NCBI GenBank assembly: GCA_018061755.1
Contig: JAGOTP010000006.1
Span: 1-54,379 of the forward strand
From: Patescibacteria group bacterium
GTDB taxonomy: Bacteria > Patescibacteriota > Patescibacteriia > 2-12-FULL-60-25
Reading direction: 5' to 3'
DNA: 54,379 nucleotides
Shown here piece by piece: positions 1-54,379 of the stretch. Each line of letters begins with the position of its first letter. Positions within the stretch are counted from its first letter, which is position 1. The position numbers were made by a program, and so were the translations under genes. The notes beneath the pieces are model-generated. The model worked only from the letters and a program-made list of their open reading frames with translations, searched no databases and was not told the DNA's origin.

Positions 1-1359
1 GAATTGCGAAAGAAGCTCGATGAATTGAATCGTGAACGTGGTCAGATCCGAGAAGCGCAATTAAAACTTGAAACCAAGCGAGCGGTCGCTGCCGTTCGTG
101 CCGAAAAACCTTGGTCACCTTTGCCGCTTTCGAAGATCATCGAAGGAATTGAGGAATTGCGAAACAAACATCAAGCCTTGGCGGCCGCGGTCCAAGCAGA
201 TGCGCCTGATTTAGCTTTGATCCGTTCTTTGATTAGCGAACTGCAACGTGTTGGCGATGGCTTAGTCGGAAAGTTGCAGCGTCCAGCTCCAGAACCAGAA
301 CAAACGCCCAGTGTAGCACCAGAGATTGAGGCAGAAGCACTGGCGTTAGCTCAAGCCCTGGAATTGGTCACGCAAAAAGTCCGTGAAAGCGAACGTGAAT
401 TGGATGCCTGGAATCAACGTGATCGCGACCAGCGCTCGCATCTCTTCGAGTTGCAACGTCAGCTCACGGCCAAGCGTCAAGAAGTGCATAACGTTGAGCG
501 AACGGCTTCTGAGGCTGCAGTGGAATTAGCTCGTTACGAAACCCGCCGTGAAGGTTTCTTGCAAGACATTCGTCAACAAGCGCCAACGCTTGAGCAAGAA
601 CTAGATGGATTGGCTGATGCTGCTTCCTCTGGTTCAAGCGCTTCCGACGTTGGCCCTCGTTTGCAGCGTTTACGCTCGCAGCTCGAATGGATTGGCGGAA
701 TCGATCCAGAAATTGTGAAAGAACATGGCGAAACGAAAGAGCGTCATACGTTCCTTTCGCAGCAGGCTGAAGATGTGCGGGCGGGTCTGGTCGCTCTTGA
801 AACGGTTGTGGCAGAACTCGATCAAACCATTCAAGATCGTAGCAAAACGGCTTTCGCTGACTTAAATCGTGAATTCGCTCGTTTTTTCAAAACGTTGTTT
901 GGTGGTGGCGACGCCAAATTGCTCGAAGTTCAGTCCGAACCGGAAGCCGATGACCAGGGGAATGCCTTGGAAGAAGAAGTCGCCGAGCGTACGGTCGGAA
1001 TCGATATCCAAGTCACGCCACCAGGTAAGACCTTCAAGTCGATTTCTCTGCTGTCTGGTGGCGAACGAGCGCTGACCTCGATCGCTTTGATCTGTGCCAT
1101 TATGGCCACCAACCCTTCGCCGTTCGTCGTGCTCGATGAAGTCGACGCGGCGCTTGATGAATCCAACTCAAGGAAGTTTGCAGAAATTGTCGCTTCGCTG
1201 GCGGACAAGACACAGTTCGTCGTCATCACCCATAATCGTGCGACGATGGCCCAAGCAAACGTGCTCTATGGTGTCACAATGGGTGGAGATGGAGTCTCGC
1301 AATTATTGTCCGTGAAACTTGAGGATATTGAAAAGCTGAAAAAAGAAACGGTCTCGTAG
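1..1359 (+). CDS. smc: Chromosome segregation protein SMC, C-terminal part (5' truncated by window)
   Basis: SMC is a DNA-organising ATPase that condenses and helps segregate the chromosome, normally with ScpA and ScpB. The frame is open from base 1, so the Walker A head and probably the hinge lie outside the window. The visible 452 residues are a long charged coiled coil (about 1-300) followed by the C-terminal head lobe. That lobe has the ABC signature LSGGERAL near residue 350, Walker B FVVLDEVDAALD near 377, and a switch histidine in VITHNRATM. The gene ends at TAG 1357-1359. Identification is secure; only the length is unknown. The next 143 bases contain no gene and no clear terminator. 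Confidence 0.95.
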   Translation, partial: ELRKKLDELNRERGQIREAQLKLETKRAVAAVRAEKPWSPLPLSKIIEGIEELRNKHQALAAAVQADAPDLALIRSLISELQRVGDGLVGKLQRPAPEPEQTPSVAPEIEAEALALAQALELVTQKVRESERELDAWNQRDRDQRSHLFELQRQLTAKRQEVHNVERTASEAAVELARYETRREGFLQDIRQQAPTLEQELDGLADAASSGSSASDVGPRLQRLRSQLEWIGGIDPEIVKEHGETKERHTFLSQQAEDVRAGLVALETVVAELDQTIQDRSKTAFADLNREFARFFKTLFGGGDAKLLEVQSEPEADDQGNALEEEVAERTVGIDIQVTPPGKTFKSISLLSGGERALTSIALICAIMATNPSPFVVLDEVDAALDESNSRKFAEIVASLADKTQFVVITHNRATMAQANVLYGVTMGGDGVSQLLSVKLEDIEKLKKETVS

Positions 1360-1502
1360 ATAAAATGGGGAGTCTACAGGCCTCTCAGAATATCTAAAGA
1401 AGAGTTTTAGATACTCAATGGAGGGGGAGAACGGTGCGAAGGAATCGCAACACGTTCGTCCCTCCCGATCCGGTAAGTTTGCAGATCGGAAAGTAAAAAG
1501 GT

Positions 1503-2189
1503 TCAGGGTTTCCACTCTTTGAAGGCGACGAAGCTCGTACCGTTTGTATAACCTTGCGTAGAATCCACACTGACGCTCAATCGATTCGAATTGTCGACGT
1601 TCCGGTAGTAAGGGCTGCACTCGTAGTACCTGCTTTCAGATTCACCGACGCAGCGCTCTGTATCGTTACTCAGGATCGTCACATATCGTTTCCCGTCGGT
1701 ATCCGTTTTTCGTTGGCCCATGGCCCAGGTGAGAAATGCTCCGGTATGTCCGTCGTGCCCGGTTTTGTTGAAATATTCGGACACATGTTCAGCGGTATGG
1801 CAGCTGTGATCGGTCCAGACCTTGAACTTGTACGTCTTTCCGCGTCCGCCGATGCGCCGGTTGCGAGTGCTCAGGTAGAAGTTCCAGCGCTTGAGATCGT
1901 CGCTCACGCTCATTCCAGCCTCTTCGAGCAGTCTGCAGAGCTGTTCCGCAGGGAGATCGGGCACCGTGATGAAGCCTTCTTCCACTGTCTCTCCATCCAC
2001 ATAATGACGGTAGTCCGCCATCATTTTCCGGACGCAGGCATCCAGCGTGCTGTGTCCATTTCCCCAGTTGTCTACCAGGCGTTCCAGAGCGCCGAGCGGC
2101 AGACGTGCCCGCTGGCAGGCGCTAAGGAACTCGTGCGCCAGCCCCGTGTACAGAGCGGCCTGCTTGAATGAATCCGTCCTGTTTTCCAT
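1503..2189 (-). CDS. Orphan GC-rich gene, 228-aa protein of unknown function
   Basis: I do not recognise a family. The N-terminal half is helical and charged. The middle has a His/Cys-containing stretch (DHSCHTAEHVSEYF) and the C-terminal third is rich in Ser, Thr, Asn and Tyr, like a beta domain. There is no signal peptide or membrane segment. It is a single-gene unit: a promoter with TTGACA and TATGCT (17 nt apart) lies upstream, followed by a leader of about 50 nt. That leader opens with a small stem-loop (GTCGTG/CACGAC). AAAGGCGG precedes the ATG at a rather long distance. Codon choice (many CTG, CGC, GCC) differs from smc and the TrmB-like gene. It diverges from the TrmB-like gene. Confidence 0.72.
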   Translation of the reverse strand: MENRTDSFKQAALYTGLAHEFLSACQRARLPLGALERLVDNWGNGHSTLDACVRKMMADYRHYVDGETVEEGFITVPDLPAEQLCRLLEEAGMSVSDDLKRWNFYLSTRNRRIGGRGKTYKFKVWTDHSCHTAEHVSEYFNKTGHDGHTGAFLTWAMGQRKTDTDGKRYVTILSNDTERCVGESESRYYECSPYYRNVDNSNRLSVSVDSTQGYTNGTSFVAFKEWKP

Positions 2190-2245
2190 GTTTTTCGCCG
2201 CCTTTTTGGATTGTTATATCGTGTCGTGAATTCCCACGACCCACC

Positions 2246-2274
2246 AGCATACTCGCTGCTCTAAATTTTGTCAA
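2246..2274 (-). promoter_or_regulatory. Sigma70-type promoter of the 228-aa orphan gene
   Basis: Reading the minus strand, TTGACA (2274-2269) is followed after 17 nt by TATGCT (2251-2246). The predicted start near 2239 gives a leader of about 50 nt. The -35 box lies only 6 nt from that of the divergent TrmB-like gene. Confidence 0.75.
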
Positions 2275-2280
2275 CAATAA

Positions 2281-2309
2281 TTGACGACAATCAAAAAAAG
2301 AGCTATACT
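2281..2309 (+). promoter_or_regulatory. Sigma70-type promoter of the TrmB-like gene
   Basis: TTGACG (2281-2286) and TATACT (2304-2309) are 17 nt apart. The -10 box ends 6 nt before the ATG at 2316, so transcription should begin at or next to the start codon. Confidence 0.8.
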
Positions 2310-2315
2310 GACACT

Positions 2316-3080
2316 ATGGATCTAAAGCTTGCGCTAACCGAACTTGGCTTGGCTAAAAACGAAGCCACAATTTATTTGGTTATGCTTGAGTTAGGGATTA
2401 CGCAGGCTGGGCCTATCGTAAAACGGACAAAACTTCATCGAATGCTTGTCTATACGGCACTCACTCGTTTAGAGGAAATGGGATTGGTTACAATCGTAAA
2501 AAAGAAACGTATTCAATTTTTTCAACCAGTTGATCCAGGTCATCTAATTGAACGTGTAAAGAAAATTCAGTCATTGGCGGAAACGTTGGTGCCTAAGTTG
2601 CAACAGCTTCAGACGCAGAAAAGCGAAGCGGTCTTAGTAAAGACATTTTTTGGGCAGGAAGGATTAATCAATAACCTCAAAGAAACACTCGAATCAGCAG
2701 CAAGTCATCCGTCGCATGAGATTTGTATTATGGGAGGAGCGGGAGGGGAGGGGAATGATCCAATTGAACATACCGGCGAATGGTATCCAGAATATGTCGA
2801 ACTCTCAAAGCGGCTGGGTATAAAAAAGAGGCTCTTGGTTGGTGCAACGTATAGTCGCTACTTCAACCGGCAGTTTGCGATTCACTCGACCAACAAGTTG
2901 CGAATCCTACCGGTAGGCTTCTCAACACCGATGTTTACCCGTATCACAAGAGACTTGGTTTCAATTGAGATCTACCAGCCTCAAATAACAGTCATCCAAA
3001 TTCGAAATACAATTGTTGCTCAAAGTTATCTCGATTCCTTTGAGAGTCTTTGGAAGATGGGAAAAGAACAGAAGAGATAA
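2316..3080 (+). CDS. TrmB-family winged-helix transcriptional regulator
   Basis: This 254-aa protein has an N-terminal winged-helix domain (residues about 1-80) of the TrmB/ArsR type, starting MDLKLALTELGLAKNEATIY. The recognition region has TKLHRMLVYTALTRLEEMGLV and a basic wing. A helical linker and an alpha/beta C-terminal sensor domain follow. TrmB-like proteins usually sense sugars or metabolites; the ligand here is unknown. I chose ATG 2316 rather than an in-frame TTG 48 nt upstream because the promoter -10 box ends at 2309. It is monocistronic, with a strong terminator 10 nt after its stop. Its promoter lies back to back with that of the orphan gene, so it could control that gene. Confidence 0.85.
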   Translation: MDLKLALTELGLAKNEATIYLVMLELGITQAGPIVKRTKLHRMLVYTALTRLEEMGLVTIVKKKRIQFFQPVDPGHLIERVKKIQSLAETLVPKLQQLQTQKSEAVLVKTFFGQEGLINNLKETLESAASHPSHEICIMGGAGGEGNDPIEHTGEWYPEYVELSKRLGIKKRLLVGATYSRYFNRQFAIHSTNKLRILPVGFSTPMFTRITRDLVSIEIYQPQITVIQIRNTIVAQSYLDSFESLWKMGKEQKR

Positions 3081-3090
3081 ACTCATAAAA

Positions 3091-3123
3091 GAACACTCGG
3101 CCTGATGGCCGAGTGTTCTTTTT
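3091..3123 (+). terminator. Rho-independent terminator of the TrmB-like gene
   Basis: A 12-bp stem (GAACACTCGGCC with GGCCGAGTGTTC) has a 4-nt loop and is followed by TTTTT. Confidence 0.9.
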
Positions 3124-3166
3124 CATCCCTCAATGCATCTGACATGCCTGTCAGCTGAATAGTCGG

Positions 3167-3203
3167 GACGGGGAGGGGTGGAGTGATCCACCTTCCTCCC
3201 GTC
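3167..3203 (-). terminator. Hairpin downstream of the 178-aa lipoprotein gene
   Basis: GACGGGAGG pairs with CCTCCCCGTC around an inner GGTGGA/TCCACC. There is no U-tract, so it may be a 3'-end stabiliser rather than an intrinsic terminator. A second smaller hairpin lies between it and the gene. Confidence 0.5.
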
Positions 3204-3242
3204 TGGCCTCGCACAGGGAGCGCGAGGCGCGCTTTTTGTATG

Positions 3243-3779
3243 CTACGGCGTCACCGGCTCGAGGTCGGTCGTGCCGGTGTGCTCGTTGTAGCTGAAGGGG
3301 CGGTACTCCACCGAAGTCTGGTTCATCCGCCGGACGCGCAGGCGGCCCCAGAAGCGGATGCGCTGGGATCCGCCGTCCCGCTGGATCGACAGGCTGAAGC
3401 TCTGGTAGCGCGGCGGCGCCACCACGGCGCAGCCGGGCATGCCGAGGCCGTTCAGCCTGCAATCGACGTTCAGCTGCGGCCCCTCGTGGTCGGGCGGCAA
3501 GAAGTTGAGCTCCACCCGCCAGAAGTCGGGCAGCGCGCCCCCTTCCATGAGGTCGACGAGCACCACGCTGCTCTCGTCGAAGGCCGTGTGGTACTGCTGG
3601 CGGATGTCCGCCTGCCGAGCGCGCGAGCGCCCGTCGGTGTCGACCGTGATGTCACGGTCCGGGAACCCGTCGGCGACCGCGTAGCTGAGGTTGGCCCCCG
3701 AAGGGGTGGCCGTGGGCATCTGCGTGGTGGCGCAGGCGGCGTTGAACAGGGCGACGGCGACGATGGTACGAAAGTTCAC
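3243..3779 (-). CDS. Orphan GC-rich gene, putative 178-aa lipoprotein
   Basis: The protein begins MNFRTIVAVALFNAACATT. This is a short signal peptide with a plausible lipobox ending at Cys16, so the mature protein may be a lipid-anchored surface protein. The rest has no recognisable domain: Tyr/Phe/Arg-rich beta-like strands and three further Cys residues. The start is GTG at 3779-3777, chosen because GGAG lies 7 nt upstream. A promoter at 3936-3964 gives a leader of about 150 nt containing a long stem-loop. The opposite strand has a longer open frame, but it lacks these signals. Confidence 0.75.
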   Translation of the reverse strand: MNFRTIVAVALFNAACATTQMPTATPSGANLSYAVADGFPDRDITVDTDGRSRARQADIRQQYHTAFDESSVVLVDLMEGGALPDFWRVELNFLPPDHEGPQLNVDCRLNGLGMPGCAVVAPPRYQSFSLSIQRDGGSQRIRFWGRLRVRRMNQTSVEYRPFSYNEHTGTTDLEPVTP

Positions 3780-3832
3780 AGTGTTTCTCCAGGGTTGGGG
3801 TGATCGCTCGTGCGTATGTTCAGTGTGAACAC

Positions 3833-3885
3833 GAGCTTCCAGCCGTTTTCTTCAAGAGTAAATAGAAAAGAAAGGCTGGAAGCTC
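3833..3885 (-). promoter_or_regulatory. Stem-loop in the leader of the 178-aa lipoprotein mRNA
   Basis: GAGCTTCCAGCC (3833-3844) and GGCTGGAAGCTC (3874-3885) form a perfect 12-bp stem. The 29-nt loop has a further short TTTTC/GAAAA pairing. It lies in the predicted 5' leader, roughly 45 nt after the predicted start. No riboswitch class is recognised. Confidence 0.6.
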
Positions 3886-3935
3886 AGGTTTCTGTTTTGT
3901 TGTAAGCGAGCTTGTTCGTTCTTATTTAACCGGGA

Positions 3936-3964
3936 AAGATAGCATATTTTATTCTTTTTGTCAA
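3936..3964 (-). promoter_or_regulatory. Promoter of the 178-aa lipoprotein gene
   Basis: On the minus strand, TTGACA and TATCTT are separated by 17 nt. This promoter, the leader and the rpsP terminator explain the 303-base gap between 3779 and 4082. Confidence 0.75.
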
Positions 3965-4028
3965 TGAAAATCCCCATCTATTTCATCAGCATTTGAGCCA
4001 TAAAATGAGCATTTTTGATCTATAGATA

Positions 4029-4059
4029 CAAAACACAAAGACCCCGGCGGGGTCTTTGT
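4029..4059 (-). terminator. Terminator of rpsP
   Basis: On the minus strand, ACAAAGACCCC pairs with GGGGTCTTTGT around a 3-nt loop and is followed by a TGTTTTG stretch. Confidence 0.85.
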
Positions 4060-4081
4060 TCTATCTGTACGATTTGTTGGC

Positions 4082-4390
4082 TTACGCTGCCTTCTTCGCC
4101 AAACGTTCCGCGTGACGCTTTTTCATGGTGTTCACGCGCTTTTTGGCTCCCTGGACGATGCCCTGGTCGATGAACAGGTTCCAGACGGTCTCAGAACACT
4201 GAGCGCCTTTGGAAATCCAGTACAAAATACGCTCTTTTTCGACCTTAATCGTGGAAGGATTGGTCAAAGGGTTGTAGGTCCCGAGGAGTTCGAGCGCCCG
4301 GCCCCATGGATCACGAGCCTTTTCAGACACGATGAAGCGATAGGAGGGCTGCTTCTTTTTTCCAACACGGGTGAGGCGGATCGTTAACAT
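4082..4390 (-). CDS. rpsP: 30S ribosomal protein S16
   Basis: The 102-aa protein begins MLTIRLTRVGKKKQPSYRF and carries the S16 signatures FIVSEKARDPWGRALELLGTYNP and DRVLYWISKGAQ-like text, with a short Lys/Arg-rich tail. S16 helps assemble the 30S 5' domain. I chose ATG 4390 over an upstream in-frame start because it matches the family N-terminus. A promoter -10 box also lies only 7 nt before it, predicting a leaderless mRNA. It is transcribed away from khpA and trmD, its usual operon partners. Confidence 0.97.
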   Translation of the reverse strand: MLTIRLTRVGKKKQPSYRFIVSEKARDPWGRALELLGTYNPLTNPSTIKVEKERILYWISKGAQCSETVWNLFIDQGIVQGAKKRVNTMKKRHAERLAKKAA

Positions 4391-4397
4391 GGCGCCA

Positions 4398-4426
4398 AGA
4401 ATAGCCTTCTTCGAGCCTTCCGTCAA
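4398..4426 (-). promoter_or_regulatory. rpsP promoter (leaderless)
   Basis: TTGACG and TATTCT are 17 nt apart on the minus strand. Only 7 nt separate the -10 box from the ATG at 4390. Confidence 0.8.
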
Positions 4427-4563
4427 GCGGGTAGCTTCAGCTCCAACCGGCCCTAAAAGACCCGCCTTGAGCGGCCAAAACCCCCATGCTATCGTTTCTT
4501 CATCCCCACAAGGGGTTGATCATTAGCCGCCTCCTCTTTTCTAGGAGGCAAAAACCCATTGCT

Positions 4564-4923
4564 ATGGAAGAACAGCACGTAGAGCAGCAGTTTCTCGAGT
4601 TCGTCGTGAAATCGGTGGTAAATCATCCAGAAAACGTCAAAGTCGAACGAACGGTCGACGATCGTGGCGTCCTTCTGACCCTCCACGTCGGTCAGGACGA
4701 TATGGGCTATGTCATCGGTCGCGATGGTCAGACTGCCCGCGCCTTGCGCATTTTGCTCAAAATCGTGGGTGCCAAGGCCGATGCTCGTGTGAATATGCGT
4801 ATTTTCGAACCAGAATCCGCTCGTCGTGAGCATCAGGAGCGAAAAGGAACCAGCGCCCCAGTCGCCGGTCACGGTGAAGCGGGGTTGGTTACAGATTCGG
4901 ATCTGAGCGATTTGGGAATATAA
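4564..4923 (+). CDS. khpA: KH-domain RNA-binding protein (KhpA/YlqC family)
   Basis: This is a small KH-domain RNA chaperone, thought in other bacteria to act with KhpB on mRNA and sRNA stability. The 119-aa protein begins MEEQHVEQQFLEFVV. Its KH GxxG loop is VIGRDGQTARALRIL near residues 60-75, followed by a basic tail. At 119 aa it is longer than the typical 75-80 aa. ATG 4564 matches the family start. A stem-loop (GCCTCCT at 4529-4535, AGGAGGC at 4543-4549) lies just upstream, so the AGGAGG there would be both paired and rather far (about 14 nt) from the ATG. A weak promoter may be TTGATC 4516 with TTCTAG 4539. Confidence 0.88.
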   Translation: MEEQHVEQQFLEFVVKSVVNHPENVKVERTVDDRGVLLTLHVGQDDMGYVIGRDGQTARALRILLKIVGAKADARVNMRIFEPESARREHQERKGTSAPVAGHGEAGLVTDSDLSDLGI

Positions 4924-4946
4924 GCGTTGAAACAAAGCGTTTCGAG

Positions 4947-4975
4947 AGCAGACAGGTTTATTCCTGTCTGCTTTT
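4947..4975 (+). terminator. Terminator of khpA
   Basis: AGCAGACAGG and CCTGTCTGCT form a 10-bp stem followed by TTT. It separates khpA from trmD, so trmD must have its own promoter. Confidence 0.85.
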
Positions 4976-5016
4976 GTACTAGGCGGAAAGGCCGTTTTTC
5001 GTTAGGCTGGTCCTAC

Positions 5017-5733
5017 ATGGCAAAGTTAAAACCACTAAAGGTTGATATCCTGACGATTTTTCCTGAACTCGTGCAGCCGTATTTGGATGGCTCAATGTTA
5101 GGGCGTGGTCAAAAGGACGGATTGTTGCATTTGAAAGCGCATCAGCTGCGTCAGTGGACACACGATCGTCATCAAACGGTCGACGATCGTCCGTTTGGAG
5201 GAGGTCCAGGCATGGTGATGAAAGTGGGACCGTTTCATGAGGCGCTTGTGGCCTTGAAAGTTCGAAAGAAAGACGGAGCGCCTACGGCGACCGCTAAAAA
5301 AACGCGTGTTATTTTATTAAGCGCCAAAGGTAAAATCTTTCAACAAAAAGATGCGGTGCGTTTGTCTGGCTATGATCGTCTCGTTTTTTTGTGTGGACGG
5401 TATGAAGGGGTTGATGAACGGATTGCTGAACATTTGATTGACGAAGAGTTATCTCTAGGGCAGTTCGTCTTAACCGGAGGAGAACTAGCTGCTTTAGCTA
5501 TGGCTGATGCAGCTGCTCGTTTGCGTCCCGGAGTTTTAGGGGAAGAAACATCTTTAGATACAGAATCACATACGGAAGAAGGGTTACTTGAATATCCGCA
5601 ATATACGCGACCTGAAAACTACAAAGCGGGTGCGAAAACTTGGGGTATTCCTGAAATTTTGTTGTCAGGTGATCATGCGAAAATTGCTGCCTGGCGCAAA
5701 GGGCAGATGAAACGATTATCCGATCAAAGTTGA
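5017..5733 (+). CDS. trmD: tRNA (guanine-N1)-methyltransferase TrmD
   Basis: TrmD methylates G37 next to the anticodon of tRNAs reading CNN codons, using SAM bound in a trefoil-knot fold, and prevents frameshifting. Visible family motifs are FPELVQPYLDGSMLGR, DDRPFGGGPGMVM, ILLSAKGKIF, LCGRYEGVDERI, LGQFVLTGGELAALAMADAA and the C-terminal PQYTRPENY. Length (238 aa) is normal. ATG 5017 was chosen for homology and because a TAGGCT -10-like box ends 8 nt before it. No rimM lies between khpA and trmD, unlike the common rpsP-khpA-rimM-trmD-rplS order. Confidence 0.96.
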   Translation: MAKLKPLKVDILTIFPELVQPYLDGSMLGRGQKDGLLHLKAHQLRQWTHDRHQTVDDRPFGGGPGMVMKVGPFHEALVALKVRKKDGAPTATAKKTRVILLSAKGKIFQQKDAVRLSGYDRLVFLCGRYEGVDERIAEHLIDEELSLGQFVLTGGELAALAMADAAARLRPGVLGEETSLDTESHTEEGLLEYPQYTRPENYKAGAKTWGIPEILLSGDHAKIAAWRKGQMKRLSDQS

Positions 5734-5750
5734 AGAAACTGGATCCAGAC

Positions 5751-5779
5751 TTGAAAAAGCTCAGTTGAGTTCGTAGGAT
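5751..5779 (+). promoter_or_regulatory. Promoter of the 196-aa orphan gene
   Basis: TTGAAA and TAGGAT are 17 nt apart, starting 18 nt after the trmD stop codon. The predicted leader is about 60 nt. Confidence 0.65.
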
Positions 5780-5844
5780 GCTCCATTCCCTTCGTCGCGC
5801 TGGTGCGAGGAGGGGACCGACGGTCTTTTGAGATGGAGTGTTCC

Positions 5845-6435
5845 ATGAGTGATGGATTTGAGGTTCAATCGTGTGAGCTCTCGGGTGGTGTTCCTTCTTC
5901 GTTCGCCGTTCGCCTTCCGCCGCTCGTCGATCGACAGATCAAGCTGATGTCGGGCTCCGCTCTTCGCTCCCATGTTCTCCGTCGTGCGGATGCCGAGGCG
6001 GTCGGTCTGACTTGCTTGGTGGATGACGAGGCAGTCGTCTGCCTCGACCGTGTCTGTCTCTCGGGCTGTGAAGAGGCGGAGGTGCTGCTCTCCCTGCTGC
6101 GGGCCGCTTTCCTGGCTGAACGCTCACGTCTGCCCGGACTGAACTACTTCGCGTTCATCGCGAAGCGCTACGAAGACTGGGCAGCCGGTGCCGCGCTGGC
6201 TCAGGGCCGCATCTACCCGCATCCCGAGCACTACACCACGGGCCGTCCGGCTATTCTGCGAGCCAATCTCCCTCGTCGCCTCGGTCTGCAGGCGTATGAG
6301 GGGGATGCGCGTGTGGTCGGCTGGCGTGCGCCCGTCAATGGTGTGAAGGCGGACGCGGCAGCCGTGCGTCGCTGGTGGGAGAGCTACTCTCGCGATCGAC
6401 CGCTGGTCTGCGTCGGTGCCTTTCCGATCGAATGA
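5845..6435 (+). CDS. Orphan GC-rich gene, 196-aa protein of unknown function
   Basis: No family is recognised. The protein looks globular and soluble, with an Arg/Ala/Leu-rich middle and four Cys residues in the first half (SCEL, LTCLVDD, VCLDRVCLSGCEE). ATG 5845 is preceded by GGAG with a 6-nt gap. A longer GTG start at 5803 lacks this support. In the leader, CTCCAT (5781-5786) can pair with ATGGAG (5833-5838), which would hide the ribosome-binding site. The gene is flanked by its own promoter and a GC-rich 3' hairpin. Its base composition contrasts strongly with trmD. Confidence 0.72.
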   Translation: MSDGFEVQSCELSGGVPSSFAVRLPPLVDRQIKLMSGSALRSHVLRRADAEAVGLTCLVDDEAVVCLDRVCLSGCEEAEVLLSLLRAAFLAERSRLPGLNYFAFIAKRYEDWAAGAALAQGRIYPHPEHYTTGRPAILRANLPRRLGLQAYEGDARVVGWRAPVNGVKADAAAVRRWWESYSRDRPLVCVGAFPIE

Positions 6436-6459
6436 ACAATCGCTGGTCGGATCATGCTT

Positions 6460-6491
6460 GGCGCAGGGGAGTGGCTCCGCTTCCCTGCGCC
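6460..6491 (+). terminator. 3' hairpin of the 196-aa orphan gene
   Basis: GGCGCAGGG pairs with CCCTGCGCC, extended inward by AG/CT. No U-tract follows. Confidence 0.55.
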
Positions 6492-6520
6492 GGACTGTAA
6501 TCAGAAAGGAAAAGGGACGT

Positions 6521-6549
6521 TTGGATACTTTGTAGGTGCTTCGTTGTAT
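6521..6549 (+). promoter_or_regulatory. Promoter of the 95-aa Cys-rich gene
   Basis: TTGGAT and TTGTAT are 17 nt apart. It is weaker than most others here; a TAATAC farther downstream is an alternative -10 box. Confidence 0.45.
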
Positions 6550-6579
6550 CAATTGGCTTCTATGAAGCGGGTTAATACA

Positions 6580-6604
6580 ACAGCGCATCTCTCGATGCTG
6601 CTGT
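6580..6604 (+). promoter_or_regulatory. Stem-loop just upstream of the 95-aa gene's ribosome-binding site
   Basis: ACAGCGCATC and GATGCTGCTGT form a 10-bp stem with one bulged T and a TCTC loop. AGGAGG follows directly at 6605-6610. Confidence 0.55.
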
Positions 6605-6620
6605 AGGAGGGTCGTTCCCC

Positions 6621-6908
6621 ATGATTCACAAAGATGGAATGTGTGTCTGCGCCTGGCCTGGCGACTGCAACTGCGCTGATCGGTCTGAAGAGTCGGCCGT
6701 GGCGGCGCGGTCTGCGACGGGGGGTCACGATGATCGCGAGGACTTCCTCGGAGAGTCCACCCTGGGCAACCTGATCTGCCTCAGTATCACTTCGGCGGCC
6801 GAACTGATCGATCAGGTGCACGGAGGTATCGATCGCCTGGCCGAGGCCTCCCGGCGTCTTCCGGGGGCCGTCACGTACTTCCGCTCCCTCGTTCGCTTCC
6901 CTTGCTGA
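6621..6908 (+). CDS. Orphan GC-rich gene, 95-aa protein with an N-terminal Cys cluster
   Basis: The small protein begins MIHKDGMCVCAWPGDCNCAD. Its paired CxC motifs (Cys8, Cys10, Cys16, Cys18) could bind a metal such as zinc or form disulfides. The remainder is an amphipathic helical segment ending in a terminal Cys. There is no signal peptide. A strong AGGAGG lies 10 nt before the ATG. No homologous family is recognised, so function is unknown. Confidence 0.62.
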   Translation: MIHKDGMCVCAWPGDCNCADRSEESAVAARSATGGHDDREDFLGESTLGNLICLSITSAAELIDQVHGGIDRLAEASRRLPGAVTYFRSLVRFPC

Positions 6909-6931
6909 CGTTTTTCTTCCTTCAGACGTCG

Positions 6932-6982
6932 GCACTGCCTGTTTTCGGTGCTCACCGGACACGGGCAGGCACCTCTGTTTTT
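6932..6982 (+). terminator. Terminator-like hairpin after the 95-aa gene
   Basis: TGCCTGT pairs with ACGGGCA around an inner CGGT/ACCG hairpin. CTCTGTTTTTC follows. Confidence 0.5.
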
Positions 6983-7017
6983 CAAGACTTTCTTGAAGCA
7001 AAGAGGCGCTTTCCCGC

Positions 7018-7046
7018 TTGACGTTCGCCCCAAAGACCGATATCCT
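7018..7046 (+). promoter_or_regulatory. Promoter of tRNA-Glu
   Basis: TTGACG and TATCCT are separated by 17 nt, about 36 nt before the mature tRNA. Confidence 0.7.
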
Positions 7047-7082
7047 GCCGACGCGATTTAGCTTCGGACAGGTTCGCTATAC

Positions 7083-7157
7083 GGCTCCATCGTCTAGTGG
7101 TTAGGACAGCGGCTTTTCAAGCCGTTAATAGGGGTTCGACTCCCCTTGGAGCTACCA
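7083..7157 (+). tRNA. tRNA-Glu (anticodon TTC), CCA encoded
   Basis: The cloverleaf is complete. The acceptor stem GGCTCCA/TGGAGCT includes a G-T first pair. The anticodon loop CTTTTCAA has TTC, and GGTTCGACTCC forms the T arm. The discriminator A is followed by an encoded CCA. Only the mature ends are inferred. Confidence 0.95.
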
Positions 7158-7192
7158 ATACAAACACCACCCAATTGGGTGGTGTTTGTATT
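7157..7192 (+). terminator. Terminator after tRNA-Glu
   Basis: A perfect 16-bp stem (7157-7172 with 7177-7192) has an AATT loop and immediately abuts the CCA end. Confidence 0.85.
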
Positions 7193-7269
7193 GATGTCGA
7201 GAATGCTAGGCCTTCCATTTAGATGCTCGCTATCTGATGGGTACGATCTTCTGTTATCATTTCTTCACT

Positions 7270-8013
7270 ATGAAAGAATCAGAAGTTGGCGAAAAGCCTA
7301 AGGCGAATGATTATGATGTTTTTGCAAAATTTTATGATGCAATGATGGGCGATAGATCTAAAGCTCAGGCAAAAATAGAAGGGCTTATTGCAGAAAATCA
7401 TGCTGAAGCCAGAACGGTTTTAGAGCTGGCTGTCGGAACGGGGTCTAATTTAGTAACTCTCGCAGCAAAACATGAGATTTACGGATTAGATTTATCCGCA
7501 AAGATGCTCGAAGTCGCTAAAGCGAAATTGCCGAAAGGAAAGTTTTTTCACCAGAACATGGTCACGTTCAAACTTGAGGAAAGATTTGACGTGATCCTTT
7601 GTCTGTTTGATTCAATCAATCATATTCTTGAGATAGATGCTTGGAAGGTGTTATTTAGAAATGCACAACAGCATTTGAATCAAAATGGGGTGTTTATTTT
7701 TGATGTTAATACCCCTGAAAAATTGCAAAGAGTCATTCAGGAACCGCCATTTGTTCGAGAGTCAGATGGGAATCGCATGGAAATGAAGGTGCAAGTTGCA
7801 GGAGACGGTGTCGTGAACTGGAATGTAAAATTTTCTGAAGGTGGCGACCAAAACAGAACAATTCTTCATGAAGAAAATATAAAAGAGATAGCTGTTCCAA
7901 CCGATAGAATTCAGGACATGCTAGAGGAGATCTTTTCTTCCGTCACTGTTAAGCCGGATCCAGTGGCAGATGGGAAGCCAATCGAAAGAGTCTATTTTAT
8001 TTGCAAGAAGTAA
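7270..8013 (+). CDS. Class I SAM-dependent methyltransferase
   Basis: The 247-aa protein has the Rossmann methyltransferase order. Motif I is VLELAVGTGSNLVTLA, motif II is IYGLDLSAKMLEVAK, and an acidic FDVILCLFDSINHI strand is followed by the post-motif LNQNGVFIFDVNTPEKL. A beta-rich insert of about 60 aa follows, as in small-molecule methyltransferases. The substrate cannot be told from sequence. ATG 7270 was chosen over an upstream frame because a TATCAT box ends 9 nt before it. Confidence 0.85.
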   Translation: MKESEVGEKPKANDYDVFAKFYDAMMGDRSKAQAKIEGLIAENHAEARTVLELAVGTGSNLVTLAAKHEIYGLDLSAKMLEVAKAKLPKGKFFHQNMVTFKLEERFDVILCLFDSINHILEIDAWKVLFRNAQQHLNQNGVFIFDVNTPEKLQRVIQEPPFVRESDGNRMEMKVQVAGDGVVNWNVKFSEGGDQNRTILHEENIKEIAVPTDRIQDMLEEIFSSVTVKPDPVADGKPIERVYFICKK

Positions 8014-8129
8014 GCAGTATACGGCATTCTCTTGCCCCTCCATGCCGCATTACAATAGGCAGGGATCTCTTTGAAAATATCAATGTATTGGTCTGGAAGT
8101 TCTGTATCTTCTCTAAAAATAGCAAACGC
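7992..8129 (-). pseudogene. Possible 3' remnant of a lost gene
   Basis: This reverse-strand frame reads as plausible AT-richer coding sequence (AFAIFREDTELPDQYIDIF, then EIPAYCNAAWRGKRMPYTAYF) and ends at a TAG that overlaps the methyltransferase 3' end. It has no start or promoter of its own. Its upstream edge coincides with the terminator of the GC-rich gene. It may be the tail of a gene truncated when that cassette arrived. A chance open frame of this length is also possible. Confidence 0.3.
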
Positions 8130-8175
8130 ACCCGGGAACCGGCTCGCGTGGAGTTGAATCCAGAACGCGTTTGCT
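8113..8175 (-). terminator. Terminator of the HEXXH-protein gene
   Basis: On the minus strand, AGCAAACGC (8175-8167) pairs with GCGTTTGCT (8129-8121), followed by ATTTTTAG. The 37-nt loop is GC-rich and probably folds further. Confidence 0.6.
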
Positions 8176-8196
8176 GTCGGTTCGCACGAGTGCGAT

Positions 8197-9036
8197 TTAG
8201 TACAAGAATGAGTTGAAGAGCGGAACGAGCAGGTTGGGGTCGATGTCGGAAGGGTAGAAATACTCACCTTGGTAACGACCCTGGAGGATGAGACGAGGTC
8301 CGGCGAAGCTTCCGACGCGCTTGCCTGACATGTTATTCACCTCCGAAGCATAAGCGTGAAGCAGTCGTGCGAAGGGAGTGGCCGCGTTTGCCTGTCGGCG
8401 GAATTGGGCCGCGGCACCCAAGAGCTGCCGCTTGGAAGGGGAGAGTTCGCTCTCAGGCACGCGGTTGCGCGCCATCCACCATGCCACTTCATTGACGTGA
8501 GCCAGTGCTTCGGTAGCTACGTTGAAGCCCAGATCGAAGTCTGAACAGAAGTCACCGAGCGCATTCAGGTTGCTCCCGGACCAGCCGGTGCGCTCGGTCA
8601 CGAGCTGCGCGAAGAGTGCGTGAGTCGCCTCATGGACGATCACCTGTGCGGCTCGTTCGACCGTGAGTGCCAGGAAGCCGGCTCTCGGGATGACCATCCA
8701 TCCCATGAGATCGTAGGCCCCTCGTCCTCCGGGTGGGCCATCGTGGATCACTTCGATCGGGAGTTTTGCGCTCCCCATCGAAGCGACGGTCTTCTGGACA
8801 TCCGGCCAGCGCCAGCCATGGGTCAGCGCTCGTTGAGCCGCGATCAGCTTCTTGGCGGCTTCGATGTGGGTCAGAACCTCTCGGTCGGTAGTGGTCTGAG
8901 GGGGTTTGGGATACACATCCCCTTCCGCGAACGCGTACTCGTACCAGTCCTTGAACTGGCGAACGAGATCCTGCGTCGGCGTTGGAGGATGCGGTCTTCC
9001 CAACCAGGTTCGGGGACGAATGATGAGCTTGTTCAA
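8197..9036 (-). CDS. Orphan GC-rich gene, putative zinc metallopeptidase-like protein (HEATH motif)
   Basis: The 279-aa protein contains AAQVIVHEATHALFAQL, a zincin-type HEXXH motif within a helix near residues 140-155. A candidate third ligand lies in EALAHVNEVAWW about 50 residues later. No signal peptide or membrane segment is seen, so it is probably cytoplasmic. TTG 9036 is the likely start: GGAAG sits about 8 nt upstream, and the promoter -10 box (9078-9083) overlaps the longer frame's first codons. It might be an inactive zincin; the family is not identified. Confidence 0.72.
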   Translation of the reverse strand: MNKLIIRPRTWLGRPHPPTPTQDLVRQFKDWYEYAFAEGDVYPKPPQTTTDREVLTHIEAAKKLIAAQRALTHGWRWPDVQKTVASMGSAKLPIEVIHDGPPGGRGAYDLMGWMVIPRAGFLALTVERAAQVIVHEATHALFAQLVTERTGWSGSNLNALGDFCSDFDLGFNVATEALAHVNEVAWWMARNRVPESELSPSKRQLLGAAAQFRRQANAATPFARLLHAYASEVNNMSGKRVGSFAGPRLILQGRYQGEYFYPSDIDPNLLVPLFNSFLY

Positions 9037-9077
9037 ATGCCAGCTTCCTTCTTGGTGAGGGATTGAAAGAACCCCAT

Positions 9078-9106
9078 AGAATAGCAAAAAAATTGATTTT
9101 TGTCAA
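9078..9106 (-). promoter_or_regulatory. Promoter of the HEXXH-protein gene
   Basis: TTGACA and TATTCT are separated by 17 nt on the minus strand. The start near 9071 excludes ATG codons overlapping the -10 box as starts. Confidence 0.8.
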
Positions 9107-9133
9107 CGTAAACTAGTCTTTTAAATCGCCAGT

Positions 9134-9589
9134 TTAAGAAATTAGAGAAGGAAAATATAGGACCACGATTACTAATCCAGTAATTAAAATAAGCAAAAAC
9201 CAAATAAACAGAATCGCAAAACGTGTTTCTGAAGGGACGCCGGTTGTTTCGCTATGATCCTCTGCCCATTCCCAAGCTTCAGGCGATTCTTGTTTGTAGA
9301 CGAGTTCAACGGTGTTTGGAGGTTGTTCTCGTGCATAGAGAACGGTTTCACCAGTGCCCGTATAACGCTTTCCATCAATAGTATATTCAATATCGACTTC
9401 AAGTCCGGTTTTGCCGTAGCGAAAGGTTTCTGTCGCGCGCGAAGCAAGAACCCGGGCTTGGACATGTTTCCAAGGAGACGGTTTGGGAGGCTGATTACGG
9501 ATAATTTGATATGTTTTATAGAAAAACAAACCAATTATAGCTCCAGCGATAACAAGCGAGATGATAAACTCAATCGTTTCGAAGATCAT
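9134..9589 (-). CDS. DUF3592-like membrane protein
   Basis: The 151-aa protein has an N-terminal membrane helix (about 7-27) and a C-terminal one (about 123-146). Between them lies a soluble beta domain with the DUF3592-type pattern VEYTIDGKRYTGTGETVLY-like text. The function of such proteins is unknown. A TATACT box ends 7 nt before the ATG, so the mRNA is probably leaderless. It diverges from the methyltransferase gene at 9659. Confidence 0.78.
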   Translation of the reverse strand: MIFETIEFIISLVIAGAIIGLFFYKTYQIIRNQPPKPSPWKHVQARVLASRATETFRYGKTGLEVDIEYTIDGKRYTGTGETVLYAREQPPNTVELVYKQESPEAWEWAEDHSETTGVPSETRFAILFIWFLLILITGLVIVVLYFPSLIS

Positions 9590-9619
9590 ATAATCAAGTA
9601 TAAAGTATCCGCTCCGTAT

Positions 9620-9648
9620 TTACTTCCTCCCAGCGTAAGCGGTATGTT
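9620..9648 (+). promoter_or_regulatory. Promoter of the 252-aa methyltransferase gene
   Basis: TTACTT and TATGTT are 17 nt apart. The -10 box ends 10 nt before ATG 9659, which argues against the in-frame ATG at 9644. Confidence 0.5.
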
Positions 9649-9658
9649 TCTAGTGAAT

Positions 9659-10417
9659 ATGCATGAACACATCGATTGGACGAAGCTGACAGACGATCCT
9701 GTGAACGAGGAGGTGCGAAACAAGGTTATACAACGTCTTTTGAGTATCAGAAAACCGCTGGCTAAGGGATACGAGCGTTTCTTGGCTGAAAAAGTGACTG
9801 GTAAAACGGCTTTGGATATTGGCGTTTGTGAACATACGATGGAACGCATGCTGTCACCTAAGTGGAAACATAACGCGATAAAAGACAACGCTCGTTATTC
9901 GATGGGGGTGGACATCATTCCCGGTTTGGTTCAAGAACTGAAGAAGCGAGGGATCGAGGCTGAAGTCTGTGATGCCACGTCAGAGACTTTTCTAGGAAAG
10001 AAGTTCGAAGTCGTTCATGCCGGTGACATCATAGAGCATGTTGACAGTCCTGTTGGTTTGCTCAAATTTTGTGCCAGACACCTTGAAGATGAGGGGAGAC
10101 TGATCGTTCGAACGCCGAATGGGTTCTGTCATGATTATGTTCATCAACAAAAAGTCATTGGAACAGATAAAAGCAATTTGGAACATGTCAGTTATATCTG
10201 CCCAACTCATGCCTTGGAATTAGGAAGAAGGGCTGGGTTGCTTCTGACGGATTATTATGTTCAATACCCAAGTGGATTTACTGCAAAAGGCATCCTGAAT
10301 GCGCTTCGTTTTCTATCGCGCGGGAAATTACGTCATGCGCTGGCAGAACTCTTCTCAAAGCCGGAAAGTTATTCAACGATTTACGTCTACGAATTTACGT
10401 TGAATAGGGGTTTATAA
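9659..10417 (+). CDS. SAM-dependent methyltransferase (Methyltransf_11/23-like)
   Basis: The 252-aa protein has a Rossmann-type core: ALDIGVCEHTMERML (a degenerate glycine motif), MGVDIIPGLVQELK, VVHAGDIIEHVDSPVGLLKF with the acidic IIEHV motif typical of UbiG/UbiE-like enzymes, and DEGRLIVRTPNGF. A longer upstream frame exists but lies antisense to the DUF3592-like gene and is not used. Substrate is unknown; surface polysaccharide modification is one option for such genes. About 60 nt of AT-rich sequence without features follows the stop. Confidence 0.82.
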   Translation: MHEHIDWTKLTDDPVNEEVRNKVIQRLLSIRKPLAKGYERFLAEKVTGKTALDIGVCEHTMERMLSPKWKHNAIKDNARYSMGVDIIPGLVQELKKRGIEAEVCDATSETFLGKKFEVVHAGDIIEHVDSPVGLLKFCARHLEDEGRLIVRTPNGFCHDYVHQQKVIGTDKSNLEHVSYICPTHALELGRRAGLLLTDYYVQYPSGFTAKGILNALRFLSRGKLRHALAELFSKPESYSTIYVYEFTLNRGL

Positions 10418-10466
10418 ATGTAGACACAGGGTGAAAACACAGGCACAGGTTTTTGATTGGGGGTAA

Positions 10467-10513
10467 GTAAAAATAGAAGAGGCCATGCGCTCAAGGTCTG
10501 AGCGCATGGCCTC
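10467..10513 (-). terminator. Terminator of the 75-aa orphan gene
   Basis: A perfect 14-bp stem (10479-10492 with 10500-10513) has a 7-nt loop. On the minus strand it is followed by TTCTATTTTTA. It may also stop the convergent methyltransferase transcript. Confidence 0.8.
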
Positions 10514-10631
10514 GGTGGGCTGTGATGCGGGGAGAGGTTCTTGTTCTGCCCTTGCCGACGTTGGTCGGGAGGTGCAATTACCCTTTTAGGGATCCGAGGA
10601 TCCACCCTAGCATCAGTACCACCAGTAGTGA

Positions 10632-10859
10632 CTACTTCTTCTCGCTCTCCTTGTCCTCCTTCGGCGTGAGCAGTTCGTCTGCCATCTCGCCCAGGATCTC
10701 CTTGACGAAGCACTTCAGCTCGTCGAGATCCAGCTTGAGAGCCTTGGCCATGCTCCCGAGCTCCCGGTTGAAGTTGGGTCCTCCGAGCAGGATCCCATCC
10801 GCCATCAGCCGGTACTTGAGAACCGCCAGCGCCACGTCGCCTTTACGTGCCTTGTCCAT
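10632..10859 (-). CDS. Orphan GC-rich gene, 75-aa helical protein
   Basis: The small acidic, all-helical protein begins MDKARKGDVALAVLKYRLM and ends in a charged Glu/Lys tail. No family is recognised. ATG 10859 is preceded by GGAG with 9 nt; the alternative GTG at 10874 overlaps that ribosome-binding site. The leader begins with a small stem-loop (ACGGAT/ATCCGT). A 118-nt 3' region separates the stop from the terminator. Confidence 0.6.
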   Translation of the reverse strand: MDKARKGDVALAVLKYRLMADGILLGGPNFNRELGSMAKALKLDLDELKCFVKEILGEMADELLTPKEDKESEKK

Positions 10860-10938
10860 GATCCGTTTCTCCACACGTTCGATGTGCCACGAACCCCTCG
10901 TAGCCAGGGACCACGGATTGCGTCATCCGTAATGGATT

Positions 10939-10966
10939 ACCTTACCAAATACTCATCCCACGTCAA
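10939..10966 (-). promoter_or_regulatory. Promoter of the 75-aa orphan gene
   Basis: TTGACG and TAAGGT are separated by 16 nt on the minus strand. Confidence 0.6.
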
Positions 10967-11035
10967 TAAACAGCGACGCACCCGGGCAGAGGTACGCGAG
11001 GAGATGTGCGTAGCTGCCGCGGGTGCGGTGGGGGG

Positions 11036-11641
11036 TCAGGAGATAGTCGTCTTGTTGTGCTGCTTGGCGCGCCAGCGTCCGTGCAGGATGAGGAACGTGC
11101 TGACGCCCGTGCCGACCAAGTAGTAGGTCGGATAGACGGCGTCCTGAATCGTGAGTCGCTCGATCGTGAACATGTTGCAGATGTTCCCGACAGACCAGAT
11201 GATCCAGGCGTGCGGCTTCTCCTTGGTCGGATCGCGTGAGATGCCTCGCCAGGTCGGGATGAGGCCCAGCGCGTCCGTGATCAAGGCACAGGCCAGGCCG
11301 AGGATCGGCGAGTTAAGTCTGTTCCACACGAGGAGGCTGAGGCCGGCTCCGATCAGGCAGCCTTTGTCGAAACGGCTCAGGCTGCCCTCGCCGTACTTGA
11401 TGCAGAGAACCATCGTCACGATCGGTGCGATGGCCAGCGCGATCGTGGCCGGCAAGTTGTGGTGTGAACCCGGGCTAGCGAGATACGTTGCCAGGATCAC
11501 CAGGCCGAGAACCGACCAGATGAGCCAGCTTGCCCGGTTGGGCTTGGTCTTGCGCTCTACGATCTCGACTATGTAGGGAAGGAAGCCGCTGAGGGCGAGG
11601 ATGCCCCCAATGATGCCCATGACTTTGTGAAAGGTTGCCAC
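11036..11641 (-). CDS. Orphan GC-rich gene, PQ-loop/SWEET-like membrane protein
   Basis: The 201-aa protein has about seven membrane helices and a visible internal duplication. LPYIVEIVERKTKPNRASWL (near 20-40) resembles IPTWRGISRDPTKEKPHAWI (near 130-150); both are followed by IWS and further hydrophobic text. This Pro-x-x-x, Lys-Thr/Pro, Trp-Ile pattern resembles PQ-loop transporters, so a small-solute carrier is possible but unproven. GTG 11641 is the start, with AAGGAGG 5 nt upstream, one of the best ribosome-binding sites in the window. The gene is monocistronic. Confidence 0.75.
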   Translation of the reverse strand: MATFHKVMGIIGGILALSGFLPYIVEIVERKTKPNRASWLIWSVLGLVILATYLASPGSHHNLPATIALAIAPIVTMVLCIKYGEGSLSRFDKGCLIGAGLSLLVWNRLNSPILGLACALITDALGLIPTWRGISRDPTKEKPHAWIIWSVGNICNMFTIERLTIQDAVYPTYYLVGTGVSTFLILHGRWRAKQHNKTTIS

Positions 11642-11675
11642 GTGTCCCTCCTTTTCTCGTGATACGCGACAGGGC

Positions 11676-11704
11676 ATTTAAGCCTTATTTATAAGAAAAG
11701 GCAA
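11676..11704 (-). promoter_or_regulatory. Promoter of the PQ-loop-like gene
   Basis: TTGCCT and TTAAAT are 17 nt apart on the minus strand. Confidence 0.5.
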
Positions 11705-11742
11705 GCGATTAAAATGAGAACGCTAACGTTTGGATCTAAACG

Positions 11743-11771
11743 AAAAACACACCCGGGCGGGTGTGTTTTTC
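11743..11771. terminator. Bidirectional-looking terminator after the 639-aa gene
   Basis: AAAAACACACCCG pairs with CGGGTGTGTTTTT. It sits 12 nt after the stop of the minus-strand gene and has T-runs on both strands. Confidence 0.88.
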
Positions 11772-11783
11772 TCTCCGAAGAAG

Positions 11784-13703
11784 TTAGCGCAACAATCCTC
11801 CCCATTCGACCAGTGTAAATCCAGTGCGTTTTGGTGTGGTGATCGTTGGTTGCGGGAGTTCGATTGGTCCAGCCAGGCGCTGCCAGTCCATGAACAAGCG
11901 GATGTTCGTTTGAGGGGCGGGGCTGACGTTCAAAGGAACTTGTTTGCTCCAGTCACTCGTGAGGAAGGAAATGCGATAGTAGGGGGCGCCGGTCATGAGA
12001 GGGACCCAGAAGTCCATGAAGTCTTTACGTTCTTGGGTATTCAGACCGTAGCGCGTCAACGTGTCTTTCAAGAAGCTTTCGACTTGTCCATCTTTCACGA
12101 TGAAGCCGTCTTTTGGAACGGAGTAGTTCACGCCCAGACCTTCCCAGAAAAGCGAGCCGACTTTGGCGCCCGTATCTTTCATCGTGAGTTGGCCGTTTGG
12201 TTCAGCGCTGACCTTCCAGCCCGTTTGAGGGTAGGTTGGATCGCTGACCGTGACCTGAATGAAAGAAGGGAGTTTCACGCTCACATCTTGCGTCTTGGTT
12301 GGGTAGAGATAGATGACCGGTTTGCCACACTCGAGCAAAGGAACGGCAACTGTGTTTTTGTAAACAACCCAACGACCGAGTGCGTCTTTCCAGAAGAAGA
12401 GGGGAACTTTTACTTGAGCCAGGAAAGCACGCATCGGCGGCTTTTGGTTAGTCACTTCATCAAAGGCGTACCACGATTCGTAGACTTCGTAGAGGACGGC
12501 AGGATTGCTGCGAGTTGCTTCCGGGGTGAAAACATAGATCGGATCTCCCGCATCTGTTTTTCCAGCTTCAACGAGATCGGTCATCTTCACTTCATCCGCA
12601 CGTAAGACACGTAAACAATCAATGCCGCCACAGCCACCGATTTCATGAGCACGGAAGGTGGAGGTATTAGCGTAGCGAGTTTCCCATTTGAGTTGAGTTG
12701 GTCCGACGAGACGGGCGGCTGGATAGGTTACATCTTCTCCCGCTTGTGGGTCACGAACGGCAGAAGGGATACCGCTTTCGTAGATCATGCCTTCGCCTGT
12801 TTCGTTGTAAAGAATGACACAGCCGGGTTTTAGTTTGACTTCTGTCGCGGCCGAACCAACAGGACCCTCGTAGACGTTGCGACCATCGGTCGTACGAGCG
12901 AGCGGCAAGCGATCAACGCAACCAGTCGCGCCGCAAAGAGGGGATGGATCGGCTGTGACGGATAAAGACGCACGGCGCAGCACCTTACCATTTTCTAAAG
13001 TCAGGCTTTCAGGGAACGAACTGACGTTCAGTTTGAGTTGAGGAGCGAACTGCACTCTGGACCAACCCTGGGCCAACAGAGATGGGGTGTTCGTCATCCC
13101 AACGACTCGGACTGCTTGCTTGTCTGGAGAAACGACCAGACTCACAAATGACGGGGCTTGTTCCCGACCCATACCAAGGTCTACGACCAATTTGGTTTGG
13201 CGAGCGCCATAGACGGTGTGATCTTTGTAAGGGCCATCAATGACGCGACCCTGCTCGTAGAAATCGTAGGAGAAAGTGTAGACGGGTAAGGCCTCGTCGA
13301 TGCCCCCTTCGTAACCGCTCACACTTGGAACGTTGATCTCGTTGCTTGTGATGATGGAGCCAAAAGCCGTGGCTGGTGGAACGATGGTGCCGGTTTTCCA
13401 GGCGACGTTGAGTGTAGCGTTGGTTGCATCGACAGTGGGCTGTGTGCTGGAAGGAGTGATGGGTGGCAGTGGGGTAATCGGTCTCTCTGGCACCATGATT
13501 GGTGCTTTAGGTTCATCTTCACCCTGATCGGTCGGTGGTTGATAATCTGCTGACATTTTCTGCCAAGCGAGAAAACCAAAAATGCCGACCAAGAGTCCAA
13601 TGAGGACACTGACGGCAACGAGCAAGGCGTTCGAATGACCGGTAACTTGAGCGGGCGTCGGAGGAGTCGGTTGAGAAGGAGCAGATGGGGAGGGTTGGTC
13701 CAT
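11784..13703 (-). CDS. Membrane-anchored 639-aa extracytoplasmic protein of unknown function
   Basis: A Pro/Ser/Thr-rich cytoplasmic N-terminus (1-25) precedes one membrane helix (about 26-48, LLVAVSVLIGLLVGIFGFLA). A large beta-rich outer part follows, with two Cys-containing loops (LCGATGCVD, GGCGGIDCLRV). The last third starts with GKPVIYLYPTKTQDVSVKL; this KPVIYLYP block looks like a defined domain, but I cannot name it. It is the second gene of an operon with the Memo-family gene (15-nt gap), so the two may act together at the envelope. Confidence 0.85.
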   Translation of the reverse strand: MDQPSPSAPSQPTPPTPAQVTGHSNALLVAVSVLIGLLVGIFGFLAWQKMSADYQPPTDQGEDEPKAPIMVPERPITPLPPITPSSTQPTVDATNATLNVAWKTGTIVPPATAFGSIITSNEINVPSVSGYEGGIDEALPVYTFSYDFYEQGRVIDGPYKDHTVYGARQTKLVVDLGMGREQAPSFVSLVVSPDKQAVRVVGMTNTPSLLAQGWSRVQFAPQLKLNVSSFPESLTLENGKVLRRASLSVTADPSPLCGATGCVDRLPLARTTDGRNVYEGPVGSAATEVKLKPGCVILYNETGEGMIYESGIPSAVRDPQAGEDVTYPAARLVGPTQLKWETRYANTSTFRAHEIGGCGGIDCLRVLRADEVKMTDLVEAGKTDAGDPIYVFTPEATRSNPAVLYEVYESWYAFDEVTNQKPPMRAFLAQVKVPLFFWKDALGRWVVYKNTVAVPLLECGKPVIYLYPTKTQDVSVKLPSFIQVTVSDPTYPQTGWKVSAEPNGQLTMKDTGAKVGSLFWEGLGVNYSVPKDGFIVKDGQVESFLKDTLTRYGLNTQERKDFMDFWVPLMTGAPYYRISFLTSDWSKQVPLNVSPAPQTNIRLFMDWQRLAGPIELPQPTITTPKRTGFTLVEWGGLLR

Positions 13704-13718
13704 ATGAACCCTAGCGTA

Positions 13719-14903
13719 TCACTCGCTCACTCCCTTCGATAGGTTCTCCGCAGCCCAGGCTTCCCAGGTACGTCGATTATTTGTGAGCGCCGCGAACTGC
13801 TGATCGGAAACCAGTTCCCAAGTTTTGTTGGTAGTTCGTTGTAAAGGCAACGCGTGCCAGAGGATGCGATCAGGGTGGATCTCTTGCACGAAGACCGTTT
13901 CAAAGGGGATACGAGCTTCACGCACTTCATCGTAACCACGATAGGCGCGGTCTTCGGAGCTTTGAATGGCGCGTGTTGGATCGTGGAAGAAGACGAAGCG
14001 CTGAGAATTTGTTGTAGCTAAACCTGGCTCACTACTCATCAGAGCATGACTGGTGCCCAGTTCAGTCGTTGAGGCATACATGAGACGCAGGCTATTGGTT
14101 TGGGCTTGGACGGTGAGACGAACGTTTTGTTGTTCCGCGAGCTTAGAAAGCAAGAAGAAGAGCGGTGGCGAATCAATCTCAACCCGGCGAAACGCTTCGG
14201 CGTTTCTCGCTTCTAAATGTCCGATCGCTTGTGCATCATGTAAGTCCGCGAGGTAGGCAGGAAGTTCATGGGAAAAATCGATCGTCACGACAATGATGAG
14301 ATCAGGGCCAGCCTCTAACAGTTTGTGCAACTGATCAGACAAAGCGTTTAAGGTTGAGGTCGAGGCATCATTGCGTACTGTCATGACATTAACCGTTGCT
14401 TTCGGCCACGCCTCTGCCAAGAAAGGAATGAGACCACGTACTCCATGTTCACGTTCAAAAACACTGTCTTGCAGACGGAGTGCTTGAGGGTGCGCGGTGA
14501 GAAACTGATTGCTCAAAGATGGGTCAGGGCGAATTGTATTTCCATTCCAGTCGAAAGGCCTGTTGGTGGTCGAGAGCGCCTGTTTGCCAATAGAAAAATG
14601 ATCCGGTGAGAGCAACAAAACACGTTTTTTTGTTGGTACAGAAGTCAGGAGGCTCGTGATTTCTCGTCCGGCGACTAAATGATGGGGGATCAGTAGGAGT
14701 CTCGCTCCTGGATCGACGGGATAGCGTTTTGCATGACGAAAAGAGATGTCCACGACGCCTTCTGGAATTTCACGAATGACGAAAGGGGTCGGCTCTGGTT
14801 GTCGTGGAGAGACAAATCGCAAGCCAATAATCGTTCCAAGACAGGCCAGTAGGCTGATCATGAGGCAGAGGGCGGTTCGAAAGGGGAACTTTGGCCAAGA
14901 CAT
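13719..14903 (-). CDS. Membrane-anchored Memo-family protein (AmmeMemoRadiSam protein B-like)
   Basis: An N-terminal membrane helix (about 8-28) anchors an extracytoplasmic domain of the Memo/dioxygenase-like fold. Matching motifs include LLLIPHHLVAG, LLSPDHFSIGK, FEREHGVRGLIPFLAE and VVTIDFSHELPAYLADLHDA. Memo proteins bind copper or iron through conserved His, Asp and Cys residues; here His in PHH, DHF, REHG and DFSH are visible. An anchored form 394 aa long is unusual, as standalone Memo is about 270-300 aa. A TATAGT box ends 11 nt before the ATG. It is divergent from tsaD. Confidence 0.8.
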   Translation of the reverse strand: MSWPKFPFRTALCLMISLLACLGTIIGLRFVSPRQPEPTPFVIREIPEGVVDISFRHAKRYPVDPGARLLLIPHHLVAGREITSLLTSVPTKKRVLLLSPDHFSIGKQALSTTNRPFDWNGNTIRPDPSLSNQFLTAHPQALRLQDSVFEREHGVRGLIPFLAEAWPKATVNVMTVRNDASTSTLNALSDQLHKLLEAGPDLIIVVTIDFSHELPAYLADLHDAQAIGHLEARNAEAFRRVEIDSPPLFFLLSKLAEQQNVRLTVQAQTNSLRLMYASTTELGTSHALMSSEPGLATTNSQRFVFFHDPTRAIQSSEDRAYRGYDEVREARIPFETVFVQEIHPDRILWHALPLQRTTNKTWELVSDQQFAALTNNRRTWEAWAAENLSKGVSE

Positions 14904-14931
14904 ACTTGGCAGCCACTATAGCACCCTCGCC

Positions 14932-14959
14932 TTGAGTCTTTGGCCTAGTTTGCTACTCT
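14932..14959 (+). promoter_or_regulatory. tsaD promoter (leaderless)
   Basis: TTGAGT and TACTCT are 16 nt apart. The -10 box ends 7 nt before ATG 14967. It overlaps the region used by the divergent Memo-family gene. Confidence 0.7.
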
Positions 14960-14966
14960 GCGGAGC

Positions 14967-16028
14967 ATGAAGCCCAAGTTCCTGCGGGTGCTGGCTATCG
15001 AGACGAGCTGTGATGAAACGGCTGTCTCGATGATTGGCGTCCGCGAGCGTTCAGGGCAGCCGGAGGAGGTAAAAGTTTTGTCGCACCTTGTGTCTTCACA
15101 GGTGCCGATTCATCAAAAATATGGTGGCGTCGTTCCAGAAGTGGCAGCTCGCTCTCATGTTCCAGAAACGGTGTCTTTATTGACGCAGGCCTTAGGAAAA
15201 CAGGGGATGAAAGCTTTTGATGTGATTGCAGTGACACGCGGACCAGGTTTGCCAACGGCGCTGAGCGTCGGAGTGGAGGCAGCTCGAACATTAGCTTGGA
15301 TATCGGGGAAGCCGTTGGTCGCTGTGAATCATTTGGAGGGACACATCGCCTCGGCTTGGCTTGATGGACGAAAACGTCGCGACTGGCACTATCCTTTGCT
15401 TGCGTTGGTTGTGTCTGGTGGTCATACCGAACTCGTGATTGTGGAAGCACTGGGTAAATATCGTTTGATAGGTCAGACGCGTGATGATGCAGCGGGTGAG
15501 GCTTTCGATAAAGCAGCCAAGCTTATGGGATTGCCCTATCCGGGTGGGCCGCAGATTGCCAAGCGTGCCTTGCAAGGCGATCCAAAGGCCTTCGATCTGC
15601 CTCGTCCGATGCGTCATGATGGGAGTTTTGATTTCAGTTTCAGTGGTTTGAAAACGGCCGTGCGTTATACGTGGGAACAGGTAAAAACAGAAGGTCAATC
15701 TTTGGAACAAGCTACAAATGATATGGCTGCGTCTGTGCAAGAAGCGATTGTGGAGATTCTGGTTGAGAAGACGGTTGCCGCAGCCAAAGCGGAGCGAGTG
15801 AAGGGAGTGCTTTTAGTAGGCGGTGTGTCTGCGAACGAGGTTCTGCGAACTCGTTTAGGCAAAACGCTCAAGCGCAAACTCCCGGGTGTTGCTTTTCTGC
15901 CCTCGATGAAAGCCTATATCACAGACAACGCGACCATGATCGCAGCGGCTGGCTATTGGCGTTATCAATTGGGTGATCTTGCCAATTGGCAGGATGTTGA
16001 AATCGATCCAGAGTGGAATCTGGGCTAA
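14967..16028 (+). CDS. tsaD: tRNA N6-adenosine threonylcarbamoyltransferase TsaD
   Basis: TsaD transfers the threonylcarbamoyl group to A37 of ANN-decoding tRNAs, with TsaB and TsaE. It is a full-length 353-aa ASKHA-fold protein. It starts with VLAIETSCDETAVSMIG and has the metal-binding motif NHLEGHIASAW, VSGGHTELVIV, DDAAGEAFDKAAKLMGLPYPGG, FSFSGLKTAV and the C-terminal PSMKAYITDNATMIAAAG. tsaE follows 4 nt after its stop. Confidence 0.97.
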   Translation: MKPKFLRVLAIETSCDETAVSMIGVRERSGQPEEVKVLSHLVSSQVPIHQKYGGVVPEVAARSHVPETVSLLTQALGKQGMKAFDVIAVTRGPGLPTALSVGVEAARTLAWISGKPLVAVNHLEGHIASAWLDGRKRRDWHYPLLALVVSGGHTELVIVEALGKYRLIGQTRDDAAGEAFDKAAKLMGLPYPGGPQIAKRALQGDPKAFDLPRPMRHDGSFDFSFSGLKTAVRYTWEQVKTEGQSLEQATNDMAASVQEAIVEILVEKTVAAAKAERVKGVLLVGGVSANEVLRTRLGKTLKRKLPGVAFLPSMKAYITDNATMIAAAGYWRYQLGDLANWQDVEIDPEWNLG

Positions 16029-16032
16029 GGCT

Positions 16033-16479
16033 ATGACCAAGGAATTTTCTGTTATTCAGTTGGAAGATTGGGAAAAGGTAGCTGTTTTTTTGAGAGACCA
16101 GCTTACAGCGCCAACCATCTTAGCGTTATCTGGTCCGCTGGGCGCCGGAAAAACTACGTTGGTCCAGGCTCTGGCTCGAACATTGGGAGTGGTTGATCGT
16201 CCACGCAGTCCGACTTTTTCGTTATTACGCACCTACTCCTTACCAACGCCTGTAAATAGTATTAAGCGTTTGGTGCATATTGATGCCTATCGTCTAGATC
16301 AGCCATCTGACATTCATGCCTTGGATTTGGCAGGGGAGTTGAGTGAACCAGGAACGATCGTTGCGATCGAATGGGCGGAACAATTAGGGGAGACGCTCAA
16401 AGTATTTAATGTGCCAGTGTTTCATCTTGTAATTGAACCAAAAGAAGGAACAGAACGTTTGGTGAAAATCCATCTATAA
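16033..16479 (+). CDS. tsaE: tRNA threonylcarbamoyladenosine biosynthesis ATPase TsaE
   Basis: The P-loop ATPase drives turnover of the TsaB-TsaD complex. The 148-aa protein has Walker A SGPLGAGKTTLVQALA, SPTFSLLRTY, HIDAYRL and the IVAIEWAEQLG block, all diagnostic. ATG 16033 follows the tsaD stop directly, so the two are co-transcribed and probably translationally coupled. Confidence 0.95.
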   Translation: MTKEFSVIQLEDWEKVAVFLRDQLTAPTILALSGPLGAGKTTLVQALARTLGVVDRPRSPTFSLLRTYSLPTPVNSIKRLVHIDAYRLDQPSDIHALDLAGELSEPGTIVAIEWAEQLGETLKVFNVPVFHLVIEPKEGTERLVKIHL

Positions 16480-16514
16480 CGCAAAACGCACTACGGAAAG
16501 TGGTGCGTAGTGCG
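16478..16514 (-). terminator. Hairpin ending the 197-aa pseudo-receiver transcript (copy 1 of a repeated terminator)
   Basis: On the minus strand, CGCACTACG pairs with CGTAGTGCG and is followed by TTTTGCGTT. A closely similar element lies at 17253-17290 after the neighbouring orphan gene. Confidence 0.65.
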
Positions 16515-16556
16515 TCGCTCCTCGCAGGAGCGCTGCGAAGCGGTAGAGGTAGGAGT

Positions 16557-17150
16557 TCATCTAAAGCGAGGGGTACGCAGCAGCTGGATCTTGAACATGC
16601 CACGTTGCATGACCCGGCGTTCGATGTTGTTGACCCTACGCTCTTCATTTGGCGGTATGGTCGCGGGAGCAGGCGTAGCGTTTCGATCTTGCCGCTTGGG
16701 CCCGAGATAGCAGGCGGGAGCTTTGAACAGATGGCTGCGCATCAGTTCCCGAGCCCACCCTTCGTTCATCAGGGCTGTTTGTAGCAGGATCTCTGCGCTG
16801 TGGTATTCACGAATCACCTCGCCCATATCTTGCACGAGAAGGGACTCCGCTTCCTCATCTGGGGCGACGAGAAAGATGGGGCGACCCGGTAATGTATTAC
16901 TATCGAGTAGCGAACGGGCCACCTCCACGAACTCGTGATGAGGCTCTTGCCAGATCAAGACAATCGGCACTCCGCCCTCAGCATCAGCCCGCTTAATCAA
17001 TTCCATGGGAATGTCGTACTTGGTGACGAGCATAATCTGCTCGATTCCCAGGTCTCTGAGCGCTTCGCACGTCAGGCGGCTACTCTCGATATTTCTCGCT
17101 ACGACGATAACCCGTTGATACGCCAGGGATTCGGGCGGCATTTGAGCCAT
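16557..17150 (-). CDS. Orphan GC-rich gene, CheY-like pseudo-receiver protein
   Basis: The first 130 residues alternate strands and helices like a response-regulator receiver: VIVVARNIESSRLTCEAL, IMLVTKYDIP, PIVLIWQEPHHEFVEVA, PIFLVAPDEEAES. In the position of the phospho-acceptor Asp it has the IWQEP context, so phosphorylation seems unlikely. A Pro-rich linker and a basic Arg-rich tail (NNIERRVMQRGMFKI) follow, which could bind nucleic acid. GAGGAGGG lies about 7 nt before the ATG. Fold assignment is by pattern only. Confidence 0.68.
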   Translation of the reverse strand: MAQMPPESLAYQRVIVVARNIESSRLTCEALRDLGIEQIMLVTKYDIPMELIKRADAEGGVPIVLIWQEPHHEFVEVARSLLDSNTLPGRPIFLVAPDEEAESLLVQDMGEVIREYHSAEILLQTALMNEGWARELMRSHLFKAPACYLGPKRQDRNATPAPATIPPNEERRVNNIERRVMQRGMFKIQLLRTPRFR

Positions 17151-17211
17151 TTCGTCTCCCTCCTCACGTTCTCGCTGGTGAAAGGTCCATGACCACCATT
17201 GGCCACCGAGA

Positions 17212-17241
17212 TTTGTATCAAATTATTCCCACCTCGGTCAA
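17212..17241 (-). promoter_or_regulatory. Promoter of the pseudo-receiver gene
   Basis: TTGACC is followed after 18 nt by TACAAA (or after 17 nt by ATACAA) on the minus strand. Confidence 0.5.
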
Positions 17242-17252
17242 GTAAGGGTTTT

Positions 17253-17290
17253 AAACGCAAAACGCACTGGCGAAAGGTCGCGGCAGTGCG
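17253..17290 (-). terminator. Copy 2 of the repeated terminator-like hairpin
   Basis: On the minus strand, CGCACTG pairs with CAGTGCG and TTTTGCGTTT follows. It shares AACGCAAAACGCACT with the element at 16478-16514. Confidence 0.6.
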
Positions 17291-17381
17291 TCTGCTCGTT
17301 GGGCGCGTAGGTCGATCAAGGGAGATCGTGCGTCGAACGGGGTTGAAGAAATGTTGGTGAAGAGAGGCTCGTGAGGGGAGT

Positions 17382-17417
17382 GCCCCGACCAGGGCTCTGG
17401 GGAGCCTTGGTCGGGGC
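17382..17417 (-). terminator. Strong 16-bp hairpin after the 76-aa orphan gene
   Basis: 17382-17397 pairs with 17402-17417 with one G-T pair and a 4-nt loop. No U-tract follows, so it may protect the 3' end while the element at 17253-17290 terminates. Confidence 0.6.
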
Positions 17418-17435
17418 TATTCGGCGGGGTCGGTG

Positions 17436-17666
17436 TCAGTCGCAATAACCGCCCAATCCAACGCCGATGCCGATGTAGTTCTCTGGCGTCAGATACATGT
17501 CACCGGAGACCTCCCGCGGGTCCGGCTCGAGCTGTGCGTGTGTCGGGTGGTCTGCGCCCCGGGTTTGGATCCCCGGCGACGTGTTCGCTCCGCTCCCGCT
17601 CGTTTGGTGGTCGTGACCACCTTCTGCTTCTGCGCCCGTCTTCGTCGGGATTTCTGAATTGTTCAT
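17436..17666 (-). CDS. Orphan GC-rich gene, 76-aa Gly-rich-tailed small protein
   Basis: A hydrophilic, probably disordered N-terminal part (His, Thr, Gly, Ser, Asp) precedes a short conserved-looking C-terminus ending YIGIGVGLGGYCD. No signal peptide or family is recognised. CGGAGG lies 4 nt before the ATG, and a promoter lies upstream. The hydrophilic leader plus Gly-rich tail with a single Cys superficially resembles a peptide precursor, but no modification enzyme or exporter lies beside it. Confidence 0.55.
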   Translation of the reverse strand: MNNSEIPTKTGAEAEGGHDHQTSGSGANTSPGIQTRGADHPTHAQLEPDPREVSGDMYLTPENYIGIGVGLGGYCD

Positions 17667-17712
17667 GATGCCTCCGTCTGGTCTCCTGGGTGTGCGGACC
17701 TACTCACTATCG

Positions 17713-17740
17713 AGTCTATCCGTTATCGCGCGCTTGCCAA
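17713..17740 (-). promoter_or_regulatory. Promoter of the 76-aa gene
   Basis: TTGGCA and TAGACT are separated by 16 nt on the minus strand. Confidence 0.5.
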
Positions 17741-17834
17741 GCAAGAAACGCAATGAATCTATCTACCGCAGTTTTATATTATCCGTCAAGCACTGCTTCG
17801 CCAAGCGGCTTCATGGTATACTCTCTAGAGTTAT

Positions 17835-18830
17835 ATGCCTCGCGCTTTACAACATCGTCCTTTGTATCGTGAAATCTTGCGGGATGCTCTTTCTTTGGCC
17901 TGGAAAGAGAAGCGTTTTTGGCCGCTGGCCTTGCTGGTTGTCTTCTTGCAGACAGCTGGAATCTACGACGTCTTCTTTTTGTCGCTAAGAAATGCCTTCC
18001 AGACTCCGTTGGCGGGGAACCAAGGCTGGCAGGGCTACCTTCTGCAGATTAGCCGCTTGGATTGGGTTGACCGTTTTGCTCTCACTCAAAGCATTCTCTT
18101 GTCATTGGCGCTGATTTTCTTGATTCTCTTCTTCAGCGTGGTTGCTCAAGGAACGTTGGTGGCTTGTATTGACCGTGGCGAAGCGAAAATTGGACGTGGC
18201 TTCCGTCAGGCGATTCAGGCGGCAGCGAAACGGGTTGTTCCGTTAGCTGTCTTGAACATTCTCATGGTCGGTATCACTGGTCTGGGTTCAGTTGGTCTGA
18301 AAGCTGTAGCCGGTGCGGTGGTTGGTATGTCTGGTGGCACTATTTTGTTCGCGATTGCTGCGTTGGTCTATCTTTTCATTTTATTTGTCTCGACCGCTCT
18401 CCACTTGTTCGCATTAAATGGCATCATGGCAGATGGGATGACTCTTCATGAAGCGTTGCAGCATGCGGCGCAACTGCTCCGGAAGACCTGGATTACGGTG
18501 GCGGAAACGGCTTTGTGCATGATGCTGGTTGGTGCCTTCATTTTTGCCATGTCTGTTGTACTGTCATTGTTTGCAGGTTTGCCGGCCTTGGGTTTCTTGG
18601 TCACGAGTTTATATCTTGGTTTGCCTAAGGTTTTTGTCTTCGCCAACGTCGCCATTTCGGCCATCGTATTTTTGATGGCCATCATGGGTGGGCTGTTTGC
18701 CATCAATTTTCAGTACGCCACCTGGAATCGTTTGTACCGTCGAGCAGTCGAAGGAACGGCGCATAGTAAGGTCGTACGCGTTATTCATGCGCTCACCTCT
18801 CGTCGAACACGATCATCATCGACGCGTTAA
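17835..18830 (+). CDS. Polytopic membrane protein (331 aa), unknown function
   Basis: About six membrane helices are visible, roughly at residues 32-50, 85-112, 138-160, 170-195, 225-255 and 270-300. The C-terminus is basic. I do not recognise the family. It lies 5 nt upstream of the PilB/GspE-type ATPase gene, so it is probably co-transcribed and may be part of, or help, the same envelope machinery. A TATACT box ends 12 nt before ATG 17835. Confidence 0.8.
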   Translation: MPRALQHRPLYREILRDALSLAWKEKRFWPLALLVVFLQTAGIYDVFFLSLRNAFQTPLAGNQGWQGYLLQISRLDWVDRFALTQSILLSLALIFLILFFSVVAQGTLVACIDRGEAKIGRGFRQAIQAAAKRVVPLAVLNILMVGITGLGSVGLKAVAGAVVGMSGGTILFAIAALVYLFILFVSTALHLFALNGIMADGMTLHEALQHAAQLLRKTWITVAETALCMMLVGAFIFAMSVVLSLFAGLPALGFLVTSLYLGLPKVFVFANVAISAIVFLMAIMGGLFAINFQYATWNRLYRRAVEGTAHSKVVRVIHALTSRRTRSSSTR

Positions 18831-18835
18831 TTCTT

Positions 18836-20722
18836 GTGTCTACGACGCCTCCCAAAGCAGCCTCAATTGAGGACTTGCTCAAAAAACCTCTCCCAAAAGA
18901 TGCCGATGCCATGGCTTTGGATGAGCTAGCTAATTTTACGGCTACTCAAAAGAAAAGCCCGATCAATAACAGCTCTGCGACTCCCGCCCCAGCCAAAGCC
19001 GCCCCTCCGGCAGCGGCGCAAGTTGCTCTGACGGACAAGATGCAGGAGATTAAACTCCGCGAAAAAGAGAAGCTAGCTCAAGAAATGTCCGTGAAGTTTG
19101 GTTTGCCCTATATCGCGTTACGAGGTTTTCCGATCGCTCCTGAAGCGTTGAGTCTCATCAAAAAGCAGGAATCAGAAACCCATCAGATCGTCGCTTTTTT
19201 CAAGGTCAAAGAGCAGATTCGCCTGGGTACGACCAATCCTTCGGAAGAAGTTGAGCAAATTCGTGCTCGTTTAGCCGAAGAGCAGCATTCGACGGTTGAT
19301 GTTTACTATATCTCTGAGGACAGCTTTCAGGCGGCTTTCAAATTGTATGACGTCCTCCCAATCCCGAAAGATGTCGTTTATGGCTACCGCATTGATGAAA
19401 ATGACCTGTTGAAATACGAAAAGCAGATCGCCGATTTTCGTGAACTGCAGCAACAGATCGTCAAAGTAAATACGACGGATGTCATCACGCTCATGATTGG
19501 CGCTTCGCTCAAGGCGAATGCCTCTGATATTCACGTCGAAGCAGAAGAGGATGGAGTAAAAGTGCGTTTCCGGATGGATGGTATCTTGAATGAAGCGGCT
19601 AAGCTCCCACGCAGCGCTTGGCAGCAGATGATCGGACGTTTGAAACTTCTGTCAGGCGTCAAAATCAACGTCGACAGCGTGCCACAAGATGGTCGTATCA
19701 CGATCTATCTTCCAAACGAAAAGATCGATATTCGCGTCAGCTTCTTGCCGACGGCTTTTGGCGAATCAGTTGTTATGCGTTTGCTCCGTCCCAAGGCGGT
19801 GGCGCTTGAATTTGATAACTTGGGGATCAAGGGCCTGGCTCTCGAACGTTTACAGAAAGAAATTGATCGTCCAAACGGCATGATTGTGACGACCGGTCCG
19901 ACCGGATCTGGAAAAACAACGACACTTTACGCCATTTTGAAAAAACTGAATGATCCAGGCGTCAAAATCATCACGCTGGAAGATCCAGTCGAATACAAGC
20001 TGGCCGGAATCAACCAAAGCCAAATCGAGCACTCCAAAGACTACGACTTCGCCAAAGGCCTGCGCTCAATCCTCCGTCAGGATCCGGATATTGTGATGGT
20101 GGGGGAAATCCGCGACTTGGAAACAGCTGAGATCTCGATTCAAGCAGCTCTAACGGGTCACTTAGTGGTTTCAACCATTCATACGAATAGCGCTGCTGGC
20201 GCGATCCCGCGTTTCTTGTCGATGGGTGTGAAGCCGTTTTTGTTGGCACCTGCTTTGAATGCGGTCATCGGTCAACGTTTGGTGCGACGTCTCTGTCCCG
20301 ATTGCAAAGTCGATGCCACCCTTCGTCCAGGACAGTTGGACGAGGTGCGTCGTGTCTTGGCGGCCATTTCTCCCAAGTCCGGTATACACGTCGATCTGGA
20401 TCATTTGACGTTCAAAGGCCCTGGACCGGGTTGTAAAACATGTAACAACCTAGGTTTCAAAGGTCGCGTTGGTATTTACGAGATTTTCACGATGAGTAAA
20501 GAAATTGAACAAGAGGTTTTGTCGAAAGAAGTCTCAGAATTCATGATTCAAGACATGGCGGTCAAAGAGGGGATGCTGACGATGGCTCAGGACGGATTAC
20601 TGAAAGTGTTGGAAGGGGCGACGAGCGTGGAAGAGGTCCTGGCAGTGGCAAATATCGATTCTACCTTGCTTGAACCGCCAGTTGTGGAGACGAAGACCGA
20701 AGAAAAGAAACCGGTAAGCTAA
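18836..20722 (+). CDS. pilB: Type IV pilus / type II secretion assembly ATPase (PilB/GspE family)
   Basis: This hexameric motor extends type IV pili or drives related secretion. The 628-aa protein starts at GTG 18836. An Ala/Pro-rich linker is followed by an N-terminal MshEN-like domain (about 70-170) and the ATPase core. Motifs are Walker A TTGPTGSGKTTTLYAIL, Asp box IITLEDPVEY, Walker B RQDPDIVMVGEIRDLETAE, His box ALTGHLVVSTIHTN, and the zinc tetracysteine CPDC and CKTC. No pilin, PilC or prepilin peptidase lies nearby. The symbol is by family resemblance. Confidence 0.93.
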   Translation: MSTTPPKAASIEDLLKKPLPKDADAMALDELANFTATQKKSPINNSSATPAPAKAAPPAAAQVALTDKMQEIKLREKEKLAQEMSVKFGLPYIALRGFPIAPEALSLIKKQESETHQIVAFFKVKEQIRLGTTNPSEEVEQIRARLAEEQHSTVDVYYISEDSFQAAFKLYDVLPIPKDVVYGYRIDENDLLKYEKQIADFRELQQQIVKVNTTDVITLMIGASLKANASDIHVEAEEDGVKVRFRMDGILNEAAKLPRSAWQQMIGRLKLLSGVKINVDSVPQDGRITIYLPNEKIDIRVSFLPTAFGESVVMRLLRPKAVALEFDNLGIKGLALERLQKEIDRPNGMIVTTGPTGSGKTTTLYAILKKLNDPGVKIITLEDPVEYKLAGINQSQIEHSKDYDFAKGLRSILRQDPDIVMVGEIRDLETAEISIQAALTGHLVVSTIHTNSAAGAIPRFLSMGVKPFLLAPALNAVIGQRLVRRLCPDCKVDATLRPGQLDEVRRVLAAISPKSGIHVDLDHLTFKGPGPGCKTCNNLGFKGRVGIYEIFTMSKEIEQEVLSKEVSEFMIQDMAVKEGMLTMAQDGLLKVLEGATSVEEVLAVANIDSTLLEPPVVETKTEEKKPVS

Positions 20723-20743
20723 GTCAGTCGCTTTGAGGGTTCT

Positions 20744-21322
20744 ATGTACGAACTTCATGCCAAGCAAGATAGCGGAACCTCTCGCAAGGATCGTTCGCTC
20801 GCTTTGTTAATCGGGCTTGTGCTCCTGATATTCAGTTACGGGGCATTCGACAGTTTCCTCTACGAAGTTCATACATCATCTTCCTTTGGCGATGATGCTT
20901 TGACTGCCTTGATCAATCTTCTTCTCATCTTGGCTATTGGGATTGGTGGCGGATTAGGTGTGTATGGCGTTATTCGTGGAATGGCGGCAGCGTATCTGCG
21001 TCTAGAAGCTGGATTCTTGGAATATCGTTGGAGTTTTTGGAGATGGGAGCAGATCAAGAAGTTAGATCTACAAACCGTAGGTGATATAAAGGTCGGTGAT
21101 CATATCTTCTACTCCAAAGGAAAAAGGATCATTCCTGCAATTTTGTTTACCTTAAAAACCGACCCCTCTCCTACGCTGGATTCAGTGGGAAGGCTCCACG
21201 GTCGTTTCTTTCCGCTGCCGAAAGGTGTTTCAGAAGAAGAGGCGCAGAGTTTTTTACATTTGATAAAGCAAGAGCAAAACCGCGTGAGCGGAGGATGGCA
21301 AAAAAGTAATACTAAGAACTAA
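20744..21322 (+). CDS. Two-helix membrane protein, 192 aa, unknown
   Basis: Two membrane helices (about 18-38 and 50-75) precede a soluble C-terminal beta-rich domain with conserved-looking Trp/Phe (YRWSFWRWEQIKKLDL). This resembles small PH-like membrane proteins, without certainty. It starts 21 nt after pilB on the same strand, with no clear promoter or ribosome-binding site between, so it is likely the third gene of that operon. Confidence 0.7.
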   Translation: MYELHAKQDSGTSRKDRSLALLIGLVLLIFSYGAFDSFLYEVHTSSSFGDDALTALINLLLILAIGIGGGLGVYGVIRGMAAAYLRLEAGFLEYRWSFWRWEQIKKLDLQTVGDIKVGDHIFYSKGKRIIPAILFTLKTDPSPTLDSVGRLHGRFFPLPKGVSEEEAQSFLHLIKQEQNRVSGGWQKSNTKN

Positions 21323-21362
21323 GCAGTACCTTTTCCACAGATCATTTTCATAGAACGAAGAC

Positions 21363-21368
21363 TATAAT
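21363..21368 (+). promoter_or_regulatory. -10 box (TATAAT) of the 175-aa gene
   Basis: A consensus TATAAT ends 8 nt before ATG 21377. The -35 region is weak. This predicts a leaderless transcript. Confidence 0.6.
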
Positions 21369-21376
21369 AGTCGCAT

Positions 21377-21904
21377 ATGACAAATCCAGGCGAGCCACGA
21401 GGACCAAACCGGAGTAAGGGGGAGGAAGACAAGATTATTCCCAAAGAAGCTGTCCAAAAAATTCTGCAAGAAAGTGGGCTTGTTGACTACCCCATCACTT
21501 GCATGAGATTGGCTTTACAAAGAATTGGTGCAACCGATCAGGTTGTGCGTTGGGTCTTCAACAGAATGGATCGTGAGCGAACGCATAGGAACGGAGGTTC
21601 TCAGTCACGTGAAATAACTGACTATAAAGTAAGGGAGCGAGTAGAAGAGGTCTTCGCTGCGAGAATGGCCCACCATCCTGAATTAGCGAAGTGGTACGAA
21701 CAAGAGGCTAGGCAAGCGGTAGCACAGTATGAATCACAAAAATTAATGGAAGACGCTGTACGGGCTGAGGAAAATGATGAGGCTAACGAACGATTTGAAC
21801 GAGAAGCCTTAGGAAAAGTAGTGCAAAAGTTAAAGGCAAGAGGGTACGACGAGGCAAAGATCATGACATTGGTCAGCGAAGCGTTTCGAAAAGAGAGTAA
21901 TTAA
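21377..21904 (+). CDS. Helical charged protein, 175 aa, unknown (weak RecX-like tail)
   Basis: The protein is almost all helical and charged, with no membrane segment. Its C-terminus (ALGKVVQKLKARGYDEAKIM) recalls the helical repeat of RecX, a RecA regulator, but the rest does not match clearly. I leave it unnamed. It is monocistronic with its own TATAAT box and terminator. Confidence 0.68.
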   Translation: MTNPGEPRGPNRSKGEEDKIIPKEAVQKILQESGLVDYPITCMRLALQRIGATDQVVRWVFNRMDRERTHRNGGSQSREITDYKVRERVEEVFAARMAHHPELAKWYEQEARQAVAQYESQKLMEDAVRAEENDEANERFEREALGKVVQKLKARGYDEAKIMTLVSEAFRKESN

Positions 21905-21918
21905 AACTCGCACTTGCA

Positions 21919-21953
21919 AAAACCACCCGTCGCACAATGTGATGGGTGGTTTT
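21919..21953 (+). terminator. Terminator of the 175-aa gene
   Basis: AAAACCACCC pairs with GGGTGGTTTT around a 15-nt loop. About 155 bases without recognised features follow before the next gene. Confidence 0.75.
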
Positions 21954-22109
21954 GCTTATGGCTATACCCAATGCTCCCAGGGAATTGAGAGTCTTAGGCG
22001 TATGGAGAAAGAGTTCTCCCAGATTCATTCCTCTAAGATGAGAAGAATGCTCTGCGCATGAGAAAAAGCGAATTTCGGGAAGGCGATAAAGGATCTCTTT
22101 AAATGAGCG

Positions 22110-22547
22110 CTAGCGCGTCTGCAGCTCCAGCTTCAGAATGCTTCCGTTCCTGTCTGCCTGCAGGAAGGAGAACATGGCAGTGCGCTGGAGGATGCTGCGT
22201 CGAGCTGCCGAAGGGTGCTTTTTCAGCGCCGTTACCAGATCCTGCCACTGGCGGGTGATCCAGGCGTAGCCCAGCAGCCAGTAGAGCAGGTCCTCAGGGA
22301 CATCATTCGGCATGGCGTAAAACGTTCCAGTAAGACTTCCATTGAGCGAGTAGTGGACCGCGCGTTTCGCGTGCCACATGCCATGTGCCAGGCTGAGAAA
22401 GTTCTCTTTCCAGTCCGTCGGTGCTGCGCCGATTGCTCGACGCAGTTCCGCTTCGGGATTGAACCAGTCCGGGAAGGGATGCTTCCTGATCCTCTGGATA
22501 GTCACTCCGCAGCCTGCGATTTTGAGACCGATGCTCGACTTGCCCAT
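22110..22547 (-). CDS. Orphan GC-rich gene, 145-aa protein of unknown function
   Basis: It begins MGKSSIGLKIAGCGVTIQRI and is rich in Trp, Arg and Leu, with a mostly helical pattern. No family is recognised. ATG 22547 is chosen because GAAGGGA lies just upstream. The longer frame to 22619 would start within the promoter -35 region. Codon usage differs sharply from ftsH next door. Confidence 0.66.
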   Translation of the reverse strand: MGKSSIGLKIAGCGVTIQRIRKHPFPDWFNPEAELRRAIGAAPTDWKENFLSLAHGMWHAKRAVHYSLNGSLTGTFYAMPNDVPEDLLYWLLGYAWITRQWQDLVTALKKHPSAARRSILQRTAMFSFLQADRNGSILKLELQTR

Positions 22548-22591
22548 GTTGTCGTCCCTTCGTCCGCTCTGACAGGTGAAGCGGACCCGGC

Positions 22592-22619
22592 ATAGTAGCT
22601 TTTCGACCGGATTTGTCAA
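22592..22619 (-). promoter_or_regulatory. Promoter of the 145-aa orphan gene
   Basis: TTGACA and TACTAT are 16 nt apart on the minus strand. Confidence 0.7.
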
Positions 22620-22652
22620 TCATCAGAAGTTGTAAAAATCTTTATTTAGCAG

Positions 22653-22690
22653 AAAAACAGCCCTGTACCAATCGGTGCAGGGCTGTTTTT
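22653..22690 (-). terminator. Terminator of ftsH
   Basis: AAAAACAGCCCTG pairs with CAGGGCTGTTTTT, with T-runs on both strands. Confidence 0.88.
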
Positions 22691-22728
22691 GTAGTTTATT
22701 TCGTTGATGGAGCCTGAAGAGTGCTGCT

Positions 22729-24600
22729 TTAGGCGGTGGCTTTTGTTTTCGTCCGATCCGCTTCATGCTTGATTGAACTCTTCGCATTAGCTGGTGGTAG
22801 CCCAACCACTTTTTCGAAGTCATCTCGTTCAATGATTTCTTTCTCAATCAGGTGAGCACAGATCCGATCCATGGCATCGCGATGTTCGCTGACGATCTTC
22901 TTGGCGGTTGCGAGACCATCTTTGATCAGGGTATCCATTTCCTTGTCGATCAAGATCGCTTTGTCCTCGGAGTAGTCACGCGTTTCTTGGATTTCGCGAC
23001 CGAGGAAAATCATGTCCTGGCGTTCGCCATAGGTGCGCGGGCCAAGCGCGTCTGACATGCCCCACTGTGTCACCATGTTGCGCGCGAGCTTCGTCGCATT
23101 CTGCATGTCGTTGGAAGCACCAGTCGTGATGTCTCCAAAGAAGGTCCATTCAGCCGCATAGCCACCGAGCATGACGGCGATATCCTCGACATATTCGGTA
23201 CGAGTACGCATGGTGCGATCTTCCGTTGGGAGGCGGATAGTGTACCCAGCCGCACGTCCACGGCTAATGATCGAGACTTTCTGAACTGGATCCATGTGAG
23301 GCGACATGTGTGCAACCAAGGCATGACCAGCTTCATGGTAAGCCGTGACTTTGCGTTCTTCTTCGTTCATCAAATGACTCTTGCGTTCTGGGCCAAGCAT
23401 GACTTTTTCGATCGATTCGATCAGTTCTGTCATGTTGATTTCCTGTTGGTTGCGGCGTGCTGCCAAGATCGCCCCTTCGTTCATGAGGTTGCCCAAATCA
23501 GCACCAGAGAAACCCGGCGTACGTTCAGCCAAGCGACGCAGGTTCACGTCTTTCGCCAGTGGTTTGTTCTTGCCATGAATCGTCAAAATCGCTTCACGAT
23601 CGTTAATGTCTGGTAGATCAAGCATCACACGGCGGTCAAAGCGACCTGGGCGAAGCAAGGCAGGATCGAGCACATCTGGACGGTTGGTAGCGGCGATGAC
23701 GATCGCGCCCAAGTTTGGTTCAAAGCCATCCATCTCAACGAGGATCTGGTTCAAGGTTTGCTCACGTTCGTCGTGTGAACCGCCGAGACCAGCGCCACGC
23801 TGACGACCAACGGCGTCGATTTCATCGATGAAGATGATACATGGCGCGCTCTTTTTGGCTTTGGCGAACAAATCGCGGACACGGGAAGCGCCGACACCCA
23901 CGAACATTTCGACGAATTCGGAACCGCTGATGTGGAAGAAGGGGACGTCGGCTTCACCGGCTACCGCACGGGCAAGCAAGGTCTTTCCTGTTCCAGGGGA
24001 GCCCATGAGGAGTACGCCCTTCGGAATTTTGGCACCAAGTTTGGCGAACTTGTCTGGGTTCTTCAAAAATTCGACGACTTCCATCAGTTCTTGTTTGGCT
24101 TCTTTGGCACCCGCCACATCGGCAAAGGTCACTTTGCCATTGCCTTTCGGAAGTTCACGCGCGTTGGCCTGTCCAAAGGACATAGCCTTGTTGTTTTGTC
24201 CCTGTGCTTGGCGGAACAGAAACCACATCAAGACGAACACCAAAATCAACGGAATGATGTTGGGCAGCAAAGCGGCGGCCCAATAGCCGGCGCCACTGTT
24301 GGTTTTGACCGTGGTTTTGATGGCCTTGGTTTTCTCACTATCAACGTTATAGTTTTTAAATAATTCAGACAGTGATTCGCCCGGTTCCTTATCAACGACA
24401 GCGGTTGTCTTGTCTTGATAGGTTACCTTAAGTTGTTGTCCTTCGACGGTAATTTCCGAAACCTGCCCATTCTGAACCTGGGTGATGAAACTCGTCACGT
24501 CGACTTTCTTGGCTGGATCGAGATTGACCATGGCGAGACCGCCTCCCACGATCAAAACAGCGGCTACAGCAAGCAAAATATTGCGGAGTGATGCGTTCAT
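22729..24600 (-). CDS. ftsH: ATP-dependent zinc metalloprotease FtsH
   Basis: FtsH is a membrane-bound AAA+ protease that removes misfolded and regulatory membrane proteins. The 623-aa protein has membrane helices near 7-25 and 107-127 around a short periplasmic domain. The AAA module follows (Walker [16 protein letters not shown], pore motif [11 protein letters not shown], Walker [14 protein letters not shown], second region of homology [20 protein letters not shown]). The zinc site is HEAGH in [13 protein letters not shown]. It is monocistronic. No convincing promoter spacing was found; TAGACT about 32 nt upstream of the ATG is a candidate -10 box. Confidence 0.97.
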
Positions 24601-24660
24601 AGACTGTTTAGGGAGGGTAACGGAATTCCTTGGCTTAGTCTAGGAAACCCTCATAGACAA

Positions 24661-24693
24661 CGCCCCCGATCGGAAGCGTGTCCGTCGGGGGCG
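24661..24693 (-). terminator. 3' hairpin of the deoxyribosyltransferase-like gene
   Basis: CGCCCCCGA pairs with TCGGGGGCG around a 15-nt loop. No U-tract follows. Confidence 0.55.
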
Positions 24694-24714
24694 ACTTGAG
24701 GAGTTGTGCCGCGT

Positions 24715-25206
24715 CTAGGCGATGGCTTCGAAGAACTGGTTCAGGTCATCCATCAGATCGTCGAGCCAGCGCGGGTTGGTCGGGTCGAACGTGATGATGC
24801 GTGAGTGCGGCTGCTTCTGGACCTGAGCGAAGACCAGCGGATCCGTGCGCATGGCGCGGGGGCGGCTCACGATACAGGCCACGGGTTTCCGGTCGATGAG
24901 CCCGAGGACCGTTCCGGCCTCGGGTCCGTTCTCGTCCAGGAAGACCACCACGCTCCCAGCGGGCAGGAGCGTCCCCAGAACGAAGTGACGAACGATGTCT
25001 GCTGCGCGTTCCGGGTCGGGCGGTCCGAAGCCGTCGCAGGTCTGCTGGTAGTTCAGTACGATCCCTCGCTCTCTGACGACATCCGAGAGCACGCGAACGA
25101 CCTGCGCGTAGATGGCCCGTGCACTCGTCGAGGCGAGTACCGGAGCCAGCAGCGGTCCGGCGAAGTAGGCTGTTTGAGGCGGCGGCGAATCACGAAGATC
25201 ATTCAC
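24715..25206 (-). CDS. Orphan GC-rich gene, nucleoside 2-deoxyribosyltransferase-like protein
   Basis: The 163-aa protein has AYFAGPLLAPV near its start and GSVVVFLDENGPEAGTVLGL followed by RKPVACIV. This order resembles nucleoside 2-deoxyribosyltransferase and related nucleotide hydrolases, where Asp and Glu residues in the second block bind ribose and attack the glycosidic bond. Here the usual Asp before the Gly-Thr is replaced (PEAGT), so activity is uncertain. GTG 25206 is the start, with AAGGA about 11 nt upstream. The leader opens with a CGGCT/AGCCG stem-loop. Confidence 0.68.
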   Translation of the reverse strand: MNDLRDSPPPQTAYFAGPLLAPVLASTSARAIYAQVVRVLSDVVRERGIVLNYQQTCDGFGPPDPERAADIVRHFVLGTLLPAGSVVVFLDENGPEAGTVLGLIDRKPVACIVSRPRAMRTDPLVFAQVQKQPHSRIITFDPTNPRWLDDLMDDLNQFFEAIA

Positions 25207-25242
25207 GGGAATATCCGTCCTTTCGGCTGAAAAGCCGTCCGC

Positions 25243-25271
25243 TTCGTATCAAAAAAAGAGGCATTTGTCAA
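25243..25271 (-). promoter_or_regulatory. Promoter of the deoxyribosyltransferase-like gene
   Basis: TTGACA and TACGAA are 17 nt apart on the minus strand, right beside the terminator of the S1-domain gene. Confidence 0.65.
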
Positions 25272-25277
25272 TAAAAT

Positions 25278-25307
25278 AATACATCCCAGCCGAAGCTGGG
25301 ATGTATT
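25278..25307 (-). terminator. Terminator of the S1-domain gene
   Basis: AATACATCCCAGC pairs with GCTGGGATGTATT around CGAA. Confidence 0.8.
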
Positions 25308-25325
25308 TGCTCTGCGAGAGAAGTG

Positions 25326-26438
25326 TTAGGCCTTTTTGGCGGTCACTTTCTCTTCTTCCTTTTTCACTTCTTCTTTCTGCTTGCGCAACGAGAGACCAAG
25401 ACGGTGGTTCTCGGCATCGATCGAGATGATGCGGAAGGAGAACTCGTCGCCGACGCGGGCGATTTCGTTGACGTCCTTCACAGGGCGAGCGGACAGCTCA
25501 GATACGTGAGCCAAGCCATGGATTTCTGGATCAAGTTCAACGAACAAGCCGAATGGATTGATCTTGAGAACTTTACCCATGACCCACTGGTTGACATCGT
25601 ATTTCTTCGCAACACGACGCCATGGATCTTCGACGAGCTTCTTCATCGACAGGAAAATCTTGGAACCTTCGATGTTGATGATCTCAGCCCGAACGGTGTC
25701 GCCGGTTTTGAGCACGTCACGTGGGTGATCGATGCGCTGCCAAGCGATTTCCGAAATGTGGACCAAGCCTTCGAGGTTCTGGTCAAAGCGGACGAACGCA
25801 CCGAAATCGGTAACGGCCGTAACTTCACCTTCGATGTTGTTGCCAACAGCGTATTTCGCGAGGACCGATTCCTGACGGGTTTCCCAGACAGCCTTTTCGG
25901 AAGCAACGATCTTCTCTTCGCCCTCATGGGTGTCGAGGATCTTCACTTCGAGCGTTTCGCCGACCAGGCTCTTGAGTTTCTCAAGAATCTTCAGCTTCTC
26001 GCCACCTGCGACACGTGGATAGTGTTCAGGCGAAAGTTGTGACACAGGGATGAACGCAGGGATGCCTTCGATGCGGGTGATGAGCCCACCTTTGTTGGCG
26101 TCCACGATTTTGGCTTGGACAGCACCGCCTTGAGCGACCAATTCCTTGATCTTGTCCCAAGCGCGCTTGCGGCCAGCTCCCTTGAGAGAGAGTTCGAACT
26201 CACCGAATTCGTTGTCGAGTTCGATGACCGTGGCTTCGACTTCGTCACCGACGCGGAGGTCGAGGTTCTTGTCGAGTTCTGGTCCACGGATAAGACCGAC
26301 CGCGATTCCGCCCAAATCACAACGAACTTCGTTGCGACCGACGGCGATCACGGAGCCTTTGACGACATCTCCTGGCTTCGGAAAGCTGGAGTACTGCTCT
26401 TGCGTAAGCAAGTCTTGAAATGAGGTGGCTTGTGCCAT
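25326..26438 (-). CDS. rpsA: S1 RNA-binding-domain protein (ribosomal protein S1 family)
   Basis: Ribosomal S1 binds mRNA leaders and helps start translation. The 370-aa protein has four S1 (OB-fold) repeats, near residues 20-90, 105-180, 195-265 and 280-352. The last two are most typical (VTDFGAFVRFDQNLEGLVHISE, INPFGLFVELDPEIHGLAHVSE). A Lys/Glu tail follows. It is shorter than the six-repeat E. coli S1. Unlike most core genes here it has an approximately 75-nt leader from the promoter at 26519-26547, with no Shine-Dalgarno, which may allow autoregulation. Confidence 0.92.
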   Translation of the reverse strand: MAQATSFQDLLTQEQYSSFPKPGDVVKGSVIAVGRNEVRCDLGGIAVGLIRGPELDKNLDLRVGDEVEATVIELDNEFGEFELSLKGAGRKRAWDKIKELVAQGGAVQAKIVDANKGGLITRIEGIPAFIPVSQLSPEHYPRVAGGEKLKILEKLKSLVGETLEVKILDTHEGEEKIVASEKAVWETRQESVLAKYAVGNNIEGEVTAVTDFGAFVRFDQNLEGLVHISEIAWQRIDHPRDVLKTGDTVRAEIINIEGSKIFLSMKKLVEDPWRRVAKKYDVNQWVMGKVLKINPFGLFVELDPEIHGLAHVSELSARPVKDVNEIARVGDEFSFRIISIDAENHRLGLSLRKQKEEVKKEEEKVTAKKA

Positions 26439-26518
26439 AGAAACTGAGCTGTTGTGTGGTCCAGGTTCCGTCCACGAGGGTACGACTCTGAAAAACGCAC
26501 TTCAAACAGTCGTGCGCG

Positions 26519-26547
26519 AGTATAGAAGAATGAGCCAAGACTGTCAA
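26519..26547 (-). promoter_or_regulatory. Promoter of the S1-domain gene
   Basis: TTGACA and TATACT are separated by 17 nt on the minus strand: among the strongest promoters in the window. Confidence 0.85.
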
Positions 26548-26599
26548 GGAAAATGGCTGGGTTGAGGGAAAAATCGTCGGCAATTCGATTGAAAGTGCG

Positions 26600-26629
26600 T
26601 TGAGACCGGTTTACAGAATATACTATATT
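26600..26629 (+). promoter_or_regulatory. Promoter of the Ser/Thr kinase gene
   Basis: TTGAGA and TATATT are 18 nt apart. The predicted leader is about 110 nt and contains a long stem-loop. Confidence 0.55.
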
Positions 26630-26657
26630 ATGCCACATTTCGACCGTATTTGGGTCT

Positions 26658-26697
26658 CGATCTAAGCCCGTTATTCCAAAAATACGGGTTTAGATCG
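26658..26697 (+). promoter_or_regulatory. 14-bp stem-loop in the kinase leader
   Basis: CGATCTAAGCCCGT pairs with ACGGGTTTAGATCG with one G-T pair and a 12-nt AT-rich loop. It lies near the 5' end of the predicted mRNA and has no U-tract directly after it. It could stabilise the mRNA or bind a regulator. Confidence 0.65.
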
Positions 26698-26744
26698 GGA
26701 AAACGGGCGGAGTCGCCGCATCCCGAAGAAGGGGGAATGGGTCG

Positions 26745-27713
26745 ATGGGAAAGAAAAAGAGGAGAGTGGAATCCGAGTGGATGTCCCTCATCCCTCGCAT
26801 AGGAGAGCGCATCGGAGAATATATCGTTACCGATCACTGGTTGGTTGATCCTAGTCGATTCTCCATTTTGTTTAAGGTTGTTCGAGCTGGTGTTGGTGGG
26901 GCCGAGTGTGTCATGAAGATGCTGAATCCTCTGTATCGCTGTTCGGATAAGAAGGGCGAAATATTGGATGATTTTCTGAGAGAGATCGATACCCTGACGT
27001 CGGTTGGAGGCCATCCGACGATCGTGAGTGTGGTTGGGGTAGTTCGCGATCCAGGAAACGAGCGGTATGCCTATATCATGCCGTACCTCGAAGGGCCGAC
27101 TCTCGAGCAGTTCGCCCACGGTGTCCTTTCGAAGACGGGTAATGTTAGTGGCATTGCTGAAAATATACCGTACCAGTATCTGAGAGCGATCCTGTTGATT
27201 GGTTCTGTGCTGGCGGATGCGCTGACATACCTGCACGGTCGTGGAGTGATCCACCGGGATGTAAAACCCACGAACGTGATCATGCAACCGGACGGTCCAG
27301 TACTGATCGATTTCGATTGTGTGTCCGTCTCTTCTAGGGCGGTTACTCATAGAGTGAATCATCGTATCCCTGGACGGGTGGGAACGTGGGGGTATATGTC
27401 TCCCGAGGCGTTTCGAGGCGAGATTACTTCACCTGTTGCCGACACTTTTAATCTTGGTGCGACGATGCGTGCCTGTCTGACCGGTCTGGATCCGTACTCT
27501 GACGAGGTGCTCCTCGCGATGCCTACGGGAGAACAGGTTTGGTCTGAACATGAGAGAAGGCACGAAGAACCCGTGCTCCCTGTACGTTCAATACCTGGCA
27601 TGCCTGACGCTCTACGGATGCTTCTCGATGGCGCGACCCACCAGTATGCCTTCGCGCGTCCTACGATGATTCAGTTCAGGGATGGGCTCAAAATGATCCT
27701 AGACCAAGTCTAA
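26745..27713 (+). CDS. Eukaryotic-like Ser/Thr protein kinase (DFD variant)
   Basis: The 322-aa protein is essentially one kinase domain, with no membrane segment. Visible elements are ECVMKML (ATP-binding Lys), FLREIDTL (helix C Glu), the catalytic loop VIHRDVKPTNVIM, VLIDFDCVSV where the usual DFG is DFD, GTWGYMSPEAF (activation segment end) and a DTFNLGATM helix. The glycine loop is poorly conserved. Catalytic Asp, Asn and the metal Asp are kept, so it may be active. GGGGGAA lies about 7 nt before the ATG. It belongs to the single-gene, ribosome-binding-site class. Confidence 0.88.
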   Translation: MGKKKRRVESEWMSLIPRIGERIGEYIVTDHWLVDPSRFSILFKVVRAGVGGAECVMKMLNPLYRCSDKKGEILDDFLREIDTLTSVGGHPTIVSVVGVVRDPGNERYAYIMPYLEGPTLEQFAHGVLSKTGNVSGIAENIPYQYLRAILLIGSVLADALTYLHGRGVIHRDVKPTNVIMQPDGPVLIDFDCVSVSSRAVTHRVNHRIPGRVGTWGYMSPEAFRGEITSPVADTFNLGATMRACLTGLDPYSDEVLLAMPTGEQVWSEHERRHEEPVLPVRSIPGMPDALRMLLDGATHQYAFARPTMIQFRDGLKMILDQV

Positions 27714-27765
27714 TAGCGTACTTTTTTGCCATGTCGGGTGTGGCCGCGCGGTTCTCGCGTGTCCT

Positions 27766-27785
27766 TGCATCGTGCGAACGATGCA
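27766..27785 (+). terminator. Hairpin after the kinase gene
   Basis: TGCATCGT and ACGATGCA form a perfect 8-bp stem with a GCGA tetraloop, followed by CTTCTCCTT. Confidence 0.5.
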
Positions 27786-27894
27786 CTTCTCCTTATATGC
27801 GGTGACCCGACCACCGCTGCTGCTTTGAGGCTCTCGTTCGAGGGCAAAAGAGCCGCAGTTCGATGCAAATGTGGTATTCTGTCGCAAGCGTCTT

Positions 27895-28563
27895 ATGTCC
27901 TTTGTCTCTGTCGAAAATCGCGAAGCACTGATCGATTTTTTAGATTCCATCATTGAGTACTTGCCTGAACCAGAGCGCCAAGAAGCATTTGAACTGGTAC
28001 ATGGAAAGAAAACGGATGGAACGCCATCGGATGAGGACTTTTTTCAGTACGTGAAGCGTCAGGCCATGTTGAGTTGGCCAGCGCGGAAGGCGGTCCAAGA
28101 ATATACTCAAGCTGAAGGTGGAGAAGAAGAGTGGCGGCTACTTTTGGAATCCGTTCGACCTGAAACGGGCTTTTTATTGAAGCGTCTGCGTGAACGTTTA
28201 GGTTTACGAATGTTGTCTGAGCTTTTGGTCCATGAAGATGCCGCTCAGGCCTTGCAGGGAGAAACGCGATTGGAAGTTGAATTATTGCGAGCGGAGATTT
28301 TGATCGAGCTTTGGCAGGCGCAGGCGGCTGAATTACAGGTGCATGTAGCACAGGCTAAGAAAGAATTGGAGGCTCGGCACCAACGTCTTCAGAAGTTGGA
28401 ACAGTATGGATCTGAAACCGCGCGAAAAGATCGCACGAGTGACCTACAGAAACAGATCCAAGGTTTTGAACACCGAATGTATTTCGAGGGCGAAGTGATT
28501 CCGTTGGAAGAATTGGACCAAGTCTTACAGATCACGATTGGCGAGGTCTTGGAAAGAGAGTAA
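27895..28563 (+). CDS. Coiled-coil-containing protein, 222 aa, unknown
   Basis: The protein is acidic and helical. An N-terminal globular-looking part (MSFVSVENREALIDFLDSI) is followed by a likely coiled coil over about residues 125-185 and a final short helix. No family is recognised. A TATTCT box ends 14 nt before ATG 27895, so the leader is very short. The J-domain gene follows 33 nt after its stop, so they may share a transcript. Confidence 0.72.
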   Translation: MSFVSVENREALIDFLDSIIEYLPEPERQEAFELVHGKKTDGTPSDEDFFQYVKRQAMLSWPARKAVQEYTQAEGGEEEWRLLLESVRPETGFLLKRLRERLGLRMLSELLVHEDAAQALQGETRLEVELLRAEILIELWQAQAAELQVHVAQAKKELEARHQRLQKLEQYGSETARKDRTSDLQKQIQGFEHRMYFEGEVIPLEELDQVLQITIGEVLERE

Positions 28564-28596
28564 AATAAACGTAATTTATTACCTTCGTACTATTTT

Positions 28597-29967
28597 ATGA
28601 GCGGTGAAATGCCAAGAGCGGGAGGGAGATATGAGGACGTGGACGCTGCAAAGCTGGCGGAGAAGGTTGAGACAGCAAGAACGGCTCAGAAAGCGCTCCG
28701 AGATCATTTTCAAAAGTTTTTGTCGGGAGAAGATAAGGCGGATGCAAGTGTTTCTAAGATAAAAAAAGCTTACGCAAAGTTGGCTTTTCAGTTTCATCCT
28801 GATAGATCTATGGTGAACTTTCCGCTAGAGCTTGTTCCGCTCGCGGAAAGCGTTTTCAAAGCCCTTTCGGTTTATGATGCGAGTTTAGGAAATGGGGTTG
28901 CGGTAACGCTGAACTTTCCTTTCGGATCCCCTCCAGTTGAACAAATGTTCAGTTTTTTACGAGCGTTTGATGCAACAACTGGTAAAAGTCTTAAGGACGC
29001 TGATCATTTTAGGCATAAGCAATTTTGGGAAGAGGTGGAAAACTTGCGCAAAGTAGTTTTAGAATTTTTAGCCTGGAATCCTTCTCAATCTCGATCGAAA
29101 CCAGCAGCTGAACACACCCAAAAACCTCCAACCGCAACCCCGCAACCGCGACCCGCACCCGCTCCCACCCCGGAGCCAAGTAAGCCTAAAGCGTCTTGGC
29201 ATGGTGGGGCAAGACCAGTATGGGAAAATGGCGTACCTTCTAGTGCTAGTGGCGCTGGAGGAGCTAAAACGGAAGCTCCTAAGCCAAACCCGCCTAAAAC
29301 TGAGGCTCCACCAGCTTCACCACCGCCACCAACGAAACCACCTGAAGCAACTCCTACGTCTGATCCTACTAGCCAATCAAAAGCTGAGCCACCCCGTGAA
29401 CCTCCACCTCGTCGAGCGGATGGGGCAGAACGCTTCACAGATTGGGGAAGAAAAGGCTCTAAGACGGAGAATCGGTCGGCTACTTCGCCAGAAGCGGAGA
29501 CGCGAGAAAAAGAGGAAAGAGAGCAGAAACTGGCAGCAGAAGCACGTGTCTACAAGGCAGTGATAGATGATTTGACGGCATTGCTCAAAACAAAACAGGA
29601 AGTTGAAGATGAGTTGGATAACAATAAAAAACTCCCTCCCGCTGAGAGGTCTAAATACCTAGCAGCTTTAGAAGATTTGCGTAAGGAGGTGGTAGCCTGT
29701 TACGGCTATGAGAAATTGTTCGATCGAGTACGAGATCTGCGCAAGAAAGTTGAAGCGCATGCTACAGCAATTCGCCAGAGCGAAGAGTTTGCTGCGGAGG
29801 CGGCGCGCTATCCTGACCGAAACGATCCGACTTGGGAAGCGATCGGGGCAAGGGCAAAAGCTGCTGGATTGTATGCTAAGCTCATGATTGGAAAGGCTAA
29901 ACTTGAACTCGATAAAGAGGAAGCTGACTTGGACGCAGTAGTCAAAAGATGGGAGGCGCGGAAATAA
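28597..29967 (+). CDS. J-domain protein with Pro-rich linker and coiled-coil tail
   Basis: The 456-aa protein has an N-terminal J-like domain (about 25-100) with IKKAYAKLAFQFHPDRS, including the HPD triad at about 67-69 that stimulates DnaK. A Pro/Ala/Thr/Lys-rich linker (about 165-290) and a charged helical C-terminus follow. It lacks the Gly/Phe region and zinc fingers of DnaJ, so it is a class III co-chaperone whose client domain is unknown. A TACTAT box lies just before the ATG but may be too close to act. Confidence 0.8.
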   Translation: MSGEMPRAGGRYEDVDAAKLAEKVETARTAQKALRDHFQKFLSGEDKADASVSKIKKAYAKLAFQFHPDRSMVNFPLELVPLAESVFKALSVYDASLGNGVAVTLNFPFGSPPVEQMFSFLRAFDATTGKSLKDADHFRHKQFWEEVENLRKVVLEFLAWNPSQSRSKPAAEHTQKPPTATPQPRPAPAPTPEPSKPKASWHGGARPVWENGVPSSASGAGGAKTEAPKPNPPKTEAPPASPPPPTKPPEATPTSDPTSQSKAEPPREPPPRRADGAERFTDWGRKGSKTENRSATSPEAETREKEEREQKLAAEARVYKAVIDDLTALLKTKQEVEDELDNNKKLPPAERSKYLAALEDLRKEVVACYGYEKLFDRVRDLRKKVEAHATAIRQSEEFAAEAARYPDRNDPTWEAIGARAKAAGLYAKLMIGKAKLELDKEEADLDAVVKRWEARK

Positions 29968-30009
29968 CAAACGACCCGTGAGCAAGAAGCTCGCGGGTCG
30001 TTTGTTTTT
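29966..30009. terminator. Bidirectional terminator between convergent genes
   Basis: AACAAACGACCCG pairs with CGGGTCGTTTGTT around an inner GAGC/GCTC, with T-runs on both strands. It serves the J-domain gene and the 973-aa gene. Confidence 0.88.
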
Positions 30010-30024
30010 CTTTCCGGTTGGTTA

Positions 30025-32946
30025 TTATTTCTTGCTCATCCCGATCATTCCCGTCCAAGCGGAGCGACCTGCGAGGTCGATGCTGCGCGCTTGGTATTCG
30101 ATTTGGTCGGTTGTGATCGGGGCTGATGTGTATTCACAGACAGCGCTTGGACAATTGGCGACCATTTCGCCGTTCAAGAAGATCTGGACACGATCAACGT
30201 TGCTGGGCGACCAGCCTTTGGCTTTGAACGTGATGCGTTCGCCAGGCGTGTAGCCAGTCTCGTCGTTGGTTGAGATCGAGGCGTAGGCAGGGATGTAGAC
30301 CGCGCCGTCCGAATTCTCCCAGAAGCGCTTCATGAGGATCGAGCGCACGTCGGACCAGGCTTTATTGCCTTTACCATCTGTGACGCGGGCGTTGACTGAG
30401 ATGCTTTGTTTGTGGGCGTAGTCGTTACTTGAGAGCGCGACGTCACATTCACGGTTGCCGGTCGTAAGACCGAACGAACAGGTGCGGCGGACTTGGCCGT
30501 CGACGATCATTTCGATCTGTTTGATGCCGTTTGGCGACCAGGCACCGACGCTATAGGTTGTTTCCCAGTTCAAGATTTCAGAGACTTCCGAACCCATCCA
30601 GTTCCAGACCTTGATTGGGCCTTGGGCGTTCAGGGGTTGTGGTTGAACCGTGACATCGCGAATTGTGATGGCACGCGTGTTGCTCCAGAGGACGTTTAGT
30701 TTTGTATCGATCGCACGAGTCACATAGCTGACGGTTGTCCCAGCAGCCATGGTCGTCGTATCAATCTTAGCCTCACAAGCCACGGGACTCACGACTGTTC
30801 CAACGGAACAAGTGCGAATCACTTTGTCATTCTGATAGATTTCAACGGTCATGAGGCCATAGCCAGAATTTTGGCTCTTGGTTTTGACCGTGAAGGTGTC
30901 GCCACGACGAACGCTTGGTTGATTTGGCTCAATAGCGAGCGTCGTCATGAAGACAGGACGTTCGTTCACAGCAGCACGAACCGTCTGACCATCGGTTGTG
31001 ATGGTGGTCGCATCGGCAGCGCGTTGAATACGCACGCCTTCCGTCCAGACGGACTGATCTTCGCGGTTTTGAACGTTGAAAATCTGAGCGTTGGCGAAGA
31101 TCTCGGTTGCGGCTGGGTAGTCGCTGCCAGTGAGGGTCACCGTACAGACGCGGATATCGGTCTGACTGGTGAAATCACACGAACGAGCTGCCTCACCGTT
31201 GACCATGACATTCACGCGACCCAAGCCTTTCGTGCCTTGAGCGGCGAAGACGAGCGTTGTTTGTTCGTTGTCTTTTAGAACTGACTGTTCTGGTTGACGC
31301 CAGACCATCCAGGCTAAACCAGAGGCTTCGTTGCGGTTCCAGTTGCGATTGTTTGGGATGGTAATGGTTTGTCCGGTTGCATCTTTTTGACCGAGTTTGT
31401 CGTTGGTCGCACCTGTTTGAGAAGCGCGATCAATCGTAAGGGTGACGGTTTTGCTGGTATTGGTGAACCCTTGTTTGTCTGTCGCGCTACCCATGAATTC
31501 GATGGTGCGCGTTGGTTGACCGTTGGTGTAGTAGGTCTGCGTGTATTCACAGACGTTGGTTTGGCAGGCTTTGAGTTTGGCGCCGTTTACCAAAATGTTG
31601 GTGTTGGCTACGCCGTCAGTATCTTGGGCTGTGACACGGATCGTGTAGACCTTGCCATCGCCGACTACGTTGTCACGAGGAATGGCGACAACCGTAATGC
31701 GTGGACCACGAAGACGGGAGACGATTTCAGTCGCTGGATCACGAGGAGCCGTTAAGTCTTCACGAACCTCCACCAATTTGGCGGTCAACGGTTGTGTCGC
31801 GAAGGCTTGGTCAGGGGTAGACACAGCGCCACCAAGCAAGTAGACACCTTGGCCATTGGCGCTCACGGACGTGAAGAAGTCGCGAGACTTGCCAGCATCG
31901 CTCATGAGTTCACCGTCGAAACGAATCAACTGTTTGCCGATTGTGATCATCCAGGTTTCACCGGCGTCAGCGGCGCGGACTTCACGGGCATCGTTCGAAA
32001 GCAAGCCGACTTTGAGGGCTTCGCTTGAAACGTCACGCAAAGAGGTACCATCGAACATCCAGTAGTGATCAGCATTGAATGGATTGCTGACAGCGTCACT
32101 GGTCGCGATCAAAACGCGATTGTTGCCTTGCCAGACACCGCTCACAAAGCGGAAAGCTGGGAGATTAGGCACGAGATTCAAGTTTGCTCCGTTGATATTC
32201 CAAATGTTGCCTTTGGCGAATTGGGTGGTTTGACCTTGGCCATTCGCGACTTCCGCATTGCCACCGATCATGAACCAATTGCCACCAGCGCGTACAATGC
32301 GCGTTTCACCGATACAGACGCGCACGTCTGTTACTTCCTTCATACAGCCTGGAGCCATGTTGTTCAGGCCAGACGTGATTGGGAAGACGTTTTTTTCAAG
32401 AGTTGTTGGATTGAAACTGAAAGCCATCCAGCGCGATGGTTCGTATTGGGTAGCAGTCGAAAAAGTTCGACCATACCAGGTTCCACGATAGCCGACCGCG
32501 TCGAAACCAGCGCGGCCACCGGCGAAGACGTTCGAAACGTCCGTCCAGCTGTTGCCGTCGGTCAAGAAAGCACGCGGTGCTGAAGCATCAAGCGCACGAC
32601 CACCGACAAGCCAACGCTGTTCGTCAGACGACAGCGTCGAAACCGTGGAAATGCCTTTTGAGCGAACAGCGCCGGTCAAATCGTTCATCGTTTCGCCATT
32701 CACGCGATACAACCGTTCGTTGTCGGACACGAGCCAGCTGCCGCCATTAGCAGACAGAAGATCGATCCGTACGCCATCGCGATACGGCAAAATCCCAGAC
32801 AGGTCTTTCCAGACCCAGCCGGATTGGTTAGCGAAAAGAGGAGGGGCAAGAACCGCTCCTAAGATGAGCACGACGATCGCAGCCATCTGAGATGGTCGCA
32901 AGCGGCGCAAACGGGCAACGACTTGGGTGAGGGAGGGCAAAGACAT
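30025..32946 (-). CDS. Large beta-rich exported or anchored protein (propeller-like N-terminus, Ig-like repeats)
   Basis: A signal/anchor helix (about residues 22-40, MAAIVVLILGAVLAPPLFA) leads the 973-aa protein outside the cell. Residues about 45-390 have repeated short strands with WLV/WMI blocks, like a beta-propeller. The remainder consists of Ig-like repeats of about 90-100 aa, each with a Cys pair (for example ACQTNVCEYTQ, SCDFTSQTDIRVC, TCSFGLTTGNREC, NCPSAVCEYTS). A surface or adhesion role is inferred. ATG 32946 was chosen over 32958. The promoter at 33060-33088 gives a leader of more than 100 nt. Confidence 0.85.
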   Translation of the reverse strand: MSLPSLTQVVARLRRLRPSQMAAIVVLILGAVLAPPLFANQSGWVWKDLSGILPYRDGVRIDLLSANGGSWLVSDNERLYRVNGETMNDLTGAVRSKGISTVSTLSSDEQRWLVGGRALDASAPRAFLTDGNSWTDVSNVFAGGRAGFDAVGYRGTWYGRTFSTATQYEPSRWMAFSFNPTTLEKNVFPITSGLNNMAPGCMKEVTDVRVCIGETRIVRAGGNWFMIGGNAEVANGQGQTTQFAKGNIWNINGANLNLVPNLPAFRFVSGVWQGNNRVLIATSDAVSNPFNADHYWMFDGTSLRDVSSEALKVGLLSNDAREVRAADAGETWMITIGKQLIRFDGELMSDAGKSRDFFTSVSANGQGVYLLGGAVSTPDQAFATQPLTAKLVEVREDLTAPRDPATEIVSRLRGPRITVVAIPRDNVVGDGKVYTIRVTAQDTDGVANTNILVNGAKLKACQTNVCEYTQTYYTNGQPTRTIEFMGSATDKQGFTNTSKTVTLTIDRASQTGATNDKLGQKDATGQTITIPNNRNWNRNEASGLAWMVWRQPEQSVLKDNEQTTLVFAAQGTKGLGRVNVMVNGEAARSCDFTSQTDIRVCTVTLTGSDYPAATEIFANAQIFNVQNREDQSVWTEGVRIQRAADATTITTDGQTVRAAVNERPVFMTTLAIEPNQPSVRRGDTFTVKTKSQNSGYGLMTVEIYQNDKVIRTCSVGTVVSPVACEAKIDTTTMAAGTTVSYVTRAIDTKLNVLWSNTRAITIRDVTVQPQPLNAQGPIKVWNWMGSEVSEILNWETTYSVGAWSPNGIKQIEMIVDGQVRRTCSFGLTTGNRECDVALSSNDYAHKQSISVNARVTDGKGNKAWSDVRSILMKRFWENSDGAVYIPAYASISTNDETGYTPGERITFKAKGWSPSNVDRVQIFLNGEMVANCPSAVCEYTSAPITTDQIEYQARSIDLAGRSAWTGMIGMSKK

Positions 32947-33059
32947 AGAGAAGCCCACCTCGTTTCAGTGCGAGTCAGGCTGCTCTCTATCTTCGAGTTT
33001 CAAAAAAAGATGGCGTGAGTACAACTAGGTACGACTTGGCCATCGTGAATGAACCAGCT

Positions 33060-33088
33060 AATATACATTAAATTATAGATTTTGTCAA
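33060..33088 (-). promoter_or_regulatory. Promoter of the 973-aa gene
   Basis: TTGACA and TATATT are separated by 17 nt on the minus strand. Confidence 0.8.
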
Positions 33089-33126
33089 TCCAGCTGGTCA
33101 GTTATTTGGCTAAAGTAAGGGGAATA

Positions 33127-33132
33127 TTGACA
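33127..33132 (+). promoter_or_regulatory. -35 box (TTGACA) upstream of the 183-aa orphan gene
   Basis: A consensus TTGACA lies 75 nt before ATG 33207; the matching -10 box is not clear. The leader contains a small GAGTGA/TCACTC stem-loop near 33165-33180. Confidence 0.45.
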
Positions 33133-33206
33133 ATAAAGGCTGAAAAGAAGAGGCTGGTCTGGCTGATGAGTGACAAATCACTCTCGCAGAAAGGAAGGGA
33201 GAAATC

Positions 33207-33758
33207 ATGCAGGTCGGCGATAAATGCTTGGTTCTGAGGTACCGAGTGACTTACTACTGCATTCGTGTTCTGGTTACGCTAGATGATGGCCTGATCGATG
33301 AACGAGGCGAGATGCCTGAAGAGATGCCCGGTGTGCCTGACCTTGCAGCGGTTGATCTCGCCGGTGCAGTCGGGGTCTACCTTCTCACGGCGCTCGATAT
33401 CGTGCTCGACCCCGATAGAGATGGGCCACCTGAGGCTTTCGAACGCAGTGAAGAGGGGCCAGTCCACTTCGCTCCCGGAACCACCATCTCAACCTTCGAC
33501 GACTTCGTGGAGAAATATCCCTGGGACAAGCGTGAGATTCAGGAGGCGCGTGAGAGTGCTGTCGAGGGGAGTCAGTATGTGGCCCGTATTCCTCAGTCGG
33601 TTATCACGGGCAAACCGAGCAAGGACTTTATCTACTTGGAGTGTCAGAAACGCGATCGGGTTCTCGATAGGGTGCCTCTCACTGTATCGCAGGAAGACGA
33701 ATCACCTGCTGTCTACGATGCTGATAGGGCTCCAGGAGTCGATGATCCACCGAACTGA
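33207..33758 (+). CDS. Orphan GC-rich gene, 183-aa acidic protein of unknown function
   Basis: The acidic soluble protein begins MQVGDKCLVLRYRVTYYCIR with a beta-like start and continues with Asp/Glu/Pro-rich segments. The C-terminal 25 residues look disordered. There is no membrane segment or known motif. AAGGAAGGGAG lies 5 nt before the ATG, a very good ribosome-binding site. It is single, with a TTGACA box upstream and a hairpin downstream, and is convergent with the glycosyltransferase operon. Confidence 0.7.
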   Translation: MQVGDKCLVLRYRVTYYCIRVLVTLDDGLIDERGEMPEEMPGVPDLAAVDLAGAVGVYLLTALDIVLDPDRDGPPEAFERSEEGPVHFAPGTTISTFDDFVEKYPWDKREIQEARESAVEGSQYVARIPQSVITGKPSKDFIYLECQKRDRVLDRVPLTVSQEDESPAVYDADRAPGVDDPPN

Positions 33759-33776
33759 AGATGTAGCTCGCGCTCT

Positions 33777-33839
33777 CGCGCCCGACTCCCAGCAACGCGT
33801 TCTCCCGTGTTCCTCCTGGGGCGGGCGCGTTGTTGTTTT
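33777..33839 (+). terminator. Terminator-like hairpin after the 183-aa gene
   Basis: CGCGCCCG pairs with CGGGCGCG around an inner CTCCCAG/CTGGG pairing, followed by TTGTTGTTTTA. It reaches the 3' end of the convergent glycosyltransferase gene. Confidence 0.6.
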
Positions 33840-34920
33840 AGCGTTGGGTTAAAAACTGACGAATCGGCGTTACTGCTCGTTGCCAATCGGACGTTTGTAT
33901 AGAATCGGCTTTCACTAAGAAAGATGTCTCTGAATGAATGGCAGATCGTGTTAGCAAATGGTCTATCGCTAGCGCCCAAGCCTGTGGTTTCGAGGGGGGA
34001 GCGAAGATCGTTCCGCTTGGCGCTGTCTCAGGCATTGCTGAGGTCGAAGAAGCGATCGAGGGAACGCCAAAGGCGGCAGCTTCATGCAATGGGAGTCCCA
34101 AGCCTTCGTACCAACTAGGATAGAGAAAGGTTTGAGCGTACTGGTAGAGAGCGCTCAGAGTTGCGTCATCAACACGAGGGAGAACGATGAAACGTGGATC
34201 AGATAGTGGCTCTCGATAACCGCCTACGATGACCAAATGAAGGTCGGCGTAAGTGAGCGAGGTATGCAGTTGTTTTATGGCAGTGATAACGCAACCCACA
34301 TTTTTTCGCCGATCCTGTCCGCCGAGACAGAGCAAATAGCGTTTGTTTTTAACGATTGTAGGGAGCGCGCCGGGTAAGCTCAGTTCGCTTTGACGAGGGA
34401 TCTCTAAGACGTCGATTCGCTCAGCAAGAATATTCAAATGGAGCTGAAGAGCGAATTTCGTCCATTCCGAAACGGCAAAAAGTCGCGTCGCTTCTTGCAT
34501 CAAACGCTTAGCATGTACGATTTTATGCCAAACTTGTCCCCGCCAGTTGAACCACTTGGGTTCAGCCAAGAAAGACAAGTCATGGACGAGTAAGCCATAT
34601 GGCAAACGCGGTCGTCCGACGTGGCCGTTATTTGGAAAAAAAAGGACACCCGGTTTTTCTTGCGGAAAGAATTGCTCAAATGAACGTAGACCAAAGGTCG
34701 TGAGACTGCTGACGAGTTTGTTCGGCCAGGGTAGATGCAAGCGTCTCGCATTAGTAGGTAACGACAATCCAAGCGGGAGCTGTCGCTGTCCAGTCGTTCC
34801 CATGAGATATTCGGTTTCAGCTGGCGCTTCGATCAGTGCCTGCAAGAGCGAACGAGTCAGTCGTGTGACTCCGCCTGGAGCGGGGATGGTCAGTGGTCGC
34901 GCATCGATCAAGACTTTCAT
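33838..34920 (-). CDS. Glycosyltransferase family 4 protein
   Basis: The 360-aa GT-B fold protein begins MKVLIDARPLTIPAPGGVTR. It has the C-terminal nucleotide-sugar site with FLYPSWYEGLGLPLHEAAAFGVPSIASS, including the spaced Glu residues of GT4 retaining enzymes. It probably adds a sugar to a surface polysaccharide or lipid-linked glycan. Its start overlaps the end of the upstream glycosyltransferase gene by 4 nt, so the two form an operon. Confidence 0.9.
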   Translation of the reverse strand: MKVLIDARPLTIPAPGGVTRLTRSLLQALIEAPAETEYLMGTTGQRQLPLGLSLPTNARRLHLPWPNKLVSSLTTFGLRSFEQFFPQEKPGVLFFPNNGHVGRPRLPYGLLVHDLSFLAEPKWFNWRGQVWHKIVHAKRLMQEATRLFAVSEWTKFALQLHLNILAERIDVLEIPRQSELSLPGALPTIVKNKRYLLCLGGQDRRKNVGCVITAIKQLHTSLTYADLHLVIVGGYREPLSDPRFIVLPRVDDATLSALYQYAQTFLYPSWYEGLGLPLHEAAAFGVPSIASSTSAMPETAPSGTIFAPPSKPQAWALAIDHLLTRSAIHSETSFLVKADSIQTSDWQRAVTPIRQFLTQR

Positions 34921-36011
34921 ACGCGCGAGGCGGTCGCCTCTTGAATGGCCTTTTGAATTTCTTCGGCAAAACGTTTTTGGGAGAAGCGTTCTGCATGGGC
35001 ACGGATTTCAATGGCTGAAAACTGGTTTGGTTGGAAGCGCAAAATACAGTTGGCAATATCTTCCCAGGCTTGATGATGAAAAAAGGTACCAGTTTTTCCA
35101 TCGATCAGCGTTTCAGTAATACCACCTTTGCCATAGGCGATGACTGGTTTGCCGGCTGCCATGGCTTCGATGGCTGTGATGCCAAAATCTTCGACTTGTG
35201 GATAGAGAAAACCGATGGCGCCACGATACAATTCGAATTTCGTTTTTTCATCAACGGCTCCAACGAATTCAGTCTTCGGACCGGCTAGACGTCGCAATTT
35301 CTTTTCTTCAGGCCCTTTCCCAAAGATTTTGAGAGGCAGGTTCAGTCGAGCGAAGGCAGTGATGGCTAAATCAAAGCGTTTGTAGCCCACTAGTCGTCCA
35401 CCAATCAGCCAATAGCCTTGATGTTCGGTGGAAGGTTGAATCAGATGCGTATCGACCGGGGGGAAAATCACTTTGGCTTCGCGACGATAGAAACGGCGAA
35501 TACGTTCTTGTGACGTTCGACTATTCGTCAAAAGGACATCTGGGCGATTAGCGGCCAAAACATCCCACTGGCGCAGATGATGCAAATACAAAGGCAATAA
35601 GCGTTTGATGATCCCCGGTTGTGGCAGATCGTTCACGTAGCCATGGCGTTCTTGCCACAAAAAACGGGTCGGATTGTGGCAATAACAGATATGAATCGCA
35701 CCAGGTGGTACGATAATGCCTTTGATGATGCTGGAAGAAGACGAAAGAATGACGTCAAAGCCGGTCAGATCGATGGCTTCGGTGGCATGCGGCATGAGCG
35801 GCAAGTACCACTGGTATTTTTTGGGGGCGAACGGGAACTTGTTTAAAAAAGAGGTGACGATCTTGGCCTTGGCAAAGGCTGGATGGGCTTGGTCTGGATC
35901 ATAAAAGAGCGTAAAGATCGGTGCCTCGGGAAATAAGCGATGCAGAGCCAAAAGTGTTCGCTCAGCGCCGCCGTCTTGTGTCAGATAGTCATGAACCAAA
36001 GCAATCCGCAT
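34917..36011 (-). CDS. Glycosyltransferase family 4 protein (mannosyltransferase-like)
   Basis: The 364-aa protein begins MRIALVHDYLTQDGGAERTL. It carries LIGGRLVGYKRFDLAITAF, KIFGKGPEEKKLRRLAG and EDFGITAIEAMAAGKPVIAYGKGG, typical of WbaZ-like GT4 enzymes that use GDP- or UDP-sugars. A TAGGCT box ends 6 nt before the ATG, predicting a leaderless operon mRNA. It is first in the two-gene unit. The initiating glycosyl-phosphate transferase lies about 1.3 kb upstream on the same strand. Confidence 0.9.
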   Translation of the reverse strand: MRIALVHDYLTQDGGAERTLLALHRLFPEAPIFTLFYDPDQAHPAFAKAKIVTSFLNKFPFAPKKYQWYLPLMPHATEAIDLTGFDVILSSSSSIIKGIIVPPGAIHICYCHNPTRFLWQERHGYVNDLPQPGIIKRLLPLYLHHLRQWDVLAANRPDVLLTNSRTSQERIRRFYRREAKVIFPPVDTHLIQPSTEHQGYWLIGGRLVGYKRFDLAITAFARLNLPLKIFGKGPEEKKLRRLAGPKTEFVGAVDEKTKFELYRGAIGFLYPQVEDFGITAIEAMAAGKPVIAYGKGGITETLIDGKTGTFFHHQAWEDIANCILRFQPNQFSAIEIRAHAERFSQKRFAEEIQKAIQEATASRV

Positions 36012-36055
36012 GAAAAGAGCCTAGCAAGAGGGCGGCGGGTCTGCATCCACAGGGT

Positions 36056-36319
36056 CTATGAATACACCTGATTGTGAGTACCAACGTCTAATAGAAACGC
36101 TGTAATGTGTTTATCGGTGGTCGTATAGATAATTCTCAGATCTCCAGTGACGGAAACGGCACGTTTTGTGTCCATAGTTCCGCTGAGCGCATGATTCTTA
36201 AGTGTTGGTGCGAAAGGATTTTCAGCCAAAATCAGGATGGTAGCCTTAACCTTCCCCTGAAGATGAGGCGGGAGTTTTTCATATCTTTTAATGAAGGAGC
36301 GATGATAAACGATCTTCAT
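36056..36319 (-). CDS. RelE/YafQ-family toxin
   Basis: This toxin of a type II pair is probably a ribosome-dependent mRNA interferase. The 87-aa protein has the RelE/YafQ pattern FIKRYEKLPPHLQGKVKATI, an LKNHALSGTMDTKRAVSV strand pair and GDLRIIYTTTDK. A C-terminal LLDVGTHNQVYS resembles the YafQ end with catalytic His. Its ATG overlaps the antitoxin stop by 4 nt, so the two are coupled. Confidence 0.88.
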   Translation of the reverse strand: MKIVYHRSFIKRYEKLPPHLQGKVKATILILAENPFAPTLKNHALSGTMDTKRAVSVTGDLRIIYTTTDKHITAFLLDVGTHNQVYS

Positions 36320-36609
36320 TTCGTCTTTTTGCTAAGGGATTCAAGAAAAGCGACAGCTTCTTTGCCGGTTTTAAACGGTCCTTTGATATTGATCCCTCGT
36401 TCCGCTTCTTCTGCTGCTTTCTGAATTTCCGCTTCTTGTTCGATGGTTAGTCCATTTTCGGTCAAAAGAGGAAAAGGAATGCCTTTTTTTAAAATGACCT
36501 GTTTCAGAAAGGCGTTGATCGCGCTACTTGTATCTAAACCCAGACTCTTGAGAATCTTGGCGCTCTTTTTCTTGGTTTGTTCATCAATTCGAATCTGAAT
36601 GGTAGTCAT
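36316..36609 (-). CDS. RelB/DinJ-family antitoxin
   Basis: The 97-aa protein has an N-terminal ribbon-helix-helix domain (TTIQIRIDEQTKKKSAKIL, then LGLDTSSAINAFLKQVIL) that should dimerise and bind its own operator. A C-terminal tail wraps the toxin. The usual GIPFPL block follows the first domain, as in DinJ. It is first in the operon. A palindromic operator overlaps its promoter. Confidence 0.88.
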   Translation of the reverse strand: MTTIQIRIDEQTKKKSAKILKSLGLDTSSAINAFLKQVILKKGIPFPLLTENGLTIEQEAEIQKAAEEAERGINIKGPFKTGKEAVAFLESLSKKTK

Positions 36610-36617
36610 ATAAAGCT

Positions 36618-36647
36618 AGGGTAATGTGTTTGTAATGACAATGTCAA
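36618..36647 (-). promoter_or_regulatory. Promoter of the toxin-antitoxin operon
   Basis: TTGACA (36647-36642) is followed after 18 nt by TACCCT (36623-36618), which ends 8 nt before the ATG. Confidence 0.6.
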
Positions 36648-36653
36648 TACAAA
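36629..36653. promoter_or_regulatory. Palindromic operator of the toxin-antitoxin operon
   Basis: The 25-bp site has half-sites TTTGTA and TGACA mirrored as TGTCA and TACAAA, with only single unpaired positions between them. It covers the -35 box. Antitoxin binding here would give the usual autorepression. Confidence 0.75.
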
Positions 36654-36673
36654 CTATATCCGCTAATTTCGCT

Positions 36674-36730
36674 AAAACGCGAACGCCGCACCCCGTCGAA
36701 GTGCTCTGAGCGAGCGTCGCGGGGTGCGGC
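36674..36730 (-). terminator. Terminator of the 165-aa orphan gene
   Basis: GCCGCACCCCG pairs with CGGGGTGCGGC (11 bp, 24-nt loop); on the minus strand GTTCGCGTTTTAGCG follows. Confidence 0.65.
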
Positions 36731-36739
36731 TGTTGCCTC

Positions 36740-37237
36740 CTAGAGGCTGAAAAAGTGCCGAACCATCCATTCGCCGTAGTGCGTGGCCAGGGCTTCGTCG
36801 TTCATCGCGTGTACGTCGTGTCCCTCACGCAGCGTAACCTCGCAGGCGGTGCGGAAGGCGAAGAGGAGCGGACGCGGTCCGTGCCCGGTGGGCCAGGACA
36901 ACTCCTGCTTGCTTCCATCTCCGTACACGGTGAGGCTGAGTCGATCTTCCTCGTGCCCCTGCGCGTTCTGCATGCGGATCTCGAGCCGGAGGTGGGGACC
37001 GTCGTCCCCGAAGAGGGGATCGGTCAAGAAAAAGGCCAGGCTCAGCTCGACCTGCTGGCCTCGAGTCGGATGATCGACCTCGATGTGGTGTCCGGCATAG
37101 GCGCTCGACTTGAAGAGCGGCATTGCCAGGTTGTGTTCCTCGAGCGCCTGTGCGACCAGCGCGTGAAATGCGCGTCCCTGTCGCTCTACGCCTTCGATCA
37201 GAGCAGTTTGAAGATCCATCTCTCTATCGCCAGACAT
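36740..37237 (-). CDS. Orphan GC-rich gene, 165-aa protein of unknown function
   Basis: The soluble protein begins MSGDREMDLQTALIEGVERQ, helical at first, with a beta-rich centre (HHIEVDHPTRGQQVELSLAF) and nine or so His residues. No family is recognised. ATG 37237 is chosen because GAGGA lies about 8 nt upstream. The longer frame begins at the promoter. A 283-aa open frame on the opposite strand runs across this gene and is rejected as an overlap artefact. Confidence 0.68.
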   Translation of the reverse strand: MSGDREMDLQTALIEGVERQGRAFHALVAQALEEHNLAMPLFKSSAYAGHHIEVDHPTRGQQVELSLAFFLTDPLFGDDGPHLRLEIRMQNAQGHEEDRLSLTVYGDGSKQELSWPTGHGPRPLLFAFRTACEVTLREGHDVHAMNDEALATHYGEWMVRHFFSL

Positions 37238-37267
37238 GTCGGTGATCCTCTCTCGTCTGAAACCAGT

Positions 37268-37292
37268 GTTTGGAAGGATCATCCCTCCAAAC
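37268..37292 (-). promoter_or_regulatory. 10-bp stem-loop in the leader of the 165-aa gene
   Basis: GTTTGGAGGG pairs with CCTTCCAAAC, including one G-T pair, around a 5-nt loop. It starts about 9 nt after the predicted transcription start. Confidence 0.65.
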
Positions 37293-37307
37293 GAAATGAG
37301 CGCCCAA

Positions 37308-37336
37308 ACTATAGAAAATATTTTGTTATCAGTCAA
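37308..37336 (-). promoter_or_regulatory. Promoter of the 165-aa orphan gene
   Basis: TTGACT and TATAGT are separated by 17 nt on the minus strand, only 10 nt from the stop of the upstream glycosylphosphotransferase gene. Confidence 0.7.
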
Positions 37337-37345
37337 TCAATCGGC

Positions 37346-38755
37346 CTATTCCGCCTTTCGATGACCGATAACCGCGAGAGGTGTCTTCAAGAGAATGTAC
37401 AAATCAAGCCAGATCGACCAATTTTCGATATACCAAGTGTCGAGACGAACTTCATCGGCGAAATTCAGGTCGCTGCGGCCGGAGATCTGGGCCATACCGG
37501 TGATGCCAGGCTTTATGGTGAGGACGCGTCGTTGTCCAGGCTCGTATTTTTCGACTTCTTCCGGATAATGAGGACGAGGACCAACCAAGCTCATACGACC
37601 AAGTAGTACGAGTATCAGCTCAGGCAGCTCATCGATCGACCATTTACGAATGAATTTTCCAACTTTTGTGATGCGAGGATCGTCTTTTGTTTTAACTAGA
37701 GGACCACTTCTAATATTTTGGTCTGCGAGTTCATTGTATCGTTCGAAATGGCGGTCTTTTTCCATTGAGCGGAACTTGAAATAATGGAACGGTTTGCCAC
37801 CCTCACCGATACGGAGAACAGGTTTTTTATTAGGAAGATAAGAGAATAGCACTCCACCCTGAGTCTCAATGACGATGGCAATGGCCGTTACGAGTAGGAT
37901 CGGCGAGAGGATGATAAGAAGACACATCGACCCAATCAGATCGAAGATACGTTTCGCGATCCGACCCCAACCATCCAAGGGCGTCCGTTTCACTTCAATG
38001 ACTGGAATACCACCCGCGGTCGACATTTCGATATGCGTAAAGCGCGCAGCGAAGAGATCGGCTAGATAGTGAAAACTCAAATGCCACTCTTCGCTGAAAG
38101 CGATGACGTTCAAGGCCTTTTCTTTTGGAAGTTCGGGATCAGCCAACAGCAATCCATCCACTGCTGATTTTTTGACCAAGCGTTTTAGCTCTTGTTCCGT
38201 TGTTTCTGACCACGTTCGAAAAGTTCGAACGACGCTAAAGCCTAAAGTCGGACTGGTGCGATAGAGTTTTTCGATATCTTCAGCAACCTTATTTTGGCCG
38301 ATGATCGCAATTCGTTGATGGCCAAAGCCCGCAGCCAGCAAACGCTTGCGAATGGCTCGTAAGATCAGGCGCCCAGCGGACAGATAAACGAAGGTCAGGG
38401 GCCAAAGGGCCAATACGATGAAGCGCGAAGAGGTCCATTCTCGGCGGAAGAAAATCGTGACGATGATGAGAGCGACCCCAGCCGTACAAGCTAAAGCAAC
38501 GCGACCCAGCTCATTCCAGGCTCGGCGCAGGCGAGTTGAGTAGAGTCCTGCAATTGCAAAAAGGATAAACCAAACCAGAGAAAAGACTAAAAGTGCGATC
38601 GCGTACGGCCCAAAGGGGATTTCCTGCAGGATCGGGCGTAACTCAACGAACATCTGTGAAGTGCGCAGATGGTAGGCAGTGAGTCCGGCGGCACAGAATG
38701 CCAAAAAGTCGATCGGAAGCAGGAGGGCGGTGAAGGTGAGATCAAGCCGACGCAT
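37346..38755 (-). CDS. Polyprenyl glycosylphosphotransferase (undecaprenyl-phosphate sugar-1-phosphate transferase)
   Basis: The enzyme starts glycan assembly by moving a sugar-1-phosphate onto polyprenyl phosphate in the membrane. The 469-aa protein has four N-terminal membrane helices and a cytoplasmic CoA-binding-like domain. The catalytic C-terminal part contains KRIFDLIGSMCLLIILSPIL, FHYFKFRSM, TKVGKFIRKWSIDELPEL, MSLVGPRPHYPEEVEKY and the conserved KPGITGMAQISGR. ATG 38755 fits the family start. TATACT ends 13 nt upstream. It likely provides the lipid-linked primer for the glycosyltransferases near 34-36 kb. Confidence 0.94.
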   Translation of the reverse strand: MRRLDLTFTALLLPIDFLAFCAAGLTAYHLRTSQMFVELRPILQEIPFGPYAIALLVFSLVWFILFAIAGLYSTRLRRAWNELGRVALACTAGVALIIVTIFFRREWTSSRFIVLALWPLTFVYLSAGRLILRAIRKRLLAAGFGHQRIAIIGQNKVAEDIEKLYRTSPTLGFSVVRTFRTWSETTEQELKRLVKKSAVDGLLLADPELPKEKALNVIAFSEEWHLSFHYLADLFAARFTHIEMSTAGGIPVIEVKRTPLDGWGRIAKRIFDLIGSMCLLIILSPILLVTAIAIVIETQGGVLFSYLPNKKPVLRIGEGGKPFHYFKFRSMEKDRHFERYNELADQNIRSGPLVKTKDDPRITKVGKFIRKWSIDELPELILVLLGRMSLVGPRPHYPEEVEKYEPGQRRVLTIKPGITGMAQISGRSDLNFADEVRLDTWYIENWSIWLDLYILLKTPLAVIGHRKAE

Positions 38756-38776
38756 AAGGAATATCCGTAGTATAGC

Positions 38777-38802
38777 AAAACGACCGGGATGTCCGGTCGT
38801 TT
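38777..38802 (-). terminator. Hairpin downstream of the 294-aa lipoprotein gene
   Basis: AACGACCGG pairs with CCGGTCGTT around a 5-nt loop, followed on the minus strand by TTTGCTATAC. The trailing TATACT is also the -10 box of the next gene. Confidence 0.7.
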
Positions 38803-38937
38803 CACGTGGTCTCCAGGAGCCGAAGCTGGAGCGCGGGTGTTCGTAGGGTCCGTTTGCACGGGAACAAAGCGGTTTTCGAGTCTGAAACGAAACACGTCTC
38901 AGACTGCGAAGGCGAAGAAGCATGGAAGGAGCGATCG

Positions 38938-39822
38938 TCAGTACGGCGAGAGCGGGGCGCTCGTTGCCGCCGCGCGGTTCGCGCAGCGCCAGTGGTCGTG
39001 CCGCCGTCGGTCGCGATGCACGACCGTGAAGCGGGGCCGGCCCAGGAGTTCAAGGGCGCGCTGGTAGCCCTCGTTGGGCCTCCAGGTGGGCTCATCGCCC
39101 TGCCAGTAGGCTCGGTCCTGGTGCTCGGGGTTCTCCAGGTCCCAGGTCTTGTCCACTCGTCCAGGAACGCAGTAGATCGTCACCTGCTCCCAGAAAGGAA
39201 CCCCCGTGTCGGACCAGATCAGGTGCTGGGAGTCGAGGATGTTCCGGTCGCGCTGTACCTGCTGCCCGTTGTGGATGAGGAACCTTCCCAGCACGAACTG
39301 GTCGTTAGCGGTGTGGTCCCACTCCGTGACCAGCGGCTGCTGGCCGGAGTCGAGCGGAGCGCCCCAGCCGAGCAGGAATTGGGTCCGACCCGGGTAGGAG
39401 GGGCCTCGTAGGGCGAGTACGGCGAATTCGTCCGCCGTCATCTCCCAGCAGTCCGAGACCTCCTCTCCTGCGGGGCGGTAGACCGTGCCCGCGTCGCAGA
39501 CGCGCCACAGCGATGTCGGCGACGAGGTCGGCGCGCTGCTGATCCCTCGCCTCGTCGGCAAGGGGCCCACCGGCTCGCTGAGCGGGATGAGCGACCTATG
39601 GAACACGATGTGGTCCACCGTCTCGTCGACCGGCTGAACCGCCGGCACCGGCCAGACGTCAGGCCGGAAGCTGTTGAGGGGGCCGGTGATCCAGCCCCCA
39701 GCCTGCCGGGTCTGCGCGATCTCGCGCTCATCCGACGGCTCTTGGGCGCAGCCGCTCAGAGCGGCTGCGAGGACGACCAAGGCCAGCAGCCTCAGCCATC
39801 CGTTCTTCATCGCGTGCCTCAT
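38938..39822 (-). CDS. Orphan GC-rich gene, putative 294-aa lipoprotein
   Basis: MRHAMKNGWLRLLALVVLA followed by AALSGC is a clear lipoprotein signal with a lipobox cysteine at about residue 25. The mature part is Trp/Arg/Asp-rich with no family I recognise. It holds two Cys-containing loops and ends in an Arg/His-rich, low-complexity tail. ATG 39822 is preceded by GGAGG with a 5-nt gap. The promoter at 39960-39988 gives a leader of roughly 130 nt. A 3' region of about 135 nt includes another stem-loop (AGTCTGA/TCAGACT). Confidence 0.75.
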   Translation of the reverse strand: MRHAMKNGWLRLLALVVLAAALSGCAQEPSDEREIAQTRQAGGWITGPLNSFRPDVWPVPAVQPVDETVDHIVFHRSLIPLSEPVGPLPTRRGISSAPTSSPTSLWRVCDAGTVYRPAGEEVSDCWEMTADEFAVLALRGPSYPGRTQFLLGWGAPLDSGQQPLVTEWDHTANDQFVLGRFLIHNGQQVQRDRNILDSQHLIWSDTGVPFWEQVTIYCVPGRVDKTWDLENPEHQDRAYWQGDEPTWRPNEGYQRALELLGRPRFTVVHRDRRRHDHWRCANRAAATSAPLSPY

Positions 39823-39959
39823 CGGCACCTCCTGACCGCCCAACAAGACGCAAAGACACACGAACCATTCGGCGCAGTGCATCAAGGGCGGAACGCAGAT
39901 TTCATCAACGAGGGGATAAAGTCTGTGCACGACACTCAATGTTCTGTAGGTGACATGGT

Positions 39960-39988
39960 TGTCTACTCCTTTTTAGTAGAAAAGTCAA
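39960..39988 (-). promoter_or_regulatory. Promoter of the 294-aa lipoprotein gene
   Basis: TTGACT and TAGACA are 17 nt apart on the minus strand. The -35 box is separated by 2 nt from that of the divergent Xer gene. Confidence 0.6.
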
Positions 39989-39990
39989 TT

Positions 39991-40019
39991 TTGCGACACT
40001 TACGTTCTTGTGACAAAAT
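39991..40019 (+). promoter_or_regulatory. Promoter of the Xer recombinase gene (leaderless)
   Basis: TTGCGA and CAAAAT are 17 nt apart. The -10 box ends 7 nt before ATG 40027. Confidence 0.55.
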
Positions 40020-40026
40020 GCGACAC

Positions 40027-41010
40027 ATGCCCCCTCTCTCTGAACAACTCCGTCCTTTTCTGGAAAACCTGGAATTAAGCAAAGGACGCTCCGCTCTGAC
40101 GGTTCGCAACTACGAATTCTACCTTCGTCGTTTTATCGATTGGGCGAATGATCCGGATCCCAAGAACATTACGCAAGACGTTATCCATCGTTTTCGTTTG
40201 CATCTGAATCGTCTCGAAGATCCACATCGGGGAGCACTAAAAAAGAACACCCAAAACTATCATTTGATCGCTTTGCGGGCTTTTTTGAAATACTTGGCCA
40301 GGAACGATATAAAAACGCTCGCGCCAGAAAAGATTGAACTTGCGAAACAGGGGACACGCGAAGTGTCATTTTTGGAACAGGCGGATTTGGAGCGTTTGAT
40401 GCATGCGCCGGATGGAGCTGATACGGCCCCGCTCGTGAAATTACGCGATAAGGCTATTCTCAAGATGCTCTTTTCAACCGGTATGCGTGTATCTGAGTTG
40501 GCCAACTTGAAACGTGAGCAGGTGAGTGTTGAGCGTGATGAGCTGACGGTGCGTGGGAAGGGGGACAAGCTGCGCATTGTCTTTGTGTCAGATCAAGCTC
40601 GTTCAGCGTTGCGCGAATATCTCGACGCTCGGCAAGATACCTGTCCGTTTCTGTTCATTCGTCATGATCGTGGTCGTGGTCGGAAAAATCCCGAAGATGT
40701 CGGCGCACTGACGCCACGTTCGATCGAACGTCTGGTTCATCAATATTCTGTTATAGCCGGCATCACCAAGAAAATTTCGCCGCATACACTCCGTCATTCT
40801 TTCGCAACGGATCTCCTCATGAACGGCGCTGATATCCGAAGTGTACAATCCTTACTCGGCCATTCTTCCATTACAACGACGCAGATTTACACTCACATCA
40901 CAAACCAACAGCTCAAAGATGTGTTCAATGCCTTTCATGGAAAACAGATGGACGAAGAAGAGAAAAAGGACGAACCAAAAACGACGCCAGAAGACAAGCA
41001 GGAATCTTAA
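40027..41010 (+). CDS. Tyrosine recombinase XerC/XerD-like, intact active site
   Basis: Probably the recombinase that resolves chromosome dimers at dif. The 327-aa protein has an N-terminal core-binding domain (about 1-105) and a catalytic domain with all expected residues: Arg in TGMRVSELANL, Lys in RGKGDKLRIV, HTLRH in ISPHTLRHSFAT, His in LLGHSS and Tyr in TTTQIYTHI. An acidic Lys/Glu tail follows. ATG 40027 or the in-frame ATG 40018 may start it; the promoter favours 40027. It converges on the ABC transporter gene, and their stop codons overlap. Confidence 0.93.
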   Translation: MPPLSEQLRPFLENLELSKGRSALTVRNYEFYLRRFIDWANDPDPKNITQDVIHRFRLHLNRLEDPHRGALKKNTQNYHLIALRAFLKYLARNDIKTLAPEKIELAKQGTREVSFLEQADLERLMHAPDGADTAPLVKLRDKAILKMLFSTGMRVSELANLKREQVSVERDELTVRGKGDKLRIVFVSDQARSALREYLDARQDTCPFLFIRHDRGRGRKNPEDVGALTPRSIERLVHQYSVIAGITKKISPHTLRHSFATDLLMNGADIRSVQSLLGHSSITTTQIYTHITNQQLKDVFNAFHGKQMDEEEKKDEPKTTPEDKQES

Positions 41011-41984
41011 CTGCTTTTGAAAAGCGTACGAATCACATCTTCGATCGGGAGTGGTTCGATGGCGAGGTCATCGATCTCAAAGTGTTCTAACACCTCTTTC
41101 GTCACGCGCGGAATGTCGGTTCGCTTAAGCTGAAGGCGCGCCTGTTGCGCATCGCTGCTCAACACATTTCCCAGCTCCTCCAGTCGTGTTTTATCTGCTG
41201 GAGTTTTGAATTGCAGCCGCATGACTCGTTCATCATTGAGTTGGTCAGCCAAGGTTTGGAGCGAGCCGTTATAGCGCAGTCGACCGTCTTGAATCACAAG
41301 GACGCGCGAGCACAGCTCTTGTACGTCCGCCATGGCATGTGAAGTAAGAAGAATGGTTGTTTGTTCTTCTTGATTCCAGGTCCGCAAAAAGTCTCGGACC
41401 GTTTGTTGAGCAACAACGTCTAAACCGATCGTCGGTTCATCCAAGAGCAAGACTTTGGGCTGATGGAGAAGGGCGTTGATGAGTTCGCACTTCATGCGTT
41501 CGCCGAGCGAGAGTTTGCGAACCGGAACATCTAACTTGTGATCGACTTGCAGGAGTTTAGCCAAAGTCGCAACCCGTGTTTTGAAGGCTTGGTCTGGCAA
41601 GCGATAGATCTCTTTATTGAGCGCGAAGGTGTCTTGAGCTGGCAAATCCCACCAGAGCTGATTTTTTGATCCGAGCACAATGCCGAACTGTTCCTGAAAA
41701 GCTCGTTCGCGTTTCCAGGGAACGTGACCAAGAACAGTCGCTTCACCACTGGTTGGCCAGAGAATCCCGGAGAGCATTTTAAGCGTCGTCGTTTTCCCTG
41801 CGCCATTTGGACCGATGAAGCCAACGCAACTCCCGCTCTCAATCGAGAAAGAGATGTCATCGACCGCAACTCGCTCTTCCATCTTCGGATTCCAGAGTGA
41901 ACGCAACGCACCCCCGATGCCGGGTTGCTTCTGTTCGACTTCGTAGACTTTCTTCAATTGTTTGACGACGATGGCGAGAGGCAT
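41007..41984 (-). CDS. ABC-2 type exporter, ATP-binding subunit
   Basis: The 325-aa protein has Walker A IGPNGAGKTTTLKML, signature LSLGERMKCEL, Walker B KVLLLDEPTIGLD and switch His in LLTSHAMADV. A C-terminal alpha/beta extension of about 90 residues follows, typical of drug or polysaccharide exporters of the DrrA/NatA type. It is the last of three genes with two permeases. The transported substrate is unknown. Confidence 0.93.
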   Translation of the reverse strand: MPLAIVVKQLKKVYEVEQKQPGIGGALRSLWNPKMEERVAVDDISFSIESGSCVGFIGPNGAGKTTTLKMLSGILWPTSGEATVLGHVPWKRERAFQEQFGIVLGSKNQLWWDLPAQDTFALNKEIYRLPDQAFKTRVATLAKLLQVDHKLDVPVRKLSLGERMKCELINALLHQPKVLLLDEPTIGLDVVAQQTVRDFLRTWNQEEQTTILLTSHAMADVQELCSRVLVIQDGRLRYNGSLQTLADQLNDERVMRLQFKTPADKTRLEELGNVLSSDAQQARLQLKRTDIPRVTKEVLEHFEIDDLAIEPLPIEDVIRTLFKSS

Positions 41985-42013
41985 AGAGTTTGGAAAGAGA
42001 GGGAATGTAGTGT

Positions 42014-42826
42014 TTATGCACTAGCTGAAGCGTAGCGGCGAAGCGCTTTTTGCCAAGTAATACGTGCGGCCAAGACTAAGAGAACGGTTACAATGAACCC
42101 AGTAGCCACTAGCCCAAATGACGCTTGACCCATCAGCGCTTTGGCGGGTGTTGAGACGATCAGTAGAATCGGAATCAGGTAGGTAAAGATGGTACGAATC
42201 GAGGAGGTGTAAATTTCTGGGGGAAAACGTCCTACGTAGACCAGATCACGATAGATCCAAAAGCCATTTTCAATCTCTGTGAACCAAAAGGCGAGAGAGG
42301 CAATGATCACGTTCAAAGAAACCGCCATAACCAGACTACAGAACCAACAGACGACAGCGATCAGAACGTGTTGAGGTGTCACACTATAAGGCAAGGCATG
42401 AATCGCGATCCCTAAAAAGGCGATGGCTGCTGGTACAGTTGTGAGATCGAGAAAGTCGAACATCTTGAAACAGGAGGCGAAAAACGGCGATACTGGTTTG
42501 CTGAGTAAAATATCGTATTCACCACGTCGCACCATGGAGGGAATGGTTGTCAGTCCGCGTGCGATGAGCTGAAAGGCGATATCAACCGTGTTCATCACAG
42601 CAAAGAACAACAAGACTTCCCCTTTGGAATAACCAACCAGACTTTCGGTGTTGCGAAACAAGGCATACACGAACACAAAAAAGAAGCCCATGCGCAACAA
42701 CTTCGCCATCACGTAACAAGCAAATTCAAGCCAAGACGTTGTGACAGTCCGAAAATTCATGACGATAAACCGTCGCCAAATCCGGAAATAGTGCCAAACG
42801 ATGGCAAAAGAAGATTCAACGGCCAT
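42014..42826 (-). CDS. ABC-2 type permease (DUF990-like)
   Basis: This 270-aa membrane protein has about six helices and the family-like block RGLTTIPSMVRRGEYDILLSKPVSP after the second helix. It pairs with the permease gene at 42816, overlapping it by 11 nt, and with the ATPase gene 29 nt downstream. Together they form a heterodimeric exporter. Confidence 0.87.
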   Translation of the reverse strand: MAVESSFAIVWHYFRIWRRFIVMNFRTVTTSWLEFACYVMAKLLRMGFFFVFVYALFRNTESLVGYSKGEVLLFFAVMNTVDIAFQLIARGLTTIPSMVRRGEYDILLSKPVSPFFASCFKMFDFLDLTTVPAAIAFLGIAIHALPYSVTPQHVLIAVVCWFCSLVMAVSLNVIIASLAFWFTEIENGFWIYRDLVYVGRFPPEIYTSSIRTIFTYLIPILLIVSTPAKALMGQASFGLVATGFIVTVLLVLAARITWQKALRRYASASA

Positions 42827-43613
42827 AGGCGCTATAAGCTTTTAACCCGCGTTGCCACAGGAAGCGTAGGAGCAAGAAGAGGATACCAATCCAGAGCCAT
42901 TGAGTAAGCACATGAGTGATCCAAAGCGAGGTCGAACCATGGCCAAGGTAGATCTGAAGGGGCGCGAACAGAATCGAGGGAAATGGTGTCCAGCTCAAAA
43001 TCGTTTTGATGCCACCTGGCAGAGCATCAAGCGGAAGATAGCTACCCGAGAGAAATTGAATGAAAACCGTAATCAGCCAGCGTGCACCGTGCCCGCGATT
43101 GGTCCAAAAGGAAAAAATGCCACCAATAAAATCGAAGAGTTGAATCAAGACTAACGAACCAATGTAGAGAATAGCTGTTTGGAGTAGGACGATGGGATTC
43201 TTTTGAACGAAAAATGACGCTGACGAAAAAAGCCAGATGAGCAAGCCTGTTTGCAGAATGCCACCGACAAAAACTAACGCACGTTCCGCGAGCAAGCGGC
43301 TGGTCCAATAGCCAAAATAGTGGATCGGTCGCAGTAGATAGTTCGTTAGATCACCTTCAACGATTTCATCGGAAATCTTGTGCATGCCATATACGAAGGC
43401 GGCTGATCCGAGCAAGCTGCTGACGAGAGCGTACGTGAGCAGCTCTTGTTGAGAATAGCTACCGCTACCTTGTGGCAAAGCTGAGTAAAGAAAGAGAATC
43501 GCTCCATAGACCACAAACTCCCGTACTCGCCCAATCGCAAAATTCACACGATACGTGAGCTGTGTTTGTAAAGCGAGTTGAAAGCTTTTGAGATAGGGTC
43601 CAAGCAACGACAT
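42816..43613 (-). CDS. ABC-2 type permease (DUF990-like), partner subunit
   Basis: This 265-aa protein has about six membrane helices and KISDEIVEGDLTNYLLRPIHY, which matches the position of the RRGEYDILLSKP block in its partner. That supports a shared fold. It is first in the operon, and a CATACT box ends 9 nt before its ATG. It is divergent from the membrane protein at 43664. Confidence 0.87.
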   Translation of the reverse strand: MSLLGPYLKSFQLALQTQLTYRVNFAIGRVREFVVYGAILFLYSALPQGSGSYSQQELLTYALVSSLLGSAAFVYGMHKISDEIVEGDLTNYLLRPIHYFGYWTSRLLAERALVFVGGILQTGLLIWLFSSASFFVQKNPIVLLQTAILYIGSLVLIQLFDFIGGIFSFWTNRGHGARWLITVFIQFLSGSYLPLDALPGGIKTILSWTPFPSILFAPLQIYLGHGSTSLWITHVLTQWLWIGILFLLLRFLWQRGLKAYSAYGR

Positions 43614-43663
43614 CGTTCGCTCAGTATGCCAAATCGCTCTTCATCGGTACAATGAGGCTATCT

Positions 43664-44233
43664 ATGCCTCTGAAGGTGACTTCCCCCGAAAAGAGCGAGC
43701 AGGCTGTTATCCAACTTTCGCTTTTGCCCCTTCAAGAAACGCTCGAACGTCATCCAGAAGCACGTCAGCCGCTGCTTGCGTCCGAGATCGCGCGTCGTGA
43801 ATGCGAGATCGTCTTGTTACGTTCCCATCGTTTACTTTTACGTCTCCAGCTTTGGAGTGCGTTGCAAACGGCCTTAATTGCAGGATTGATCATTTTTTCT
43901 TTCGGCGTGGCGTTGAGTGGCTTGGTCGAATTCGCCAAAGTAGTGCAACGAGTTGGAGACTGGAACGCCACCTTAACCGGCAACGTACTGACCCGCGGCT
44001 TGCAGGGTCAAATCCAAAGCCTCATTCCCACTTCGACCATGCTCAATGTTGCGCAGGCGATTCCCTTTTGGGACATCCGTGATGCGACAGCTCTATCGCT
44101 GATTGTTGCTTTCATTATTCTTGCTCTTCGTATCGCGCAAGGCGTCGCCCATTGGCGTGCTAGTGGACGTTTGAAACAGGGGATGAAACTGCTTGAGCAA
44201 GAAGTGAAAGTCTTAAAAAGTTGGTCGCGTTAA
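43664..44233 (+). CDS. Two-helix membrane protein, 189 aa, unknown
   Basis: A charged helical N-terminal part (about 1-65) precedes membrane helices at about 66-92 and 135-160, then a short basic helical tail. No family is recognised. ATG 43664 is preferred to ATG 43652 because a TACAAT box ends at 43653, giving a near-leaderless mRNA; with 43652 the start codon would overlap the -10 box. Confidence 0.68.
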   Translation: MPLKVTSPEKSEQAVIQLSLLPLQETLERHPEARQPLLASEIARRECEIVLLRSHRLLLRLQLWSALQTALIAGLIIFSFGVALSGLVEFAKVVQRVGDWNATLTGNVLTRGLQGQIQSLIPTSTMLNVAQAIPFWDIRDATALSLIVAFIILALRIAQGVAHWRASGRLKQGMKLLEQEVKVLKSWSR

Positions 44234-44248
44234 AAAAATGGCAATACA

Positions 44249-44275
44249 AATACCCATCCTTGTGGGATGAGTATT
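44249..44275 (+). terminator. Weak terminator after the 189-aa gene
   Basis: AATAC-CATCC pairs with GGATG-GTATT with one mismatch. It also lies downstream of the minus-strand tRNA-Arg. Confidence 0.5.
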
Positions 44276-44278
44276 CGC

Positions 44279-44353
44279 TGGTGCCCCGACCAGGGATCGA
44301 ACCTGGATCAATAGCTTAGAAGGCTACTGCACGATCCATTGTGCTATCGGGAC
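44279..44353 (-). tRNA. tRNA-Arg (anticodon TCT), CCA encoded
   Basis: On the minus strand the acceptor GTCCCGA pairs with TCGGGGC. The anticodon loop CTTCTAA has TCT, the T arm contains GGTTCGATCCC, and discriminator A plus CCA are encoded. Confidence 0.95.
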
Positions 44354-44420
44354 TCTATTTGCTGAATTGTTGTCAGCTTTCCGCGTCAGAAGAGTAGCTT
44401 CATGCTATGCTTTAGGCAAT

Positions 44421-44693
44421 ATGACCCCTTCCTCTTCCAAGAACCTTGGGACAGCACTCATCATCATTCCACCCGTTTCCTTGGGCCTATCGCTTATCCT
44501 GTGGCCGATTTTTAACTTTGTTTTCAGAATGTACGCGATGAGCGGAGACGCCTCTCCTGTCGTGGGACGAGTGATAAACGTCGCTTTGGGTTTTCTTGGG
44601 CTGGTTGGCGTGTTAGGAATCTTCACCGCTCTGCCAATCGGGATCTTTTTGTTAGCAAAAGGCTCAAAAGCCAAAGAAACGCCGAAAGTTTAG
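44421..44693 (+). CDS. Small two-helix membrane protein, 90 aa, unknown
   Basis: Hydrophobic segments at about 11-35 and 52-78 are followed by a short Lys-rich tail (KGSKAKETPKV), suggesting both ends face the cytoplasm. ATG 44421 fits a TATGCT box that ends 9 nt upstream. The SPFH gene follows but has its own promoter. Confidence 0.65.
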   Translation: MTPSSSKNLGTALIIIPPVSLGLSLILWPIFNFVFRMYAMSGDASPVVGRVINVALGFLGLVGVLGIFTALPIGIFLLAKGSKAKETPKV

Positions 44694-44699
44694 CCTGCG

Positions 44700-44728
44700 T
44701 TGACAGCCAGATTTTTACTCTCTAGCGT
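44700..44728 (+). promoter_or_regulatory. Promoter of the SPFH gene (leaderless)
   Basis: TTGACA and TAGCGT are separated by 17 nt. The -10 box ends 9 nt before ATG 44738. Confidence 0.7.
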
Positions 44729-44737
44729 ATCAGGTAT

Positions 44738-45505
44738 ATGCCTCTCCTCTTTACGATTCTTATTTGGGTGCTGATCTTCATTCTGTTCGTGTCATTGCGT
44801 CAGATTAACCAGTACGAGCGTGGGGTAAAATTCACAATGGGACGCTATAGCGGGCTGGTTGAACCGGGCTGGAAAGTCGTTATCCCTGTCTTCCAGAGCA
44901 TGACCAAGGTCGATATCCGTACCAAAGCGGTCGAAGTCCCTTACCAAGACGCGATTACCAAAGACAACGTCTCCTGCAAAATCAACGCGGTTATTTACTA
45001 CCACGTGATCGACGCGGCCCGTTCTGTGGTGGAGGTCGAAAATGTCTGGTACGCCATTTCTCAGCTGGCACAGACCACTATGCGTAACGTGGTTGGTGAA
45101 CTGACCTTGGACGAATTACTGTCAGAGCGTGACCAGGCCTCGGCACGTATCAAGGAACTGATTGCCAAGCATGCCGGTGATTGGGGGATCGAAGTTCAAG
45201 GCGTCGAGTTGAAAGATATCTCGCTGCCTGAGGAAATGCAGCGCACGATCGCGAAACAAGCGGAAGCCGAACGTGAACGCCGTGCCGTCATCATCAACTC
45301 TGAGGGAGAAATTGCCGCCGCCGAGAACTTGCGCCGTGCCGCTGAGATTCTTTCGAGCAATCCAGGCGCGTTGCACCTGCGTACGTTGAATTCGATCAAC
45401 GACATTTCAAGTGATCAGTCGAATACCGTTGTTTTCGCTGTTCCACTTGAAGTATTACGCGCCTTCGAAGGGATCACAAAAATGACGAATCGAGACGGAA
45501 GTTAA
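44738..45505 (+). CDS. SPFH/band 7 protein (stomatin/slipin-like)
   Basis: Such proteins form membrane scaffolds and often modulate proteases or channels. The 255-aa protein has one N-terminal membrane helix (about 3-22) and the SPFH domain: YERGVKFTMGRYSGLVEPGW, VDIRTKAVEVPYQDAITKDN, AISQLAQTTMRNVVGELTLD, GIEVQGVELKDISLPEEMQ. An Ala/Glu helix (KQAEAERERRAVIINSEGE) follows. The frequent partner NfeD protease is not adjacent. Confidence 0.93.
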   Translation: MPLLFTILIWVLIFILFVSLRQINQYERGVKFTMGRYSGLVEPGWKVVIPVFQSMTKVDIRTKAVEVPYQDAITKDNVSCKINAVIYYHVIDAARSVVEVENVWYAISQLAQTTMRNVVGELTLDELLSERDQASARIKELIAKHAGDWGIEVQGVELKDISLPEEMQRTIAKQAEAERERRAVIINSEGEIAAAENLRRAAEILSSNPGALHLRTLNSINDISSDQSNTVVFAVPLEVLRAFEGITKMTNRDGS

Positions 45506-45520
45506 GAAAACGCCCCACTT

Positions 45521-45559
45521 TTCAAAGAGCCACCCAGCACAGCTGGGTGGCTCTTTGAA
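45521..45559 (+). terminator. Terminator of the SPFH gene
   Basis: An 18-bp perfect stem (45521-45538 with 45542-45559) has a 3-nt loop; its distal arm ends CTCTTTGAA. Confidence 0.8.
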
Positions 45560-45560
45560 A

Positions 45561-45588
45561 TTGACAAACGAGCCAGAATTGCTAATCT
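45561..45588 (+). promoter_or_regulatory. Promoter of the 124-aa lipoprotein gene
   Basis: TTGACA and TAATCT are 16 nt apart, starting right after the SPFH terminator. The leader of about 70 nt contains TGGAC/GTCCA and GAGA/TCTC stem-loops. Confidence 0.7.
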
Positions 45589-45662
45589 ATTTGATCCTTT
45601 TGCGCTTGGACGGGTTGTCCATAGTCGCAGAAGGAGAGCTGAAATCTCTCGGGAGGTGCGTG

Positions 45663-46037
45663 ATGGTGCGGGGTCGTCAGGCGCTCTGGTCTCTGTGTTC
45701 CATACTGATTGGTTGTCAGGATCCGGTCGCGGCATACGTACAGCTCGGCATGTATGACGAGCAGAATGCGTCAGGCGAGAGCTGGTGGCACGAGCGGGAT
45801 CGTCTCGAAGTGGCCGAAGCTCTCGCGAAGAGCTATGCCAAGAGCGAACTGCAGTGGGTAGAGCCCAGGCTCGTGACCTGCGAACGTTCCGTTCGCCGGG
45901 ATACAGATGAGCCGCTGTACAACTGCCGAGTCTATCCGCCGAGGCCGGCGAGTTTCACGGCTCAGACGGCTCGTCTGATCTGTAGCCTGGAGCCTTCCGG
46001 CCCTGTCTGTTGGTCGGTGGATAGTCCGAGCAAGTGA
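45663..46037 (+). CDS. Orphan GC-rich gene, putative 124-aa lipoprotein
   Basis: It begins MVRGRQALWSLCSILIGCQD, a short signal peptide with a candidate lipobox (LIGC). The mature part has five more Cys residues and many Trp/Arg/Glu, as in a disulfide-bonded extracytoplasmic domain. No family is recognised. GGGAGG lies 6 nt before ATG 45663. The frame is open farther upstream, but that start would lie in the promoter. Confidence 0.7.
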   Translation: MVRGRQALWSLCSILIGCQDPVAAYVQLGMYDEQNASGESWWHERDRLEVAEALAKSYAKSELQWVEPRLVTCERSVRRDTDEPLYNCRVYPPRPASFTAQTARLICSLEPSGPVCWSVDSPSK

Positions 46038-46080
46038 CGCTCTTACGGTTCTCCTACCATACATCTACCTACCCGAGCTC

Positions 46081-46112
46081 CGAGGTCGCCTGCTTCCTTG
46101 CAAGCGACCTCG
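46081..46112 (+). terminator. 3' hairpin of the 124-aa lipoprotein gene
   Basis: CGAGGTCGC pairs with GCGACCTCG around a 14-nt loop. A T6 run occurs about 20 nt later. Confidence 0.6.
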
Positions 46113-46152
46113 TCTCGACTGAGGGCTTCGTTTTTTGACGGAGCCTTCTGAG

Positions 46153-46194
46153 AAAGCAAACCCCACACTGAATGGTGTGGGGTTTGCTTTCTTT
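46153..46194. terminator. Bidirectional terminator
   Basis: AAAGCAAACCCCACAC pairs with GTGTGGGGTTTGCTTT around a 6-nt loop, followed by CTTTC. It ends the minus-strand substrate-binding-protein gene. Confidence 0.85.
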
Positions 46195-46211
46195 CGGTTT
46201 TCCAATGCACG

Positions 46212-48095
46212 TTATTTCCAACGTAGGCTCGAATTGACGGACCACTGAGCGGCTCGTAACAAGCGATCGCTAGGTGTTGCCAGATTAAGATCTGTTGTCC
46301 CTTGGATGTGATCGCTGACCAGATAGACGTAGGTTGGTTGGGCGAGGAAAATAGCTGGTTGTTCAGCGAGCAGCGCCTGAGCAAACGTCAGTCGAGCTTT
46401 CTCGAGCATGGCGGTCGAGGTTGCTGCATGGATGTCGTCGATGGATTCATCTACCTTTTTGCTGTTCAGGTTCGAGAAGTTCAAACCTTGACCAGTGGCT
46501 GCACTGCTGCCCCAAAAGGGTTCTGGATCTTGGGTTGGTGGGAGCAAGATATTCCAAATCAATATTTGGTACCCCGTTCGATCAGTTACGGCATCACGCA
46601 AGAGCTCTTCTGAAGTATGCGTTTGAATCGTCACCTTCGCACCCAAGAGCGACCAACGTTGCTGAAGATAGGTCGCGATGTGCACCAGGTCTGGTTGGTC
46701 CGGAACATCAATCTGGAGCGTGAGCAGAGTTCCGCTGCTTGTTGCATTGGTCGAGCTTGTTGAAGTAGTCGTTCGTCCAACCGTAGAAGCAGAAGCGGCT
46801 TTTGAAGAGCGCAGACCGGTTATTTGATCGAGCTTCCAACCAGCAGCTTCTAATGCTTCGCGCAAACCATCAAGCGAAGTGCTGGTTACGCTTGCGGTAC
46901 TCGTTGCTTTTGGTAGCTCTAAGAAGGGGAGGGGTGAGCCGCCTGGCAAGGCCGAAGGTTTCACGGTTTCGGTTAACCCCTCTTTGTCGATGGCATTCGT
47001 CAAAATGGTTCGTAACTTCACGTCTTTCAAAAGCGGATCGCGCAAGTTGAAGAATGCGATCGTTTGCTGCGGCAAGCGTAAAGCAATTGGATGAACCGCA
47101 TCATGACTGAAAGTGCCTACATCGTTCCAAGGGAGGAATGGCAACGTGTCCGCTTGGTGGGCCTTCACTGCTTGAATGGCCTGCGCCGTATCGGCATAGA
47201 ACTTGAAGACACGTGACGTAATATACGGTTTTACTCCGTAGTATTGCTCTGAACGGTTTAAGGTATAACTCAGAATCGTCCCTTTTTGGTCGCGTCGCAA
47301 AGATGCGATGCGATACGGTCCAGAGCCGATCGGACGCAGGTTCAAATCAGCTAAGAGCGGGTTTGGTACGTCTTCCCACAGATGACCTGGCAAGATACCG
47401 ATCGTGAGTTGGCTCAAGAATTGTGGTTCCGGTTTATCCAAAATGAATTGCACCGTCAGATCGTCTACGCGCACCACGCTCAGTTGTTTGAAAGTGCTTG
47501 AAAGGGGGCTACGCCAAATAGGTGATTTGATGGCTTGATAGGTAAAAACCACGTCATCAGCCGTAACGGGCGCATTGTCATGAAAACGCGCGTCTTTGCG
47601 TAGACTGAGTTCGAGCACCGTCCCATTCTCGCGCCATTCATAGCGTTCCACGAGATCGGGTTTTGCTTCTAGGTTTTCGTCTAGACGAAATAAACCGGAA
47701 TAGACAAGGGAAGATAAGTCACGATCGACGTCATTCAGCGGCGCATAGAGAGGATTTAGATGCTTCGGTCCTCCAATGAGAGCTTCCGTCAGCGTTCCAC
47801 CATCTGTTGGAACACGAATCAGGTGCGGCTGAGCCAGGAGCCAACCGCCGATAAGCAGAAGAACCAATGATCCAACGAGAGCGCTCCAAAACAAACGTTT
47901 TTCTTTGGCGCTTAGAACATGGTTCAAAAAACTCAATTTACGCCAGCCGCTGACTTTGGCTGGTTCCTGAACCGAGAGAACCAAAGCATGATCATGCGAT
48001 GATTCTAATTTGATGTCTTCTGACGCCCGCGGATGGGCATGCCAAAAAAATAGTCGTTGCCAGAGGGCTTTTGCTCGTCCGAGCCAAGAGGCCAT
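46212..48095 (-). CDS. Membrane-anchored SBP_bac_5 (DppA/OppA-type) substrate-binding protein
   Basis: The 627-aa protein has a cytoplasmic N-terminal stretch of about 65 residues and one membrane helix (about 68-90). A periplasmic-binding-protein domain follows, starting TLTEALIGGPKHLNPLYAP and containing LSSLVYSGLF, RKDARFHDNAPVTADDVVFT and LKDVKLRTILTNAIDK. It likely binds peptides or similar solutes outside the cell. No transporter permease lies nearby, and a long cytoplasmic N-terminus is unusual. It starts 6 nt after secG, so they share an operon. Confidence 0.9.
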   Translation of the reverse strand: MASWLGRAKALWQRLFFWHAHPRASEDIKLESSHDHALVLSVQEPAKVSGWRKLSFLNHVLSAKEKRLFWSALVGSLVLLLIGGWLLAQPHLIRVPTDGGTLTEALIGGPKHLNPLYAPLNDVDRDLSSLVYSGLFRLDENLEAKPDLVERYEWRENGTVLELSLRKDARFHDNAPVTADDVVFTYQAIKSPIWRSPLSSTFKQLSVVRVDDLTVQFILDKPEPQFLSQLTIGILPGHLWEDVPNPLLADLNLRPIGSGPYRIASLRRDQKGTILSYTLNRSEQYYGVKPYITSRVFKFYADTAQAIQAVKAHQADTLPFLPWNDVGTFSHDAVHPIALRLPQQTIAFFNLRDPLLKDVKLRTILTNAIDKEGLTETVKPSALPGGSPLPFLELPKATSTASVTSTSLDGLREALEAAGWKLDQITGLRSSKAASASTVGRTTTSTSSTNATSSGTLLTLQIDVPDQPDLVHIATYLQQRWSLLGAKVTIQTHTSEELLRDAVTDRTGYQILIWNILLPPTQDPEPFWGSSAATGQGLNFSNLNSKKVDESIDDIHAATSTAMLEKARLTFAQALLAEQPAIFLAQPTYVYLVSDHIQGTTDLNLATPSDRLLRAAQWSVNSSLRWK

Positions 48096-48101
48096 GGCCG
48101 T

Positions 48102-48323
48102 TTAGGCAAAAAGAACGCCCAGGAACGCACTGCTGAAAAATAAGCAGGAGAGGGCGATCGTGGCGTAGAACAAGATCTTTTCCAAGCCGCGCTTAGTGCG
48201 GAAGATGGTGGTATCTCCGCCGAAGGCGAGACCGATGCCAGTACCGCGCTGCTGTAGCAAAATCGCTCCAGATAGCAAAATGGAGAGGATAATCAAGACC
48301 AAAGAAAGGATAGTTTGTCGCAT
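48102..48323 (-). CDS. secG: Protein-export membrane protein SecG
   Basis: SecG is the small non-essential subunit of the SecYEG channel. The 73-aa protein has two membrane helices and the conserved loop LLQQRGTGIGLAFGGD between them, followed by the RTKRGLEK segment. Promoter TTGACC/TATGGT lies upstream (48338-48366) with a leader near 12 nt. Confidence 0.93.
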   Translation of the reverse strand: MRQTILSLVLIILSILLSGAILLQQRGTGIGLAFGGDTTIFRTKRGLEKILFYATIALSCLFFSSAFLGVLFA

Positions 48324-48337
48324 ACCGTGTACGGGAA

Positions 48338-48366
48338 ACCATACCGGATGGCCCGCTTGGGGTCAA
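48338..48366 (-). promoter_or_regulatory. secG promoter
   Basis: TTGACC and TATGGT are 17 nt apart on the minus strand, opposed to the promoter of the DsbA-like gene. Confidence 0.65.
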
Positions 48367-48385
48367 TCAGCAGGTTCTTGCATGG

Positions 48386-48391
48386 TATACT
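48386..48391 (+). promoter_or_regulatory. -10 box (TATACT) of the DsbA-like gene
   Basis: TATACT ends 11 nt before ATG 48403. Its -35 box is poorly defined and would overlap the secG -35 region. Confidence 0.55.
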
Positions 48392-48402
48392 GAGGCAAAC
48401 CT

Positions 48403-49164
48403 ATGCGCATCTTTGGAAAAGACCTGCACATTTCTTTTGGAAAGATCTTTCTGTGGTTGATTGGTCTGCTCTTTTTAGCCTTAGTGGTGTGGTTTTTCTC
48501 CCGAATCGGTGTTTATTATTGGGCGATCCGCAGTGGTGAATCCAATCCGCTTTTGAATCAAAAGCTCCAGATGACGGTCGGTAAAGCGATCGCGAATACC
48601 ACCATTGACCCGGAGTATGCGAAACGGCTGATTGTGGCCGATGCTCCATCGATCGGTCCGGTCAACGCGCCGCTGACGATTGTCGAGTTTTTGGACTTCG
48701 ACTGTCCTTTTTGTAAGGCTGCCTTTCCTTCGGTGCGTGAATTGCAGGCTCGTTTTGGCACACAGGTCCGCCTGGTGATCCGTCATTTCCCTTTGCAGGA
48801 GCTTCATCCGACGGCTGAAATTGCCGCCCGGGCAGCTGCTTGTGCTCACAAAACGGGTCATTTTTGGGTGTATCATGACAAGCTCTTTGCTAATCAGGAC
48901 GCTCGAACCGAAGAAGCCTTGCTCCGTTTCGCCGTTGAGAGTGGTATGGACGGCAATCAGTTCAAAAAGTGTCTTCAATCAGACGAAATTCGTCAGTTGG
49001 TTCAGCGTGATTTTGACGATGGAATCCGGGCTGGAGCGGTTGGAACGCCTACCTTTTTCTTCAATGGAACCCGCATTCCTGGCTGGGGAGAGAGCGAAGT
49101 CATGGCTTATCTGATTGAGACCTGGCTGAAGCAGTTGTCCACTCAAACCACGAAAACTCCTTAA
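48403..49164 (+). CDS. Membrane-anchored DsbA-like thiol oxidoreductase
   Basis: A single N-terminal membrane helix (about 13-35) displays a thioredoxin-fold domain on the outer face. The active site CPFC occurs in VEFLDFDCPFCKAAFPSV. An inserted helical domain and the cis-Pro segment VGTPTFFFNGTRIPGW follow. It probably forms disulfides in secreted proteins such as the Cys-containing proteins in this window. No DsbB or VKOR partner is in view. Length is 253 aa. Confidence 0.92.
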   Translation: MRIFGKDLHISFGKIFLWLIGLLFLALVVWFFSRIGVYYWAIRSGESNPLLNQKLQMTVGKAIANTTIDPEYAKRLIVADAPSIGPVNAPLTIVEFLDFDCPFCKAAFPSVRELQARFGTQVRLVIRHFPLQELHPTAEIAARAAACAHKTGHFWVYHDKLFANQDARTEEALLRFAVESGMDGNQFKKCLQSDEIRQLVQRDFDDGIRAGAVGTPTFFFNGTRIPGWGESEVMAYLIETWLKQLSTQTTKTP

Positions 49165-49168
49165 TCCC

Positions 49169-49197
49169 TTGACGGAAGAGTGTTTTTCTCGTAGTCT
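49169..49197 (+). promoter_or_regulatory. rplS promoter
   Basis: TTGACG and TAGTCT are separated by 17 nt. The -10 box ends 11 nt before ATG 49209. Confidence 0.75.
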
Positions 49198-49208
49198 TGC
49201 CGCCATCT

Positions 49209-49568
49209 ATGGCCGACCAAATTACCCTTCCAGCTGTCATCCAGCCTTCCCAGATCCGCACGGGGATGTCGATTCGCATCCACCAGAAGATCAAGGAAAC
49301 GGCTCCAAACGGTGAGGAAAAAGAGCGTGTTCAGGTCTTCGAGGGCCTCGTCATCAAGATGAGCGGTGTTGCTAGCCGCAAAACGATGATCGTCCGCAAG
49401 GTGTCTGGCGGCATCGGTGTTGAACGTATTTTCCCATTAGCCCTACCTTCCCTGCTCAAAGTCGAAGTGACGAAAGTCGCTCGTGTCCGCCGCAAGGACA
49501 TCTCCTTTGTCCGCGACAGCAAGAAGCGCTTCCGCGACGTCAAAAACATCAAATTGGCCGCTGTCTAA
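49209..49568 (+). CDS. rplS: 50S ribosomal protein L19
   Basis: L19 lies at the 30S-50S interface. The 119-aa protein has the family pattern IRTGMSIRIHQKIKE, RVQVFEGLVIKMSG, GIGVERIFPLALPSLLKVEV and RRKDISFVRDSKKRFRDV. ATG 49209 matches the family start. It stands alone with its own promoter and terminator, about 43 kb from trmD, unlike the usual trmD-rplS adjacency. Confidence 0.96.
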   Translation: MADQITLPAVIQPSQIRTGMSIRIHQKIKETAPNGEEKERVQVFEGLVIKMSGVASRKTMIVRKVSGGIGVERIFPLALPSLLKVEVTKVARVRRKDISFVRDSKKRFRDVKNIKLAAV

Positions 49569-49582
49569 ACAGACTGCAGTCA

Positions 49583-49614
49583 AAACACCGCTCCCGATAT
49601 CGGGAGCGGTGTTT
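49583..49614. terminator. Bidirectional terminator between rplS and gmk
   Basis: A nearly loopless 16-bp palindrome (49583-49598 with 49599-49614) with T-runs on both strands separates convergent genes. Confidence 0.85.
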
Positions 49615-49617
49615 GTT

Positions 49618-50193
49618 TTATTTGATTACTGTTCGGATGATCTGTTTAATGGTCTCAACCGTTTGTTCGAAGGCACCATCTTCATTGTCCACAGTTACAT
49701 CGGCGAGAGAGGGATAGGTGTGGAGTTCCTGGTCGATACGCGCAATGCGTTTGTCTAACTCTTCTGCTGTGCCATGTCGTGCTTTGAGGCGCTCGATGAG
49801 AGTTGCGCGAGATGCGCTCAGAAGAATGACAAGCGTGTGTTCAGGATCTAATTCTTTGATTTTCCTCGCCCCTTCCAATTCCAGAATACAGATGATTGGT
49901 ATATTGCCTTGGCGTAGTTCGGATAAACGATCTTTCTGGGTTCCGTAAAAATGACCGTAAATATTCACCCATTCGAATAAACGTTCTTCTTGAATCAGCT
50001 CTTGAAAAGCCTGTTCCGAGACGAAATGGTAATTGAGGCCGGTTTTTTCACCTTCCCGAGGTTGGCGGGAGGTTGTAGTGAGAAATCGGACGACTGATAG
50101 GTCTGTATCTTGTAGAAGTCGTTCAAGGACGGTCGTTTTGCCAACGCCAGAGGGTCCGATCAGAATGAACAAAGGAGCAGGGGAGGACGTCAT
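49618..50193 (-). CDS. gmk: Guanylate kinase
   Basis: It converts GMP to GDP using ATP. The 191-aa protein has P-loop LIGPSGVGKTTVLERLL, TTTSRQPREGEKTGLNYHFV (GMP site) and FEWVNIYGHFYGT, then CILELEGARKIKE in place of the usual ILDIDWQG-type motif. Its start overlaps the end of the pseudouridine synthase gene by 4 nt. Confidence 0.95.
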   Translation of the reverse strand: MTSSPAPLFILIGPSGVGKTTVLERLLQDTDLSVVRFLTTTSRQPREGEKTGLNYHFVSEQAFQELIQEERLFEWVNIYGHFYGTQKDRLSELRQGNIPIICILELEGARKIKELDPEHTLVILLSASRATLIERLKARHGTAEELDKRIARIDQELHTYPSLADVTVDNEDGAFEQTVETIKQIIRTVIK

Positions 50194-51122
50194 GCGGTAT
50201 GAGGGCGGAAGAGGCGAGCCGTTTCTTCAAAGATTGGGTGGGGAGCGAGATCGAAGGTTTTACGCTGACCAGTTGTTGGATCGGTGAAGGCCAAGTGAAT
50301 GCTTTGCAGCAAGATCTGCCCAAGGTTGAGGTTGCGATCGGTTTGGCGACGTTTGTAGAGCGGGTCGCCGATCACGGGATGACCAATGCCAAACAAATGG
50401 GCACGAATTTGGTGGGTGCGACCGGATAGAATTTCGACGTCGAGCAATGTTGCGCCGACGAAGCGTTCACGGACCTTATAGTGGGTCCAAGCAGCTTTCC
50501 CATCTTCTTTCTCGGGGCGAGCCGCCATACGAGCTTTCGAGGTTGAGCGAGCGATGCGGAGCTTGATGTCGTCCTCTTGTTTTGGGACTTCCCCGTGTAC
50601 GAGGGCTAAATAGCGCTTTTCTACCGTTCGTTGAGCAAAAGCGTGCTTCAGTGCTTCAAATGCGGCTTGGGTTTTGGCCAAGACGAGCAAACCGCTCACA
50701 TCACGGTCGAGACGATGTACGACGCCCGGGCGACTTGGCTCTTCGCCCACTTGGCTGGCTTCTGGTGAATGGGCGAGAAACCACTCAATCAGGGTCGGTT
50801 CATGGCTTGAAATCGAGGGATGGGTCAATAATCCAGCTGGTTTGTCGATGACGATCCAGTTGGCGGTTTCCTCGATAATCCGTGGCGTTGGCATTTGATC
50901 GGTCGATAAGACGGCTTTTGTTGGCGCAAAAGCCTCATCCCAGACAATCTCATCGCCTTCTTTTAGGAAACGATGGACGGTTGTTTTGCCATTGTTCACT
51001 CGAACTTTGCCGTGTTGAATGGCTTTTTGGATGGAAGAACGTGTCCGTCCTGTCTCAACTTCGGTTAAAAACACGTCGAGGCGTGTGTCTACGTGGGAGG
51101 CATCGACGATCCAGGAGGGCAT
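50190..51122 (-). CDS. RluA/RluD-family 23S rRNA or tRNA pseudouridine synthase
   Basis: The 310-aa protein has an N-terminal S4 RNA-binding domain (about 10-70) and a catalytic domain with VIDKPAGLLTHP and the diagnostic GVVHRLDRDVSGLLVLAKT, whose Asp attacks uridine. SGRTHQIRAHLFGIGHPVIGDPLY follows. RluD-like targets are likely, but the exact RNA site cannot be told. Promoter TTGTCA/TAATAT (51133-51161) ends 10 nt before the ATG. Confidence 0.93.
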   Translation of the reverse strand: MPSWIVDASHVDTRLDVFLTEVETGRTRSSIQKAIQHGKVRVNNGKTTVHRFLKEGDEIVWDEAFAPTKAVLSTDQMPTPRIIEETANWIVIDKPAGLLTHPSISSHEPTLIEWFLAHSPEASQVGEEPSRPGVVHRLDRDVSGLLVLAKTQAAFEALKHAFAQRTVEKRYLALVHGEVPKQEDDIKLRIARSTSKARMAARPEKEDGKAAWTHYKVRERFVGATLLDVEILSGRTHQIRAHLFGIGHPVIGDPLYKRRQTDRNLNLGQILLQSIHLAFTDPTTGQRKTFDLAPHPIFEETARLFRPHTA

Positions 51123-51132
51123 AGATTTGTGG

Positions 51133-51161
51133 ATATTAAGCTAAAAAAGCCAATCTGACAA
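51133..51161 (-). promoter_or_regulatory. Promoter of the pseudouridine synthase-gmk operon
   Basis: TTGTCA and TAATAT are 17 nt apart on the minus strand. Confidence 0.65.
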
Positions 51162-51174
51162 CCACTGGGCTTGG

Positions 51175-51203
51175 TTGCAGGCAATAATAAAATAAGCTAT
51201 CTT
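51175..51203 (+). promoter_or_regulatory. Promoter of the CarF-like gene (leaderless)
   Basis: TTGCAG and TATCTT are 17 nt apart. The -10 box ends 9 nt before ATG 51213. Confidence 0.65.
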
Positions 51204-51212
51204 GGCAGGCGT

Positions 51213-52061
51213 ATGAAGACGCCGCAGCTTGCGACCGATGTAACAGCCCTCGCCAAGGGCTATACGCCAGGTCGTCGTGCCATGGACACGCTGATTATCG
51301 TGGTGTTTTTTTGTGTGGAAGCCTTCATGGTTTTCCGTTCTTGGGCGTTTATCACGGAACATCCAATTGTCACGGTCATTTTGTCTTTCTTCGGCTATGT
51401 CGCGGCCGATTTTATGTCGGGTTTGGTGCACTGGATCGGGGATACGTGGGGCAACCCTTCACTCCCGATCGTGGGTCAATACTTCATCCGTCCTTTTCGT
51501 GAACATCATGTCGATCAAACGGCTATCACGCGCCATAATTTTACGGAAACCAATGGAGCGAATTGTCTTGCGACCATGTTCGTTCTTTTGCCGACGATCG
51601 CACTGCTTTATTCTTCGGTCTCGCCGATCGTGCTTGGATTTCATGTCTTTGCCTTTGCGATGACGATGGGCGTGTTCGGTACCAACCAGTTTCATAAGTG
51701 GTCGCACTTGCCGACGGAACGGCGGCCGAAGATCATTAAGGCTTTGCAGAAAATAGGCTTGATTTTGGAACCAAAGCACCATGCCAAGCATCACGCAGCT
51801 CCCTACGATACGTATTATTGCATCACGGTTGGTTGGTTGAATCCGATTTTGGCTAAGATCAGATTTTACAAACGTCTGGAACGCCTGATCACGAAGATCA
51901 CAGGTGTCATTCCACGAAAAAATGATATCGTGCTGACAGCAACGAAAGCGGCAGCCAAAGTTGGGGGAGTGATCGAAGGAGTGAAGGATGGTGTCACGGA
52001 AGTCATGGATGAAATGGGGGAGTCGATGCAGCCAAAGCGACAACATTCCACTAAGGTCTAA
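51213..52061 (+). CDS. CarF/TMEM189-family plasmanylethanolamine desaturase homologue (Kua domain)
   Basis: The family introduces the vinyl-ether double bond of plasmalogens; bacterial CarF also supports light-stress signalling. The 282-aa protein has about four membrane helices and the family His motifs in order: SGLVHWIGDTWG, FREHHVDQTAITRHNF with ETNGANC, TNQFHKWSHLP, and EPKHHAKHHAAPYDTYYCIT with GWLN. All expected His clusters are present, so a di-iron site is likely. An extra C-terminal tail of about 50 aa is charged and helical. It is alone, with no ether-lipid genes nearby. Confidence 0.9.
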   Translation: MKTPQLATDVTALAKGYTPGRRAMDTLIIVVFFCVEAFMVFRSWAFITEHPIVTVILSFFGYVAADFMSGLVHWIGDTWGNPSLPIVGQYFIRPFREHHVDQTAITRHNFTETNGANCLATMFVLLPTIALLYSSVSPIVLGFHVFAFAMTMGVFGTNQFHKWSHLPTERRPKIIKALQKIGLILEPKHHAKHHAAPYDTYYCITVGWLNPILAKIRFYKRLERLITKITGVIPRKNDIVLTATKAAAKVGGVIEGVKDGVTEVMDEMGESMQPKRQHSTKV

Positions 52062-52073
52062 GCGAAGAGAAGC

Positions 52074-52101
52074 AAAAACGCTCCCTAAAGGGAGCGTTTT
52101 T
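52074..52101 (+). terminator. Terminator of the CarF-like gene
   Basis: AAAAACGCTCCC pairs with GGGAGCGTTTTT around TAAA. Confidence 0.88.
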
Positions 52102-52103
52102 GT

Positions 52104-52178
52104 TGGTAGGCCCGGCAGGGATCGAACCTGCGACCAAGCGTGTATAAGACGCCTGCTCTACCGCTGAGCTACGGGCCC
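52104..52178 (-). tRNA. tRNA-Ile (anticodon TAT), CCA encoded
   Basis: On the minus strand acceptor GGGCCCG pairs with CGGGCCT. The D arm is GCTC/GAGC. The anticodon stem GGCGT/ACGCT encloses CTTATAC, giving anticodon TAT (reads AUA). The T arm has GGTTCGATCCC, and A plus CCA is encoded. Most bacteria read AUA with a CAT anticodon modified by TilS, so this assignment is noteworthy. Confidence 0.88.
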
Positions 52179-52193
52179 GAGGAGTGAGAGCAG
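52170..52193. repeat. Direct repeat copy 1, overlapping the 5' end of tRNA-Ile
   Basis: TACGGGCCCGAGGAGTGAGA and its next few bases recur at 52258-52282 with a single inserted T. Confidence 0.85.
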
Positions 52194-52218
52194 AACAAGC
52201 ACCTTCTGCTTGTTCTGC
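52190..52218. repeat. Perfect 12-bp hairpin between the repeats
   Basis: GCAGAACAAGCA pairs with TGCTTGTTCTGC around a 5-nt loop. No T-run lies on either side, so it is not an obvious terminator. Confidence 0.8.
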
Positions 52219-52230
52219 CGAGCGACGAGT

Positions 52231-52264
52231 GCCCGTATAGGTACTTCTGAGGAGCTATACGGGC
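52231..52264. repeat. 9-bp hairpin overlapping repeat copy 2
   Basis: GCCCGTATA pairs with TATACGGGC around a 16-nt loop. On the minus strand it lies upstream of tRNA-Ile. Confidence 0.7.
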
Positions 52265-52282
52265 CCGAGGAGTTGAGAGCAG
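52258..52282. repeat. Direct repeat copy 2
   Basis: This is the second copy of the tRNA-Ile 5'-end sequence with its flank, 88 nt from copy 1. Confidence 0.85.
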
Positions 52283-52330
52283 CGATAGGATTCAGGATTT
52301 GGAGCTGCTTGTAAAGATGATAGATACGGA

Positions 52331-53212
52331 CTATTCGTAAAACTTCATTAAAGCTGCCTCATCGAGATAGCTCAGAAGTTCCAAACGCAGCGCCATCCAG
52401 CCTGCTTCAAAGGTGGCAAGTTCTTGAACAAAGATGCGATAAGCGGGTGCAGTTTCTTTGTCTAAGGGGCGTCCATTAAGGTTTCTGAATATTTTGTAGT
52501 TTGGCAGGAGTCGTACAGCAGTTTCAGAGAGGGCTGTGTGAGTAACTCGTAACCCATCTCTGGTGGCTGCATCAGCAGATAGACCGGCGGTTACATAGCT
52601 ATCGAAAGGTGCAAATGCAATAGATGAAGGATCAGCTGATTCAAGGTCGTTTGCTTCAAGAGAGACATGATGCCTTGTTTCATTTAAGACGGCGAGATCT
52701 TGCGTCTTGGCGATGTGGGACAATAATCGTGTATTTAGAACTCGTCCACTGATGTTGGGCATGAATCGAGTTCGTCTCTTCCGTTCTGATGGCTCAACGA
52801 TTGTGTGTACGGGACATGATGTAACAGGTGCTACCAACTGAGCCGTATCCTCACCGTTGTTCGATAGGGTAGCTATATAGCGGAGAACATAGAGTTGTTC
52901 TCGGGAAGCCGGTGTTAGTTGTTCTCCTATCTCTTCAAATTTAGTGGCGGCTTGTTCTAGGAGTTCTAGAGTTTGATTCGCTCCTTCGTTGTGACCGGTG
53001 AGTGCCAAGGTTTCTCCGACGGCGATAGCTGCTCCTAAGTTGCCATCAATGGATAATTTTTTCATCATCCGTTTTCTCGGATCGGCGAGCAAGGCGGCAA
53101 ATCCTTCATCTAAAGCCGTGCGAGCTGTTTTGAAATAATCAACAATGGTTTGTTGTTCAGGATCCGGCGCTGTTTCTGCGGCGGGAGTGTCTTTGAGGAA
53201 GTTGGATTCCAT
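52331..53212 (-). CDS. Helical protein, 293 aa, unknown
   Basis: No signal peptide or membrane helix is seen. Residues about 20-115 look like helical repeats (ALDEGFAALLADPRKRMM, GAAIAVGETLALTGHNEG). A basic segment ERKRRTRFMPNISGR and a second helical half follow. I do not recognise the family. A TATACT box lies 15 nt before the ATG. Base composition is intermediate between the two gene classes. Confidence 0.72.
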   Translation of the reverse strand: MESNFLKDTPAAETAPDPEQQTIVDYFKTARTALDEGFAALLADPRKRMMKKLSIDGNLGAAIAVGETLALTGHNEGANQTLELLEQAATKFEEIGEQLTPASREQLYVLRYIATLSNNGEDTAQLVAPVTSCPVHTIVEPSERKRRTRFMPNISGRVLNTRLLSHIAKTQDLAVLNETRHHVSLEANDLESADPSSIAFAPFDSYVTAGLSADAATRDGLRVTHTALSETAVRLLPNYKIFRNLNGRPLDKETAPAYRIFVQELATFEAGWMALRLELLSYLDEAALMKFYE

Positions 53213-53266
53213 AAGAGTGATGAAAGAAGTATAGCCTTTTTTCCAGCTTTCGTTGAGGCGGGTTGA

Positions 53267-53295
53267 TTGACCTCTCTCACTATTTTTGCTAACCT
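53267..53295 (+). promoter_or_regulatory. Promoter of the degenerate recombinase gene
   Basis: TTGACC and TAACCT are separated by 17 nt. The leader of about 70 nt has a GGCC/GGCC stem and two GATCGGT repeats. Confidence 0.65.
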
Positions 53296-53374
53296 ATTCG
53301 GTCCTTGATCGGTGGTGATCGGTCAGGGGAATGCCTTCACAAAAGAGGCCTATACGGCCGGAAAGAGAGTGATC

Positions 53375-54145
53375 ATGCGGAGCTTTGATACAGTTACGAA
53401 ATCACTTCTGTCGCGGTATGTGGCGTTTATGAAGGGGGCAGAGCTGACGAGGCTGACCATTACAGAGTATCTGGGAGATGCGAGATCGTTCTGTGGATAC
53501 TGTGCTGACCATGATATTCAGCTGGCTCAAGCGACGGTGGAAGATGTGACTAACTGGATATCTGTCGGTGCCAGGGGGCCTATCTCGCTCAATACCCAAG
53601 CAAGGAAGCTCTCGGCGCTGCGTAAGTTCTTCGATTTTCTTCTCGCGGAGAACCTGGTGCAGAGCAACTTCGTCATGGATATCCCTCACCCCGAGCGCTC
53701 ACTCCCGCCGCCCAAGATGATTTTGCCCAAGCGAGTGATCTACGATCTGCTGAGTGTCATCAGGCCTACGCCGCTCGGTCGACGCGACATCGCTATGGTG
53801 CACTGCATGTATTCCGGCACCCTAGACGTGTGTGAACTGGTCGCTCTCAAAGTGAACGATGTCGACCTTCACACGGGCGCCCTGATGGTCGATGGATCCC
53901 GTAGGGCCACACTGAACACTCGTGCTCGAGAAGCTCTACGCGTCTACATACAGGACATCCGTCCACGGTGGGTCAGGGATCCCGATATGAAGGCGCTGTT
54001 CGTAGGGGACGCAGGAGAAGAGGCGATCACTCGTCAGGCTGTCTGGAAGCGAATGGCGAATTATGGAGCCATGCTCGATCAGCCAATTTCTCCCAAGACG
54101 ATCTGCGATTCCGCCATCGCGCATGCTGCAGAGGAGGACGCTTAG
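53375..54145 (+). CDS. Catalytically degenerate tyrosine-recombinase-like protein
   Basis: The 256-aa protein has a core-binding domain (about 5-95) and a shortened catalytic-like domain. Positions matching the catalytic residues are changed: SGTLDVCELVAL has Asp instead of Arg, DGSRRATLNT lacks the Lys, and ISPKTICDSAIAHA has Lys and Cys where HTLRH is expected. The frame stops about 10 residues later, so the second His and the nucleophile Tyr are absent. It probably binds DNA but cannot recombine. ATG 53375 follows GGAAAGAGAG. It belongs to the GC-rich class. Confidence 0.82.
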   Translation: MRSFDTVTKSLLSRYVAFMKGAELTRLTITEYLGDARSFCGYCADHDIQLAQATVEDVTNWISVGARGPISLNTQARKLSALRKFFDFLLAENLVQSNFVMDIPHPERSLPPPKMILPKRVIYDLLSVIRPTPLGRRDIAMVHCMYSGTLDVCELVALKVNDVDLHTGALMVDGSRRATLNTRAREALRVYIQDIRPRWVRDPDMKALFVGDAGEEAITRQAVWKRMANYGAMLDQPISPKTICDSAIAHAAEEDA

Positions 54146-54173
54146 CACTTAGCTTTTTTGGTTCTTTGCCTTT

Positions 54174-54198
54174 CGGCGACGTCTCTCTTACGTCGCCG
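54174..54198 (+). terminator. Hairpin after the degenerate recombinase gene
   Basis: CGGCGACGT pairs with ACGTCGCCG around a 7-nt loop. No U-tract follows. Confidence 0.6.
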
Positions 54199-54258
54199 GT
54201 ACCCCTTTTCACGGCTCAAGGAGCTTTCAAGAGGGGTAAGATCGGGTCTATCTGCTGC

Positions 54259-54286
54259 TTGCCAAGAACGATTTTTTGGGTATAAT
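54259..54286 (+). promoter_or_regulatory. Promoter of tRNA-His
   Basis: TTGCCA and consensus TATAAT are 16 nt apart, 18 nt before the tRNA. Confidence 0.75.
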
Positions 54287-54304
54287 GACCCCACAATTTA
54301 TCAT

Positions 54305-54379
54305 GGTGGCTATGGTGTAATGGTAACACAGCAGGTTGTGGTCCTGTTATCGTGGGTTCGATCCCCACTAGCCACCCCA
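54305..54379 (+). tRNA. tRNA-His (anticodon GTG), CCA encoded
   Basis: Acceptor GTGGCTA pairs with TAGCCAC, extended by the His-specific extra pair G(-1):C73. The anticodon loop TTGTGGT has GTG, and the T arm contains GGTTCGATCCC. The encoded CCA is the last three bases of the window. Confidence 0.95.

Follow-up and report, generated by a model that had tools for sequence, protein, structure and literature searches.

A Xer-type protein lacking its active site near a contig end of a Patescibacteria genome, a candidate DNA binder

Close to the end of a contig from a Patescibacteria group bacterium (JAGOTP010000006.1, assembly GCA_018061755.1; its 54,379 nucleotides are the window referred to below), a gene at 53375-54145 on the forward strand, with an ATG start, encodes a Xer-type protein of 256 aa (P0002). 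Domain matches, model matches and an AlphaFold model agree that it has the tyrosine recombinase superfamily fold, with core-binding and catalytic-type domains, and it carries none of the catalytic residues. Our preferred reading, to which we give a probability of roughly 0.55, is that P0002 descends from a Xer recombinase and binds DNA site-specifically, acting like MrpR/SroF or TnsF. A Xer-family tyrosine recombinase would have lost its cleavage chemistry and retained its two-domain fold; the two domains would close like a clamp around a dif-like or operator-like site without cleaving it, and the bound protein, presumably expressed, may act as a block or a recruiter at that site, repressing a promoter for instance, or may mark the site. 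This route from recombinase to DNA binder has so far been shown for phage repressors and one transposon target selector. If P0002 binds DNA uncut, it would add another independent case of a recombinase becoming a DNA-binding regulator, in a cellular genome of ~1.15 Mb; as a lone orphan gene, it carries modest weight by itself.

Both domains are recognizable from sequence profiles. The core-binding domain (SAM-like, N-terminal, DNA-binding; approximately residues 1-110, 53375-53704, forward strand) matches PF02899 in Pfam with an E-value of 1.3e-11 and 45.1 bits, compared with 43.8 bits for the intact host Xer (P0001, at 40027-41010) and 43-71 bits for other intact relatives. The catalytic-type domain (approximately residues 111-256, 53705-54142, forward strand), which lacks the catalytic residues and the C-terminal H270/Y279 segment, matches PF00589 (Phage_integrase) with an E-value of 3.9e-8 over profile positions 4-120 of 172; its score drops to 33.7 bits from the 139.6 of the intact host Xer, in part because of the missing tail. 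The two-domain fold is the one found in XerD and XerC (TIGR02225, TIGR02224), and P0002 matches both E. coli XerD (PDB 1a0p, E-value 6e-15) and the XerD model TIGR02225 (E-value 1.2e-34), the latter with 120 bits, far under the equivalog cut-off of 329.6, below which the intact host Xer (237.4 bits) also falls. The net charge is neutral (32 K+R, 31 D+E), and that of E. coli XerD is likewise near neutral.

The AlphaFold model, built with 29 sequences, has a mean pLDDT of 93.4, a pTM of 0.72 and no stretch below 50. Its nearest solved structures are XerA, XerD, XerH, Cre and an integron integrase, several of them with DNA (Foldseek, VIA), and VIA gives Z scores of 15-20 for XerA, XerD, XerH and Cre-DNA complexes over almost the entire model. 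Over 141 residues the C-terminal domain superposes on XerD at 2.1 A; whole-model superpositions on XerA and XerD have a high rmsd, which probably reflects a difference in the angle between the domains, and the fold match therefore depends on the separate domains. Further matches are DNA-bound SroF (9rd5, Z 13.7) and MrpR (8a0a, Z 11.9), and the MrpR/YopR structures 8a0a and 8bpz appear with SroF among the structural matches at Z 12-14, which is a fold similarity common to all recombinases and not evidence of membership. Structure prediction and alignment with XerC/XerD, the checks proposed in a sequence-only reading of this DNA, confirmed both the Xer fold and the loss of the catalytic residues.

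An active tyrosine recombinase or XerD has the active site R-K-H-R-[H/W]-Y, which in P0002 reads D, gap, K, C, absent, absent, so that all six positions are lost. Alignment with the host Xer, E. coli XerD and 30 intact relatives places D151 (codon 53825-53827, forward strand, counted from the ORF start) opposite the first catalytic Arg (Arg I), R148 of XerD; K172 is deleted together with its loop; and residues 241-244 (KTIC; codons 54095-54106, forward strand, counted likewise) stand at the HxxR motif, with K241 in place of H244 and C244 in place of R247. The protein stops shortly past the HxxR position, so H270 and Y279 are lost together with the segment that carries them, and ~40 C-terminal residues are absent. 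The earlier statement that the Arg, Lys, HxxR and Tyr positions are altered or missing relative to the intact Xer is thus borne out by the alignment. The E. coli XerD reference agrees with the 1a0p stretch in the structure match; the same catalytic losses are seen against the host Xer and against one relative, L064, both DNA-derived sequences.

The changes in the covered part of P0002 are in frame, and their flanks can still be aligned (ISPKTICDSAIAHAAEEDA against a 21-letter protein stretch). The sequence-only reading had named a frameshift or sequencing error, restoring an HxxR...H...Y part, as a finding that would overturn it, and none was found in any frame of 53968-54379. The 'LGH...TTQIY' segment is not encoded in the other reading frames of that interval, so no single frameshift accounts for the loss. 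Frameshift or sequencing error as the cause of the missing C-terminus was rejected, no frame of the 230 bases 3' of the gene encoding the lost segment.

The main rival to a DNA-binding role is that the gene is a relic, that is, an acquired xer or integrase gene that lost its function and is still open by chance, having gone through a small number of large changes (loop deletion and loss of the C-terminus) and relaxed selection, which we regard as possible but somewhat unlikely. The long branch of P0002 in the tree described below (2.52) fits relaxed constraint. So does the setting fit acquired DNA: the gene adjoins an orphan ORF between two tRNA genes, a typical spot for such sequence. Against this, the frame is open and the codons are host-like (the in-frame codon score, 0.046, falls among those of the other genes in the window, and shuffled sequences give -0.31 +/- 0.07), and the 3' end of the gene is compact, with no remnant of the lost segment. 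None of the four catalytic positions in the covered region is kept in the alignment with the 30 intact relatives, but of the other positions before the HxxR motif that are conserved in at least 75% of them, 20 of 26 are. In a simulation of neutral decay (n=1000), approximately one substitution per site was needed before the four in-range catalytic residues were gone, with a mean of 8.9 stop codons; the frame stayed open in 0.2% of runs with those residues lost, and was both open and in possession of 18 of 23 structural residues, as observed, in 0.1%. The simulation argues against long neutral decay and is no proof of present selection, and because it used substitutions only and a single starting relative (L064) it bounds the relic explanation and does not exclude it. 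Given the kept residues, the normal codon usage and the rarity of open frames among simulated runs, P0002 looks like a folded pseudo-enzyme and not long-decayed DNA. The initial impression that it is unlike random decay accordingly stands, on the codon score, the pLDDT, the kept residues and the simulation.

The relic explanation also draws on the restricted distribution of the gene, which is an orphan in its genus. Searches of 41 genomes from the family and order, of a 380-genome class sample and of a 380-genome phylum sample (both partial and overlapping), and close-relative scans of genome contigs and viral contigs, turned up no orthologue. A conserved degenerate family, for which the sequence-only reading had suggested a search, was likewise not found by single-protein scans of genome and viral contigs or by an alignment-based (A3) scan of genome contigs; an alignment-based (A2) scan of viral contigs returned mostly intact Xers, the nearest being L064 at 33% identity. 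The nearest same-class proteins (L099-L101) and a same-family protein (L003) read as Xer-type recombinases, with an R...H..R...Y active site. P0002 is thus an orphan, known from this one genome among those searched, and the searches gave no sequence similar enough for dN/dS. Lack of conservation outside the strain had been named in advance as evidence against the initial proposal, and it is what we find within the genomes searched, so conservation cannot serve as evidence of function, and there is no conserved genetic context.

Elsewhere, the most similar sequences belong to XerD-like proteins, with about 25-34% identity; over nearly the entire length, identity to XerD-like proteins is 27-34%. 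The tree groups P0002 with XerD-like proteins of other bacteria (support 98/96). Placing it instead with the host Xer (p 0.17) or with the second Xer-like clade of the phylum (p 0.20) is not rejected by the AU test, and on this phylogeny an origin outside the host lineage is therefore only likely. We offer as a more speculative and rather improbable extension that a Xer acquired from other bacteria became a non-cutting, site-specific DNA-binding regulator in a small-genome host with a single active Xer. If true, a transcription factor would have arisen from a chromosome-resolution enzyme outside phages, without even the nucleophile-bearing C-terminal segment.

Signals around the gene were sought on both sides. 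The promoter described in the sequence-only reading was not recovered: a consensus scan found none upstream of the gene, with signal no better than chance, and its sole match (54259-54286) precedes a tRNA-His gene instead. The 3' hairpin fared better, in that a stable stem is present at 54173-54199 on the forward strand (10 bp, -18.5 kcal/mol, z -2.8), followed by GTACCCCTTTT; it would be at best a weak terminator, since the T run begins several bases past the stem, which makes for a poor intrinsic terminator. As a possible upstream operator, the direct repeat TGATCGGT at 53306-53323 is at chance level (4-7%). No duplicated tRNA end that could mark an attachment site adjoins the gene, no prophage gene was recognized beside it, and the locus gave no defence-system match. 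The neighbouring orphan ORF, at 52331-53212 on the reverse strand, is divergent from the P0002 gene and encodes 293 aa without a match in Pfam, PHROGs, PADLOC, 57 relatives or viral contigs.

The sequence-only reading had proposed a DNA-binding regulator or an accessory factor for Xer or cassette recombination. Of these, DNA binding is the most likely, given the precedents of MrpR and TnsF and the related solved structures; the dead tyrosine recombinases whose roles are known are DNA-binding proteins. A role in cassette recombination is not supported, because the only two Phage_integrase proteins in the genome, the intact Xer and P0002, both miss the integron-integrase cut-off (TIGR02249, 265 bits; P0002 scores 27.2). 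Among short Xer-type proteins, as P0002 is, the streptococcal XerD-like protein (NCBIfam NF002685, PRK02436) is not known to act at the streptococcal dif and is a lead only; at 19.9 bits against a cut-off of 178, P0002 is not a member. The closest functional precedents are the tyrosine-recombinase-fold phage repressors MrpR (YopR) of SPbeta and SroF of phi3T, which have the fold of P0002; repressors of this type do not recombine DNA but bind operators of phages. MrpR is a prophage repressor that has lost recombinase function; it shows no recombinase activity and has several catalytic residues replaced (PMC10516654). It is ~320 aa long, retains Lys and Tyr (K169, Y304) and sits in a prophage operon, whereas P0002 keeps neither residue, ends earlier and has no recognized prophage gene next to it, and structure-based identity to MrpR/SroF is just 11-17%. 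We claim no membership of P0002 in the MrpR, TnsF or streptococcal XerD-like families.

P0002 might instead be an accessory or inhibitory partner of the host Xer, holding one dif half-site in a heteromer and modulating recombination. XerC and XerD act as hetero-tetramers, which offers a precedent, and the host Xer lies 13 kb away on the same contig and is the only other Phage_integrase protein of the genome. The two proteins are just 25% identical, however, and the tree puts P0002 with XerD-like proteins of other bacteria, although the AU test leaves room for the alternative. The C-terminal segment mediates subunit docking in Xer and Cre, and P0002 is without it; other family genomes also manage without the gene. 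We consider a partnership doubtful.

A transposon target-site selector like TnsF of Tn6022, also an inactivated tyrosine recombinase (PMC10293859), is highly improbable: TnsF has 498 aa, zinc fingers in its first 199 aa and a TniQ partner, whereas P0002 starts at the core-binding domain and has no zinc fingers, no TniQ partner was seen, and the Mu-transpos_C profile finds no Tn7-like transposase over the cut-off in the genome. Equally remote is an assembly or binning artefact that put foreign or chimaeric DNA at the end of the contig: the gene lies ~1 kb or less from that end (54379) and is absent from relatives, but its codon usage fits the window and the adjoining tRNA-His matches its counterparts in two further family genomes at 100% identity, which makes a native contig end most likely. 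The tRNA-His gene occupies 54306-54379 on the forward strand, the contig stopping exactly at the encoded CCA, and its full copy occurs once in the genome.

Other Xer-like proteins with altered active sites came up in the searches. A clade with members in many families of the phylum carries Asn in place of the His of HxxR (VNDLRHTF) and an altered Lys loop, and mostly retains both Arg, GH and Tyr; its members are L011, L012, L015, L018, L019, L024, L027, L031, L035, L036 and L038 (also L020 and L029), with matches from approximately base 1500 of each locus. It is a second Xer-like family, conserved although its active site is unusual, and may correspond to the 'Cand' subgroup of PMC8138268. A xerD-like gene of Sedimentibacter (L060:1480-2352), with spo0A and a NUDIX gene close by, is an independent, partly degenerate XerD: it shows R->K, H->Q, RH->RN and GH->GL but retains the Tyr. 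In a Moraxella bovis plasmid recombinase (L063:1423-2328), two genes from a replication initiator gene, the changes are R->K and HxxR->RxxR.
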